Assembly (NCBI GenBank): GCA_964017185.1
Contig: OZ024877.1
Coordinates: 444,501-508,500, forward strand
Source: Rugalucina vietnamica
Taxonomy: Eukaryota; Mollusca; Bivalvia; Lucinida; Lucinidae
Length of the DNA stretch: 64,000 nucleotides
Direction: 5' to 3'
Position 1 is the stretch's first letter, and each line of letters opens with the position of its first letter. A program made the position numbers and the translations under genes. Of this stretch, positions 1 through 64,000 are shown piece after piece. A model generated the notes under the pieces. It made no database searches. It was not told the origin of the DNA and saw nothing but the letters and a program-made list of their open reading frames with translations.

Positions 1-136
1 TTCGGCTTACGATATGTTTTCATGGTATAAGTACTTGATTGTTAATTTAGTTTTTTTCCCATCTCGGTTTTTGAAGTGGGATTTTTTTTTCTGATTGCGC
101 CTTTTCCTGATCTTTGCCTACTTGTACCTTTTGACT
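1..136 (+). mobile_element. PLE 3'-end fragment
   Basis: This is the last part of the Penelope-like element 3' untranslated region in sense orientation, entering from the window edge. It carries the family landmarks CGGCTTACGATATG, TTTTTCCCA, CTGATTGCGCCTTTTCC and the terminal TACTTGTACCTTTT. It has no coding content. The same end recurs throughout the window on both strands. Confidence 0.8.
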
Positions 137-142
137 TCCATA

Positions 143-262
143 TTGGTACAAGTCAAGGATGTGTGATGTCTTCAATCATTTTTCGTATCCATAAATGATA
201 CAATGTATCCTTGATTTTAAGGCCCACTTTAGTTGGGATGACAAATTGTAACTCGATATTTT
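143..262 (+). repeat. dispersed repeat, pair with 19397-19528
   Basis: About 120 bp, including ATTTTTCGTATCCATAAATG and AAGGCCCAC(T/C)TTAGTTGGG, recur at 19397-19528 with roughly 80% identity by eye. Neither copy has coding potential. The boundaries and element class are unknown. Confidence 0.55.
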
Positions 263-475
263 ACCGTTATTCAGTTACTGCTTTTACGAAAATACAAAAA
301 TGTGTTAAATGACATGCCATTTACTAAATAGAACCGATAAGTATCAATCCGTATCGTTACGGAATGAAACTCCGTCACGGTAGGATTTTCGCCCTCCTGT
401 AATATGCTTGTTTGGTACTAAGTACAGGTACCTTAAACAGTGCTTTACTCGTAACATGCTTCGGTCTTCCACTGC

Positions 476-830
476 TTAAGGAAAACATCCACTAGGCCTC
501 GAACTTTTGTTCGCTTATGTACAAAATGCTGTTGTTTGCGGGAAGCAGATACAATCGAAAATGATGAAAAAATTTCATACGTTTAAACAGCGAATCAAAT
601 ATTCCTTTATGCAAGAATTACATTGGGAAATTAAAGGTTCTTCAAACGCATTTCAAAGAAATCAACTTTTGAAACCAACTATTATATTTGCATGTATACA
701 TTTGTATATGTATAAAATATAATACCAACTTTTCGATGGTCTTATTTCCATTTTTCATGGAGCTATTGTTTTTGTAAAACAAGAATATGATAATCTCTAA
801 AAGAATACATATACACGACAAAAAAGAAAC
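476..830 (+). repeat. dispersed unclassified repeat
   Basis: Segments of this stretch recur at 20748-20875 (ATCCACTAGGCCTCG... CAAATATTCCTT), 22283-22398 (ATGCAAGAATTACATT... TATATGTATAAAA) and 24505-24580 (TTCCATTTTTCATGGAG). Each partner carries a different part, so this copy is the longest representative. The 71-codon open frame inside it is not conserved between copies and is not considered a gene. Confidence 0.55.
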
Positions 831-887
831 GCAATGATGAGGTTTTCTCGTTTAGTTCTTTGTTAAATGCTCCAAATTTAAGAAACT

Positions 888-1130
888 TATAGGAATTAAT
901 GATTTTTCTTTTCAGTTCAGAAAAATCATAACACGTTACAGACGTATAGGCTATAACTTGAATGTTATGCGACAGTCTGCATGCTTAGTTTTTAACCCAA
1001 TCATGGTTGATAACTATGCTGCCTTCTTTAATTGCACGCCGGTGGGTTGGTCGTCAGACTCTATGATGGCCCCGACTTAAAGCTATTCATTTTAGTTGGT
1101 TGGGGAAGGAGCTTCTTGTCTGTTGTTTTC
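888..1130 (+). mobile_element. PLE fragment, ORF 3' end
   Basis: Sense copy of the last ~75 codons of the PLE ORF plus the start of its 3' UTR. The decoded peptide includes RKIITRYRRIGYNLNVMRQS and ends NCTPVG...SMMAPT-stop, as in the 10371-11493 copy. It is truncated on both sides, with neither the RT domain nor the 3' terminus. Confidence 0.75.
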
Positions 1131-1489
1131 ACCTACAAAAATAGATTTTTTTTTATTACAAACAGTTTTTAGTCTGAAAAATAATGCGTCTAAATTCTAA
1201 TTCATTTTAAGACATGAGACTGTGTTTGTGCAAATCAACATATGTGTCAATAACTGCATCGAGGTGATAGACGCTTCAGTTTTGTCAAGTGACAATTCAC
1301 AACTAAAATTAACGACAATAGGCCATCGGACCGGTCCCTATTCACTCTCTGAACTCTTAAGATTAGCCTGCACACTGAATCCCCGCAGGCAATTTGTACC
1401 TATATTGTGCGATTCGTGCCTGATCATAAAAAATAAATTGCATAATTGCATCATGTTTTGTTTTCTTTCTTTCTTCCCATGCATACAAC

Positions 1490-1650
1490 GTTACTCTAGG
1501 GAATTAATGCGTCGTGCTCAAGGACAAAACACAGTGCCCCATGAGGGTTTCGAACCCAGGACCGCTCGATATGGAGCTCCCTTCTACTGTATTTTAATTA
1601 CCAAAAAGTACCCAGACCGACAGCAAAGTCCGCTCCTGCAATTCTAAGGA
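1490..1650 (-). mobile_element. tRNA-derived SINE-like fragment
   Basis: On the minus strand a pol III B-box-like GGTTCGAAACC sits in CCTGGGTTCGAAACCCTCA, followed by GGGGCACTGTGTTTTGTCCTTGAG. The latter resembles the body of tRNA-derived SINEs common in invertebrates. The A box is not clear and no oligo(A) tail is visible, so this is probably an old, truncated copy. Confidence 0.5.
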
Positions 1651-1771
1651 GCATGCACATGCGTGGTAAATTTTATGAAAAATAATTGTTATCTTTTCTA
1701 ATTTCAAGAATTCAAATATAGTTTACCCATTGCGAAAACTTCCTCGTGCAATATATAGAGATTTTTTTCAG

Positions 1772-1976
1772 CGGTAATGATAGAAACATTTCACTGGAAA
1801 TATTTGATATTTTTTTTTCATATTTTTGCTCGAAACATGGAATAAGGATACACGTTAGAACCGCTTTGGAGCAAAAATATGACAAAAATAGGTTACCCTG
1901 TATACCCCAGTTTAACTAAATAATTTTGGGATTTAAGGGAGTATTCATTGCATCGACATGTTTTCATGATGCATTT
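1772..1976 (+). repeat. CACGTTAGAACCGC hairpin family, copy 1
   Basis: One of six related non-coding elements in the window (others at 26745, 39480, 40271, 56990 and 60350). It shares TTTTTGCTC-AAACAT on one arm, ACACGTTAGAACCGC at the apex, GAGCAAAAAT on the other arm, then TATACCCC and the terminal GACATGTTTTC-TGATG. The structure is a foldback or MITE-like element of about 200-270 bp. Confidence 0.6.
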
Positions 1977-2286
1977 TTGACTGCACAGACGGAATACGTC
2001 TAATCTGGTCAAAACCCTTGAAACATCCATTTCTTATTACTATCACTATGATGGGCTCTTTTTCTTTCAATTTCATATAACTCAAATTGCATAAATCTAT
2101 CCCAGGCCTTAGCCACAAGTTACCTGTAAAACACAGGTCTATATTGGTAATTGTCCCTCAGGTGTCAAAATAGGACATCGCGCACATTGCAATCTATGGG
2201 AAACAATCGAAATTTGATCTGCACAGGTAATTTTCCAGGTAACGCCTTGGTAACGTCCCTTAGCTGACTGAGGTAAATTGTCCCAG

Positions 2287-2466
2287 TTGAGCAGCTATTT
2301 CCCAATAGGTGGCCACTCAGTTTCCTAAACTTAGCTAAAAATATGATAGCATACATAAGGCGCCAACAGCACAAAAAATTTAAACACTAAGACATAAACC
2401 AATAAGAATCACCAAAAAAAGTATCGCCCTGGAACGATCAGTAATATAAAATTACTGGTGGTCTTT
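2287..2466 (-). mobile_element. PLE 3' UTR fragment
   Basis: Antisense internal piece of the PLE 3' UTR, reading on the plus strand GAGCAGCTATTTCCCAATAG, GGCGCCAACAGCAC, GACATAAA and GGAACGATCAGTAATATAAA. It lacks both the terminal GTACAAGTAGGC and the ORF. It abuts the foldback at 2474. Confidence 0.7.
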
Positions 2467-2473
2467 AAGTAAT

Positions 2474-2619
2474 AGTTAGAGTATGGAGGTGAGGTCAATA
2501 TGAAAATTATAGACCCGGGCACGTGAACTTAAAGCCGACCGACGCAGCGAGGGAGGCTTTAAGTTCACGTGTCCGGGTCTATAATTTTCGTATTGACCGA
2601 TACCGACATACTCTAACTG
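2474..2619. repeat. foldback element
   Basis: Near-perfect inverted repeat with arms of about 63 nt (2474-2536 and 2555-2618) and a spacer of about 18 nt. Arms contain ATTATAGACCCGGGCACGTG against CACGTGTCCGGGTCTATAAT, ending AGTTAGAG / CTCTAACT. No coding content. Confidence 0.75.
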
Positions 2620-3604
2620 ACTTATATTCTGACTCCTTTGTTTCGCTCTAACAAATGCTACACAGCGAGCCGATTGACCAAATCTTGCGCAGTACGCTTA
2701 GACCAATTATATTCTGTTAAAGCGTGTTTTCTCGCGACATGACTATTGGCCAAAACCCCCACGGACTAACTGTGAACGATATTTTCTTTCCTCGTGCAGC
2801 CATGTCCAAAAATAACTTTCACAGTAGCTTCCCCTTAAAACGTCGTCGAGGTTATGTATTGATCAAGAGTTAATGCAAATAATTCAATACCATTTAAGTA
2901 TGATTTTTGTATATCTATATATTGTGCGTAAACTGATTTGAAAGTGTAGATCACTTCTACTTGGATCTGTCATAGGCGAATCCCCATGCTGAAATGACAG
3001 AGGACCATTTACTGTATGCCCGGCTGTTTATGGGGGAAACAGCTGGTCAAAACTAACTTTTCCTGATCTTTGCCTACTTGTACCTTTTAGTGAAGTTTGT
3101 TCCTACTTCCGTGGTTTCTCATTAACCTCACACTAACCCTAACCTTCTACACTACCAAGGAAACCATGGGACGAGGAATATTTTCACACAGAAATGTACG
3201 TGCAACGGTACGTTTAAAATACCGTTTTGGGAAATTATGAATTATTGAAATAATACATATTTGCCTCATCTCAAAGAATTTCGGATACTCAGTAGGAAAA
3301 CAATTTATATTTACCTTTAGCATGATTTGCTGGGAAAACATACAATCAGTATAAGCATGAACACAGCGAAAGCACTGAACCGTTACATAAACTTACTGTT
3401 GTGTCTAATATATACTGTTGTGTCTAATATATAACAGCGTACATCTACGGGATGTTTATAAGTTTCCCGCCAGATATTATCAACCGGTTGATAATAAAAA
3501 GCGCGAAATTTATCAACCTCCCTCCTAAACTTCTTTTGTTTAGCAGGTCAATGCGTTTGTTATAGACCTGTTCGAAACAAAGGAGCCAGTATATAATCGA
3601 TTGT
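2620..3604. other. intergenic, only a PLE tail
   Basis: No convincing gene. At 3057-3093 there are about 37 nt of PLE 3' terminus (TTTTCCTGATCTTTGCCTAC... GTACCTTTTAG) in sense orientation with nothing else of the element. A 25-nt direct repeat (TACTGTTGTGTCTAATATATA type) occurs near 3398-3435. Confidence 0.5.
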
Positions 3605-3755
3605 ACAGGTACCTAATCTCACCCTCAACTTTTGCAGTGGTTCCCAACATTTAGTTAATTGTTCGGTCCCCGTGGTGAATCTCTAGCTAGTCGATGGATC
3701 ATCATGGACAAACAAACAAATCATGCTCAATAGCATGATGAATCAAACCTTAAGC
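3605..3755 (-). mobile_element. PLE 3' UTR fragment
   Basis: Antisense piece with CACCCTCA, GCAGTGGTTC, ACATTTAGTTA, GTGGTGAATCTCTA and ACAAACAAATCATG. These landmarks fall between the ORF end and the distal 3' UTR in the complete copies. Both ends are truncated. Confidence 0.7.
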
Positions 3756-4201
3756 TGCCAAACCTTTAGAACTCATGTTTGAACAAAATGGAGATAATAA
3801 GTACCTGAGAACCTACATGGGTAAGTAAATGATTCCAAACGCCAACAGAAATCGTTGTAGAAAGAATTAAAAACGACTCAGTTTTATGCGACTCTAATAT
3901 TTGACCTCCACCTAGTTTATGGCTAATCTAATTTTCTGGAGCAGATGTTTACCACCAGGTTTTAAATTGTGTTATTCACTGAATACCATGTCTTTGACAT
4001 GATATCGAGGAAATTGTGTCATTACTTATGGGCTTTATGAAAAATTGATGAACGGGTCCATTGCATTTCTTATTTTGACGGGTATATATGTTTTATATGT
4101 ATTTTGGGTGTATTTGTATATTGTATTTTGAAAGCTCAGTGAAGAAGATTTGAACTGATTGACAGGAGTACGGTAGAAAACGCAGATTACGATGTCTTAT
4201 A

Positions 4202-4363
4202 ATATATTATACAATTAATGACTTTTGAGGCATTGGATATGATGTGATATCGACCCGAGAATACCAATGTTGACCGAGGCGAAACTGAGGTCAATATTTG
4301 TATTCTCGAGTCGATATCACATCATATCCAATGCCTCAAAAGTCATTAACTGTTTTATTATAT
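4202..4363. repeat. foldback element
   Basis: Inverted repeat with arms of about 74 nt (4202-4275 and 4287-4363) sharing TTTTGAGGCATTGGATATGA and GATGTGATATCGAC. The unpaired spacer is about 11 nt (GAGGCGAAACT). No coding frame crosses it, and an rDNA-like or tRNA origin is not evident. Confidence 0.75.
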
Positions 4364-5018
4364 AATTTTTGACAAAATGTCAAGCAATGAAAAGAAATCA
4401 ACTGATTATGTGCACCGCTATGCGAAAGCGGAACCAGAACGTCAACTCTAAATTTAGTAACTAATATAGACCTGCCAGCACGCGGTAGCCAGTTAATATG
4501 ACAATTTGAAGACTTGCCACGTGGGCAGTTTGGGCCAATGAAAAGCGAGATTTTCAGTAGCTTATATAATAAAAGTGTTTTAATTGTGTCATATTCACAT
4601 TGTCATTGTATCACATTTTCTGGTAATGATAAGGCTGTTGTGGTGTCATAAGTGTTGAGACTGAGTGAATGCATACAGGAGAACTTTGTTGCCAAAACGC
4701 ATTTGATATACACCAATTTTCACAGATAACTGTCAGTTATACACCCCGATACTGTGCTCTCTTTTACTACATCTTCGTGTTGTATCTTGTGAATTAATGT
4801 ATATGTTAAGTGATGTTTCGATTTTCTTTCGAGGACATCTTTGGTACCACAAGTCATTCTTAAAATTTACTTTGCTTGGATACAGAGGAAATCATACCTT
4901 TTCACTTTTATATTTTAAAGAGCATGAAAACATTCATTCCTATTACAATAGGCTTATAACCCAAGATGTGAACTTTAATAGCAGATTCAACTCAAATCAT
5001 CAGTGAAAATTTTAAAGA
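4364..5018. other. intergenic, nothing recognised
   Basis: AT-rich stretch. A 69-codon frame at 4797-5006 has no recognisable similarity or compositional support and is not called. No RNA gene or repeat terminus was identified. Confidence 0.4.
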
Positions 5019-5480
5019 AGTATTTGTTTGCGCCTTTTCCTGATCATTGCCTATTTGTACCTTTTTACTCAGAACTCTATTTAATTAGTTAATTATAGAT
5101 TTAATTAGTTGGTTCTTATTGTTTTATGTCTTGGCAGTTAAAGATTTTTGTGCTGTTGGCGCCTTATGTATGTTATCATAGTTTAAGTTTAGTTTAGGTA
5201 ACTGAGTGGCCACATATGGGGAAAATAGCTGCCTATTCGGCTTACGGTATGTTTTCATGGTATAAGTACCTGATTGTTAATTTATTTTTTTCCCACCTCG
5301 GTTTTTGGAGTGGGAATTTTTTCTGATTGCGCCTTTTCCTGTTCGTTGCCTTCTTGTACCTTTTTACAGGCGCCTAACCTCACCCTCGTCTTCTGCAATG
5401 GTTCACAAAATATAGTTAGTTGTTCGATCATCACGATGAAATTCTAACTAACTGAAACTCGATGAATAATCAAGAAATAC
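5019..5480 (+). mobile_element. cluster of three PLE 3' pieces
   Basis: Three abutting pieces. First, a ~45-nt sense tail at 5019-5064 ending TTTGTACCTTTTT. Second, a ~245-nt sense 3' end at 5112-5357 (GTTTTATGTCTTGG to CTTGTACCTTTTT). Third, an antisense internal fragment at 5358-5480 (GGCGCCTAACCTCACCCTC). The opposite orientations mean at least two independent insertions at one spot. Confidence 0.7.
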
Positions 5481-5636
5481 CCCAACCCAGACCCTTTGAA
5501 GAGATAAAAAATGATTACACAACACATCACTTCAAAAGCTGGTCCCTTATTTTTTACTTTACAACTATGAAGTGACATGATTGTAAACGAATGCTAGACC
5601 TCTAAAATATATTTGTAAACATTTAAGGATGTTCGC

Positions 5637-6572
5637 TGCCAATGAAAAATTATTCAAACTTTGTTTCTAACCACTCTTTTTTTATTCCAAAATACAACAC
5701 AAGACATTTAAAAACAAAATAGATATAGGGTAGTGTGCTTTTTTTTAAAGCTACATGCCTCTGAATGAGACCTCTGAGCACCATGTTTTAAATTTGGTAA
5801 AATTAATTTAATTTTTTATTCTTTGAAACATACCTGTCTTGAACAAAAATACACCTAGAATGCTTTCAAAAGTTATGATATTTACGTAACGCAGACTATT
5901 TTGGACCAAAAACATGGAAAAAATTGCAACTTGGAGAGGATGACCAAATTTTACGATTCTTTTTCCAACCCTACCTCCATACTTGAAAAGTCGGAAAAAA
6001 TCAATATTTTGAAATGTGCCAAACCCATATGTGTTGATTCAAACTTTTTCTTGTATTTTCACACAACATAGAACTTGGTGATATTATTCGAATAAAAGAA
6101 AGAAATATATAGGGTAGTGAGCCTATAAGATAGAACCAACAACTTGAAAATCGCCATTTTCAGCCTTTCTTCGGTCGTTTTGTTTCTAAAAGCCCATTTC
6201 TTAAAACCACCTAAATTTTAAAAACCAGCACACCAAAGACACAAAGAATGACTTAGACGACCATGTAAACACATGCTGCTGCTAAAATAAACATCGAACT
6301 AGTTCAATTAATTTGAATATGTGTAATATTCAAGTTTTAATTTACCCTACCCCATAAATTTTACTGACAACTAAAATTTTCTGAAAAGTTGCAGAAAATG
6401 GGGTGAAAAAATGAAGTTTCTTAGATTGACAATTTTCATGGCTCATTCAATGCATATCATCAATATGTATCCAAATATAAAATATAAGGAAAATATTTGC
6501 AACCGTTTACGAGATATTCAAGAAAAGAAAAACCGGAAGTTCCGAAATGTCAAATGTTAGCAGCAAACATCC
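5637..6572. mobile_element. putative TTAA-type non-autonomous DNA transposon
   Basis: A 936-bp AT-rich segment has inverted termini GGATGTTCGCTGCCAA and, read from the other end, GGATGTTTGCTGCTAA. The left flank is TTAA (5633-5636) and the right flank is TTCA, one change from TTAA. Internally TAGGGTAGTG occurs near 5729 and 6112. There is no transposase frame. It resembles piggyBac- or Kolobok-type MITEs by target site only. Confidence 0.55.
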
Positions 6573-6782
6573 TTCAGATTTAAATACATACATTTTTAGC
6601 AGCCAGTATATTGTAAATGTCTTCTTTCCATAGTTTTGTTGTCTCTATTTTTGAATATATTTCATGACCCGTGTTTAGACATAAGCCATCTCCTTCAGTT
6701 AACCCCTTAAAAGCCAGAATAGCCATTTAACGGGTTCTTTGAGGTACGTAAATGGCTAGTTAGTCGATAATTTGAGAGGTTT

Positions 6783-7261
6783 CATGAGGGCCTTTCGGAA
6801 CCAGATTTTATGGTCAATTGGTTTAGAAATTTAAGAAAATTTTAGGAATTAATTATTTTTCTTTTCAGTATAGTAAATTCATTAAACATGGTTGATAACT
6901 ATGCTGCCTTCTTTAATTGCACGCCGGTTGGTCGGGCGTCAGACTCTATGATGGCGCCTACTTAATGCTATTCAGTTTAGTGGGTTGGGCTGGAGCTTCT
7001 TGTCTGTTGCTTGGCCCACCGGGGTTCAAATGGCTTTTTTCTTTCCTCCAGATTTTCAGTGATGTTGTTTGGCGCCCAGGACGCTCCGTCGCCCGGCAGC
7101 TTATTGTATCTGTGAGACCTCGTTTTTGATTCATCATGGTGATTATCATAATTTATTTGTTTGTCCTTTGTGATTCATTGACAAGTTAGAGATTCACCGA
7201 GCAACTAACTAAATGTGGTGAACAATTGCAGAACATGAGGGTGTAGTAAGGGCCCTATAAA
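6783..7261 (+). mobile_element. PLE fragment, ORF end and 3' UTR
   Basis: Sense copy beginning near the GLSEPEFYGDL region (GGGCCTTTCGGAACCAG). It passes the ORF end (GTTGATAACTATGCTGCC... TTGCACGCCGG) and the conserved 3' UTR (GGAGCTTCTTGTCTGTTGCT, GATTCACCGAGCAACTAACT). It stops before the terminal ~300 bp and is joined directly to an antisense PLE 3' end at 7262. Confidence 0.7.
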
Positions 7262-8490
7262 GGTAAGAGTAGGCATTGGTCAGGAAATTGCGCAATCAGA
7301 AAGAAATTCCACACCAAAAACCGAGGTGGGAAAAAACTACAATCAGGTATTTATACGTGGGTTGGGATTTAAGTTCGTTGACTTTCTTTCTAAAGGATCA
7401 GATGTCTGTCACACAGAAACTCAAAAGCTATACTCTAAAAATACATTCTTTTACCTATCATATAAGGTATAAAGCATTGTTCTACTCAAAATGGTATCAC
7501 ACAACAACGAATTGAACATAATGACCTTTCATCACCCGGGGCACGTCGTCGAAATTCTGACGTCAAAACCACGTCACATTTCAATAAGTGTCAGCATTAA
7601 AACGCCTTGTTTGGAACCAAACAACAAGCCACACCTTCACTTATTTGCAAGATTTCCTTCAGGAATTTCTTAATTATTAGTGTGGAAATACTGCGATCAT
7701 CAGATATAGTTCTTATACATAACTTTCTATGCGCATCATGCATATCAGTGTTTTAAATCAACAATGCTGGCCGTAGCATTTGCAGACTAACCTTAGACGA
7801 GTGCATTTCTCATCGTTAAAATTCAAGTACGTCCATCTGAAATCTCACATACCATTTAAATACCACTGCAGGATGTGTTCCACAACTGTACAACACATCC
7901 CTGTTATTTTGAATGTTTATGTGGGTATTTTGGCTAATCAAACATAAGATTTGATCAATGCTGTTGTTTCGACGTTGCCAGTTAGCGCCATTTTTCTTTT
8001 CGAAGCAGCGCGACTGGCCATACATTTTCTCCAATAACAAACCAAATCGTCGACATAATGCTTTAAAATTTAAACTGAGATAACAACAAGATACTACAAT
8101 GCCTTAAACTGATTTAGCCTAAGTTTTGGTTTACAATATAATAATTATTGGTGTGTTCTTCAACGCCACATAACTTCAGAATTGTTTAAAATTCGACGTG
8201 CCCCGGGTAGCAAAACCTAGGTTGCTATGGAGACCATTTTATGAGCACTGCGCAAGATGTCTTGAAAAATATTGTAAACACGGAACAAGGAGACTTTGCT
8301 TCTTTATAATAATACATCAAATATTGGATAAATGCTGGAATATTCAATCTGTAGCCAAAGTCTACGAACTTAAATCCCAACCCTCGTACTAAGAAAATAT
8401 ATTATGAGTCGAATGGGCAGCTATTTTCCCAATAGGTGGACACTAAGTTGCCCAAACTTAACTAAAATATGAAAGCACTCCAGATGCCGA
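7262..8490 (-). mobile_element. PLE 3' end, split by a TA element
   Basis: Antisense PLE terminus (GGTAAGAGTAGGCATTGGTC, GCGCAATCAGAAAG, CCGAGGTGGGAAAAA) runs to 7355. It resumes at 8387 with CTAAGAAAATAT, GAGTCGAATGGGCAGCTATT and CCCAATAGGTGG. The interruption is the 1031-bp TA-flanked element at 7356-8386. Nothing coding remains. Confidence 0.7.
7356..8386. mobile_element. TA-flanked inverted-repeat element
   Basis: A 1031-bp insertion inside a PLE 3' end has terminal inverted repeats CGTGGGTTGGGATTTAAGTT and, read from the right, CGAGGGTTGGGATTTAAGTT, continuing CGT(T/A)GACTTT. It is flanked on both sides by TA (7354-7355, 8387-8388). A second inner inverted pair matches CCGGGGCACGTCG near 7537 with CGACGTGCCCCGGG near 8194. 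TA target duplication points to the Tc1/mariner superfamily. No transposase is present, so it is non-autonomous. Confidence 0.7.
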
Positions 8491-9466
8491 TATTACGTTG
8501 CACCACCGTATTCTACCCAAGGGAGGCTATCCCGTCAAACCTTCAAACCTTTTGGCCTCAACAGCATGATCAAACCTATTGCTGGCTTTAGGGTTATATG
8601 GATACATTGTCATTAATTCTTGAATGACTCCCAGATACTGTTTATAAGATGTTTTACGACTGGTGTTATTAAATTGGTCTAATGATTTATTTTTATTCTA
8701 GTGCTTACAGTGTATGCTGCACAGTGTTTTCTTTGATTAAAAGGCTTTTTGTTTGCCTTAGAGAAAATTAGCCTCGAAGATTAGTTAGTTCATAATAATT
8801 TTTAATGACAAGTACTGTAAATGAAAGAAAAACTATGCCCTTGTATTAATGAAAAGACGCTTGAAAAACATATTCTGCATCACAGACCGTGTCACGACAG
8901 CTTGACGAGACTGAGCGTGTGTTTGGCGACCAGACCAGGTTGAATACGAATTGGACTTAGAGAGCTTGTTTTGAGTTTCAATTAAAGAAAGTAAATTGGT
9001 GCTGTTTAAGCAAAGAAAGATGATTTTGAAATTTGGTTAGACAAAAAAGCAAGTTATCCTGGAATGTGTTTAATTTTGTATACTGAGTCTTCAATGTCCT
9101 TTGAAGTCAGTTTCTCTGTGATCATATGAAGAGTAATGGCAATCATTAATGTGATAGTTTAGACGGACCACACATAACACACATTTCACGTACGTATATG
9201 ACCCATGTTTTAAATTTTATCAGATGCCATTGAATTGTCATTCTTTCTTATTTATATAAGATTACAAGACATGAAATAAATAATACGAAAGTATAAAAAT
9301 GTGAACCGTGTCTTGCTATATATCGTTATTCAATTCAATCTTGCATTGTCAAAGTTAAATGGAAATGAGATACAATGTGTTTTTGAATATTGTATTTGAA
9401 ATTAAATAGCCAAGTCACTTTTAAAAATTCAGAATTACGTGGATTTCTTTGAAAAATCTTTTTCTG
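8491..9466. other. intergenic, nothing recognised
   Basis: AT-rich, with stop codons in all frames at short intervals. No repeat termini, tRNA boxes or long hairpins were found. Ends at a 41-nt PLE tail (9467-9507). Confidence 0.4.
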
Positions 9467-9507
9467 ATTGCGCCTTTTCCTGATCTTTGCCTACTTGCAC
9501 CTTTTTT
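9467..9507 (+). mobile_element. minimal PLE 3' tail
   Basis: Only the last ~40 nt of the PLE are present, including CTGATTGCGCCTTTTCCTGA, then CTTTGCCTACTTGCACC and a T run. This is an extreme 5' truncation, comparable to 3057-3093 and 5019-5064. Confidence 0.65.
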
Positions 9508-9611
9508 CAATCTAGAACTACGTAGATTCAATAGTACGATATTTTGGGTATTAAATTTTTCAGCTCGATTTTTCAAAATTCTTGTTCCTGCTGAAAACAC
9601 AATGTGTAAAT

Positions 9612-9990
9612 AGGTACAAGTAGGCAGTGATCAGGAAAAGGCGCAATCAGAAAAAGATTCCCACTCCAAGAGCTGAGGTGGAAAGAAAAACAAATTGTCA
9701 ATGAGGTATTTATACTAGGAGAACATATCGTAAGCCAAGTGAGCAGCTATTTCCCAATAGGCGGCCACACAGTTACCCAAACTTGACTAAAAATATGAAA
9801 ACGTACAAGAGGTTCAAACACCACAAATGTTCGACTCCAAAACATAAAACAAATATTACCACAACAAAAGAATCGCATTGGAACGATCAGTAATATAAAA
9901 CTGCTGGGGGGGGAGGCTTAAACCGATTTTACAGACGCCCTCATCTTCCGCAGTGGGTCACAGCATTAAGTAAGTTTTGATTAGACCTGC
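9612..9990 (-). mobile_element. PLE 3' end
   Basis: Antisense copy beginning with the terminus GGTACAAGTAGGCAGTGATC. It runs through CAGCTATTTCCCAATAGGCG, GAACGATCAGTAATATAAAA and CTGGGGGGGGAGG to CTCATCTTCCGCAGTGGGTC, then loses similarity. The oligo(G) in place of GGCGGG marks a subfamily also seen at 21260, 33826, 57414 and 60776. Confidence 0.75.
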
Positions 9991-10370
9991 ATTGATGAGG
10001 CGACATTAATGGGCATTTGTGAAGCACACGTGTACTAAGTATACTAGGTAAAAAAGAAACGCAACTTGCATTTGAAATCTTCAGTGCTAAGCAGCGAAAC
10101 CAACTAACGTCAAACTTGTTTTGGCTGAGAAAGTTTTGAACACTGTAGAACTAATAATACGTGAGAAAACATTGTGTATATATCAACGTGAGTGACGGCG
10201 GCGATGACGCCGACAATCAGACCCCAAATAAGTCTGGTAAAAATTAGCACTTATTTATCGAGTTAAACGTCAGGTAAATGATTTTGGTCCATAACAATTA
10301 TGCACATCCTTTTCCTTCCATAAAGTCAAGTATTTTGTTGTCAATGGCTATAACTATATTCACAATTTGT
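9991..10370. other. intergenic, nothing recognised
   Basis: Non-coding. The only local feature is the GC-rich imperfect hairpin GGCGGCGATGACGCC near 10198. No gene is supported. Confidence 0.4.
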
Positions 10371-11493
10371 TGAAAAAGTACAAGTAGGCAAAGATCAGGA
10401 AAAAGCGCAATCAGAAAAAGACTCCCACTCCAAAAACCAAAGTGGGAAAAAACCAAACTAACAATCAAGTACTTATACCATGAAAACATTTCGTAAGCCG
10501 AATGAGCAGCTATTTTCCCAATAGGTGGCCACTCAGTTACCTTAACTTAACTAAAACTATGCAAACATACATAAGGCACCAACAGCACAAAAATATTTTA
10601 AACACCAAGACATAAAACAAAAAGAACCACCACAGAAGTATCGACTTCGAACGATCAGTAACACAAAGTTACTGGCGGGTTTAAATCGATTTTACACGGC
10701 CGTAACCTCACCCTCAGCTTCTGCAGTGGTTCATAACATTTAGTTAGTTCTTCTGTCCTCGTGGTGAATCTCTAACTAGTAAATGAATCATCAAGAACAA
10801 ACAAACAAATCATGATAAACATCCTGATGAATCAAAAACCAGGACTCACAGATTCAGTAAGCTGCCCGACGATGGAGATCCCTGGGCGCCAAATAACTTA
10901 CTAACTCCGGAGCTAAAGAAAAACATCAGTTGGACCCCGGTGGGCCAAGCAACAGACAAGAAGCTCCGGCCCCAACCAACTAAAATGAATAGCTTTAAGT
11001 CGGGGCCATCATAGAGTCTGACGCCCGACCCACCGGCGTGCGTGCAATTAAAGAAGGCAGCATAGTTATCAACCGTGATTGGGTTAAAAACTAAGCATGC
11101 AGACTGTAGCATAACATTCAAGTTATAACCTATACATCTGTAACGTGTTATGATTTTTCTAAACTGAGAAGAAAAATCATTACTTCCTATAAGTTTCTTA
11201 AATTTGTAAACCAAGTCACCATAAAATTCTGGTTCCGAAAGACCCTTACTTAAAAGCGTCTTTAACCCAACATTATATTTGGAAATCAATTCATAGTGTC
11301 TACGATAAAATTTAGAAAAGGTTTTTCGGAGTTTATGATACCGACAGCCCTGTTGGAGAAGTTTGGCCGTTAAAGATTTATTTCGAGCGTTGAAGTCTGT
11401 AACATGATTGCAGACTCTAGCAAACCTAATAAGTTGCGAAATGTATACACCATAAGAAGCACGACGAGGAACGTCACCAGAATCAGAATTAGA
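10371..11493 (-). mobile_element. PLE, 3' half
   Basis: The 3' half of the most complete PLE in the window, antisense. It runs from the terminus AAGTACAAGTAGGC through about 475 nt of 3' UTR into the ORF C-terminus (minus strand, about 10990-11493). The C-terminal region contains DGDVPRRASYGVYIS, DFNARNK, RYHKLRKTFSKFYRRHYELI, SKGLSEPEFYGDLVYKFKKL and RYRCIGYNLNV, ending near NCT. No GIY-YIG endonuclease signature is seen. A CR1-type LINE at 11494-13956 splits it from the RT domain. Confidence 0.8.
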
Positions 11494-11555
11494 ATAGTTT
11501 ACTGGTGACACGCCAAATGACATTATTTCACCAGGGGGTTCGGATGGGGGGAAAA

Positions 11556-13310
11556 TTAGTCCCTTGAACGCACGAGTGAAGCGAACTTGGACACACAATC
11601 ATCTGACATTTCAGCAGTAGAAAACAGAGAGTCAGGGAGGTCATTCCAGTCCCTGATAGTCTGGGGAAAGAAACTACATTTATAGGCCTCTATACTAGCA
11701 GATGGAAGCTGAAATGCCTTGGAGTGGCTATTTCTACAACGCCTAGTCTTTGGGATAAGGTCATCTGTAGGTATTCTGGCTTTACCCTTCAGACCTTTGT
11801 ATAGTAATATAAGTCGATTATCCGTCCTCCTTTTCTTGAGAGATTCCCATCTGAGTTGTTCAAGAATGCCAGTCATACTACCTTCCTCGAAAGTATAATT
11901 CCTAGTTACAAATCTAGCGGCACGATTCTGAACCTTCTCCAATTCCTCCTGGAGGCATTTAGTATGAGGATCCCAAACAGAACTTCCATATTCCAGGACT
12001 GGGCGCACCAGTCCTTTATAAGCTGCTTCTTTAACATCTTGGGGGCAAGAAAATAAGTTTCTCCTCAAGAATCCAAGTGTTCTGTTAGCTTTAGTACAGA
12101 TATTATTGATATGGGTATTCCACTTGAGGTCATTTGTAATTGTTACACCTAGATATTTAATGCTATCAACATTTTCCAAAACCGTTCCCTCGAGGGTGTA
12201 CGAGGCCTCAATTTTATTTATCCGCTTATTTGCCAGCTGCATCATGTTGCATTTGACAGGTTGAAATCTCATGCCCCATTTTCGGGCCCAGCTCCCTAAA
12301 AGGTCAATGTCTTTCTGAAGTTTCAATGTATCTTCTACCGTTTTAATTTCACGGTAACAAACACAGTCATCAGCAAAAAGCCTGATTTGAGAGTCAATGC
12401 CAACGGGTATGTCATTTATGTACAAGGAGAACAACAATGGACCGAGAACGGTGCCCTGAGGGACACCAGACACAACACGGGCCCAGTCAGATTTAACACC
12501 ATTAACTACTACCCTTTGCTGCCTGAAGCACAAAAAAGCATTTATCCATTCCAATGTCTTTCCACCTATACCATAACTAAACAATTTGCTTTTAAGAAGT
12601 TCATGTGGAGGGGTGTCAAAAGCTTTTTCAAAGTCCAAAATAAAAGTGTCAACCTGACCCTTTTTGTCCAATATTTTTGCCCAATCATTTATCACTGTAA
12701 TTAACTGAGTTTCGCAACTATGCCATTTCCTGAATGCATGCTGTTTGTCGGACAAAAGATTATACTGGTCAAGATGACCCATGATATTTGAGCAGACAAT
12801 ATGTTCTAGAAGTTTGCAAGGAATACAAGTCAAAGAAACTGGGCGGTAATTACAAGCAAGGGACCTGTCACCTTTCTTGAAAAGTGGACAAATATTAGCA
12901 AGTGACCATTCCTTGGGGATTTCACCCGTATTGATTGACTGCTGGAAGAGATGTGCAAATACAGGTCCTAATTCTTTTGCCAATTCTTTAAGGACTCTAG
13001 GATGGAGTTCATCAGGCCCTAAGGCTTTAGATGGGTTCAGACCTTTAAGGAGTTTTGTTACTCCTTCCTTTGTTACAACAATTTCATCCATGAATGGGGC
13101 CGACCTATCCAGAAGTGGGACTTGGTTGTGTACCGTTTTGGTGAATACATCTGTGAACTGTCCATTAAATTCTTCTGCTTTTTCGAAATCTGATTGAGCA
13201 ATACCACTTCCATTTTTCTTTTTCAAAGGGGGAATGCCTTGGGTATCTTTCCTCTGACTATTGATATACCTATAAAAATCCCTGGGATTAGCCTTAACGT
13301 CCCCTACCAA
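11556..13310 (-). pseudogene. LINE reverse transcriptase (ORF2 C-terminal part)
   Basis: An open frame of about 580 codons encoding a non-LTR retrotransposon RT. Visible motifs in order are LLKGLNPSKALGPDELHPRV, CPLFKKGDRSLACNYRPVSL, DFEKAFDT (motif A), SGVPQGTVLGPLLFSLYIND (motif B), RLFADDCVCY (motif C with FADD), SIKYLGVTITNDLKWNTHI, and a C-terminal TIRDWNDLPDSLF block typical of CR1/Jockey-like ORF2. The endonuclease half lies upstream in another frame (13327-13930). The frame itself is open, but the copy lacks its 5' end. No host role is inferred. Confidence 0.85.
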
Positions 13311-13326
13311 GTTATTGACATAAAGG

Positions 13327-13930
13327 TCATGCTGCTTCCCTTCTTAAGTTTTCAAATTTAGATCTAATTTTTGCACTTCCAGTTTTCTTAGCTTTTGCAT
13401 GAGTTATATTTTTCCTGCGAATCTTCCTCCTTATCTCAGGAGTTATCCATGGGACAGAAGAGACAGAGCGACTTGTTTTTGATGGAATATGCTTATCTGC
13501 CGAGTCCTGAATGAAAGATGTAATAAGATTGAAATTCTCCTGAACCGAACGGGTATCCGAGTAGCCATTGAAATACTTTTCCTTTGCAAATTTTAATGTT
13601 TCTGCCCTCATAGATTCATAATCACCTTTCTGGTACCGATACACCTTCCTCCGAGGTTTCTTAATGGGGGGAATAACAATCTTCAGCGTTCCAGAAACAA
13701 TATCATGATCACTGAGACAATCTGGGGAGTGGATGTCTACAAACTGATTGGGAAGAGAAGTGATAATCAAGTCCAAAGTATTTCTTTCTCTGGTAGGGAA
13801 GTGGACTATTTGATCAAATCCATGATCATTAATAATGTCAACCAAAATTTGACCTTCAATCCTACTCAATGGTGACCCACATTTATTGTGTCTGTCCGGC
13901 CAAACAATATCTCCAAAGTTGAAATCCCCT
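13327..13930 (-). pseudogene. LINE AP-endonuclease fragment
   Basis: Minus-strand peptide GDFNFGDIVWPDRHN, GQILVDIINDHGFDQIVHFP, TRERNTLDLIITSLP and SDHDIVSGTL matches the C-terminal half of apurinic/apyrimidinic endonuclease domains of non-LTR elements (SDH near the catalytic end). It is followed by the linker WITPEIRRKIRRKN. A one-base shift near 13322-13330 separates it from the RT frame. The N-terminal endonuclease residues are missing because the element is 5'-truncated at about 13956. Confidence 0.8.
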
Positions 13931-13956
13931 AGAACGTGAACTGAGGGCCAAAAACG

Positions 13957-15411
13957 GAAAATTTACTATATCAAAATCAAAGTCATCGCGCTTATCATAA
14001 ATTTTAGAAGAAACAAATCCATTAGCAACAGAAAGATGTAGATCTAAAAAGGGGGCTTCGGTATCCGAGATATTGGCTTTGTTCAACTGTAGTTCAGATG
14101 GATAAATTTGATTGACCATACCTTCAAAATAAGGGTTGTCAATGTTCAAAAGGTCATCGAGGTACCTAGAAGTGGAATTAAAAGCCTCGATAACATCAGC
14201 TTGATTATCATGGTTAAGAGAATCCATGAAATCTCTTTCGTAGCAGTATAAAAATAAATCAGCTACGAGAGGTGCGCAATTTGTACCCATCGGAATTCCA
14301 ACAATTTGTCTGTATAACTTGGTCCCAAATCTAATATAAATATTATCCAGGAGATAGGATAAGGCGTCGCACACATTCTGACATGACCAAAGTGTATACC
14401 GACTTTGGTCAGAGGATGTGAAAAAAGCCTTTCTGTCATTACATGCCAAATAAAGTGAACCATAGTTTTTTAATGCCCTTTTGAAGGTCCACTCTATCAA
14501 ATCCAGAAGTTTTTCTTTAATTAGATTATGTGATAAAGTTGTATACAGAGTAGAAAAATCATATGTGGACAAGCTCGTCGCACGGAACCCTCTACACTTC
14601 AATTTATTGAGCACCTCACCAGAATGTTTTATTGACCAAAACCAATTTTTATTTGAAGTTTCATACACTGTCTCACAGTATCTTATAACATGAGATTTGA
14701 TAGCAGTAAGACAGGAAGTTAATAATTTAGAAAGTTCAGTAGTAGTACAAGAGCTAGAATTTGCAATAAATCTTGCTTTGTATGGTCTTTTGTGAAGCTT
14801 AGGTAACCAATACATCGTAGGAAGTTTGTCTTGGCCTTCATTGACACAAACAGAAAACTTAACAGGTAAATCGTTTAAGTGGGCATTTACTACAGACACC
14901 TCATCAGTATCTGTCTCCAGATAAGCCCTCGTACCATCCAGCTCCTGTTTTAGGGTGTTAACGTAGTGAAGCCTACAAACTACAACAACATTGTTTGCGG
15001 CTTTGTCTGCCGGAACCAAGACAAACTTTCTGTGAAATTCTTGGATACCCTGCTTCAAATGCCTAAATGACGATTTAGGTTTAGGAGGTTAAAGATTAGT
15101 ATTTTGTGAATAAAACTGTATACGTTTATCCACGATAGTGAAGATACTTCTTTTCCATTCTTTAAGAGCATTATCCTCAACACCCTCTCGTTTACACCAT
15201 CGATTACCGAAATCATTCAATGCAGATGCAATCTCCTCTCTACATTTATCGAAATTGATGTAGGAGGGGAATCTATATTTCGGACCTTTTGGCAAATTGG
15301 AGCCAAAAAGAATTACAAAATTTTGCAATTTTCAACAAGGTAGTCGATACAAAGACTAGTATTATCTAAATGGGACCAAATATATTAATAAACATTGGTT
15401 ACAAAATGAAC
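13957..15411 (-). pseudogene. Penelope-like RT, N-terminal and catalytic domain
   Basis: RT-coding half of the PLE. Landmarks in order are RFPSYINFDKCREEIASAL, a frameshift/stop near 15089, FVLVPADKAANNVVVVC (Penelope-type N-terminal RT block), MYWLPKLHKRPYKARFIANS, TYDFSTLYTTL (motif A), GIPMGTNCAPLVADLF (motif B), STSRYLDDLLNID (motif C, catalytic DD) and KANISDTEAPFLDLHLSV. The LPADK-like and PK(L/I)HK blocks favour Penelope over LINE or LTR RTs. Coding stops at the LINE insertion (13956). The 5' leader (15301-15411) matches the hammerhead repeats. No GIY-YIG domain is visible at either end. Confidence 0.8.
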
Positions 15412-15415
15412 TTAA

Positions 15416-16013
15416 AGACAGGGTTTTCATGCCGGGGGGTCTGGTTCCCAGCATCAAAGAGAACAGGTAGCCAGACAGTAGCAGTGGGTGTGGCTTACAC
15501 CAGGTAAGCTGGCTACCTGTAGGGGTCATAAAACTGATAAGGATCACAGGTCATAATTAATTGCAATAAACAGTCACAATTCATTTACCAATAATACCAA
15601 TATAGCTGCATAAGTCAGGAAAATAGTTATCTAAAACATTTTTTTTTCTTTATTTTATTTATTTATTTATTTATTCACTTATTTTCATTCATTTAATAGT
15701 ATATAGTAAAATCCAGTTTTGTGCATGTTAAACAGAATCACATATTTGTATTTATTTATCATTAAAATGTTAAATTATGATGATTTTTAATGCCTATGCA
15801 TTTCAAGAATATAAGTTCCTATATTTTTTTCTATTTTGCTTCTCAGAACCTTTATACACTACTGTAGTGAAATCTAGTTTTGTACATTGTAAACAGAATA
15901 ACTATTTTGTATTTATTTAATTATCATTAAAATGTTTAATTATGATCATTTTTAATATTCCTCCCTTTCAAGTATTTCTACTTTAATTCTAATGTCTGAC
16001 AGACAGAAATCAC

Positions 16014-16049
<36 letters not shown>

Positions 16050-16322
16050 TTGAAACAATATTAGTAATTATTTGAAGAAAACCAAGAAATAAATTCTTTA
16101 TGACTGTCTATTGTAACCAATTATGAAGTGTGCCTAATGTTACATGATAAGAGATAATAAGGCTAGTTGCAGACAGGTAAGACCTGTCAATCATTTTGTG
16201 ATGTCACAGTAGCCCTCAACTGAAAACCAATCAGAATCACAGAATTGATGTTAACCCTTCAACAGTCAGAGAAAGAATGACACAGGTATACCTGTGTGGC
16301 CTTTTATACCCCAGCCCTGTCT
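15416..16322. mobile_element. TTAA-flanked non-autonomous DNA transposon
   Basis: A 907-bp insertion interrupts the PLE 5' leader. It has 8-bp inverted termini AGACAGGG...CCCTGTCT and exact TTAA flanks (15412-15415 and 16323-16326). Leader sequence continues across it (AAAATGAACTTAA, then CCGATAATAAATTTC). Inside are a hairpin near 15470-15520 (GGTAGCCAG/CTGGCTACC) and ATTT microsatellites at 15647-15672 and 16017-16050. There is no transposase frame. TTAA targets are used by piggyBac and Kolobok. Superfamily is inference. Confidence 0.7.
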
Positions 16323-16326
16323 TTAA

Positions 16327-16490
16327 CCGATAATAAATTTCTGATTTCTCAGAATATCCTCGCTGATCTCAAAGGACCAAAACATATAACCTGCACTATG
16401 GATGGTGTACGGGGAGACTTTTAAGGGCCGCCATACGGCACAACACCAGCTGCAGTAATAGCAAATAAAAACAAAAACTGAGATCCTTTA
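16327..16490 (-). repeat. PLE 5' leader / ribozyme-repeat body
   Basis: Minus-strand sequence GATCTCAGTTTTTGTTTTTA, TTGCTATTACTGCAGCTGG, TGCCGTATGGCGGCCCTT, AAAGTCTCCCCGTAC and CCTTTGAGATCAGCGAGG is the body of the hammerhead-bearing repeat. It is collinear with 15301-15411 once the TTAA element is removed, so it forms the 5' leader of the PLE at 10371-15411. It abuts an oppositely oriented repeat copy at 16491, a head-to-head arrangement known for Penelope terminal repeats. Confidence 0.7.
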
Positions 16491-17040
16491 AGCATACTTT
16501 AGATTCATTTTCTAACCAACATTTAAAATAATTGGCCTCATTTGGATCGTACTAGTTTTCATATCAACTACACTGTTGAAGTTATTGCCTTTGACTATGT
16601 GACTACATGTTGCCAAATCTATAGGGTCACTGAAGAGGCCTGTATTACTAATCTTTCCATTGTGATACTTCTGCGGTGTTTTTATTGTTTTATATCTTGG
16701 TGTTAAAACTATTTGTGCTGTTTGCGCCTTACGTATGTTTTGATATATTTAAGTAAAGCTTAGGTAACTGAGTGGCCACCTATTGGGAAAGTAGTGCTCA
16801 TTCGGCTTACGATATATTTTCAAGGTATAAGTGCCTGATAGTTAATTTAGTTGTGTGTGTTTTTTTTTTTTTTTTATTTTTTTTTTTTTTGGTCTCGTTT
16901 TTGGAGAGGGAATCTCTTTCTGATTGCGCCTTTTCCTGATCGTTGCCTACTTGTACCTTCTTAAGTAGCCGAAATCGCAGTATGGCCCATCCCATTTCTC
17001 ATAATATCACTGCTCCTAAAGATCTCAGTTTTTCTTAAAT
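16491..17040 (+). repeat. ribozyme repeat split by a PLE insertion
   Basis: Plus-strand repeat body (GATTCATTTTCTAACCAAC, TTGGCCTCATTTGGAT, CATGTTGCCAAATC) reaches the hammerhead 5' half at about 16627-16642 (GGGTCA, CTGAAGA, GGCC). It is then interrupted by a PLE 3' end. The 3' half resumes at about 16965 (GTAGCCGAAATCGCAGTATG, then GCCCATCCC) and continues to CTAAAGATCTCAG at 17030. The ribozyme is physically disrupted and must be inactive. Confidence 0.7.
16643..16964 (+). mobile_element. PLE 3' end inserted in a ribozyme
   Basis: Sense 5'-truncated copy running from TTACTAATCTTTCCA (matching TTACTGATCGTTCCA of other copies) through GTAACTGAGTGGCCACCTAT to the terminus CTTGTACCTTCTT. A T-rich, GT-rich expansion lies at 16853-16891. 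It interrupts stem II of the flanking hammerhead. Confidence 0.75.
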
Positions 17041-17175
17041 TTTAATTCATTGTAATTGCTGAGATCAACCAAAATTTGTTACAGCAGTGGAAATACAAGT
17101 ATGACCAGTGTAACACATTAGGTCTTTCTAATGTTGTTGAAACGTACACACATTATATACAAATTCATCGATGAA

Positions 17176-17440
17176 CTGCAGCTGGTGGTATGCCGTGTGG
17201 CGGTCGTAAAAAGTCTCCCCATACATCATCCATAGTGCAGATAATATTTTCCTTTTGGTCCTTTGAGATCAGCGAGGGTATTCTGAGAAACCAGAAAATT
17301 ATTATCGGTTTAGATTCATTTTCTTACCAACGTTTAATATATTTGGCCCCATTTGGATTCTACTAGTCTTTGTATTGACTTCCCTGTTGAAAGATGCAAA
17401 ATTACAGTAAATCTCTTTGACTCCATGTTGCCAAATCTTA
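17176..17440 (+). repeat. ribozyme repeat body without ribozyme
   Basis: From CTGCAGCTGGTGGTATG through AAAAAGTCTCCCCATAC, CCTTTGAGATCAGCGAGG, TTGGCCCCATTTGGATTCT and GACTTCCCTGTTGAAAG to TGCCAAATCTT. It ends exactly where the hammerhead would start, so the catalytic segment is absent. This copy gives the cleanest view of the body shared with the PLE leader at 15301-15411. Confidence 0.7.
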
Positions 17441-17721
17441 TGTCGCCACAAAATTACAATGTGCATGGATAAATGTGAGCTTTACAACTATCTAGGTCTG
17501 CCCAGACCTGAAGTTATGATCATAAATATATCTGTATCTGGAGACAGTTACTAGTTAAATTGGGCATTGGGATGTGAAACTGTTTTCTGAAATACCCTAC
17601 ATACCCTACTGTACTGTATTATACCTTTCCTTCCCTAACTTACACTAGCCAACCCCTCCCCTACCTCTGTCCTATCGCACCCTATCCTAGCCCTACCGTA
17701 CCATTATGCCAATTTTAAACA

Positions 17722-17895
17722 CCAATACATAAAACAAAAAGAACGACGACAGAAGTATCGCATTGGAACGATCAATAATAGGAAAATTACTGGCGGGCTT
17801 AAACCGGTTTTACAGGTACCTCAACTCACCCTCAGCTTCTGCAGTGGTTCACAGCATTTAGTTAGTTGTTCGGCCCTCGTGGTGAATCTCTAGCT
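17722..17895 (-). mobile_element. PLE 3' UTR fragment
   Basis: Antisense internal fragment containing AGTATCGCATTGGAACGATC, ACTGGCGGGCTTAAACCGG, CCTCAGCTTCTGCAGTGG and CGTGGTGAATCTCTAGCTAG. Neither terminus is present. It lies about 110 bp upstream of the GPCR coding exon, within its 5' intron or flank. Confidence 0.75.
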
Positions 17896-18014
17896 AGTCC
17901 TGAACCCTCGTTTTAGGCTTTTAGGGACTTCTCTCATCTTATCCATAGATATTCTTTCTTTGTCAGTTTATATAAGTTGTTTACATCTTCCTATTGTATT
18001 TCAGGCACGGGAAA

Positions 18015-19133
18015 ATGTCGAGCCTTTGTCAAAGATTGGATTTCATCGAGTGTCATGTAGCAGAAACACTTTGGAAGATATTCGCACCTTTGCTAATTGT
18101 AGTTGGCGTAATTGGGAACGCGGTGTCCATAGCTGTCATGTCGAGACAGCGCATGCGCCACACTACTACTTCGGTGTACCTCCGTCTTCTAGCTGTGTTT
18201 GATACAGTCATCCTTCTAGTCGTTTTACCGCGTAAATTATTACACTTCCACTCATCTGTCGAAATAAAAAATTTGAGTGTTTTCGCCTGTAAGCTCGTGC
18301 CATTTTTGACCACTTCTTCACTAAATCTTTCTTGGTGTCTTCTGTCTGTAATAACAATAGATCGACTCATACTTATACGATATCCTGTCTGGGCCAAGAA
18401 ACATTGCACAAGAAAATCAGCCCTGATCGTCTTCGCCATTTTGGTCTCAATCATAGTTGCTGTTAATTGCCATAGTATTCTGTTTCAAAATCTGCGATGG
18501 AAGGAGGTCATCTCGGCAGATAATACTACAGTTCGAGTAAACGAAAGATGTGTCCCAATACCAAACTGGTACTTGATGTTTCGAAACAAGGTCTGGCCAT
18601 TGATAATTCTCGTCGTTTTCAGCATGGTCCCCGTTATACTACAAATCGTGTGTAACGTTCTCTTGGCGAGGGAACTGGTTACTCGATCTCGTAAACGACA
18701 AGCCAGATCCCTGCAGGAAAGTAATAACCAACATGAGCGGGATCTGAGATCAGTAACACGCATGCTGATCGTGATCAGTGTGTTCTTTGTCATAAGCACA
18801 GTGCCCCAATGTATACAACTAACACTGCAGCCGTACATATTCAAACCTAGAATTGATCATAACATTGCTAAAAATTTATTGATGGTGGCGGTCATTCAGC
18901 TTCTAATGTACAGCAACAATGCGTTCAACTTTCTGCTATACACCCTTAGCGGAAAAGTTTTCAGAAAGGAGTTATGGTCAATGTGCGAGGAAGTAAAACG
19001 CAAAATGTTACAACGACTTGGCAGGAATGTCATACATCCAGATGTAACTCTTACCAGTGGTCGACGAACAAACTCCAAAGACAAAACACGAACTGAGGCC
19101 GTGGCATCAGGCTCTAAGGAAATGAAATTATGA
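18015..19133 (+). CDS. class A G-protein-coupled receptor (peptide-receptor-like)
   Basis: A 372-aa seven-helix receptor in one uninterrupted coding exon. The start chosen is the ATG at 18015. It lies 10 nt after a good splice acceptor (TTGTATTTCAG, 18004), so the upstream in-frame ATG at 17994 is probably intronic and a non-coding 5' exon is expected. TM1 has GVIGN. TM2 is LRLLAVFDTVILLVVLP. The extracellular Cys before TM3 (FACKL) pairs plausibly with NERC in loop 2, which also has an NTT glycosylation site. The TM3 end is TIDRLILIRYP, so DRL replaces the usual DRY. TM7 has NNAFNFLLYTL, a variant NPxxY region, then a basic amphipathic stretch and a Ser/Thr-rich tail. Invertebrate receptors of this shape are often annotated FMRFamide-, TRH- or GPR139-like. 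The ligand cannot be assigned. A broken paralogue lies at 28900. Confidence 0.85.
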   Translation: MSSLCQRLDFIECHVAETLWKIFAPLLIVVGVIGNAVSIAVMSRQRMRHTTTSVYLRLLAVFDTVILLVVLPRKLLHFHSSVEIKNLSVFACKLVPFLTTSSLNLSWCLLSVITIDRLILIRYPVWAKKHCTRKSALIVFAILVSIIVAVNCHSILFQNLRWKEVISADNTTVRVNERCVPIPNWYLMFRNKVWPLIILVVFSMVPVILQIVCNVLLARELVTRSRKRQARSLQESNNQHERDLRSVTRMLIVISVFFVISTVPQCIQLTLQPYIFKPRIDHNIAKNLLMVAVIQLLMYSNNAFNFLLYTLSGKVFRKELWSMCEEVKRKMLQRLGRNVIHPDVTLTSGRRTNSKDKTRTEAVASGSKEMKL

Positions 19134-19826
19134 CTGTTATGTTTAAGTTATAGTGTGACTGTGGTTTTAACAAAGGTTGAACTCGAAGATTGTGACTTGC
19201 ATTTTATAAAAAAAAACATGGTGTTTCAGTTCTTTCCCGTGTCATGACAGCTTTCAGTTATACAATGTATGAAGACAGCTGAGGTCTTTCATTTGGCGGG
19301 TGGGGGAGGGGTTGGAGGATAAACTCGAATGGTTATCTTCGTACATTTTCTAATTAAAGTTACAAATAAATTTACATAGTCTTTTTGACTGTCACATAGG
19401 TACAAGGCAATGATGTGTGAGCTCTACAATTATTTTCGTATCCATAAATGATTCAATGAGTCCTTTAAGTTAAGGCCCACCTTAGTTGGGGTGACAAATT
19501 TTAAATCGATATTTTACGATTAAAATCATTCGTGTTGCATATATGTATTCTGTGAATCGAATCTGATGGAGAAATCTTGTTTGCTTCAGCTATGGTTTGC
19601 CATCCCTTTTTTCATTAACATACTTACTGCTATTAACTTATCTCAGTTTAAATTTTTACACCCATTTCATAAATTACATAGATTCTGTGAATCTGTTGAA
19701 CTGTCGATGAACCTTAAAAATAAAAATGTTATATTAAGAAATGTCGGATTTTTTTAATAAATAGAAAAAAAGTTGTAATGGGCAGCGTATCGACATTGTG
19801 CCTTTATATATAAAAACACTCCGGAA
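19134..19826. other. GPCR 3' flank
   Basis: Presumed 3' UTR and intergenic sequence. No AATAAA immediately after the stop was seen; ATTTTATAAAAAAAAAC at 19201 is AT-rich. A dispersed repeat copy (partner of 143-262) occupies 19397-19528. The 63-codon frame at 19566 is not supported. Confidence 0.4.
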
Positions 19827-20122
19827 GGTACAAGTAGGCAACGATCAGGAAAAGGAGCATTAAAAAGAGATTCCCAGTCCAAAAACCGAGGTGGGAAAAA
19901 ACTAAATTAACAATCACTTATACCATGAAAACATATCGTAAGCCGAATGAGCAGCTATTTCCCAATAGGTGACCACGCAGTTACTAAGAAAATATACATA
20001 AAGCACAAACAGCACAAACAATTAAACACTAAGTCATAAAACAATAAGAACCATCACAGATGCATCGCTTTGGAACGATCAGAAATATAAAATTACTGGC
20101 GGGCTTAAATCGATTTTATAAT
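19827..20122 (-). mobile_element. PLE 3' end
   Basis: Antisense copy starting at the terminus GGTACAAGTAGGCAACGATC and running to GGCGGGCTTAAATCGATTTT. It has lost the middle of the TATGAAAACATACATAAG segment. It stops before the GCAGTGGTTC region. Confidence 0.75.
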
Positions 20123-20407
20123 AAAAAGTGCTTTCATACGCTCCGGTGTTTCGCTTCTTAAAAATGTAGCATCTGAAGGAGCTTAGGTGGTACCATTGTT
20201 CATTCGGTTTATGACTCCTGCTGATGCAATGATCAAAGGATCTAAGAACTGTCATAACGAGGTGATTATCTCACCACTACAGGGGACAATAAAGAGGCCC
20301 ATAAAGGAAATTACCTGTGGTACCAACTGTTTATTGACTTTATTGTCCTTTGCAGTTTATCTTCCTCCCTCTACAATCATTTTTTTTTCGGGACCCCTGT
20401 CTGTATT

Positions 20408-20577
20408 TAGGTTGATTGGTTGATTGGAGTTGAACGTCCCACCAATAGCTAAGGTCATATGGAGACGGGACCTCGGTTTAAAGTCCCATCCGACGGACTG
20501 GAGAAGCCCGGGATCGAACCTGTGACCCCTGGTTTACAAGGCGAGTGACATAACCACTACACCCCGGAGGCTTCTGC
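20408..20577 (-). mobile_element. tRNA-derived SINE
   Basis: Minus strand: tRNA-like head GCCTCCGGGGTGTAGTGGTT with A box, TCGCCTTGTAAACCAGGGG and B box GGTTCGATCCCGGGCTTCTC. It is followed by a body (CCGTCGGATGGGACTTTAAA, GAGGTCCCGTCTCC) ending in TTGATTGGTTGATTGG on the plus strand. The head matches the 23417-24001 SINEs (tRNA-Thr TGT-like) but the body differs, so this is a second SINE family sharing a promoter head. Confidence 0.7.
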
Positions 20578-20657
20578 CTGTATTTAGATTCATTGACGGG
20601 TCACCAGTTTTTCAGTGTCTTGTCCCTTTCTAATGATCAGCTAATGACGTTCAATAG

Positions 20658-20743
20658 GAAATAAAAAATAAAACTGAGATCCTTTACGAGTATTGAACAC
20701 ATTAATGAGAAAGGAGATGGGCCATACCGCGGTTTCGAAAACA
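20658..20743 (-). repeat. ribozyme repeat, 3' part only
   Basis: Minus strand begins within the hammerhead at CGAAACCGCGGTATGGCCC (stem III, cleavage site GUA, stem I 3' strand). It continues CATCTCC, TCTCATTAATGTGTTCAA, AAAGGATCTCAG and TTTTATTTTTTATTT. The CUGAUGA strand is missing, so it is catalytically dead. The 3' end coincides with that of other copies. Confidence 0.65.
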
Positions 20744-20747
20744 GATA

Positions 20748-21259
20748 TCCACTAGGCCTCGCAATTACGTTCGCTTTTGTACAAAATGGTGATGGTTGTG
20801 GGGTGCAGATACAATTGGAAATTGTGTAAACATTTTCATTCGTTTTTACAGTAAATCAAATATTCCTTAATCACACCGTACAACCGACTGTTTTGAAGAC
20901 AGAGTACTGCTTTTAAGGCAGATAAAATGGTAAGTGTTGGAAAAAGGGTAGATGAAAATTTCTTGTTTGTAAAAACCAAGAAGTTAATCAGTTGCTCCCT
21001 GACTTTGGAGAAGGTCTTTGGAGTTTTTGGATACTGAAGCAGCAACCATTTTCTATTTCGTTTTCAAATAAGACTGCTGTTAGTGCATTTTTTTAAAGAA
21101 CAATTTGTAATTTACAATTTTCTGCTCATGTCTTATGTCTACAATGCAAAACATATAACTTTCGATTACACACCCTAAAACTATAATAATTAGGCAAGAA
21201 ATTTCCAAACTTTGTTTACTTATTGAACTGTATGCGACATAGTGTCCAGAAAATTGATA
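20748..21259. repeat. dispersed repeat fragment and unannotated flank
   Basis: 20748-20875 matches part of 476-610 (CCACTAGGCCTCG, ACAAAATGGTGATGGTTG, AAATCAAATATTCCTT). The remainder to 21259 shows no recognisable gene. Small frames on either strand have no motif support. Confidence 0.45.
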
Positions 21260-21570
21260 AAAAGTACAAGTAGGCAATGATCAGGGAAAGGCACAATCAG
21301 AAAGAAATTCCCACTCCAAAAACCTAGGTGGGAAAAACTAAATTGACAATAAGGTACTTATACTTAGAAAACATATCGTAAGCCGAGTGAGAAGCTTTTT
21401 CCCAATACGCGGCCACTCAGTTACCCGAACTTAAATAAAAGTATGAAAAAATACATAAGTTTCAAACAGTTAAAAAATTGACACCAAGACATAAAACAAA
21501 TGGAACAACAACTGAAGTCTCGCCTTGGAACGATTAGTAATATAAAATTACTGGGGGGCTTAAACCGGGG
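21260..21570 (-). mobile_element. PLE 3' end
   Basis: Antisense copy from AAAAGTACAAGTAGGCAATG through CCTAGGTGGGAAAAAC, AGTGAGAAGC, GACATAAAACAAATGG and TACTGGGGGGCTTAAACCGG. It has the G-run variant seen at 9612 and 33826. It ends shortly after CGGGGCCTAACTC. Confidence 0.75.
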
Positions 21571-22282
21571 CCTAACTCTACCAACAGATCATTTTGAATT
21601 AAATAGATGTAAACTAAGACAAATCAGATCTGCTATTAGCACTGGCAATGCTAATAAAACCTACTATTCTTTTTTTCTGATCAGTTTACTAGTATTTTGC
21701 GCCACTCTGATATACATGCAATTCTATTGTTGTTTTACTATCTACTGTTTCTTTCAACGATCGAAGATATGTTTTTATTGGCTTTCTTCGACTGACCGGT
21801 TTCTCTTTCGTGAGAACTGTTTGTACATGTATATATAAGCAGAGACGTTTCTACTGGCGTTAGTACGTGACAGGGTATCCACAATTTGAGCAAAGCAAAG
21901 TTCTCAGTCAATGTCCTGACTTTTCTCTGACTCAAATCAAATTTCCCGTACTCAAGTCTGTGTACTTTGCACACAGGGAGGCGAGTGGTGTCAATCTCTT
22001 TGGTTTCTTCGCAAAGAATAATGTGAAATTTAATTAAAAGTACATTGCTATTTATGAAAATCTAATCCTCCTGTTACTTATTAAATTATTATGAAATCCA
22101 TACATGAAGAAAAATCCTGAGCCATAATTATTGATATTTTCCAAATTCCCCGACTTTTCATACTAGAATAGGATTATGGAAAACATTATCCGTTTGAAGC
22201 AAGCAGTGCAATCAAATGCGTATCATTGCCAGAGGTAAATCGGCCCAATGATTAATATCATACAATATAACGGGATAAGTGA
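21571..22282. other. intergenic, nothing recognised
   Basis: A 112-codon frame (21500-21838) overlaps the PLE end and contains no recognisable domain. A segment around 21660-21840 is TM-like by composition only. Not called as a gene. Confidence 0.35.
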
Positions 22283-22398
22283 TGCAAGAATTACATTCGC
22301 CGGGAAAAGAAAGTTTCGTTCTCCAAACCGCATTTCAAATAAATTAACTTTTGAAACCAATTATTATATTTGCATGTATACCGTTTGTATATGTATAA
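22283..22398 (+). repeat. dispersed repeat fragment
   Basis: Matches 608-722 (GCAAGAATTACATT, CGCATTTCAAA, AACTTTTGAAACCAA, TTATTATATTTGCATGTATA). It stops at TATGTATAAAAA, where the PLE terminus at 22399 begins. Confidence 0.55.
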
Positions 22399-22756
22399 AA
22401 AGGTACAAGTAGGCAATGGTCAGGAAAAGACGCAATCAGAATGAAATTCCCACTCCAAAAAACGAGGTAGGAAAAAAAAAACAAATATCGTAAGCTGAGT
22501 GAGCAGATCTTTCCCACTCAGTTGCCCGAACATAAGAACGAAACCGTACATAAGGTTCAAACAGCACAAAAATTCGATTCTAAAACATAAAAAAATATAA
22601 AGCACAACAGAATTTTCGCCTTGAAACGATCAGTAAAATAAAATTACTAGGAAGCTTCAACCGGTTTTACAAGGCATCACCCTCATCTTCCGCAGTGCTT
22701 CAGAACATTTAGATATTCGTTTGGTCCTCGTGGTGAATCTCTTACTAGTAAATGAA
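22399..22756 (-). mobile_element. PLE 3' end
   Basis: Antisense copy from GGTACAAGTAGGCAATGGTC to GGTCCTCGTGGTGAATCTCT and TACTAGTAAATGAATC. Internal deletions remove the GTACTTATACCATG segment. It abuts the foldback at 22771. Confidence 0.75.
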
Positions 22757-22770
22757 TCTAGTAAATAAGT

Positions 22771-22921
22771 AGTAATTACCCGCTGAGCGACAGGTGGGTA
22801 TGATATTTTCTTGACCTGTCCCGCCAAAAGCATGCACAGAGAGTTCGGGCTCTCGGTGCATGCTTTTGGCTGGACAGGTCTGGAAAATATCATGCCCACC
22901 TGTCGCGAAGCGGGTAATTAA
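22771..22921. repeat. foldback element
   Basis: Inverted repeat with arms of about 70 nt, including TAATTACCCGCTGAGCGACA against TGTCGCGAAGCGGGTAATTA and CCAAAAGCATGCACAGAGAG against CTCTCGGTGCATGCTTTTGG. The loop is only about 6 nt (TTCGGG), so the transcript would form one long hairpin. Confidence 0.75.
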
Positions 22922-23416
22922 CTTACCTTATGGCCCAACTGAGTGAAAATTTAGTTTCCGCCCGACCTACACAACGACAAATCAAACACTGGTTACTTTA
23001 GATCTGCTCCGATATTACATAAACGAATGACCGAAAAATGTTGTCCATTAAAATTTCTTTTCTCGCGACATAACTGTTAACCGAACGCTGCAGGTGCAAA
23101 CTGAGGAATCTTGTCAACGATCTGTCTTCGCTATTGTCAAAAATAGATCAGAATGGAGTATCTTCCCTTGTACGTTTTAAACGTTTTGAAACATATTTTT
23201 ATTTTGTAATATTCAGCATTTCTTTCTCAAATTTTCTAATCAACAATAGGAATTATCTTTTATTGAAAACAGTTAACAGACTGGGTGAGCAAATAAAAAT
23301 TATCTCTTCTTTTATATGTAAACCGTAGCACCATTTCGTTTTGAGTTTCAAATAAGTATATATAGCGTGTGTAGGATTGTAATGCAGGGTTTGAAACAAT
23401 CGTTAATGCAGGGTGT

Positions 23417-23591
23417 AGAAGCCTCCGTGGTGCAGTGGTTAAGTCGCTCGCCTTGTAAACCAGAGGTCGCAGGTTCGATCCCGGGCTTCTCCTAAAAACC
23501 TCCTCCCGGTTGAGCCTTCGGGTGCTCCCGGAACAACAAACCCACAAAACAACCTCAAAAACAATCTCCTATAGTACTGGTCTCGCCCAGG

Positions 23592-23621
<30 letters not shown>
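23417..23621 (+). mobile_element. tRNA-Thr-like SINE, copy 1
   Basis: tRNA-like head with A box TGGTGCAGTGGTTAAG, TTGTAAA anticodon loop (TGT, Thr-like) and B box GGTTCGATCCCGGGC. The body contains CCGGTTGAGCCTTCGGGTGC and ATAGTACTGGTCTCGCCCAG, followed by a ~32-nt A run. It is flanked by AGGGTGTAG on both sides (23410-23418 and 23622-23630), a good target-site duplication. Confidence 0.85.
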
Positions 23622-23624
<3 letters not shown>

Positions 23625-23627
23625 TGT

Positions 23628-23821
23628 AGAAGCCTCCATGGCGCAGTGGTTAAGCCACTTGCCTTATAAACCAGGGGTCGCAGGTTCGATCCCGGGCTTC
23701 TCCTAAAACAACTACAAAAAACAATCTCCCGGTTGAGCCTTCGGGTGCTCCCGGGACAACAAAAAACCCACAAAAACAACCTCCTATAGTACTGGTCTCG
23801 CCCAGGAAAAAAAAAAAAAAT
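23628..23821 (+). mobile_element. tRNA-Thr-like SINE, copy 2
   Basis: Same head (GCCTCCATGGCGCAGTGG) and body as copy 1, with a duplicated CAACTACAAAAAACAATC insertion before CCCGGTTGAGCC and a shorter A tail. It lies directly after copy 1, so the SINEs form a head-to-tail array produced by insertions at neighbouring sites rather than one tandem duplication. Confidence 0.85.
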
Positions 23822-23831
23822 AAGGGATACA

Positions 23832-24002
23832 AGAAGCCTCCGTGGTGCAGTGGTTAAGTCACTCGCCTTGTAAACCAGGGGTCGCAGGTTCGATCCCGGG
23901 CTTCTCCTAAAACCTCCTTCCGGTTGAGCCTTCGGGTGCTCCCGGAACAAACCCACAAAAAACAACCTCCTATAGTACTGGTCTCGCCCAGGAAAAAAAA
24001 AT
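23832..24002 (+). mobile_element. tRNA-Thr-like SINE, copy 3
   Basis: Third copy with intact A and B boxes and a short AAAAAAAA-ATT tail. AAGGGATA occurs on both sides (about 23822-23829 and 24003-24010), consistent with its own target-site duplication. All three copies are sense and share the diagnostic GGTGCTCCCGG. Confidence 0.85.
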
Positions 24003-24602
24003 TAAGGGATATAGTTGGTCGTTTATGATATACGCAATTCAAAAACGTGTGAAATTGGTTTCTCATTCATTGTTCTTGCACTTTTACAACAATAACACAC
24101 TAACAATAATACGAGGATCAGAAACCAACTTCCAACTCGAGGAGACACTCATCTCAATGCAACTGCCCAGTCAGTCCGATCAGTGCACTGCAATCGATAT
24201 TCATGCGCATTGGGCAAATCCTTAATTCAGTACTACTGAAACAAGGATTTAAAAGCAGTTACATTGGGATGGAAGTCCGAGTCGAAATTGCATGGCCATG
24301 CTTTAGTGGAGTTTTTTTTTATCAGGAACGTCACTTTCACCACTTCACCACTTTCCTTACCTCCAGACAGGTGTGTAATTTCCTTGCCTCAAGACAGGTG
24401 TGAAAGTATTTTCTATACTGCCCTAGACACTGCACGTGCAGTAAGGTAAGAAACTTAACTCCCCGTGATTAACATTGCAGTCATAAGGTAAAATATATTA
24501 TCAAATTTCCAATGATCTTATTTCCATTTTTCATGGAGTTTATTATTGTTTTTGTAGAGCACGAATATGATAATCTCTTATGTATCACTTATCTTTTCAT
24601 CA
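24003..24602. other. intergenic, short repeat fragment
   Basis: No supported gene. A local direct repeat (CCTCCAGACAGGTGTG / CCTCAAGACAGGTGTG) lies near 24360-24405. 24505-24580 matches 745-798 of the dispersed repeat at 476. Confidence 0.4.
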
Positions 24603-24830
24603 ATTAACTCATTTAAGCCTGGCGTCCCTTTTATGGGACATAGGCAAACAGAATAGCCCCAGATGTGACGCCGCAGAACGCGGCGTCCCATCTGGGGCTA
24701 TTTGTTTGCTTATAGAATTTTCATCGAAAAATTGAATAAGATTTAAAAATAACACCTGACGCCCCTAAAAATGAAAGTGGATTCGGCCTAATGATAATGA
24801 TGGGAGAATCCATTCGTCAAATGTGGGTTA
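24603..24830. mobile_element. TTAA-type MITE, copy 1
   Basis: About 228 bp starting TTAACTCATTTAAGCC and ending GTCAAATGTGGGTTAA, with a strong central hairpin (GACGCCGCAGAACGCGGCGTC). A close relative with the same ends is at 42789-43018, where the apex reads CCGCGTTCTGCGG. Elements of this architecture are abundant in bivalve genomes and are regarded as piggyBac-type non-autonomous elements; that assignment is from memory of the family, not a search. Confidence 0.7.
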
Positions 24831-26644
24831 AATGATCAGAGGTTCAATCGTTCTTTAAATAAGGCTGTTTCTTTATCGTCTTTAATGAACGAGAATAAAC
24901 CTTTCAAATTAACGACTAAGTAGCCATTTGTGTTGTGTATCTCAAAGATCTCGTTAAAGGATCACGGAAGATTTTATAGATTTCCCGCCAAAGGTTTGAG
25001 TGTCTCTGGCAGCTTCTTCTCCGTAAAATAAACCATTACATTTTATAAATGAAACAGCATTGTGGAAACCTCTTGATGTTACATACCTGCAGCATAAATC
25101 TGTGTCGAAGGCGGTGGGGGTCAGATTTTTTCAAAAAATGATTTTGTCAGAAAACATATCTTTTGCCATAAATTGTCAAGAAAATACAACATTATGCTTA
25201 TTGCATCCTAATTATTTGGGTAGAAACAATTTATGCACAAATAACAGGTAAATCATCTTTATCAGATTCATAACTCTAAGTAACACTGTCCATCACTTAT
25301 GTATGCCAATACATGTACATGTACCTAGAATATACTATGCAAAATAAATTAATGGAAATTTACATAGAACAGTGACTCCATATGTTTTAGACATTATGGA
25401 AGTTAGTTGACAATGTATTGTATGTGAAAAAGACAATGTATTGTATGTGAAAAAAACCAATCGTTGCGTGGAGGTGAAATTACGTAATATGAATTCAAGT
25501 TCATGGAGGCATACCTCAAATAAAACATAAAGTATCAAAATTGATAAACATATTTTGCACAGTATATGTGTATGCCTTATAACATGTACACTTTGCGTAT
25601 AGCTGTGAAAATAGGACAAATTGTCTTTTCATTCAGGTAGGACATATACAGTATATTCCCATAGCCTTGGTACATTACAAATATTCGGCATTTATCGGTT
25701 TTGGGGCTTTTTGACAGCCTTCTCCCCCCTTGCCAAACATGGCATTTTGATATGATATGTCATTTACAAAAATACATCTGTGTTCAAAATACTTTGATTG
25801 GGCTAGCGGAGGGGGAACATGGATTTATAAAATGTTTCCTATTTTCTATATTATCCTATGTTAAATTAAAAAAAAATTACAATATTTCGAGAAGTCACTG
25901 CTTTAATTGCACAAAATAATACATGTCTAAAATACATGTATTTTATTTTTCGACTGCAATAAACTTAATTTCAGTGCTTGGAACTTGAGGTTTTAAAGAA
26001 TTCTTGGGCCATTTCACAAAAGAAAACTTCCGAGATCCTTGCAATATTAATTTTTTAAGGGTCAACTAAAGGGCGGTTCTCGGAAAGGTGGCTAATGTCT
26101 AAACATGAGTCAATTCAAGGTTTATATTCAAAATAGATGCAACAAAATATATGGACAGCGGACATTAAAACAATATACTTGTTTTTAAAAGGGTTCGTAT
26201 TTTAGTTTTAGATACATGTATTTCCAAATATTTTTTTCATATTTCTGAATTTTGTTTATTATTATGCCAGTGCTTATTTGTAAAGTATGAATAGAGGGGC
26301 CAACTTTTTGCGTAAACTTCATACACCCGATCCCGAATATCTACATGTATACAATGAAGTTTTAGTCAAAATGGATAAAAGCAAATTATAGCAGGAATGT
26401 GCATCCATACACCTTGTTTAAAATAATACAAAAGGGAATTGCAAGGAGTTGTAACAGTTTTAGATTTAGGTTAACCGTGTGTGATTAAGTGTAATTTTGA
26501 AGAGAAATTTTCTGAAACGTCAGTGTTCATATATTGTACCAACAAATTGGATTCTGCACAAAACAGGATCTCTATATAGAAAGAGCTTGGCAAAAATAAG
26601 GAAATAATAAAGCATTCGCAAAATGATTAAAACAATAAAATAAA
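24831..26644. other. intergenic, nothing recognised
   Basis: About 1.8 kb of AT-rich sequence. A short direct repeat (GACAATGTATTGTATGTGAA) lies at about 25410-25452. No coding frame has motif support on either strand, and no RNA gene was recognised. Confidence 0.4.
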
Positions 26645-26649
26645 TCATG

Positions 26650-26735
26650 TAATAATACTACTACTACTACTACTAATAATAATAATAATAATGATAATGA
26701 ATAATAATAACAATAATAATAATAATAATAAAACG
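26650..26735 (+). repeat. ACT/ATA trinucleotide microsatellite
   Basis: ACT repeats (about 26657-26675) grade into AAT/ATA repeats with GATAATGA and CAATAATAAT interruptions. Confidence 0.9.
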
Positions 26736-26744
26736 TATGGGTAT

Positions 26745-26985
26745 ACATTCTCAAAACATGTCTTTATACGTACATACTTAAAATTTCGACGTTTTTATTA
26801 CTTTTGCTGAAAACATAAAGTGTGAGTACACGTTAGGACCGCTTCGGCTAACGAGTACTCACAATTTATGTTTTGGAGCAAAATTAAGAAAATAGGTATA
26901 CCCCTGCATACCACAGTTTTGCTATATATATTTTGGGTTCAGTGGTGTATACATTAAACAGACATGTTTTCGTGATGGTCTGACA
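26745..26985 (+). repeat. CACGTTAGAACCGC hairpin family, copy 2
   Basis: Hairpin arms GTGTGAGTACACGTTAG... and CGAGTACTCACAATTTATG, with apex GGACCGCTTCGGCTAAC. It is followed by AAAATAGGTATACCCCTGCA and terminal GACATGTTTTCGTGATG. Confidence 0.65.
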
Positions 26986-27209
26986 ATAACAGTCGGTGTC
27001 CGCTTAGCCCCTACACACCGTATGTGTGCCATCAATACATTATTTGCATTGTATATTGGACCGTGATGCCATGTTGTTAAACTTGTGGATTTTGTGCACG
27101 AGGGTGTCCAAATGAAAATCGGAGCCACATACATAACAACTTATTTTAGCAAATAAGCATGACACAACTTTATATTTACATTTTTATTGCAATCGCCCTA
27201 GATGAAAAA

Positions 27210-27980
27210 AGGTACAAGTAGGCAAAGATCAGGAAAAGGCGCAATCAGAAAAAGATTCCCACTCCAAAAACCGAGGTGGGAAAAAAACCAAACTAACAGT
27301 CAGGTACTTATACCATGAAACATATCGCAAGCCGAATGAGCAGCTATTTTCCCAATAGGTGGCCACTCAGCTACCTTAACTTAACTAAAAATATGAAAAC
27401 ATATACATAAGGCGCCAACAGCACAAAAAATTTCCAAACACCAAGACATAAAACAAAAAGAACCACCACAGAAGTATCGACTTGGAACGATCAGTAACAC
27501 AAAGTTACTGGCGGGCTTAAACCGGTTTTACATGGCCATAACCTCACCCTCAGCTTCTGCAGTGGTTCATAACATTTACTTAGTTATTCGGCCCTCGTGG
27601 TGAATCTCTAACTAGTCAATGAATCATCAAGAACAAACAAATAAATCATGATAAACATCCTGATGAATCAAAAACCAGGACTCACAGACTGAGTAAGCTG
27701 CCCGACGATGGAGATCCCTGGGCGCCGAATAACCTACTAACTCCGGAGCAAAGGAAAAACACCAGTTGGACCCCGGTGGGCCAAGCAACAGACAAGAAGC
27801 TCCGGCCCCAACCAACTAAAATGAATAGCTTTATGTCGGGGCCATCATAGAGTCTGACGCCCGACCCACCGGCGTGCAATTAAAGAAGGCAGCATAGTTA
27901 TCAACCATGATTGGGTTAAAAACTAAGCATGCAGACTGTCGCATAACATTCAAGTTATAACCTATACGTCTGTAACGTAT
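27210..27980 (-). mobile_element. PLE 3' end with ORF terminus
   Basis: Well-preserved antisense copy from terminus GGTACAAGTAGGCAAAGATC through the whole 3' UTR to the ORF end (minus strand NLNVMRQSACLVFNPIMVDN, YAAFFNCTPVGRASDSMMAP). It is truncated near TATACGTCTGTAACG. It serves as the window's best reference for the 3' ~770 bp. Confidence 0.85.
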
Positions 27981-28259
27981 CTTTCTTGATGTTCTTCATT
28001 TCCCATTAAGTCACGTAATCTAGAGGCCACGCCTATGGGCGGGGAGACGTCAAAACCAACACAGTGACGTTGTTTGTTTACTCTTGTTGTCGTGACGTTG
28101 GTCGCATATCGCCATGAAGTTAGGCGCGAAAATTTGACGTTTTGGCTGTTCCAAAACTACGATAAGTCGGATTTAATGTCTAATAACATGAAAATGAGCG
28201 GTGATATGTGCAATTAAACATCTGATACTTGATTGATAATATAAAATGTAAATATAAGT

Positions 28260-28403
28260 ATTGAAATTCAGATTATAGCTTTCACTGGATGATGAAAAAC
28301 ATTAGCTGTTTTAATGTCTCCGCGAAGCCCTTCGGGCTTCACAGACATTAAAACAGCCTAATGTTTTTCATCATCCAGTGAAAGCTAAAATCTGAATTTC
28401 AAT
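28260..28403. repeat. foldback element
   Basis: Near-perfect inverted repeat with arms of about 58 nt (ATTGAAATTCAGATTATAGC against GCTAAAATCTGAATTTCAAT). The inner hairpin is CGAAGCCCTTCGGGCTTC. It lies about 500 bp upstream of the GPCR pseudogene. No TSD longer than 2-3 nt is evident. Confidence 0.75.
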
Positions 28404-28899
28404 CCTTAAATCAAACATACGTGGAGCAATGTATGTCATACTTAACTTAGTCATTTTTGGCGATGGACATATTTTGTAACAGAAAACAAGGCAGACGAGG
28501 AACTGCTAGGGTCTACACATTTGTTTATATCTGCCTTCCACATAACAATTAACGTCTGATTTTCGAAAGCGTTACAACCAGCCTTCATATAGACTAACTA
28601 AAACTGGTGTGTACATAGTCTATAGTTTTGTTTTTTTGTTTTTTTTGTTTTTTTCTTATTTTTGCTGCAATACATAGATACGTGCATGACAGCATATTGT
28701 AACCGTGCGTCCTTCATTTTCACATTATCAGACCCACGGTATTTATTCCACACAGTCTTGTTTCTACACGTTACATATGGCGCGATTCATTTACTACTCA
28801 GTTTCAATTGGAACGGCAATTTTCTTCTTCATTTTCGTATGTGCGCATGGTCCAAACAGAAACTATACCGAGCTATATTTTTTATTTCAGACAAAGAGG

Positions 28900-29924
28900 A
28901 TGTCAGACATTTGTAGAAAATTGGACTTTGCCGAATGTTATATTACAGTTGTATTATGGAAGATAATTGCCCCTATGCTGCTAGTTGTTGGCGTAGCTGG
29001 GAACTTTCTATCTATAGCGGTCCTCTCGAGAAAGCGCATGCGCCATACAGCTACTTCGGTGTACCTTCGTCTTCTAGCCATTGTCGATTCATTGGTTCTT
29101 CTGGTGAATTTACCGCGCCAAGTAATATACTGGTACACTTCAGTGAGTGTTCGCGATATCAACACCGTTACCTGTAAAATGGTAAGGTTTCTAGCTCCGT
29201 CTTTCATAACCATGTCTTGGTGGCTTCTACCAATCATATCAATTGACAGATTAATATTGGTACGATATCCTATTTGGGCAAAGACAAATTGCAGTAAAAA
29301 GTTAGCTAAAGTCGTATTTACTATTTTGGTACTAGCAACCATGGCGACTCACTTTCATAGCATACTTTTTATGGATATAGCGAGTAAAGATTTCACTGTC
29401 CAGGGAAATATAACAAATAAGACAGTTCAAGTGTTTGGACTATGCGGTCCAGTCTCGGACTGGTATAGAGAATTCCAATAGTGTTTAACCTTGCACCTGT
29501 GAGCAGCCAGGTGGTGTGTAACGTTCTGTTGGTGAGGGAGCTTGTTATCCGATCTAACAAGAAAGCAGCGAACCAGAGAGGCCAACAGGACACTAGTGAC
29601 AACGATCAGCGCGATTTAAGATCCGTCACGCGCATGCTGATCGTCGTATGTATTTTCTTCGTGTTGAGTTCAGTACCAAAATTTCTACAGCTTCTTTTAA
29701 AGTCATATATATTTACACCAAAAACACCTCACAACACTGCAAAGGATTTGCTGTTCAGGGCCTGTGTACAGCTTCTAGTCCACAGCAGCAACGCGTTCAA
29801 CTTTCTACTTTACACACTCAGCGGAAAGGTGTTTAGGAAGGAACTGTGGTCTATGTGTCAACAAGGTAGACAAAAAATTTTGCATTGCTTGGGTAGGAAT
29901 GCTGTGTATCCTGGGGAAATGTAA
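28900..29924 (+). pseudogene. broken class A GPCR paralogue
   Basis: Close relative of the 18015 receptor. It shares DFAECYITVVLWKI, VGVAGNFLSIAVLSRKRMRH, SVYLRLLAIVDSL, SIDRLILVRYPIWAK, ERQ-like loop 3 (NDQRDLRSVTRML) and NAFNFLLYTLSGKVFRKELW. The ATG at 28900 follows an acceptor (TTTATTTCAG, 28890), mirroring the intact gene, so the two arose by DNA duplication rather than retroposition. After DWYREF the frame hits TAG (29479-29481). Alignment with the intact copy shows about 28 nt missing from TM5, which shifts the rest into another frame that resumes at IVFNLAPVSSQVVCNVLL. TM5 is lost, so no functional seven-helix receptor is expected. A genuine short intron spanning the gap is unlikely at this size. 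The C-tail is also shorter. Confidence 0.8.
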
Positions 29925-29944
29925 GAAAGCCCGATGGACAAACA

Positions 29945-30170
29945 GAACAAAAAAGAGCCGCATCATGAAAATTAACCGGATTTTTGCCTATGCAAAAACA
30001 AAGATGCAGACCAGTTGATCAGCGCCTTTGCTGTTGCTACAAAGAAAACACAATCCCTCTTCTTCTTCTGCTTAAATCAGAAACTTGCATCTTCAAGGCA
30101 TTTTCTGTGGCTATATAAATCGGTTTGTGCCGGACCTGGTTGGAAACCCAAAAGGTCGGATTTCTCAAGA
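29945..30170 (-). repeat. degenerate foldback relative
   Basis: Contains TTTGCCTATGCAAAAACAAAG, GATCAGCGCCTTTGC and GGTTTGTGCCGGACCTGGTT. These resemble the arms of the foldback at 43658-44130 and its relative at 48765. The copy is degenerate and its limits are uncertain. Confidence 0.4.
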
Positions 30171-30429
30171 TGCGACTCAAAAGTGTCATCTTAGAGTCTG
30201 TTCTGTTACAGGCCCAGCAGCATACGGTTTAGTACAGTACTCAGTAATCAACATGAGAGTGACGCCATAGATTTACCATTTATGTGGATGACATGCCTTT
30301 GCCTATAGTACGATTTTTTTTATTTTACTCATATTTATTACGGTGAATGGACAAAAACTGAAAGTTGTTGATAAATTGGCATACCTGGGAAGTACAATAC
30401 AAACCAGAGGAACATTGGTAATGAAAACG

Positions 30430-31855
30430 CTCAACTGAAGCCTGATCTTGGAGCATTTAGTCATCATGAAATGACATTGACCTTGAATACTGAATCACCT
30501 TTGTTGAGTTTATAAGTTGTCTCCATCAGCAAAGTTTCAGGTCTCAGGCTGCAATAGTTTTCAAAATACCCATTTTCTTCTCTTTTTTTCCATGTAAAAG
30601 CTTATGTTTCCGAAATTGACTTTGCTGTTAAATAGACCAAGAGTCATCATTTTATTAAAATATGATGGGCTGGAGTCCCTGGTGCTACATACCAAGTTTT
30701 GTGGAAATCGGCCGACTGGTTCTGGAGAAGAAGGTTTTTGAAGGGTTTTTACCATATATGGGCATTGGGGCCAGCTTGGTCATGTGACCAAAATATTGCA
30801 AACAAAATTCCAATGCCACTACCCATGGAGGCTCCACATAAAATTTCAAGTTGATAGGCCAAGCGATTTTTGGGAAGAAGATCTTTGAAATTGTGACTTA
30901 ATTTTGATATTTCAATGAACTTGGGTCAAGGTAAAGACATGACCTTGACCTTAATCAGATAACATACCTTCATTGAATCCATTAGTTGTCTGCATCTAGC
31001 AATTTTCAAGTCTCAAGCTACAATAATTTCTAAAATATCCTTTGTTTTCGCCTTTACCATGTAAAAGCCTATGTTTCCAAAATTGACCTTGCCGCAAAAT
31101 AGGTCAAGGTCATCCCAGGGTCATCATTTTATCAAACTATAATGGAATGGAGTCGCAAATGCTACATACAAAGTTTAACGGAAATCGTGCCACCGGTTCT
31201 GGGGGTGGCGGCCATCTTGGTCATGTGACCAAGATATGGAGATCAAAATTTCAATGCCACTATCCAAGGAGGCTCCATATAAAATTCAATTTAATTGGCC
31301 AAGCGGTTTTATAGAAGAAGATCTTTGAAATTGTGACTTAATTTTGATATTTCAATGACCTTGGATAAAGGTCAAGAAATGACCGTGACCTTAATTAATA
31401 ACACACCTTCATTGACTCCATTAGTTGTCTGGATCTAATCTCAGGCTGCAATAGTTTTCAAAATATCCATTGTTTGCTCCTTGTAAAAGCCTATGTTTCC
31501 AAAATTGACCTTACCGTAAAATAGGTCAAGGTCATCACAGGGTCATCATGCGATCAAACTATGATGGGCTGGAGCCCCCGATTATACATGTACATACCAA
31601 GTTTCTTGGAAATCAGCCCACCGGTTCTAGAGAAGAAGATTGTTGTAGGGTTTTTACCATATATGGTGATCAAGATATCGCGATCAAACTTTTAATGCCA
31701 CTACTAAACAATTTCAACTTGATCATCAAAGCGGTTTCAGAAAAGAAGATCTTTGGAATTGTGGACGACAGACGGACGGACGACGGACTAACGCCGGATC
31801 ATGGCCATCCTATAAGCTCACCTTGTGTGCCATCGGCTCAGGTGAGCTAAAATGC
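30430..31855 (+). repeat. GACCTTGACCTT repeat, about three ~430-bp units
   Basis: Three imperfect direct units, each with GACCTTGACCTTAAT-like, TCAGGCTGCAATAGTTT, CATGTAAAAGCCTATGTTTC, AAATTGACCTTGCCG, GGTCATCATTTGATCAAACT, ACCATATATGG and GGCCAAGCGGTTT. The last ends in GACAGACGGACGGACGACGG and a hairpin AGCTCACC...GGTGAGCT followed by AAAA. Partners at 49970-50240 and 55140-56029, fragments at 34319-34440 and 37300-37440. This repeat is widespread in bivalves. The 3' hairpin with CTAA recalls Helitron ends but is not proof. Confidence 0.65.
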
Positions 31856-32361
31856 CATTTTGTAATCATTTCGCGGGAAAAGTCATATTGGTTACGTGTT
31901 CCCTTAACTAAACAATTAAAACGGGACAATGCTTGTCACTGGAAGGCGACCATAAACAATGCGGTCACTTATATCATTTTCTTGTAAATAATTTTAAAGG
32001 CCCATACCAAAGTTTTGACTTAAACCGGATGAAAATGTATGTTAGACGAACGTTAGTTATCCGTAGGTGTACGTTTTGTCCGGTACTCGTCCATTCAACA
32101 TGGTTCATGTCCGTTCGTGGCCGGTCGATCGAAGACACGAACGAACAACTACCGGGCAAGAAACGGACGAAGCGAACGATAACCGGATGCTAAACGGACA
32201 ACGAACGCATAAACTGACGTTCGGGTAACGGATATGAAATGATAATGTATGTAATCAAAGTAATTATCTCCATATTTCGTAAGATTTAGATGATTATCCC
32301 GATATGTCTTGCATATTCTGTTTCATGACATTAAAGTGAGAGGACAAGTTGGAATATATGC

Positions 32362-32497
32362 TTAAATTTGTAATTTTCTCTGGCTCCATCTTGACAGATT
32401 TAAAGGGTCACTGATGAGGCTTGACTAGCAGAAACCGCGGTATGGCCCATCTCATTAATGTTTTCAATGCTCTCAAGGGGGTTCAGTTTTATTTTTG
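32362..32497 (+). repeat. ribozyme repeat, short copy
   Basis: Starts within the body near TCTGGCTCCATCTTGACAG, includes the hammerhead (32405-32448), then CATCTCATTAATG, CAATGCTCTCAAGG and CAGTTTTATTTTTG. Only one ribozyme is present, so no monomer could be excised from this copy alone. Confidence 0.7.
32405..32448 (+). ncRNA. type I hammerhead ribozyme
   Basis: Self-cleaving RNA fold. Stem I pairs GGGUCA (32405-32410) with UGGCCC (32443-32448) over six pairs including one U-G. The catalytic core is CUGAUGA (32411-32417). Stem II is GCU-UGACU-AGC. GAAA is at 32431-32434. Stem III is ACC-GC-GGU (32434-32441), and predicted cleavage is after A32442 in GUA. A stem III of three pairs with a two-base loop is typical of Penelope-associated and retrozyme hammerheads. 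The G10.1 partner is A rather than C, a weak point. Confidence 0.8.
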
Positions 32498-33545
32498 TTA
32501 CATGTAAAATATCCTTGGTGTAAAATATGGACTTTCGTGTAAGAGTAGCACTTGCGTGTCAGGCAGCCCTGATTCAAACGAGATTAATCTTCTGGAACCT
32601 TTTTTGATGTGCACAATTATGCTAATTAAAACAAACACAGGCCGTGAAGGTGGTGGTGTAGACCCTGGTTGAGACCGGAAAGAAGGCGATACTTCGGGCT
32701 TTACGGCAGACTTATGACTGAACAGCGGAGAAACGGCGGAAAGTCGTTTATCAACTTCATGAGAAAGCCTCCGGATATGTTGATGAGACCCACAAACGAG
32801 TTGGTCCGAGCTTTCTAGCATGTTTCGTCAATTATCCCCGCCTTGGTGGCATCATAAAGTTATGACCCAAACATCTGACTGCCTCGATTGTTTACCCGAT
32901 TTGCACATGACAGGTGATATACGTTTCTTAACCGTAAGAAGCACGTTTTGTACATGTACGTCCCTCGTGCGGTAATTAATAAATATTCATTTTTTACGTT
33001 AAACATTCGTTACTCATACGGTAATATGCGTTAGTTATCCGGTATATGTCCGTTTCTTGTCCGTTACTCATGCGGTTTATGCATTTCTCACACGTTTGGC
33101 GATGGCGTCCGTTCGTATCAAGGCAAATTCCATCACCGGATAAAACTATTTTGCTAAACTATCCATTCGTCATCTAATGGCGCTGTCCGTTCATATGTGA
33201 CTGATGCTATAGCCTTATAATAGAAATACATGATAAGCTCTTCTTCTTTGAAACCGCAGGACCCAAAGCTTGTATATTTGGTATGCAGTAATGTCGCATG
33301 GAGCTTAACATAAATCCTGCTTATCATTTGCATGGGGTTAAAAAATGGCCCAACCCTAGGGGGTCAATATAGGACTGACTTTATATGACGATTTGTTTTC
33401 GATCAAACAAAAATGGCGGACCAGAGTGTAAATTCTAACAAGAGCTATTATGTTGATGTAAGATGTAAGTTGGGACCGGAGCTTCTTGTCTGTTGCTTGG
33501 CCCACCGGGGTTCAACCCGTGTTTTTTCTTTTGCTCCGGGTTTCA

Positions 33546-33826
33546 GCGGAGGTATTCTGAGAAATCAGAAATTCATTAGCGGTTAAGATTCATTTTCTAA
33601 CCAACGTTTATTATTCATTTGGCTCTTTTTGGGAAATGCTAGTCTTTGTATCGACTTTCTTGTTTAAAGTTGCAAAATTACAGTATTACTCTGTGGCTCC
33701 ATTTTGCCAAATTTAAAGAGTCACTGAAGAGGCTTATGTAGCCGAAACCGCGGTATGGTCCATCCCTTTTCTCATTAATACGCTAACCGCTCTTAAAGGA
33801 TCTTGGTTTTATTTTTATTCAGTAAG
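33546..33826 (+). mobile_element. ribozyme repeat inserted in PLE 3' UTR
   Basis: Runs from TTTCAGCGGAGGTATTCTGA through GATTCATTTTCTAACCAACG, GACTTTCTTGTTTAAAG and CTCCATTTTGCCAAATTT to the hammerhead. It then reads CTCATTAATACGCTAACCGC, AAAGGATCTTGG and TTTTATTTTTATT. Its 3' end coincides with that of other copies. Both ends join PLE sequence, showing it moved as a discrete unit. Confidence 0.75.
33718..33761 (+). ncRNA. type I hammerhead ribozyme
   Basis: Stem I GAGUCA/UGGUCC (one A-C mismatch). Core CUGAAGA, where position 7, the tolerant site of the CUGANGA consensus, is A. Stem II is perfect, GGCU-UAUGU-AGCC (33731-33743). GAAA at 33744-33747. Stem III ACC-GC-GGU. Cleavage is predicted after A33755 (GUA). 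Probably still competent, though stem I is weakened. Confidence 0.75.
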
Positions 33827-34318
33827 TTATTCGGCGCCTTCGTCGGCAGCTTACTGAATCAATTGAGTCCTCGTTTCTGATTGTTCAGGGTGGTTATCAT
33901 GATTTATTTGTTTGTCCTTGATGATTCGTTGACTTGTTAGAGATTCACCACGAGGACCGAACAACTAACCTAATGTTTTGATGAGGGTGAGGTTAGGCGC
34001 CTGTAAAACCGGTTTAACCCCCCCCCAGTAATTTTATATTACTGATGCGATGCTTCTGTTGTGGTTCCATTTGTTTTATGTTTTGGAGTTGAATTTTTGC
34101 ACTGTTTGAAACTTATGTACGTTTTCATATTTTTATTTAAGTTCGGGAAACTGAGTGGCCGCCTAATGGGAAATAGCCGCTCACTAGGCTTACGATATGG
34201 TTTTTAAGTATAGGTACCTTATTGTCTATTTGATTTTTCCCACCTCGGTTTTTGGAGTGGGAATTTCTTTTTGATTGTGCATTTTCCTGAGCATTGCCTA
34301 CTTGTACCTTTTTTTCCA

Positions 34319-34483
34319 GGTCACATGACCAAAATAGGCGCTATGTCCATATATGGTAAAACCCTTCAATAATCGTTTGCACTGGACCTGGTGGACTTAT
34401 TTCAACGAAACTTGGCATGTAGCATTTATGAATAAAGCACTTCAATGTATATAAAATCATAAAAAAGTACAATCATAAAAAAG
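34319..34483. repeat. fragment of the GACCTT repeat
   Basis: Contains GGTCACATGACCAAAATAGG, CCATATATGG and TTTCAACGAAACTTGGCATG, which match segments of 30430-31855. A 15-nt local duplication (ATCATAAAAAAGTACA) precedes the PLE terminus. Confidence 0.45.
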
Positions 34484-35555
34484 TACAAGTAGGCAACGAT
34501 CAGGAAAAGGCGCAATCATAAAAATCCCCACTCCAAAAAAGGCGGGAAAAACCAAACTAACAATAAGGTACCTATATCATTAACACATTTCGTAAGCCGA
34601 ATGAGCATTTTTTTCCCAATAGGTGGCCACTCAGTTACATAAACTTAACTAAAATATGATAACATACATTAGGCGCCAACAGCACAAAACATTTTAAACA
34701 CCAAGACCTAAAACAATAAGAACCACCACAGAAGTATCGCCTTGGAACGATCAGCAATAGAAAATTACTGGCGGACTTAAACCGGTTTTACAGGTACCTA
34801 ACCTCACCCTCAGCTTCTGCAGTGGTTCAAAACATCCAGCCAGTTGTTCGGTCCTCGCGGCGAATCTCTAACTAGTCAATGAATCATCATGGACACACAA
34901 ATAAATCATGATAAATTTCATGATGAGTAAAAAACGAGGACCCACAGATTGAGTAAGCTGCCCGACGATGGAGATCCCTGGGCGCCCAATAACTTACTAA
35001 CTCCGGAGCAAAAGAAAAACACCAAGTTGAACCCCGGTGGGCCAAGCAACTGACAAAAAATTCCGGCCCCAACCAACTAAAATGAATAGCTTTATATCGT
35101 GGCCATCATAGAGTCTGACGCCCGACCCACCGTCGTGCAATTAAAGAAGGCAGCATAGTTATCAAACTAAGCATGCAGACTGTCGCATAACATTTAAGTT
35201 ATATCCTATACGTCTGTAACGCGTAATGGTTTTTCCGAATTGAAAAGAAAAATCATTCCTTCCTATTAGTTTCTTAAATTTGTAAACCAAGTCACCATAA
35301 AATTCTGGTTTCGAAAGGCCCTCGCATAAAAGGGTCTTTAGCCCAACATTAAAACTGGAAATCAGCTAGAAGTGTCTGCGATAAAATTAAGAAAAGGTTT
35401 TTCGAAGTTTATGATACCGATAGCTCTGCTGGAGAAGTTTGGATGTTAAACATTTATTTCGCGCATTAAAGTCCACAGCATGATTGCAGACTCTTGAAAA
35501 TTCTTGAAATTGCAGCGATCATGAATGTCTGACTTTCGCTGCCAGTTTTGATAAA

Positions 35556-35601
35556 GGGTCACTGATGAAGGCTCATTACCCGAAATTGTACAATATGGCC
35601 C
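35556..35601 (+). ncRNA. type I hammerhead ribozyme, unit 1
   Basis: Stem I GGGUCA (35556-35561) with UGGCCC (35596-35601). Core CUGAUGA (35562-35568). Stem II GG/CC with a CUCAUUA loop and an A-C mismatch at its base. GAAA at 35582-35585. Stem III AUUG-UA-CAAU (35585-35594). Cleavage is predicted after A35595. Stem II is short compared with the 41565 copy, so activity may be reduced. Confidence 0.75.
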
Positions 35602-35919
35602 ACCTCTCTTTGAATGTTTTTACTGCTTCCAAAGGATCTAACAATTATATTTTATTTGCTATTACTGCAGCTGGTGTTGTGCCGTATGGCGGCCCTAAAA
35701 AGTCTCCCCGTACATCATCCATAGTGCAGATTATATTTTCTTTTGATCCTTTGAGATCAGTGAAGATATTTGGAGTATTACAAATATGTTGTACGTTAAG
35801 AATCATCATCTTAACGGAATTTTGAATATTTGGCCGCTTTGGGAATATTAGTCTTTGATTTAGACTATACTGGTGAAAATCGATCATGAATGTCTGGCTT
35901 TCGCTGCCAGTTTTATAAA

Positions 35920-35965
35920 GGGTCACTGATGAAGGTTCATTACCCGAAATTGTACAATATGGCCC
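35920..35965 (+). ncRNA. type I hammerhead ribozyme, unit 2
   Basis: Same fold as unit 1. GGGUCA/UGGCCC stem I, CUGAUGA at 35926-35932, stem II loop UUCAUUA (unit 1 has CUCAUUA), GAAA at 35946-35949, stem III AUUG-UA-CAAU, cleavage after A35959. All core bases are intact. Confidence 0.75.
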
Positions 35966-36018
35966 ACCTCTCTTTGAATGTTTTACTGCTTCCAAAGGAT
36001 TCAATAATTATATTTTAT

Positions 36019-37020
36019 CTAGCAAACCTAATGAGTTGTAAAATGTATACGCCATAAGAAGCACGGCGAGGAACGTCACCATCCAAAAACGGAAAGTTTA
36101 CTATATCAAAATCAAAGTCATCGCGTTTTTCATAAATTTTAGAAGAAACGAATCCGTTTGCAATAGAAAGATGTAAGTCTAAAAATGGGGCTTCGGTGTC
36201 TGTGTTGTTTGCTTTATTCAACTGTAGTACAGGGGGATAAATTTGTTTGACCATGCCTTCAAAATAAGGATTGTCAATGTTCAAAAGGTCATCGAGGTAC
36301 CTAGAAGTCGAATTAAAAGCCGTGATAACATCAGCTTGGTTGTCATGGTTAAGAAAATCCATGAAGTCTCTTTCGTAGCAGTATAAAAATAGATCAGCTA
36401 CGAGAGGGGCGCAATTAGTACCCATCGGGATTCCAACAATTTGTCTGTATAACTTAGTTCCAAATCTAATATAAACATTATCCAGGAGATAGGATAAGGC
36501 ATCGCATACATTCTGACATGACCAAAGTGTATATCGACTTTGGTCAGAGGAAGTGAAAAATGCTTTTCTATCATTACAGGCCAAATAAAGTGAACCATAG
36601 TTTTTAATGCTCTTTTGAATGTCCACTCTATCAAATCGAGTATTTTTTTTAATCAGATTATGTGGCAATGTGGTATACAGAGTAGAAAAATCGTATGTGG
36701 ACAAGCTCGTCGCACGGAACCCTCTACACTTCAATTTACTGAGCACATCGCCAGAATTTTTTATTGACCAAAACCAAATTTTATTTGAAGTTTCATACAC
36801 CGTCTCACAGTATCGTATGACATGATATTTGATAGCACTAAGACAGGAAGTTAATAATTTAGAAATTCAGTGGTAGCACAAGAACTAGAATTAGCAATAA
36901 ATCTAGCTTTGTACGGTCTTTTGTGAAGCTTAGGTAACCAATACATCGTAGGAAGTTTTTCTTGGCCATTATTGACACAAACAAAAATCTTAACAGGTAA
37001 TTCATTTAAGTGAGCATAAC
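36019..37020 (-). pseudogene. Penelope-like RT fragment
   Basis: Minus-strand peptide from HLNELPVKIFVCVNNGQEKL and MYWLPKLHKRPYKARFIANS, then TYDFSTLYTTLPHNLI (motif A), GIPMGTNCAPLVADLFLYCY (motif B), STSRYLDDLLNID (motif C), NTDTEAPFLDLHLSI and DGDVPRRASYGVYI. Frameshifts lie near 36650 and 36865. The N-terminal VPADK block is missing. About 90% identical to the 13957 copy by eye. Confidence 0.8.
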
Positions 37021-37644
37021 CCTTTGATGATCTTGATCTATCTAAGGTCAACATAGATCGTAATGCATTTGAATGGGAAAAACTATTAAAATGTAATTTA
37101 AAGAGAAAATCTTGCAGGAAATTGACAGTTGGGCTAATTATTTATGTTTCTGAAATACATTGGACCGCAGGGACGCATCTGTCCCCACCCCGGGGCAATA
37201 TACATGTATATTACCAAAAAATTCTTTGATACCACTTGGCCAATCAAATCCAAATTTTTATTAAGCATTTATAGAAATAAGGAACTACTGTAATGTGTGT
37301 ATAAAAATCCAGGTCACATGACCAAAATCACCACCATACTCATATCTGGTAAAAATAACCCAACCCAACTATTTTTCTTTTGTCCAGTGACTTATATGTT
37401 AATTCTCAGGTGAGCTATCGTTGCCCTTGGGCTACTTTTTAATCTGTTGCACTTCCTTACAAATGGAAAGTTCATAACTTTGCACCGCGGAGGTCGACAT
37501 CTCTACTGCATCTGGCAAACTAACTGAAGTCGGAAAATAGATCACGGGTACAAGGTCAAGGTGGATGCTTGACGGATATGTCAGACAGATATCATGCTTG
37601 TAGCGATCACTTTTTGTAGAGAAAAGCAATGTTATTATTGATTA
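37021..37644. other. intergenic with a GACCTT-repeat remnant
   Basis: 37300-37440 has AGGTCACATGACCAAAATC, TATCTGGTAAAAATAACCC and CAGGTGAGCTATCGTTGCCC, the terminal hairpin half of the 30430-31855 family. The rest shows no gene. Confidence 0.45.
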
Positions 37645-37850
37645 ATAAAATATAAAGGTTTGATCCTTTGGAAACAATAAAAACATTCAAAGGGAGATAG
37701 CATGGACTATATTGTGCAATTTCCGGTAATGAACCCTCATCAGCCGGCACAGAAAGCCAGAATATTGTACTGCAATTTCGCAAAATTTATACGAGAGGTC
37801 TAAATCAAAGACACATTCCTAAGCGGGGTCAAATAATTTAAACATTTGGT
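37645..37850 (-). repeat. ribozyme repeat, degenerate copy
   Basis: Minus-strand subfamily B repeat. The hammerhead remnant (37703-37749) has CUGAUGA (37737-37743), GAAA (37720-37723) and a perfect stem III AUUG-CA-CAAU. Stem I strands (GCCGG against UAGUCC) no longer pair and the stem II base is G-G. It is probably inactive. Body segments TCTTTGATTTAGAC and TCTGGCTTTC match 35850-35905. Confidence 0.65.
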
Positions 37851-38289
37851 TTAGGAGCCAATCTGAGATATATAGGTTAATTTTTAAGTTTGCCCCCCCC
37901 CCCCAGGAAGGAAAACTTTGTTACTGTCAGTGGTCAGGGGCATGTCTCTGGTTCTTAGAAAAGCATGTTTTACTAAGTTCCCTGTGGTCATAAGTCTGTA
38001 AACGGCTTGTGCTAGAATAGCTTTTATAAATACTTTTGGTAAAATCCATCCATTTAAAAACAGCGAAAAGCTGGAAATCAAATTTTATCTGACAAGCAAA
38101 GTATAAAAATGGTAGTTTAAAATGCATATTATGAGTGCATATTATGACGTCATAAATCAACCCATACGCGGGTCTCAGGGCGACAAACTGGTTTAAATTG
38201 TTACATATGCCCCAAAGTTTGATTTAAGGTAGGTCGTCACAAATCGTCATTAAATTCCCACGGGACGATTTTTTTTGCCCATTCAACAT

Positions 38290-39190
38290 TGACTTTTATA
38301 ATAGTGGAGCAAATATCATGGGCTATCTTTCAAAGGGGTGGTCTATGGAGTACCACATTTGCTTCTATATACCTAAATGGTTGTCTTGGTCTGTAATTTT
38401 GAAATCCAGCGTTTGCCACCTTGGCAAACCTTGCGTAACTCCAGTATTCAAGATGGTGTCCAAGATGGCTGCCATTTCTAAAAGTGAACCCTATACAAAA
38501 TGCATCATATTTTTCATGTGCTTGCATTGTAATGGTATTTTAATGCCCCTTTTCATGTAAGATTTATGTATTTGTATATTTCAAGCAAAAAAAAACTGAC
38601 AATTTAGGTACAACAGTTATAAAAATCATGTTTAAATTCACAAATGCACGTGCCCAAGGTTTTTCACCTCGGAATGTTTGTTTAATGGCTCATTATTTAT
38701 GATTAGATAGTTATGGCTGCTTTTTTAACTTCTTAAAAGCAGTAAAAAAAGCAGCCTAAAAGATCTGATCATAAGTAATGAGCCATTAATCAAACATTCC
38801 GGGGTGAAAAACCTTGGGCACGTGCATTTGTGAATTTAAACATGATTTTTACAAATGTTTTACCTAAATTGTCAGATTGTTTTCTTGAAATATACAAAGA
38901 CATCATTCTTACATGAAACTGGGCATTGAAATACCATAATGATTACAATGCTAACACATGAAAAATATGATGCATTTTTGAAATAGGGGTTTATTTATAG
39001 AAACGGCAGCCATCTTGGACGCCATCTTGAATACTGGAGTTATGCAAGGTTTGCTAAGGGGGCAAACGCTTGATCTCAAAACTACAGACCAAGACAAACA
39101 TTTTGGTACATAGAAACAAATTTAGTACTCCGTTGATCACCTACTCCTATTTCTAAGCTACTTTTTTAACCATATTTGCTCCAAACATCT
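38290..39190. repeat. very long foldback (about 400-bp arms)
   Basis: Left arm about 38290-38720 and right arm about 38745-39190 are inverted copies joined by a ~25-nt loop (TTAACTTCTTAAAAGCAG region). Matching blocks include GTCTTGGTCTGTA(A/G)TTTTGA, TCCAAGATGGCTGCC, TTCATGTAAGA, CATGTTTAAATTCACAAATG, CACGTGCCCAAGGTTTTTCA and AATGGCTCATTA. The AAGATGG...GGC(G/T)GCC motif is shared with the element at 50262-53890. There is no coding frame. Confidence 0.75.
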
Positions 39191-39479
39191 TAAAAATGGC
39201 GATTTTCAAGTTATTCACACTACCATATGTTTTATTCCTTTATTCAAACACTATGGTCAAGTGTTATGCAGTGCAAAGAATACCGACTTTTCACATCAGG
39301 TAATAGAGTTGTTAGCTATACGTCGAATTTGGTCTTGCCCCTGTATCATTTCAAATACCAGTAATAATGGAATTTCAATCCCTAATGTGGTCATTATCGA
39401 TATAAATGCCACAGAAGTAAACATTACGATTACATGCCCATGTAATATACAGATTTTTTCTAAGCTGTAAAAATTGAAA

Positions 39480-39690
39480 ATTTCATTGGAAAAATTTTGA
39501 TATTTTTAATATTTTTGTCCAAAACGTAAATTGTGTCTACACGTTAGAACCGCCTCGCCAATTTACGTTTTGGAGCAAAAATAAGAAACATAGGTATACC
39601 CCTGCATACCCAAGTTATGCTATGTAAAAGTGAGGTATAAAGGGGTATACACTACACGGACATGTTTTCCTGATGAATATAAACACTATA
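39480..39690 (+). repeat. CACGTTAGAACCGC hairpin family, copy 3
   Basis: Arms CCAAAACGTAAATTGTGTCTA and CCAATTTACGTTTTGGAGC around ACACGTTAGAACCGCCTCG. Then TAGGTATACCCCTGCATACC, GGGGTATACACTACACGGAC and the terminal ATGTTTTCCTGATG. Confidence 0.65.
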
Positions 39691-40270
39691 TGAGACCCCC
39701 ATGCAGTTCATGCCCTATATCTGTTTGTTGCACTGTTGGGATGTAATAGGGTATATGCAAAAGAACTGTATTAAATAAGACTCTTAAAATAATGGTATAA
39801 ATAAATCATTACGTGTACGCCAACAGCATACTCATTTACATTTCCAACTGAACTGAAAACATTGTGTCCGGTGTGAGGCAAGGATCAGTGATTGGTCCGT
39901 TGCTTTACGTATATTTGAATGATATTGATCGACCACCTTGCCATTTTGCTGAGTCTGTTTTCAGCCGTGAAACCATGCTGTCGCATGTATAAACCACATA
40001 AAACTGTCACGTCTCACAATTAAGACCACAATACGTTATTTCATGCGTCATTTATTATAGTTTTTCTGTCCTCAGAAAGCGTTAATGTATTCATAAACCA
40101 TAATTCACTTAAAACTGCGAATACGTATTCCATGCAATGTAGACCAGGATCAGGCTGGTACTTTGATTAATCCGTCACTGTATACATGTTAATATGTAAT
40201 TTCTTTATATATTCCGCCTCTTTATTCGGTAGTTAGCATAATTACGATCCATTCGCGTGTTGAAAATATT
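39691..40270. other. intergenic, nothing recognised
   Basis: A short stretch at 39870-39935 (GTCCGGTGTGAGGCAAGGAT, TATATTTGAATGATATTGA) resembles a LINE RT motif B region (GVRQGSVIGPLLYVYLNDI in frame). It is too short to define an element. Otherwise no gene. Confidence 0.45.
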
Positions 40271-40546
40271 TTACCATCAGTAAAACATGTCCGTGCAATG
40301 TATACCCCCTTAAACCCCACTTTTATATAGAAAAATAGGAGTATGCAGGGGTATACCTATTTTTCTTATTTTTGCTCCAAAACATAGATTGCGGGTACTC
40401 GTTAGAACCGCCTCGCCGAGGCGGTTTAAACGTGTACCCGCAATCTATGTTTTGAGCAAAAATAAGAAAAATATAAAAAATATTCCTCTGAAAATTATCG
40501 ATTTTTGACCTGAAAAAAATTACTGTTTTTCATATGGGCATGTTTT
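40271..40546. repeat. CACGTTAGAACCGC hairpin family, most complete copy
   Basis: Central near-perfect hairpin about 40370-40455 (CAAAACATAGATTGCGGGTA and TACCCGCAATCTATGTTTTG). The apex CGTTAGAACCGCCTCGCCGAGGCGG contains a nested GCCTCGCCGAGGC palindrome. Terminal similarity of TACCATCAGTAAAACATGTC to the reverse of GCATGTTTTCGTAATGATA suggests terminal inverted repeats. Non-coding. Confidence 0.7.
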
Positions 40547-41520
40547 CGTAATGATATTTTACGGTAAAGCTCTACCAACGTAACGTCAGTGTGGTGTCTA
40601 TTTAGAACCCTGTTGTCGTAATTACAGGTAATGAACTAAAATTACCAATGAGACAGGGAATGGTATTGACATCATAACTGTCAAGTTAAAAAAACAAAAG
40701 TTATTCTAATGACAGGTTAAATACTTCCTTAAAGATACATTAAAGAATAAAAATAGAAGGCACATTCTATCACTATATATTTGATGCTCAAGCAACCTAG
40801 TTTCTGAACTGAACAAATATTCTCGATACTAGCATAGTATTTTAAGTGAGAGGTTGTGATCTGGTAAAAGGAATAATATACAAACGTATACGAGATTATA
40901 ACATATTCAAACAGTTGTTCATTGGTGTTGTCATTAAATAATAATTTGGATATACACGATCTTTATTTCCAGTTTTATATAATATTCTTGGATTTGCATG
41001 ATTCTGTGGTCAAACTAGCGTAATGAAAATGTCCTAGCGAACATTGACTTATCAAAAAGGATACTTGCTCTGAATTCCATCATCTGTCTACAAAATGGTA
41101 GGTCATCAATTTAAAATGGCATACATACCGTCGACGTATTTTTAATACTGTTATGCAAATGCAATTTTAGATAGACTTGATTATTAACGGTATAAAAATA
41201 ACTGACTTTGATAAAGGCACTGACTTTAGGTGCACATAACTTTTGGAAGGTGGCTATAGTAGCTAAAAGAATATCAATGGAAATACACAGTATATGAAGT
41301 GTATTGAGCTTGGGAATGTTTGGTACAAATCTAAAGAGCTAAAACAATATCTAAATCAAGTGTCAAATTGTAGAAAGTTTCGAAGCATAAATTTTGCGTT
41401 TTCTTCAGTTGCGTTTTGCATGTATACAGTATTATATTTATTAATGTTCATATTAGCATTTGACATTCGTGGAAAAATAAAAAAAAATGAAAAGGCACTT
41501 CATTCAATAAGATATACTGG
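40547..41520. other. intergenic, nothing recognised
   Basis: AT-rich sequence. A 76-codon frame at 41294-41524 has a hydrophobic centre (FCMYTVLYLLMFILAFDI) but no recognisable family, and it runs up to the ribozyme repeat boundary. Not called. Confidence 0.35.
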
Positions 41521-41712
41521 TTAGTTCCCTTGGAAGCAGAAAAACATTCAAAGTGAGATAGTATGGACTATAATGCGCAATTTCGGATAATGAATCCTCA
41601 TCAGTAACTCTTTTAAACCAGCAACGAAAGCCAGACTATAGTGCTGCAATTTCAAGAATTTATATACATGTACGAGAAGTCTAAATCAAAGACAAATTCC
41701 TAAACGGGGTCA
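41521..41712 (-). repeat. ribozyme repeat, subfamily B
   Basis: Minus-strand copy with body segments TTTGATTTAGACTTCTCGTA and TGGCTTTCGTTGCTGG before the hammerhead, and ATGTTTTTCTGCTTCCAAGG after it. Single ribozyme, adjacent to an antisense PLE terminus at 41717. Confidence 0.7.
41565..41610 (-). ncRNA. type I hammerhead ribozyme
   Basis: Minus strand: CUGAUGA (41598-41604), perfect stem II GGAU-UCAUU-AUCC (41585-41597), GAAA (41581-41584), stem III AUUG-CG-CAUU with one U-U mismatch, and cleavage predicted after the A at 41571. Stem I GAGUUA/UAGUCC has one A-C mismatch. This copy shows the subfamily B stem II in its intact form. Confidence 0.7.
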
Positions 41713-41716
41713 TGTA

Positions 41717-42201
41717 AAAAAGGTACAATGATCAAGAAAAGGCGCAATCAGAAAGAAATTCCAACTTCAAAACCCGAAGTGGGATAAAAACTAAAGTGAC
41801 AATTAGATACTTGTACAAAGAAAACATATTGTAAACCGAGTGATCAGATATTTCCCAATAGGCGACCACTCAGTTACCTTAACCTAACTAAAATATGAAA
41901 ACGCACATAAGGTGCAAACAACACAAAAAAAATCAACACCAAGAAATAATACATGTGAGAACCACAACAAAAGTATCGCCTGGTAAAACCGTTTAAAAAC
42001 CGTTAAGTTCGGGTAACTGAATGGCCGCCTATTTTGAAATAGCTGCTCTCTCGGCTTACGATATGTTTTCTAAGTGTAAGTACCTAATTGTCAATATAGT
42101 TTTTCCCACCTCGGTGTTTGGAGTGGGAATTTCTTTCTGATTGCGCGTTTTCATGATTGTTGCCTACTTGTACCTTTTAGGGACTTGCCTACTTGTACCT
42201 T
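41717..42201. mobile_element. head-to-head PLE 3' ends
   Basis: Antisense terminus at 41717-41990 (AGGTACAATGATCAAGAAAA to TATCGCCTGG) is followed by a sense 3' end at 41995-42180 (GTTAAGTTCGGGTAACTG to CCTACTTGTACCTTTT). A second short tail (GACTTGCCTACTTGTACC) lies at 42183-42201. They sit immediately upstream of the first recognised tyrosinase exon. Confidence 0.7.
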
Positions 42202-42374
42202 TGAATATGTCCGGAGTATGGTCATAGGTTTAGATAACTTTGTAATCTGGCTATAATTGGATATGCTGACATTTTATGGTCTGATATTCTGAGAACATCA
42301 ACTAAAGCTCATAAAGGTTTTGTAATCTTCGAATTGCACAGTCAACACTCAACAATGTTTTATTTCCGTTCCAG

Positions 42375-42622
42375 AGTCGCCATCTTGGGTTATTTATAGC
42401 CACTATCGTCTGCTGTACGATGGTGTCAGTCCTAGCTTTTATGAAATCCGGTTATGATCCACCTAAACTGTACAAACAATGCTACGGTAGAATGAAGAAG
42501 CGATGTGGCGGGAACACCAAGAAAATCCCGGGGGTAGAAGTAGCAACAGCCTGTGATAACTATTACATGTGGCACACAGCGCAAAATACTATTTTGCACC
42601 GAAAAAGTAAACCGAAAACACT
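42375..42622 (+). CDS. tyrosinase exon (first recognised)
   Basis: Acceptor TTCCGTTCCAG at 42374, donor GTAAGT at 42623. In phase with the next exon it reads SRHLGLFIATIVCCTMVSVL, a hydrophobic signal-peptide core, then KSGYDPPKLYKQCYGRMKKR and a WHTAQN segment typical of the molluscan tyrosinase N-terminus. No in-frame ATG lies between the acceptor and 42420, so a separate start exon is expected. Confidence 0.75.
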
Positions 42623-45600
42623 GTAAGTTGCCCAATTGAGTTTCGCCGTTTCTTTAACATTCGCCACATTGAAAAAAAAACATGAAATATTACTATATAA
42701 TTAGCAAAATAAAAACGAAAGATAAGCAAGCTTGGAAAACTGAAGATAAAAACATAAGAAATAAAACAATAAAGCTTCTAGTTATCTATTAACTCATTTA
42801 AGCCTGGCGTCCCTTTTATGGGACATAGGCAAACAGAATAGCCCCAGATGTGACGCCGCGTTCTGCGGCGTCCCATCTGGGGGAAATCTGTTTGCTTAGA
42901 GGATTTTCATCGAAAAATGAGATAAAAATAAAAAATCACTTCTAACACCCCTAAAAATGAAAGTGGACTCATCCAAATGATAATGCTGGAAGAATACATT
43001 CGTCAAATATGGGTTAAAACGTGACGCTTTCTTCCTGGACAATGGCGCCAGACTAGACGCCGCAGAAGGAGGGATGTATTAGCAAATGCCTTTATATAAT
43101 AACCTAAAAAATAATAAAATAAAATAAAAAAAGACCATCAGTATGTATATTCATTATTCATTAAATTATTTCAGTGACTACATTGGGCGCCTTATGGATC
43201 AAGCAGGTCGAGATATTGCTCACCATAGGCGTAAACGACAGGCAGGGATTTTGGGGCCTGATAATCGCCATAATATCCCGGTGCGGAAGGAACTCAGGAT
43301 GATGTCAGACTATGAAATTGATCGATTTTTCAGAGCCATTAATAGTGCTAAGAATAATAGGGTAGGTCAAGGTCATTTTAATCGGAAACTGTAATATCTT
43401 TTAACATTGTTTTTATTTTTTTAAACACCAAAAACACCCTCACTGTCAGTAAGACTTTATTAAATATTTTTTATGTACCTAATTGTCAATTTAGTTTTTT
43501 CAACCTCGGTCTTTGGAGTGGGGATTTATTTCTGATTGCGCCTATTCCTGATCATTGTCTACTGGTACCTTTTTATACTTGTCTGAAGTTCCTACATTAA
43601 CGTATACATGTATACTGTATTTTGATAATAAATGAAACAGGTATTATCATGATAAATGAGCCACCTCGTGGAAAAACCAACAATGTGGTTTCCGACCAGG
43701 TCCGACACAAACCGACTTGTGTCTTGGTGTTTGGAAAAATTTTTGTGCTGTTGGCGCCTTATGTATGTTTTCATATTTTTAGTTAAGTTAAGGTAACTGA
43801 GTGACCACCTATTGGGAAAATAGCTGCTCATTCGGCTTACGATATGTTTCATGGTATAAGTACCTGACTGTTAGTTTGGTTTTTTTCCCACCTCGGTTTT
43901 TGGAGTGGGAATCTTTTTCTGATTGCGCCTTTTCCTGATCTTTGCCTACTTGTACCTTTGTACAGTCACAGAAAAGAGCTAGAAGCTTGAAATTTCGGAT
44001 TTAAGTAGAAGAGGAATTGTACTATCCGAGTAGCGAAAACAAAGGCGCTGATAAGCTTCGCAGTTACTGCGAAGCTGATCTGCGCCTTTGTTTTCGCCTA
44101 TGCAAATTGTTGGTTTTCCCACGAGGCGGCTCAAATATATCTAAATTTTGGAAAATACCCATTATTTTGACTTGTTACATTGTACCAAAATGAGCTATTA
44201 TAAGCTCCATTTGTCTATTTACGGTTGATGTTTCCTGCTTAAGCTAAGTTAAGCATGATAAACAATTACTTTTTCTCCAAGTCCTATTAATCTGTATTCA
44301 GCTGACCTAATAGTAATTCCGTTCTATTTCAGTCGGCAATATTCGAACAAAACAAGTATGATGATATCGCTAATTTCCACACTGGTATAACGGCTGTCAC
44401 AGCTCACGGTGGTTGCAACTTCCACGGCTGGCACAGGGCATATTCATACATGTAAGTAGCTAGAAGTTTTTAACTATACGTTGATAATGTGACATACCCT
44501 CTTAAGAATCCAAGCATGCTGCTGCTACCTTGACAAAAGGTCGACCGCATTTAAATTTCAAACCATTTGTAATGTGATAATACACAAAATGACCTCGATA
44601 TCTTATAAAAAAAAGCAAACACACTGTTGTGTTTGCTAAATAGCTATGATATAATAGCCTGCTACGTTTTAATCCAAAGCGATCCTCTTGTTTGACCTGA
44701 TCGAAATCCTAAAAAGACGTTTTGATTCGGTGATGCTTAATTGTTCTTTTACACATCCTGATAAACGACTTTATATTTTGATTACAGCATGGAACAGGCG
44801 TTACGAGAGGAAGGCCCTGAGTTCGCAGATCTCACCATTCCCTATTGGTATAATCCACTGGAAGCGCGCATGCCCACGGCAGACCCAGAAACGAACGAAG
44901 CGGCGACTCAGTCGGCACTGTTTTCTGATCGTCTTATGGGCTCTTGCTCAGGGCGAGCAGTAGGTGGAATATTCGGGCCTAACGGCTGGAACTCGTCCAT
45001 TGGCGAGATTATACGAAACTGTGGCCAAGATGGTCCTATTATGTCAGATGGAATGATTTATAACGTAACTCGGCAACGGCGCATGCGTGATATCTGCGGT
45101 GAAGACTCGGAAATCTTTAACGATCTCGAGAACGCACATAACGGCGTCCACAGGTGGATTGACGGAAACATGGCATTACTATCGACGTCTGTTTTTGATC
45201 CGATTTTCTGGTTACACCATGTGTTTGTCGACATGGTATGGGAAGAATGGAGAGGCCACGCAAGAAGGGTGAACCGTGATGATCCTAATTATGACGTCAC
45301 GCTTGACTACCCGCTGAACCCCACCATCATGGGAGCTGCGGACGCTCAGGTGCCTGACGCCCCGATGGGGTTCCCTATTGCAGGACAGGAGAATGTAACA
45401 GTTATTGACGGACTGAGTGACGTTTTCACGGAACGCTTCTTCAGATACGCTCCGCCGCCCACATGTACGATACAAAGGCCTGATTGCGGTAGCAAATATA
45501 TCAAATGTGTGATTGATAGGCCCCGCGGTGCAGGTGGGAGGCCCCGGGCTATGTGTGTGGCTCGAACTTTGCAAGAGGTGATTGAATGGGAGGAAGAGCA

Positions 45601-47134
45601 AGCTAGACCGCCGCCACAACCCTGCCCGGACCCACCGCGCCCACCAATAGAGCCGCCCATCCAACCACCTATAGATCCACCCATTCATCCACCCATAGAT
45701 CCACCCATTCATCCACCCATAGATCCACCGATCCAGCCGCCAATAGAACCACCAATTCTTCCACCTATCGATCCGCCAATTCATCCACCACTACCACCCA
45801 AGCGAGAGATAATACCTATTCAAAATACGTTTTGCTTGAATGGGAAGTGCGATTCCAACCAATGGGCAGTGTTTCCTATCAAATTGATAATACGACGTCC
45901 GCCTGAGTACAAAGAGTATGGGTCTTATCCGGTGGAACATGGAAGGATCAATAAGATACGTGGTGATATCTACTCCCCAGGGGCATATAGTAACGTAAAC
46001 AGACATTTTAGAAACACAGACCGAGCTGCTGTATACGAAGATTGCCAGTCTCCGGACGAACCAACGAATGAGATTTATATTAAATCTATTGGTCTTAACT
46101 ACGAAGGGATTTACAAAGAATTCGCCATTATTGACCGGCGTTTGCCCATGACTGTCGCAACGTCATATATGGCCGTCAGAAAACCAACGTCAGATATCGA
46201 CGAATCAATTGCAATGTTGCATGCTCAGGACAGATGTGGTCGGGTGTGTAAGCCGATTTGTAAAGTACCAGGCACTGAGGTGTTCAAGCCCTGCTCTGGC
46301 GCTGTTGCCCTGACCGGAAAATACCCCCTGATGTTCGGCAACTCATTCGGAGACGCTGTTCTAGACGTTTGGGACTTTAACACGGATAAATCTTGTCCTC
46401 AACTCACAACACAAAACATAATGATTAGTTTCTACTGCGATTACACATCTGATTGGATCTGGCCCACAGAAGAGCCACCCGTCACAACACATAATACCAT
46501 GGGAAAGCCCTTACCACCGCTTGCCCAAACACAACAGACACCAGGTAGCTTATGTTCTATAGATTTATTCAGATTAAAAGTCACATTTAACTTTAGAAGA
46601 TATATAATTATTCCCTCCTAGTATTAGTAAGACCATTTCAAAGCCTTCTCCTCACATCATATTTTAGTTTTCGGACTCACTGCCCGAAATTCTTAGTCTG
46701 TATATTAACTCAAACAAACTTTTGTTTAGTAACCCGTGAAACGATTTCAATGAAATAGCTGCCGAAAAACAGCTGTGTTATTAAAAGACTTAAATGTTTT
46801 TTTATTTCTTTCAGGTTGCGTTGTTGGTTACCGGTGCACCGTCATGTTACCTTGCTCACACATGGTCCCGTGCGAGGAGGGGAGAGTGTACGAATGTCAC
46901 AACGCCTGTCATGGTTACGGGGTGTGCGCCAGGGGGAAATTCTTTATGACTTATTGTATGGGTAGGGGAGAAACATACGATCCGAGAGTGAAAAAGTGTG
47001 TACGGGGCTACTGTAACCCGAGAACGTCAGGGGTTCAAAATCCTATTGCCCGGAGGGCTAACATGAGAAGGGGTCGCCTCGGATTAGGTCGAGCCCGCGG
47101 AGGGGGCCTAGGGGCTGGAATCATTAAGAAATAA
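42375..47134 (+). CDS. molluscan tyrosinase (secreted type 3 copper oxidase)
   Basis: Five exons join in frame: 42375-42622, 43175-43361, 44333-44451, 44788-46544, 46815-47134. All internal junctions have GT/AG and compatible phases. From the ATG at 42420 the product is about 861 aa, but the exon begins earlier in phase with LGLFIATIVCC, part of a signal peptide, so the true start is in an unseen upstream exon. Copper A histidines are in ANFHTG (~146), TAHGG (~155) and HGWHR (~164). Copper B histidines are in NAHNGVH (~287, ~291) and FWLHH (~314). A Pro-rich linker, a second conserved domain and a Cys-rich tail follow. Molluscan tyrosinases oxidise phenols for shell periostracum, pigment and immunity; which role applies here is not visible. 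PLE fragments and foldbacks fill the introns. Confidence 0.9.
42789..43018. mobile_element. TTAA-type MITE, copy 2
   Basis: Within the first recognised tyrosinase intron. Same ends and hairpin as 24603-24830 (TTAACTCATTTAAGCCTGG, GACGCCGCGTTCTGCGGCGTC, GTCAAATATGGGTTAA). About 85-90% identical by eye. Confidence 0.75.
43175..43361 (+). CDS. tyrosinase exon 2
   Basis: Acceptor TATTTCAG (43174), donor GTAGGT (43362). Encodes DYIGRLMDQAGRDIAHHRRK and RKELRMMSDYEIDRFFRAIN, the helix that precedes the copper A site in tyrosinases. It contains a dibasic RRKR that could be a processing site. Confidence 0.85.
43468..43573 (+). mobile_element. PLE 3' tail in tyrosinase intron
   Basis: Sense 5'-truncated fragment from TATGTACCTAATTGTCAATT through TTTGGAGTGGGGATT and TGATTGCGCCTATTCC to CTGGTACCTTTTT. 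Confidence 0.7.
43658..44130. repeat. foldback element interrupted by PLE
   Basis: Outer arms GAGCCACCTCGTGGAAAAAC and GTTTTCCCACGAGGCGGCTC. Inner palindrome at about 44029-44096 (AAAACAAAGGCGC...GCGCCTTTGTTTTC around CTTCGCAGTTACTGCGAAG). A sense PLE 3' end (43719-43959) is inserted after CCGACTTGT. The uninterrupted relative at 48765-48998 shows the empty arrangement. Located in the tyrosinase intron before exon 3. Confidence 0.75.
43719..43959 (+). mobile_element. PLE 3' end inside a foldback
   Basis: Sense copy beginning GTCTTGGTGTTTGG and ending TTTGCCTACTTGTACCTTTG, with all intermediate landmarks (GTTGGCGCCTTATG, GTAACTGAGTGACCACC). It is flanked by foldback sequence on both sides. 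Confidence 0.8.
44333..44451 (+). CDS. tyrosinase exon 3, copper A
   Basis: Acceptor TTCTATTTCAG (44332), donor GTAAGT (44452). Encodes YDDIANFHTGITAVTAHGGC and NFHGWHRAYSY with the three copper A histidines. Phase 2 at the 3' end joins exon 4 as ATC ATG GAA. Confidence 0.88.
44788..46544 (+). CDS. tyrosinase exon 4, copper B and Pro-rich linker
   Basis: Acceptor TTTTGATTACAG (44787), donor GTAGCT (46545). Contains PYWYNPLEARMP, GPNGWNSSIGEIIRNCG, NAHNGVHRWIDG and DPIFWLHHVFVDMVWEEW. A 64-codon Pro-rich array of PPI(D/E/H/Q)-type units follows (45609-45800), then a domain with YGSYPVEHGRINKIRGD, CGRVCKPICKVPG and CPQLTTQNIMISFYCDY, as in other long molluscan tyrosinases. Confidence 0.88.
45640..45800 (+). 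repeat. in-frame 24-nt minisatellite in tyrosinase
   Basis: Tandem units CCACCCATAGATCCACCC plus ATTCAT and variants encode PPIDPPIH, PPIEPPIQ and PPIEPPIL. Two adjacent units are identical at the nucleotide level, suggesting recent slippage and likely length polymorphism. Confidence 0.85.
46815..47134 (+). CDS. tyrosinase last exon, Cys-rich tail
   Basis: Acceptor TTTATTTCTTTCAG (46814), stop TAA at 47132-47134. Encodes GCVVGYRCTVMLPCSHMVPC, YECHNACHGYGVCARGKFF and GETYDPRVKKCVRGYC, then a basic Gly/Arg tail. The Cys spacing and YDPRVKKC resemble chitin-binding peritrophin-type domains, which is suggestive only. It would suit a protein anchored in shell matrix. Confidence 0.8.
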
Positions 47135-48764
47135 TTCTCAAACGTTGCAGATGTAGCGACAATGATTTAATATTGAATCAAGTTGCGCTTTACTTCGATA
47201 AAAATTTACTTGGAAAGTTCTGTAGTGGTTGTGTTCAAACATAATTCGTGGCCAGGAATTGTGCATTGAATGCATGTACAATATTAATATGCAACGTGAA
47301 TGAAGTGAGCACGAAACCTTAAGCTTCATGTGATGTTGACGTGATGTTTTCGTGAAATCGGTGGAGAGTTTATTATAAACATGTACCAAGATATGTCGAC
47401 TGGATGTGATAAAATGACACAATAATTGACGCTGTATTGTCGGTACTGTAGGACAAAGTGGAATCATCGCTAACAATAATATAATCCTAATGTAAGGGAC
47501 GCTGAATTAAAGTGGTTCTGATGATGGACACAAATACATAACGGGACTCAATGTAAGAGCCCAGATAAAGTGCTGTCATTGAGTATAGAAAAGCGGAATG
47601 TGATCAAACAAAATTATTTGCTATATATTTTAGAATGAAAGAGGATATCATTTTAGGAACACCGGGCGTTATTTGGCTCAGAATGAATGGTTTAAATTTA
47701 GTTTATTCTTTATACCAATCAGCTCTATGTATGAGATATTAATTTAGTAACACCGGGGGTTATTTGTCTCAGAATGAATTGTTTAAATTTAGCATAGTCT
47801 TTATACGAATCATGTTTATGTCTGAGGCTTGAATGCGAATTGCAATATACAAGAACAGACTACGCGAATATTGCTGACTACAGATCAGAATCCATGAGGA
47901 AATGTTTTTAAGTGTTCTTAGCGATTCGCTAGGCTCAGCAGCCTACTTAATCAGATATATCATCATAAATGGAGGCTGTTGACAGAGATTTGTCTATAGA
48001 CAAAGGTCAATACAGTTCCTGCTGAGGGAACAGAGCTGTACATCTTTTCTTTTTTGCCATTCGAATATTGTAATTTTATGTTTGCATTTTAGTTGTTCCG
48101 TTTTGGGAGTTTTAATGGTTATTCTCACCAGTGCTTAACCGCAACTTGCGTGGATCTTTATACATTGTTGCAATATTGGTTTAACGCATGTCCTTTCACG
48201 GAACAACGTGACAGTTAAGACGACGTCAGTAGTTACCGCTGAAACGTCTATATAATGATCTATCAGTGTCATATTTAATGAGGCAATTCATTGTTTACGT
48301 AGGCCATAAAGGCAGCCTTATTAATGTCGTCATAGGTCAGTTTTATTAAGAATTAAATCAAAACCAATGAAAAGCGGCGATGCAGATTAAACGATTTTAT
48401 CCAAATATTGAGTTGCCACGCGTCGAAATTATAAGACGGTCTAATTTGGTTCCACTTATCTACATTCATGTGTCACATTTATATTCATGGTAAAATTGCT
48501 TAGGTTTGATTTTTTACTTTTGTCGATATACTGGCATGCCCTCAATTGTAGTTTCTGTAGAAGTAATGAGAAAAAGATGAGTAAGAAAAGTTGGGATAAG
48601 GAAAAATTGAATGAAGAAAAGAGGAAGAAATGCAAAGATATAGAAGAAAATAGAAGATAGATGAAAGTAGGTTCTGATGATATTGAAAACTCTGCGCAGA
48701 TCTGATGTTGCAAGACAGAAGTTGAAGATTTCTAGTACTTCTTGTTATGATGACATAATGATAT
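47135..48764. repeat. tyrosinase 3' flank with a ~91-bp tandem pair
   Basis: Direct duplication at 47653-47743 and 47744-47835 (TTAG(G/T)AACACCGGG(C/G)GTTAT, CTCAGAATGAAT(G/T)GTTTAAA). Remaining sequence has no recognised gene. No strong polyadenylation signal was seen within 100 nt of the tyrosinase stop. Confidence 0.5.
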
Positions 48765-48998
48765 GAGCCGCGCCGCGAGAAAACCGGTCTTCGGGCTTTC
48801 GGACCAGGTCCGACAAAAACCAGCTAGTGCAGCTACAGAAGATGGATAGAAGCTTAAAATTTCAGGTTTAAGAAGAAGAGAAATTGTACTATCCGTGTAG
48901 CGAATACAAAGGCATGATCAGCTTTGTAGTTACTCGAAGCTGATCTGTGACTTTGTTTTCGCACGGGCAAAAAATCTGGGTTTCTCATGACTCGGCTC
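48765..48998. repeat. foldback element (uninterrupted relative of 43658)
   Basis: Ends GAGCCGCGCCGCGAG and CTCATGACTCGGCTC. Contains GGACCAGGTCCGACAAAAAC and GATCAGCTTTGTAGTTACTC, as in 43658-44130. It adjoins the ~0.95-kb duplicated segment that follows. Confidence 0.65.
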
Positions 48999-49945
48999 AT
49001 ATTTCGCTGAATGGGAGGTGGCATGAACAGAAGTGTTCAGACAAAGCGTTAGAAGTTTACTCGAGATTTGAAATGTTAGTTCATTTACAAAATGTATGAA
49101 TATTTTATGGTGAAGTGGCTCATTTGCATGTGTTTTAACAAGAATCGTTATGATTGCATACACCGATATCACTGATGAGCGTAAATTGAACATAAGACAC
49201 ACTTGCCATGACCTTGCCATGTTTATATTGTTTCATGATAATTTATTAAAATTTATTGTAAAATATTATGTATATATGCTAATTACATATTGTGTTTTAT
49301 GTGCAATAGAATTATTTTGTCGTATAACTCATTGATCATTGTTGATTTTCCCATAATATGTGCATAATAATTATCTTTCAAAAAATCTGTCTTGTTTTAG
49401 TTTATCAAACTCAGGATAACTTCCACACCAAAGCATGTCGTAGTTGCTGAGTTTTTGACCCCACAGTTTCTTAGTCGGATACTAACATAAAATTAATTAT
49501 TATTTTTTCAACACACAACCCAAACACATGACAATAACACAAAAGGTCAACTATGTATATTGCAATTTATGACAATAATGACTTTAAAATGCGAACATTA
49601 TAACGTCACTTCAATTAATATGAATAGTGCAATCAGGTATACAGAAGATAAAGTAAGGTTATGGTGCAATAGCCATTCCAATAGAAAGGTCAGTGCGTTT
49701 TGAATTTAGCAATACATATAAAGGGCATTCTCCTTAAAGTAACCGAAGGCTCGTACAACCAAGTAGGAGACTACAGAGTCAGAAAACATCAACCGAAGGA
49801 TGACCGTACATACCAGAATCATCAAGGGGCAAGGCCCGAATCCGCACACAGAATGTGACAAAATCTTTTGATGTCATCATAAACGATCATCTCAAGCCCA
49901 ATGTCACAACATCACAGATATCAGCAATCAATAGAAGTAAGCAGA
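48905..49945 (+). repeat. duplicated segment, copy 1 (empty site)
   Basis: About 1.04 kb shared with 58535-60300 (GTGTTCAGACAAAGCGTTAG, GACACACTTGCCATGACCTT, TAACGTCACTTCAATTAA, AAAGGGCATTCTCCTTAAAG, GGGCAAGGCCCGAATCCGCA). Copy 2 carries an additional 726 bp at the TTAA corresponding to 49615-49618. Small frames in it are not conserved. Confidence 0.75.
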
Positions 49946-49959
49946 GGATCATTGGTCCT

Positions 49960-50240
49960 AAGACAGCTCACCCGAAGCCTGATCTTTCAGCATTAAGTCA
50001 TCATGAAATGACCTTGACCTTGAATACTCACACACCTTTATTGACTTCATAAGTTGTCTGCAATGTCTCTGGTCTCAGGCTGCAATAGTTTCCAAAGCCA
50101 GTGATTTCTGAGAAAACAATAATCTTAATTTTGACCTTAATTAATAACACACCTTCATTGACTCAATTAATTGTCTTCATCTAGCAACTTTCAGGTCTCA
50201 GGCTGCAACAGTTTCCAAAATATCCATTGTAGTCTAATTG
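49960..50240 (+). repeat. GACCTT repeat fragment
   Basis: AGCATTAAGTCATCATGAAA, TGACCTTGACCTTGAATACT, GTCTCAGGCTGCAATAGTTT and AACACACCTTCATTGACTC match 30460-30560 and 31390-31470. Confidence 0.55.
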
Positions 50241-50261
50241 CCAAACATGGATTTGGCCTGT

Positions 50262-53200
50262 GACCTGGAAATTTGTGCCGCATAAAATGTTTTTATGGAT
50301 TTCATTTCTTGATACCTTTCAGATGAAGAATCCGAGTGATGCCACCTTGGCATCATTGAGCATTTTGAAATATTCAAAAATTCAAAATGGCCGACCAATG
50401 GCGGAAAATATTGCAAAAATCAACATAATACATGTATGTGAAGTAAAAAGCTCACTTCTCTTGTTGTCCTTACTGTCTTCTTCTGGTTCATCAGACCATG
50501 CCAGTTCAAAAACGGCATCATGAATTGTTTGAAAAAATCAAAAATCAAGATGGCGTCCAAGATGGTTGGCATAAACAAGAAAACAGCATCCCGGTGTTGC
50601 ATATACTCAATTCTTTGTGTTTAAAATGTTCATTTTATGTTCTTATTAACAAAAACACCATAATTTAGTTTTGTTTATGTTTTGACGCTCCAATCATAAC
50701 AAAAAGGCAAGATGGTGACCAAGATGGCCGCCGAAAAAATGATACAGAGAACTTTGTCTCTAAAAAAACTGTCTTAAATGTCTTGTTTTTAACTTTACTT
50801 TATTTTGTTAACAGTTCAAGTTTGAGTTTTGGTCTGACCCAACATCATGGCAATAATGCAAGATGGTGGTCAAAATGGCCGCTTTAATCTTAGCATAAGG
50901 TAAAATGGCCTCTGACTCAAAAGCTTATCTAAATGTATATTTGTTAAGTTTTAAGTAAGCAGAATAAACACAGGGATGCAAGTCTACATCATATAATAAA
51001 AGGCAGAATAGGCTTTTTATTCTAAAACCGAGATTAGGTATTCGTCTGTGTCATTACCATTGTAATAATTAGCAAATCATCAGTTATATTGCTCAACTAT
51101 TGCAACAATTGTGTCTTCAATTCAATTGCATTTGCAAAACACTGTACAGGCTTATTGATTTATAAGGCGTCTATATTTCGATGATGAGCATGGTTGTTCA
51201 GGAGCATACCCACAGCAAATCATTTTACTTGAAGCATACTATCTGTTGCTGGAGCTACACTGTCTGCTGTTGTAATTGGCACAAGCGCTCAGAACCCTTC
51301 AACATTATTTCGACCTGACTTTCGTTGGATATTAGACCATGTACCCTTGACCAAGCGTGGATTATCAAATGGATGTCTGAACATGTGTTTGTTTCACATT
51401 GTTTTGGTAAACGACTGTGTATATGGTGATTATATGCATTAAGCTTGGGTGTGTTTATTAGTCTTTGCTTACCAGTTCTACATTAAACCATATATCTAAC
51501 AGAAATAATTCTACGTTGCTGCCATAACATCCTCCAAATGCGATAATTCCCCTGCTATTATCTGGTAAAAGCTTACTCAGTTTTAGCTTGTCAGGTATGA
51601 AACCCTTCGACATTGATTTCAAACTGGACTGCAAGAAGAAAGCAGACTACGGTCTGACGTTTTACCACTGAACCCAATATTTGCGGTCCTTCAAATGTCC
51701 CTTTTATATGGCCTATTCCCTTTCACGTTAATGTCTTCTCTTCTCTGTTTTACTTTTTATTCTTTTCGGTTTACATTGATTGTAGATATTTAATCTTGAG
51801 CAATACATCTATAGACGTTCATGTATGACGCTTACACATTTTCCGCAATGGTTCGCAACCATCTCACTTCTTTCCACTGTTAGAATATGTCTACACTATG
51901 TCCTACCTGAACAGCGTTAGCGTTATGTCCGAATACGATCAGCGAGTGTGCTTTTGATAAGTCTGTGATATCACAGCCCTTCTTCAATGTGAGATGGTCA
52001 CAGTTGCATGCACCATCATAAAATACCTTAATCATGGTATCTTTTCAACATTGGTTTTAAAGATGTCATCTGCTGAGAAGTTCGAATAGTGTTGAGAGAA
52101 TGCTAGTGTTTTTGTCAAACCTCTTGTGTTGCTGGAGAAGTTTTGGTTATGCTTTTAATACTACAGTCAAAGTGACAATGGGTCGCACAGAATAGCACAG
52201 CCCATCGGTGACGACTGTATCAGGCCAGCGCAGTTTATGTGGATTTCTCAACTTTTATATTTTGCTTCCAAACATATTGGGTGTTCGTAATCCTCTTGTC
52301 CCCGCTGTTCCCCAACATTGAAGAATGCTGGGAGCCAACTCTTAATGGTATACCATGGCAAGGTAAGTCTACCTGGAAGTGTCTTGAATCTTTGCTTCAA
52401 ATGCGTTTGTGGCTTTTACTTAAATGAGTTTCGCGTACCGCCATTGTAATAGCCATAGAAGTGATCAAGCGATCATCTTTTGGAAACTTTCCAGCCAAAT
52501 TTTTCCAATTCATCCATCAATTTAAATTCATGCGCTAAGAAGGCTGGGTCAAGGTTTACACGTGTATTTATTTGAAATGTGACAACAGCATATTGTATAT
52601 AAAGTTGTGATGTTGTATTTCCCAATATTCAGAGTTTCTATGCACGTTTTAAACTTTTTCTGTTCTTAGCATTAGCGTCAGTTCGACGCTTCCTTTCATC
52701 TTTGTGAACCAGCTTTATCTGCGTTTCTGAGTCTGTTACATCATTTCCAAATATGCTTCAGATCAAGCGCCTAGCGTTTTATAGCTCTGCTGAAGGATTC
52801 ATTAAATTATCTTTGAAAAATGCAGTCCTCTTTTCTTCTTTATTATATTTAAACTGTAAATGTTACGAGTACTTTCATATAGTGGTGTAGATTTATTTGC
52901 TTCCCTCCCTTTATTCTGCTAAACCAATATGTAACACTTACATTAAACTGATGTTATGATCAGTGAAGAAGATCTCAGTCGTATTATAATTTCGTAGGAC
53001 ACTTACGCCTCAGTATCATTTTGCGGTGTCAAAACAAAACACGAAGTCATTCAGTATTTGCAGCACTGGAATGCTGCTGTAGCCCGAGAACATTAAAGCA
53101 TGAATATGGTGGTCATCTTGGTCACCATCTTGCTTTATTGTTATCATTTTGGGTCAAATATAATACAAAAACACTTCATTTGTCAACATAATTTGAACAT

Positions 53201-53890
53201 TTGAATCACAAAACATTGAGCAGATACAGCACTGGAATGCTGATTTAATCAGAAATTATATACTCATATATTATGATTATGGCGGCCATCTTGGCCATCA
53301 TCTTGGCTCATTTTTATAATGTGGGAATAAACAATAAACCATGCTGCTCACAACATTATATGCGCATTTCAAACGCGTTACATTTAGTATATTCTGCACA
53401 GGTATGGTGTTATAATCAGAGAACATAATCTTTTAAATTATAATTATGGCGGCCATTTTGGTCGCCATCTTTTTTCGTTGTTATGATGTGGGGTCATATT
53501 TGAATACCAAACACTTAAGTATTATGTGTACAACAAAAATGGACTTCCTAGCACAATAAACTGTTTTATGCAGCTCTTGAATGCCGATTTATTACGAAAA
53601 TATTGCTTTTAGTATAATTGTGGCAGCCATTTTGTCCACCATCTTGCCTCACAATAATGAATTAACTTTTTAATATTGTTTACAGCATAAATTGAGTATT
53701 TTAAACGCAGATAAATGAGTGTATTAAACCTTGGGGTGATGTTTTCTCGTTTATGGCGACCGTCTTGGACGCCATCTTGACTTTTCCAAAACGCTCAATG
53801 ATGCCAGGGTGGCATCATGCAGTTTCTGAACTAGCATGGCCCAGTGAACTAGTAACCACAATAAAATTTCATGCGGCACCATCTTCCAGG
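50262..53890. mobile_element. large foldback-type element with tandem-repeat arms
   Basis: Inverted ends: CCTGGAAATTTGTGCCGCAT at 50267 and, reversed, CTGGAAGATGGTGCCGCATG at 53891; next GATGCCACC(T/C)TGGCATCATTG on both. The right arm (53050-53790) has about four degenerate ~170-bp direct units, each with a (C/G)GCGGCCATCTTGG-type core and CACTGGAATGCTG. The left arm (50500-50900) has the same core inverted (AAGATGG...AAGATGGCCGCC). The ~2-kb middle holds degenerate minus-strand coding-like stretches. Architecture recalls Drosophila FB elements. The class is unproven. Confidence 0.55.
51000..52850 (-). pseudogene. decayed unknown ORF inside the foldback element
   Basis: Minus-strand frames give short coding-like runs separated by shifts and stops. 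Near 52150-52240 is RWPDTVVTDGLCYSVRPIV, near 52040-52140 SNTRGLTKTLAFSQHYSNF, and near 51895-52010 DGACNCDHLTLKKGCDIT then LIVFGHNANAVQVG. I do not recognise the family. Candidates are a transposon-borne protein or a captured host gene. Support is compositional only. Confidence 0.3.
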
Positions 53891-53921
53891 TTATGCTGAT
53901 GGCTACTGGACTACAAGTTAA

Positions 53922-54092
53922 GGTAACTGAGTGGCCGTCTATTGGGAAAATAGCAGCCCATTCGGCTTACGAAATGTTTTCTTGGTATCAGTACCTGATT
54001 GTTGGTTTGGTTTTTTCCCACCTCGGTTTTTGGAGTGGGGATCTTTTTCTGATTGCACTTTTTCCTGATCTTTGCCTATTGTACCTTTTTAT
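53922..54092 (+). mobile_element. PLE 3' end
   Basis: Sense copy from GTTAAGGTAACTGAGTGGCC to TTTGCCTATTGTACCTTTTT. It directly follows the right end of the foldback-type element at 53890. Confidence 0.75.
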
Positions 54093-55138
54093 GCTAATTT
54101 GAGTCATCGTTTCCTGTTGTCTAGTAAACTTTATGGAATTGCTCAGCATATTCTTAGGGTACACCCCATTCTTGAAATAGGCCACAAATAGTAGGGGGTA
54201 TAGGTGAATATTTTATGAACATTTGAAACTGCGTGATTATTGTCATTTCGTTTTCTAATATAATGCTATTAGATATGTTGTGGCATAACGGAAACTCATT
54301 TGTGATGACGCCCCTTCCTTATCTTTGAACAAAACGTAACGAACAACATGTTACACCTTAGCCTGTCCCTCAATTTCGCCACATAGAATTTTGCGTTAAA
54401 AACGTCATTATTTTGAATATAACATACACATACACGTACAGTAGTTTATTCAGATTTGCGTGTACATATTTGATACAGGGGTATGTATTGTTGTGGTTTG
54501 CGGTGCCCATGCCAGTAAAAAAGTTATATTGTTAATTAAATTTTATTTATTTTTTTCGTCATTTTTCCCTATTTTTGCAACTTTTTGGGGTCAACCTTAA
54601 TGTATGATGAATTTTAATCACATAATCTTCTAATAATTCTGTTCACTATCCAGACACTTAATACATAATATGAACTATTTATGTAAGTTATTTGCTTCAT
54701 TTTTTCTTTCCGTTAAGTCTTGATTACCCCTACCCCCTATCAAAACACCCACAGCTTTTCTGATCGAAAATCATGTGTTTTCATCTGATAAAAAATAATA
54801 TGTTCTGAACTATTTTGAAATAACTACTATGTACATGGTGATGTTAAGGGCCGTGACTATCACTTAAATTTATTTTATGCTCCCTGATTCATATTGTGGG
54901 TATTTTAAATTATGTTTAATATGCCACCCCCTTTTACACGAATCTCAAAGAGAATACAGCAAGCTGTGGTACCCTGCCTTGGAAATTGAAATATAAACCA
55001 GTCAAAAGAAGCTGTAGAAGTTCTATTATTCTGTGCAAACTGATATTTAAATGGATTTTAATACTGCTGATTTTTGAGATAGTGTTATTATATATTATGA
55101 AGTTACTATGAATATTACAATGTCTTCGAACTTTCTTA
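54093..55138. other. intergenic, nothing recognised
   Basis: About 1 kb of AT-rich DNA with no supported gene, repeat terminus or RNA gene. Confidence 0.4.
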
Positions 55139-56029
55139 ACACCCTGTAAAAGCCCATGTTTCCAAAATTGACCTTGCCATAATATAGGTCGAGGTCATTC
55201 CAGGGTCATCATTTGATCAAACTATGATTTGCTGAAGTACCTGATGCTACATATCAAGTTTCATGGAAATCCGCATATCGGTTCTGGAGAAGAAGACTTT
55301 TTAAGAGTATTATCATATATGGTCGTGGCAGTCATCTTGTTCATGTGACCAAGACATCGCATACAAAATATCTATGCCACTATTCAAAGAGGCTCCACAT
55401 AAAATTTCAACTTGATCGGCCAAGCGGGTTCAGAGAAGAAGATCTTTGAAAGTGTGACTTAACTTTGATATTTCAATGACCTCGGGTCAAGGTAAAAAAT
55501 GACATTGGCCTTAATTAATTACACTATCATCAATGAATCCATTAGTTGTCTCCATCTAGCAATTTTCTAGTATCAGGCTGCAATAGTTTCCAAAATATCC
55601 ATTGTTTTCACTTTTTCCCATGTAAAAGCCTATGTTTCCAAAATTGACCATGCCGTAAAATAGGTCAAGGTCATCCTAGGGTCATCATTTGAACAAACTA
55701 TGATGAACTGGAATCCTTTATGCTACATACCAAGTTTCGTGGATTTCGGCCCAGTGGTTCTGGTGAAGAAGATTTTTGAAGGGTTGTTACCATATATGGG
55801 CGTGGCGGCCATCTTGGTCATGTGATCAAGATCCCATGAACAAACTTTCATTCCCCCTACCCATGGAGGCTCCACATAAAATTTCAACTTGATCCGCCAA
55901 GCAGTTTTAGAGAAGAAGCTCTTTGAAATTGTGGACGACGACGAGCGACGGACGGACAGACAGACGGACGGACAGAGCATGGGTATACTATAAGCTCACC
56001 TGTGAGCATTCGGCTCAGGTGAGCTAAAA
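55139..56029 (+). repeat. GACCTT repeat, two units with hairpin end
   Basis: Two direct units of ~430 bp homologous to 30430-31855. They end in GGACGGACAGACAGACGGAC and the hairpin AGCTCACCTGTGAGC... GGTGAGCTAAAA. The GGCGGCCATCTTGGTCATGT block is also present. Confidence 0.65.
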
Positions 56030-56066
56030 AGTAAGCAAACATTATGAAAACACGCATAGGCATGTA

Positions 56067-56976
56067 CGAGGGTTGGTCAGAAAGTTCTGTCATAGGTGTT
56101 ATAACTTTGTTAATAGACATGATAGGTTGCTGTATTATACCTTGATTGAAAGGGCTACATTTCTACTTTATAATGATGCCAAAAGAATGCATGAAAGAAA
56201 TAAATACTTCAGACTAGACGCCTTGAAAGACACCTGGGGTAAAACCAATAGCACTTTTTCTTGAATTTGTGAATATCTTTTAAGAAAAACGACTTCGAAA
56301 AAATATAACCCCTGCAATATATTTTTCAATCATAGATGAATATATCCTGCAAAAATCAAAATAATTCAATTAAAATTAATTGAGTTATTGCAAAATGAAA
56401 TAGTGAAATTTGCTTGTTTTACATACATTAAAATTACAGTTCAAATTCAAAGGGCATTTATTGACATCTACACGTTGACCAGGGACCTTAAATACATTTT
56501 ACCATTTTATTGTTTTATCCTAGTGTGTCCTGTCGTAAACTCGTAAAAATGCGAGCTAATATAATGGTTTAGCGGTGCCAGAAATGTTATAGGGGTACGT
56601 ATTTTAATGACGTCATATATATCGCTTTATAATAAAGTCAACATAGCATCGATACCAGTAATTTTTGTCACATTGCTTTTCTAAATATACTATTATTTAT
56701 CACTGTAAAGTTGTAGAAAATCTGATCGGTAGTTATGACGATATGACGCATGAAACGCACACAATAATATTCACAAATTCTAGAAAACGTGCCATTGGTT
56801 TTACCCCAGGTGTCTTTCAAGGTGTCTGTTTCTAGGTATTTATTTCTTACGGGTATTATTTTGACATCATTATAAAGAAGAAATGTAGCCCTTTCAGTCA
56901 AGGTATAATACAGCAACCTATCATGTTTATTAACAAAGTTATAATACCTATGACAGAACTTTCTGACCCACCCTCG
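56067..56976. mobile_element. TA-flanked long-TIR element (mariner-like ends)
   Basis: A 910-bp element whose arms (56067-56275 and about 56770-56976) are inverted copies of ~205 bp. Ends read CGAGGGTTGGTCAGAAAGTT and, reversed, CGAGGGTGGGTCAGAAAGTT, flanked by TA on both sides (56065-56066, 56977-56978). CGAGGG...CAGAAAGT termini plus a TA target suggest a mariner-type non-autonomous derivative. The unique centre has no transposase. Confidence 0.75.
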
Positions 56977-56989
56977 TACAGGGAGTAAA

Positions 56990-57205
56990 TGAAAACTTCC
57001 AGCGGAAAAACGATATGTCTTTTATCTTTGCTCAAAACATATATAGCTTGTGGATACACGTTAGAACCGCATAGCTGCACAAGCTCCCTCTTGGATTAGA
57101 ATTAAAGAAATCGTATACACCTGTGAACCCCATTTTAACTGAATAAAAGTGTGGCTTAATGGGGTATACTTTTTATGGACATGTAATCTTGATGACGGCC
57201 AGGAA
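56990..57205 (+). repeat. CACGTTAGAACCGC hairpin family, copy 5
   Basis: TTTGCTCAAAACATATATAG, GGATACACGTTAGAACCGCA, GTATACACCTGTGAACCCCA and GACATGTAATCTTGATGACG. Paralogous to 60350-60600, with which it shares flanking sequence (GAATCGGCGCATGCAGAACC). Confidence 0.6.
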
Positions 57206-57209
57206 TCGG

Positions 57210-57890
57210 CGCATGCAGAACCTCATGCCCGCCCAAAATAATCAAACAAACAAAGATACATAGGGGAAAAATGGTCATTCGAATGAGCAGCTCTTTACCA
57301 AAAGGTGGCCAATTGGTTACACAAATGTGAATTAATATATATTTACATACATGAAATAGGTAGAAGTTCTAGTGAAACAGTCATTACAACAAGAAACAAC
57401 GATAATCACACAGAAAGGTAAAAGTAGGCAATGATCAGAAAATGGCGCAATCAGAAAGAAATTCTCACTCCAAAATCCAAAGACAATCAGGTACTAATGC
57501 AAAGAGAATATATCGTAAAACGAGTGAGCAGCTAGTTACCAATAGGAGGCCTCTCAGTTATCCGAACTTTAATAAATATATGTAAACGTACATACTGTGC
57601 AAACAGCACAAGAATTCAAACCGAAACGTAAAACAATAGAACCACAACAAAGCCATGCAACATGAAACACGTAACTGGAATAACTTAGATTAGTGTGAAC
57701 CACAACAGCAGTGCCGCCTTGGAACGGTCAGTTATAAATAAATGGGGGGGGGGGGGCTTAACTGGAGTTTACGGGCGCCTAACCTCACCCTCAAATTCTG
57801 AAGAAGTTCACAGCATTTAGTTTTAGCAGTTTTCGGTCGTCGTGGTGAATCTCTACCTAGTCGATGAATCATCAATGACAAATTAATAAA
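57210..57890 (-). mobile_element. two divergent PLE 3' pieces
   Basis: 57280-57410 is a diverged antisense 3' UTR piece (CATTCGAATGAGCAGCTC, GGTGGCCAATTGGTTAC). A new antisense terminus begins at 57414 (AAAGGTAAAAGTAGGCAATG) and continues to CGTGGTGAATCTCTACCTAG near 57855, with a 12-G run at 57744-57756. The same two-piece arrangement recurs at 60640-61327. Confidence 0.65.
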
Positions 57891-57898
57891 TGATAATT

Positions 57899-58195
57899 AA
57901 CCGATTCCGATAGCGTAATGGTTAGAGCGTCCTCTTCGGGAGCGGGAGGTCGTGGGTTCGATCCGAGGCCGGGTCATACCAAAGACTTCAAAAAATGGTA
58001 CCAGTGGCTGCCTTGCTTGGCGCTCAGCATTATAAGGCAAGCACTGGCTTCTCTTCTCCCAAAACAAAATATAGCATCACTAACATCGCATATCTAATAT
58101 GAAAAAGTCCGAATAATAACAAAAAAGGTCCGAAAATAATCAATGTCTGTATTCACTAGAGGACCGTATGGAAGACTGGCCGTTGTACTTAATAC
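57899..58195 (+). mobile_element. tRNA-derived SINE (CCGATTCCG head)
   Basis: tRNA-like head CCGATTCCGATAGCGTAATG with A box, then GTCCTCTTCGGGAGCGGGAG and B box GGTTCGATCC. The body is CCGGGTCATACCAAAGACTT, GGTACCAGTGGCTGCC and GCGCTCAGCATTATAAGG. Similar SINE heads and bodies are common in molluscs. The body is repeated at 58340. Confidence 0.7.
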
Positions 58196-58216
58196 GTTAT
58201 CCTCTATAAATATAGA

Positions 58217-58217
58217 G

Positions 58218-58276
<59 letters not shown>
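58217..58276 (+). repeat. ATT trinucleotide microsatellite
   Basis: About 19-20 uninterrupted ATT units between the SINE and its duplicated body. Likely polymorphic. Confidence 0.95.
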
Positions 58277-58277
<1 letters not shown>

Positions 58278-58339
58278 AACACTATGATAATGATGAAAGC
58301 TGCCTGGCGATTGGAGATTGGAGATATGGATTCGATGCC

Positions 58340-58534
58340 GGGTCATACCAAAGACTTCAAAAAATGGTACCAGTGGCTGCCTTGCTTGGCGCTCAGCATT
58401 ATAAGGTAAGCACTGGCTTCTCTTCTCCCAAAACAAAATATAGCATCACTAACATCGCATATCTAATATGAAAAAGTCCGAATAATAACAAAAAAGGTCC
58501 GAAAATAATCAATGTATGTATTCACTAGAGGACC
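58340..58534 (+). repeat. duplicated SINE body
   Basis: CCGGGTCATACCAAAGACTT through ACTAGAGGACCGTATG repeats 57968-58170 with only 3-4 differences (for example AAGGTAAGC for AAGGCAAGC), but the tRNA head is replaced by an unrelated sequence. The near identity suggests a recent local duplication across the ATT tract. Confidence 0.75.
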
Positions 58535-60300
58535 GTATGATCAGCTTTGCAGTTACTCGAAGCTGATCTGTGACTATGTTTTCGCATAGGCAAAAAATCT
58601 GGTTTTCTCATGACAAGGCTCATATTTCGCTGAATGCTGGGTGGGGGCATGAACAGAAGTGTTCAGACAAAGCGTTAGAAGTTTGTGTACTCGAGATGTG
58701 AAATATTAGTTCATTTACAAAATGTATGTTTTATGGTGAAGTGGCTCATTTCCACGTGTTTTAACAAGAATTGTTAAGATTGCATACACTGATATGAGCG
58801 TAAAACGTTCAAAATTAAACATAAGACACACTTGCCATGACCTTGCCATGTTTATATTGTTTCATGATAATTTATTTAAATTTATTGTAAAATATTATGT
58901 ATATATGCTAATTAAATATCGTGTTTTATGTGCAATAGAATTATTTTGTAGTATAACTCATTGATAACCCATAATATGTGCATAATAATTATCTTTCAAA
59001 AATCTGTCTTGTTTTAGTTTATCAAACTCAGGATAACTTCCATACCAAAGCATGTCGTAGTTGCTGAGTTTTTGACCCCGCAGTGTTCTAGTCGGGTACA
59101 AACATAAAATTAATTATTTGTTTTCAACAAACAACCCAAACACCAGACAATAACACATAAGGTCAACTATTAAGATTGTAATCTATGACAATAATGACAT
59201 TAAAATGCGAACATTATAACGTCACTTCAATTAAGGATTTATCAATATTGACATGAGTGGGTGGGGTATGTTAAACAGAAATCTACTGTTTTCTTGAATC
59301 TGTTAATCAAATGATGATGTGTATTTATTGCTAATAGACGTCACTGATACTAGGAATGAGTCAATATAGTTATTATTTTAAAATTTTAAATAGCTTGGTG
59401 TAAAATTGGAAATGTAACTGGTTTTCGTGGGACCCATTTCCTGGAAAATGGAATGCATTTGAATAAAAAATTACGCAAAGCCTAAATGTCTAGGATACAT
59501 AATCTGACAAATTAAAAGTTTTTTGGGGGTCATGGAGATGTATTTCTCTGGGAAAAGTTAGTGTAATTAAAACATGTTTTTCTGGAAAATTCTGAAAGTG
59601 GGTAACTTGGGGCGGATCCTGTGCGCTTACTGTTTGCTGAAAGATGACATGCCTTTTGTTTCAGGTTCTTAAATGATTGAAGTCAATGACTACATCGAAA
59701 AATCTGTCTTACTGTTTTCAAAAAGCTAAGAAAAATGGGTCCGACGATTTCAACCCGGAAGTAAATGAAAAAATGACTCACTTGCTCTGAGCTGACCACT
59801 CATTCCACAATCATGTATACACAAATCCATGTATTTGCAACATATTCAATAGTCCCATGATAAAGCATGCTAAAGAATGTAGCATTGTTGACAAAATAAA
59901 CAATGTTTTTTATACAGGTAAATCTTCAATTATGTATATACAGTGACCGGCTATAAGTCCTTAATATGAATAGTGCAATCAGGTATACAGACGATAAGGT
60001 AATGAATGGTGCAGGATCCTTTCCAAGGGAAAGACCAACATCTTAAATCAGTGCGATTTGAATTAAGCAATACATTATAAAGGGCATTCTCCTTAAAGTA
60101 ACCGAAGGCTCGTAAAAGAAAGTAAGAGACAACAGAGTCAGAAAACATCATCCGAAGAACGGCCGCACATACCAGAATCACCAAGGGGCAAGGCCCGAAT
60201 CCGCACACAGAATGTGACAAAACCTTTTGATGTCATCATAGACGATCATGTCGAGCTCAATGTCAAAACATCACAGTGATCAGCAATAAATACAAGTAAA
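58535..60300 (+). repeat. duplicated segment, copy 2 (occupied site)
   Basis: Homologous to 48905-49945 in the same order and orientation, interrupted by a 726-bp TTAA-flanked insertion (59235-59960). It begins abruptly at GATCAGCTTTGCAGTTACTC, joined to the SINE duplication. Confidence 0.75.
59235..59960. mobile_element. TTAA-flanked non-autonomous DNA transposon
   Basis: A 726-bp insertion with TTAA on both sides (59231-59234, 59961-59964) and inverted ends GGATTTAT / (reversed) GGACTTAT. The paralogous copy at 49615-49618 has a single TTAA, an empty site that defines both borders exactly. No transposase. piggyBac- or Kolobok-type by target only. Confidence 0.8.
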
Positions 60301-60349
60301 AAAGCGTAAGCAACCATTACGACAAGTTTTAACATGCCAATGCATGTAT

Positions 60350-60610
60350 AGGGAGTAAATGAAAACTTTCAGTGAAAAAAAAAACACGATATTTCTTTTA
60401 TTTTTACTCAAAAACATAGCTTGTGGTTACACGTTAGAACCGCCTAGCCACACAAGTTATCTCTTGGATTAAAATTAAAAAAAGTGTATACCCATGAGCA
60501 CCGCCAGTTAGTGTGGCTTAAGGAGGTACATGTATACTTTTCATAGACATGCTATCTTGATGGCGACCAGGAATTGGCGCATGCATAACCCCATGCCCGC
60601 CCAAAATAAT
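60350..60610 (+). repeat. CACGTTAGAACCGC hairpin family, copy 6
   Basis: CATAGCTTGTGGTTACACGT, TAGAACCGCCTAGCCACAC, GTGTATACCCATGAGC and GACATGCTATCTTGATGGCG. Its 3' flank matches that of copy 5. Confidence 0.6.
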
Positions 60611-60639
60611 CAATACATAGGGAATGATTGGTCATTCGA

Positions 60640-61327
60640 ATGAGCAGCCCTTTACCAACAAGTCGCTAATCGGTTACACACATGTGAATTAATATATAAT
60701 TACATATATTAATGCAACATAGGTAGAAGTTCAAATAAAACGGGTATTAAAACAAGAAACCACGATAATCACATAAAAAGGTAAATGAAGGCAATGATCT
60801 GGCGCAATCAGAAAGAGATCCTCACTCCAAATCCGAGGTAGGAAAAAATAAATTGACCTTGTTATGTTACACACTATGGGCGGTTTGCCTTTATTACGTC
60901 TGTGTGAACATTTGTCACCAACATGACAGGCATATGTACCAGCCGGGATTCGAACCCACAACCTCTAGATTGCTAAGCGAATACGCTATCCATTACGCCA
61001 CAGCGGCTGTGACAATCAGGTACTAATGCAAAGATCGAGTAAGCAGCTAGTTGCCAATAGGAGGCCAATCAATTAAATTTCCAACAAACAAGGTAATTAA
61101 AAGAAACAGTCTTTTCAAAAAGTTATCCGAATTTTAATAATTATATGAAAACGTACATACTGTGCAAACAACACAAATATTCAAACCGAAACGTAAAACA
61201 GTACAACCACAACAAAGCCATGAAACATGAAACTCATAATTGGAATAACTTGGATAAGTGTGAACCACAACAGCAGTGCCACCTTGTAACGGTCAGTTAT
61301 AAATTACGGGTGGGGGGGAGGGGGCTT
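60640..61327 (-). mobile_element. divergent PLE 3' pieces with a tRNA-like SINE
   Basis: Antisense terminus at about 60778 (AAGGTAAATGAAGGCAATGA) runs to GGTGGGGGGGAGGGGGCTTAA at 61327. It is interrupted by a SINE (60860-61011). It joins at TTAA to a sense PLE ORF fragment, forming a head-to-head pair. Confidence 0.6.
60860..61011 (-). mobile_element. tRNA-like SINE insertion
   Basis: Minus strand: AGCCGCTGTGGCGTAATGGA with A box, TTCGCTTAGCAATCTAGAGG (AGC, Ala-like anticodon position), B box GGTTCGAATCC, then a short body to CTTATTACGTCTG-type sequence. TTGAC/GTGAC flanks hint at a short target duplication. The neighbour at 57475 shows the uninterrupted sequence. It could alternatively be a tRNA pseudogene. 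Confidence 0.6.
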
Positions 61328-61504
61328 AACACTTTAAAACAGGAGTTTGATGGTACCAGGGCTTATCTGGAGACAGATACTGATGAAGTAGTTAATGCCC
61401 ACTTAAACGATTTACCTGTTAAGTTTTCTGTTTGTGTCCATGAAGGCAAACACAAACTTCCTTAGATGTATTGGTCACCTAAGCTTCACAACAGGCCATA
61501 CAAA

Positions 61505-61700
61505 GGTACAAGTAGGCAAAGATCAGGAAAAGGCGCAACCAGAAAGAGATTCCCACTCCAAAAACCGAGGTGGGAAAAAACCAAACTAACAATCAGGCAC
61601 TTATACCATGAAACATATCGTAAGCCGAATGAGCAGCTATTTTCCCAATAGGTGGCCACTCAGTTACCTTAACTTAATTAAAAATATGAAAACATACATA
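61505..61700 (-). mobile_element. nested antisense PLE 3' end
   Basis: 196 nt from GGTACAAGTAGGCAAAGATC to AAAATATGAAAACATACATA, inserted in RT coding between PYK and FIA codons. The host lost about four bases (CAAG) at the junction. High similarity to 27210-27405 suggests a young insertion. Confidence 0.85.
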
Positions 61701-61709
61701 ATTTATTGC

Positions 61710-62742
61710 AAATTATAGCTCTTGTACTACCACTGAACTTTCTAAATTATTAACTTCCTGTCTTACTGCTATCAAATCTCATGTTATAAGATACTGTGAG
61801 ACAGTGTATGAAACTTCAAATAAAAATTGGTTTTGGTCAATAAAAAATTCTGGTGAAGTGCTCAGTAAATTGAAGTGTAGTGGGTTCCGTGCGACAAGCT
61901 TGTCCACATATGATTTTTCTACTCTGTATACAACATTACCACATAATCTAATAGAAGAACATCTTCTGGATTTGATAGAGTGGACATTCAAAAAGGCATT
62001 AAAACTATGGTTCACTTTATTTGGCATGTAATGACAGAAAGGCTTTTTTTCACTTCCTCTGACCAAAGTCGGTATACACTTTTGTCATGTCAGAATGTGT
62101 GCAACGCCTTGTCCTATCTCCTTGATAATATTTATATTAGATTTGGGACCAAGTTATACAGACAAATTGTTGGAATTCCGATGGGTACAAATTGCGCACC
62201 TCTCGTAGCTGATTTATTTTTATACTGCTACGAAAGAGATTTCATAGATTCTCTTAACCATGATAATCAAGCTGATGTTATCGAGTCTTTTAATTCCACA
62301 TCTAGGTACCTCGATGACCTTTTGAACACTGACAACCCTTATTTTGAAGGTATGGTCAATCAAATTTATCCACCTGAACTACAGTTGAACAAAGCCAATA
62401 TCTCAGATACCGAAGCCCCCTTTTTAGATATACATCTTTCTGCTGCAAATGGATTTGTTTCTTCTAAAATTTATGATAAGCGCGATTACTTTGATTTTGA
62501 TATAGTAAGTTTTCCTTTGTTGGATGGTGACGTTCCTCGTCGTGCTTCTTGTGGTGTATACATTTCGCGACTTGTTGGGTTTGCTGGAGTCTGCGGTCTT
62601 GTTGCAGACTTCAACGCTCGAAATAAATGTTTGGCGGTAAAACTTCTCCGGCGGGGCTATCGGTGTCGTAGACTTCGAGGAACCTTTTCTAAATTTTATC
62701 GTAGACACTATGAATTGATTTCCAAATATAATGTTGGGTTAA
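61710..62742 (+). pseudogene. Penelope-like RT, central and C-terminal part
   Basis: Peptides SSCTTTELSKLLTSCLTAI, TYDFSTLYTTLPHNLIEE (motif A), a frameshift near 62000, GIPMGTNCAPLVADLF (motif B), STSRYLDDLLNTD (motif C), DTEAPFLDIHLS, DGDVPRRASCGVYIS, DFNARNKCLAVKLL and TFSKFYRRHYELISKYNVG. It stops at the nested insertion. The 3' part has many C-to-T/G-type changes (GGTTTGC, GGCGGG) relative to other copies. Confidence 0.8.
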
Positions 62743-63050
62743 GCCCGCCAGTAACTTTGTGTTACTGATCGTTCCAAGTCGATACTTCTGTGGTGGTTCT
62801 TTTTGTTTTATGTCTTGGTGTTTAAAATTTTTTTGTGCTGTTGGCGCCTTATGTATGTTTTCATATTTTTAGTTAAGTTAAGGTAACTGAGTGGCCACCT
62901 ATTGGGAAAATAGCTGCCCATTCGGTTTACGATTGTTTCATGGTATAAGTACCTGATTGTTAGTTTGGTTTTTTCCCACCTCGGTTTTTGGAGTGGGAAT
63001 CTTTTTCTGATTGCGCCTTTTCCTGATCTTTGCCTACTTGTACCTTTTTT
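62743..63050 (+). mobile_element. nested sense PLE 3' end
   Basis: 308 nt from GCCCGCCAGTAACTTTGTG to CTTGTACCTTTTTT, inserted in the C-terminal coding region. The insert source reads GGTTTAAGCCCGCC and the target GGGTTAAAGACG, so TTAA/TAA is shared at the joint. Coding resumes with GACGCTTTTAGGTGAGGGTC. Confidence 0.85.
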
Positions 63051-63934
63051 AAGGACGCTTTTAGGTGAGGGTCTTTCGGAACCTGAATTTTATGGTGACT
63101 TGATTTGCAGGTTTGGGGGCTTATATGAATTAATGATTTTTCTTTTCAATTTAGAAAAATCACAACACGTCACGGGCGTATGGGTTGTGACTTGAATGTT
63201 GTGCGGCGGTCTGCGTGCTTGGGTTTTGGCCCAGTCATGGTTGGTGGCTGTGCTGTCTTCTTTTATTGCACGCCGATGGGTCGGGCGTCAGACTCTATGA
63301 TGGCCCCGACCTAAAGCTATTCGTTTTAGTTGGTTGGGGCCGGAGCTTCTTGTCTGTTGCTTGGCCCACCGGTGTCCAACTGGTGTTTTATTTTTGCTCC
63401 GGAGTTAGTAGGTTATTCGGCGCCCAGGGATCTCCATCGTCGGGCAGCTTGCTCAATCTGTGGGTTCTGTGTTTTGATTCATCGGGGTGTTTATCTTGAT
63501 TTATATGTTTGTTCTTGGTGGTTCGTTGACTGGTTGGAGATTCACCGCGTGGGCCGAGGTGCTGGCTGAGTGTTGTGAGCCGCTGCGGAGGCTGAGGGTG
63601 AGGTTACGCGCCTGTAAAACTGGTTTAAGCCCGCCAGTAACTTTGTGTTACTGATCGTTCCAAGGCGATACTTCTGTGGTGCTTCTTTTTGTTTTATGTC
63701 TTGGTGTTTATAAATTTTTGTGCTGTTGGCGCCTTATGTGTGTATTTATAGTGTTAGTTAAGTTAAGGTAACTGAGTGGCCACCTATCGGGAAAATAGCT
63801 GCTCATTCGGCTTACGATATGTTTCATGGTATAAGTGCCTGATTGTTAGTTTGTTGTTTCCCACCTCGCTTTTTGGAGTGGGAATATTTTTCTGATTGCG
63901 CCTTTTCCTGATCTTTGCCTACTTGTACCTTTTT

Positions 63935-64000
63935 AGTTAGTTGCTCGGTCATCGTGGTGAATCTCTAACTAGTCAATAAATCATCAAAGACAAATATATA
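63935..64000 (-). mobile_element. PLE fragment at window edge
   Basis: Antisense piece AGTTAGTTGCTCGGTCATCG, TGGTGAATCTCTAACTAGTC begins immediately after the sense terminus at 63934 and leaves the window. The PLE continues beyond. Confidence 0.65.

Follow-up and report, generated by a model that had tools for sequence, protein, structure and literature searches.

A hammerhead retrozyme family of Rugalucina vietnamica carries, close to a fixed 3′ end, a 41-nt block of a Penelope-like element that probably mobilises it

By the sequence criteria tested, a short insertion in the window (the whole 64,000-nt stretch of Rugalucina vietnamica contig OZ024877.1 that was analysed) belongs to the animal non-LTR retrozymes, and its family has in common with a family of Penelope-like elements (PLEs) a 41-nt block lying just past a fixed 3′ end in each. 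In our view the retrozyme is likely to owe its mobility to this block, by way of the PLE family itself or of a close relative that also has it; the block would probably tell the PLE enzyme where copying starts. A sequence-only reading of the locus had reported tandem hammerhead ribozymes; the fixed 3′ end and the PLE-shared block, both of which carry the mechanism proposed below, were absent from it, and the link between retrozyme and PLE outweighs the original hammerhead observation in importance. The features of the locus, in window positions, are as follows.

35050..35117, minus strand: SECIS-like element of the interrupted PLE (29.6 bits, below the gathering score of 35)
35200..35491, minus strand: C-terminal part of the PLE reverse transcriptase past the insertion (translation; empty-site alignment)
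35492..35494, no strand: left target-site duplication, TCT (aligned with the empty sites at about 11420 and 62587; letters checked)
35495..36017, plus strand: retrozyme insertion, 1.4 units (direct repeats; at least 86 genome matches; empty site in two paralogous PLE copies)
35556..35601, plus strand: hammerhead copy 1, stem II weakened, predicted cleavage 35595/35596 (motif reading, descriptor, covariance model)
35596..35656, plus strand: tail of copy 1, from the cleavage site to the fixed 3′ end of the family, unit position ~61 (array ends)
35665..35729, plus strand: predicted hairpin containing the 41-nt block (fold only; weak covariation)
35676..35716, plus strand: 41-nt block common to retrozyme and PLE (40/41 in the window copy; 41/41 in the family unit used as query)
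35920..35965, plus strand: hammerhead copy 2, predicted cleavage 35959/35960 (motif reading, descriptor, covariance model)
35960..36017, plus strand: tail of copy 2, the real 3′ end of the window insertion (array ends, empty-site alignment)
36018..36020, no strand: right target-site duplication, TCT (empty-site alignment; letters checked)
36018..36866, minus strand: PLE reverse-transcriptase ORF cut by the insertion (RYLDD motif; RVT_1 weak, E 0.18; at least 137 genome relatives)

The extent first given for the element, 35493..36018, identified the right locus, and its boundaries are corrected here to the 523 nt (about 1.4 units) at 35495-36017, bounded by TCT on both sides. Within the insert, direct repeats of ~140 nt align as three ungapped blocks of 97%, 92% and 97% identity. 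When its flanks were joined, they aligned through the junction with two other PLE copies of the window (near 11420 and 62587), and these empty sites imply a 3-bp target-site duplication for the window copy. The paralogous PLE copies with these empty sites show the insert to be a younger mobile element inside an older one, where it sits antisense, on the plus strand, within the reverse-transcriptase ORF of a minus-strand PLE. The claim that it has no protein-coding content was borne out: in the ORF listing, nothing overlaps it but two stop-to-stop frames (105 and 120 aa) of the kind that arise by chance. The layout had been likened both to animal retrozymes and to Penelope terminal repeats. The first likeness is supported: the family is non-coding, its thousands of copies are dispersed short tandems, and its type I hammerhead shows compensatory change. 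The second is not: identity as a PLE terminal repeat was rejected, given the opposite orientation of the surrounding PLE, which is the insertion target, the non-coding nature of the insert and the empty site, and the PLE unit L080 has no recognisable hammerhead. An autonomous PLE encodes a reverse transcriptase and a GIY-YIG nuclease, neither of which is found in the 523-nt insert. The 364-nt spacing of the cleavage sites is correct for the window copy but not as the unit length of the family, which is ~379 nt, because the window copy has a 14-15 nt deletion relative to that unit; release of a 364-nt monomer from it is doubtful, because hammerhead copy 1 is weakened. Elsewhere the window contains two GPCR-like ORFs (17976-19133 and 28690-29924) and, read by eye, a tyrosinase-like ORF with proline-rich repeats (44765-46621, plus strand).

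A genome search returned at least 86 retrozyme matches (40 scored of 4861 candidates), from which a non-coding family unit of ~379 nt with a GC content of 36.1% was obtained. The units stand head-to-tail in arrays of 1.4 to ~7 units at dispersed sites with unrelated flanks. With the arrays oriented on the cleavage site, taken as unit position 1, automatic chaining placed the 3′ ends of 46 of 50 distinct arrays at unit positions 60-72. Lower-identity pieces prolong three further arrays (L032, L042 and L073) to 61-65, and the fourth, L011, interrupted by a PLE fragment that has inserted into it, resumes and ends at 61. A true exception is L065, outside the list of 50, whose array ends near position 7; read by hand, 50 of 51 arrays thus end ~61 nt past the cleavage site. 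The 5′ ends are scattered over 43 distinct positions among the 50 arrays, and their distribution, although non-uniform (KS p 0.004), should not be over-read, the deviation perhaps arising because the choice of queries favours long copies. With a mid-unit query, neutral between the two ends, the newly found arrays had the same 3′ end, L065 excepted. A fixed 3′ end combined with scattered 5′ ends is characteristic of reverse transcription from a fixed internal start.

Units diverge by 1.6% within an array versus 3.5% between arrays (158 versus 10402 pairs), and only 54 of 105 units have their closest counterpart in their own array; in L002, L015, L031 and L039, units overlapping by at least 100 nt do not differ at all. 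When class A is compared with class B, positions 54-132 are nearly unchanged and the rest has diverged. Target-site duplications are 3 bp in the window copy, 11 bp in L041 and ~9 bp in L049, most arrays being ambiguous; in metazoan non-LTR retrozymes such duplications, when present, exceed 4 bp. The signal for regular duplications is weak, 5 of 44 arrays scoring at least 7 against 1.1 expected. Three loci have features of their own. In L011, the fragment at ~2383-2550 (oriented) is a 5′-truncated PLE piece inserted in the retrozyme tail and ending at the fixed 3′ end of the PLE, a nesting that is the reverse of the one in the window. In L027, at ~1440-1475 (oriented), the 5′ flank is PLE-like and the 3′ flank does not look by eye like its continuation, a possible chimeric insertion or target deletion. 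Beside the exceptional end of L065, ~1790-1830 (oriented) carries CTGATGAG...GCGAAACGTC, which has the look of a minimal hammerhead of PLE type from a different family.

Scored relatives of the PLE interrupted by the insert number at least 137, from 17887 candidates; many have identical scores and long ORFs, and some stand in tandem, 4223 nt apart. In the tandem at L080 the order is reverse-transcriptase ORF, spacer, GIY-YIG-like ORF and then the next reverse transcriptase, the GIY-YIG match (E 0.0075, below the Pfam cut-off) thus lying upstream of a reverse transcriptase. An upstream GIY-YIG nuclease is the arrangement of Naiad-type PLEs. In this family, too, the 3′ end is fixed: of the 28 matches to the PLE body in the window, 24 stop at L080 positions 2165-2171; when the fetched loci were added, 64 of 85 stopped at the same end and 6 ran past 2175, overlapping loci being counted repeatedly. 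With 24 ends at one PLE position within 64 kb, the window is a PLE graveyard of unusual density. The partner PLE was also searched for a hammerhead of its own, an idea that was dropped because the best score in L080, the sole unit examined, was 7.4 bits (E 8.3); a PLE in which no hammerhead is recognisable still forms identical tandem copies. SECIS elements above the Rfam gathering score occur in PLE copies at 10953-11020 (minus), 27789-27856 (minus) and 63289-63356 (plus) of the window, and L080 has an in-frame TGA (3848-3850) between two ORFs of one frame; taken together, these suggest that the partner PLE may encode a selenoprotein.

Comparison of the retrozyme unit with a 5-kb PLE stretch revealed one common segment only: unit positions 81-121 equal L080 positions 2186-2226 at 41 of 41 letters (E 1e-16). 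In each element this block lies 16-19 nt beyond the fixed 3′ end, its first letter being 17 nt past that of the PLE (2169) and 19-20 nt past that of the retrozyme (61-62). It recurs in all six further PLE loci, with a single difference in one. Genome-wide, 8642 sites matched the block with at most 3 mismatches (0 for the reversed control), and context patterns counted 690 sites as PLE and 10011 as retrozyme, figures that do not sum because the patterns differ in length. Among young A units the mismatch rate was 0.0138 in the block and 0.0115 in the tail; unit stretches in 121-180 were also low, so that the block is not unique in its conservation among these units. The same irregular hairpin core is predicted around the block in both RNAs, with different basal stems, the PLE hairpin having a z of -2.06 and that of the retrozyme being no more stable than its shuffles (z -0.12). 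Covariation in the block hairpin was weak (term 0.2), too weak to serve as proof of structure, and was dropped as such. The pairing of retrozyme and PLE was seen in one genome.

One reading of these data, which we regard as improbable, is that the block is PLE leader sequence acquired by chance, without a role, and that another element, a LINE, moves the retrozyme. It would fit the weak covariation of the hairpin, and binding of the block by the PLE is itself read from sequence; against it stand the equal offset of the block from the fixed end in both elements, its retention in all the further PLE loci and across diverged retrozyme classes, and the internal fixed ends, which resemble those of the PLE PAc considered below. 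A satellite repeat spread by unequal exchange without retrotransposition would account for head-to-tail arrays of up to ~7 units, but it is very improbable and was dropped on the dispersed sites and the single fixed 3′ end, the arrays being of ~1.4-7 units with unrelated flanks and the window copy having a clean empty site. Recognition of the block by the PLE enzyme is the reading retained in what follows.

The hammerhead motif was recognised in both repeats, as the sequence-only reading had stated, although the full type I hammerhead claimed for each was not confirmed in copy 1. A strict descriptor matched the window twice, at 32411 and at 35926 (copy 2), and had 0 matches in 200 first-order Markov windows; it did not match copy 1, whose stem II is reduced to two G-C pairs by a U-to-C change. 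The topology in the units is type I, with stem I open and stems II and III closed, and the commonest core, that of 140 of the 183 descriptor matches in the fetched loci, has A-C at pair 10.1-11.1. A covariance model scored copies 1 and 2 at 64.6 and 68.3 bits, both being members of its training set, and scored a diverged hammerhead outside the training set (37704-37745, minus strand) at 38.4 bits (E 5e-10). In 11 diverged sequences of the same genome, picked for their resemblance to the motif and several of them decayed copies, pairing was kept in 91.7% of cells versus 82.8% after shuffling, doubly changed cells numbered 15 versus 5.6 +/- 2.0 (reached in 0 of 500 shuffles), and sliding the partner strand by 1-3 columns lowered pairing to 12-47%. 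Further pair types, one of five covariation measures, showed no excess (8 versus 9.8 shuffled), and pairs with both sides changed were not unusually numerous, 176 of 500 shuffles reaching the same number. Judged from these alignments, the motif is real and is under compensatory change across diverged copies. Among young A units the hammerhead core also had the lowest mismatch rate of the regions compared, 0.008 versus 0.035 in the middle of the unit, and this, together with the covariation across classes, indicates that the hammerhead is under selection.

The Rfam check proposed at the outset came back negative: no hammerhead match was found in the window at the gathering score, in a 1.5-kb slice at E<=10 or in a 71-nt slice of copy 2, and nowhere in the window was the gathering score of RF00163 (Hammerhead_1) reached. 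Genome-wide RF00163 again found no match, yet it was silent in all 14 control genomes too, so this last result carries no weight. The minimum-energy fold of the isolated motif was not a hammerhead (z ~0). One property of the motif reconciles it with the absent Rfam match, the weakened copy 1 and the non-hammerhead fold of the lone motif, namely the perfectly palindromic sequence of its stem III strand, which reads AUUGUACAAU, AUUGCGCAAU and ACCGCGGU in the three classes examined. Co-folding of two copies gave a complete dimeric hammerhead for 2 of 5 sequences tried, those of the L044 and L030 types; the other three, namely two young sequences of type A and the one at 32411, formed the intermolecular stems I and III without the full core. 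These predicted folds suggest that the retrozyme hammerhead probably works as a dimer. Lunse et al. reportedly described, in 2017, dimeric minimal hammerheads of PLEs with a palindromic stem III that are weak as monomers. A palindromic stem III and a weak monomer are common to those hammerheads and the present one, which differs in being located in a non-coding retrozyme. In the available parts of two papers, the hammerheads of PLEs and of amphibian retrozymes are described as dimeric (PMC7229834, PMC7761336). Hammerheads of a second class, in which stem III is ACCGCGGU and the tail is related, lie at 32405-32448 and 33718-33761 of the window (plus strand), and L025, L030 and L055 have the same tail architecture; diverged retrozyme copies with hammerhead relics are found on the minus strand at 37704-37745 and 41565-41610.

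For the mobilisation we propose the following sequence of events: 1) transcripts of the repeated unit would be cut by hammerheads, probably dimeric; 2) the monomers would be ligated into 379-nt circles; 3) the PLE protein would bind the hairpin that holds the 41-nt block and nick AT-rich DNA; 4) reverse transcription would start at the U-rich stretch immediately 5′ of the block hairpin; and 5) on circular (or multi-unit) RNA, the enzyme would copy more than one unit and stop at random, leaving 3′-fixed, 5′-truncated tandem arrays. That the template is circular seems to us reasonably probable. The fold predicted for a unit in circular form has a z of -3.3 and 65% of its nucleotides paired. We also lean, a little less firmly, towards the fuller reading in which block and hairpin form an RNA address read by the PLE enzyme, so that the retrozyme family would be the SINE of the PLE, the address and a dimeric hammerhead together yielding an endless circular template.

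A close parallel is PAc, the PLE Poseidon of Anolis, for which the following is taken from the accessible portion of one paper (PMC11167929). With the purified enzyme, reverse transcription of the PAc ORF RNA starts internally at nt 111-118, the hammerhead cuts at 26 and RNA up to nt 172 is required (PMC11167929). Distances computed from these numbers put the start 85-92 nt past the cut and the end of the needed RNA ~55-60 nt beyond the start; in the retrozyme the start would lie 61 nt past the cut and the block ends ~60 nt beyond it. The retrozyme would resemble PAc in its internal start downstream of the hammerhead cut and in its AT-rich targets, and as PAc requires template RNA 3′ of its start (PMC11167929), so the retrozyme block lies 3′ of the putative start. 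They differ in that PAc encodes its own enzyme, with a C-terminal nuclease (PMC11167929), whereas the retrozyme is without coding content and, in the PLE taken as its putative partner, the GIY-YIG-like ORF precedes that of the reverse transcriptase.

The same partner and fixed start could also act on a different template, the uncut multi-unit transcript of existing arrays, with no circle and with the hammerhead acting elsewhere or not at all. We regard this as unlikely, though it deserves serious weight. Identical tandem copies of the PLE arise where no hammerhead is recognisable, so that tandem arrays alone are no proof of a circular template; for PAc in vitro, the same portion of PMC11167929 describes hammerhead cleavage as dispensable, uncleaved RNA being inserted; and the hammerhead looks weak both in window copy 1 and as an isolated motif. 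This account is less easily squared with a hammerhead under selection, or with the absence of unit differences in L002, L015, L031 and L039, which the copying of one circle explains simply, and published animal retrozymes form circles, the available part of PMC7229834 describing abundant small circular RNAs in the species studied. The circular template is the reading that we prefer.

As to class, the family has the characters of metazoan non-LTR retrozymes: a type I hammerhead per unit, a GC content below 50%, no coding content, and short tandem repeats (about 170-400 nt) in large number, here ~10000 block sites in retrozyme context. In the portions of PMC7229834 available, such retrozymes, notably the ~350-390 bp repeats of Mytilus galloprovincialis, likewise have type I hammerheads in non-coding tandem repeats with thousands of copies and low GC; their RNA is self-paired, as that of the present family is predicted to be, and PLEs are proposed as their mobilisers. 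The likeness to the Mytilus type is one of description, and the present family differs in its fixed 3′ end and in the block common to one PLE family. Its stem III palindrome suggests dimeric cleavage, which the same parts of that paper report for vertebrate rather than most invertebrate retrozymes (PMC7229834). Plant LTR retrozymes, in the accessible text of PMC4918200, are also non-autonomous elements flanked by hammerheads for which a circular RNA is proposed. Unlike the window element, plant LTR retrozymes have type III hammerheads, LTRs of ~350 bp and a Gypsy partner, as described in part in PMC7229834 and PMC7761336.

Cervera and de la Pena (2020, PMC7229834, in the part available) had already proposed PLEs as retrozyme mobilisers, because the two have hammerheads in common and occur together, and a review of 2020 states that no motif known in animal retrozymes betrays the mobiliser (PMC7761336). 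In the literature searched, mostly without subscription journals and preprints, we found neither a fixed 3′ end of animal retrozymes nor a sequence in common with a PLE. The 41-nt block is a candidate for the missing motif. One genome thus supplies a named partner family, a fixed reverse-transcription start and a candidate recognition element common to both letter for letter, by which the mobiliser proposal becomes testable with defined RNA variants, and a fixed end together with a common block at equal offset provides a comparative signature for other animals. If the link is true and general, the mobiliser of animal retrozymes would be identified and their tandem, 3′-fixed arrays explained, and the link would account for the spread of ribozyme elements in animals.
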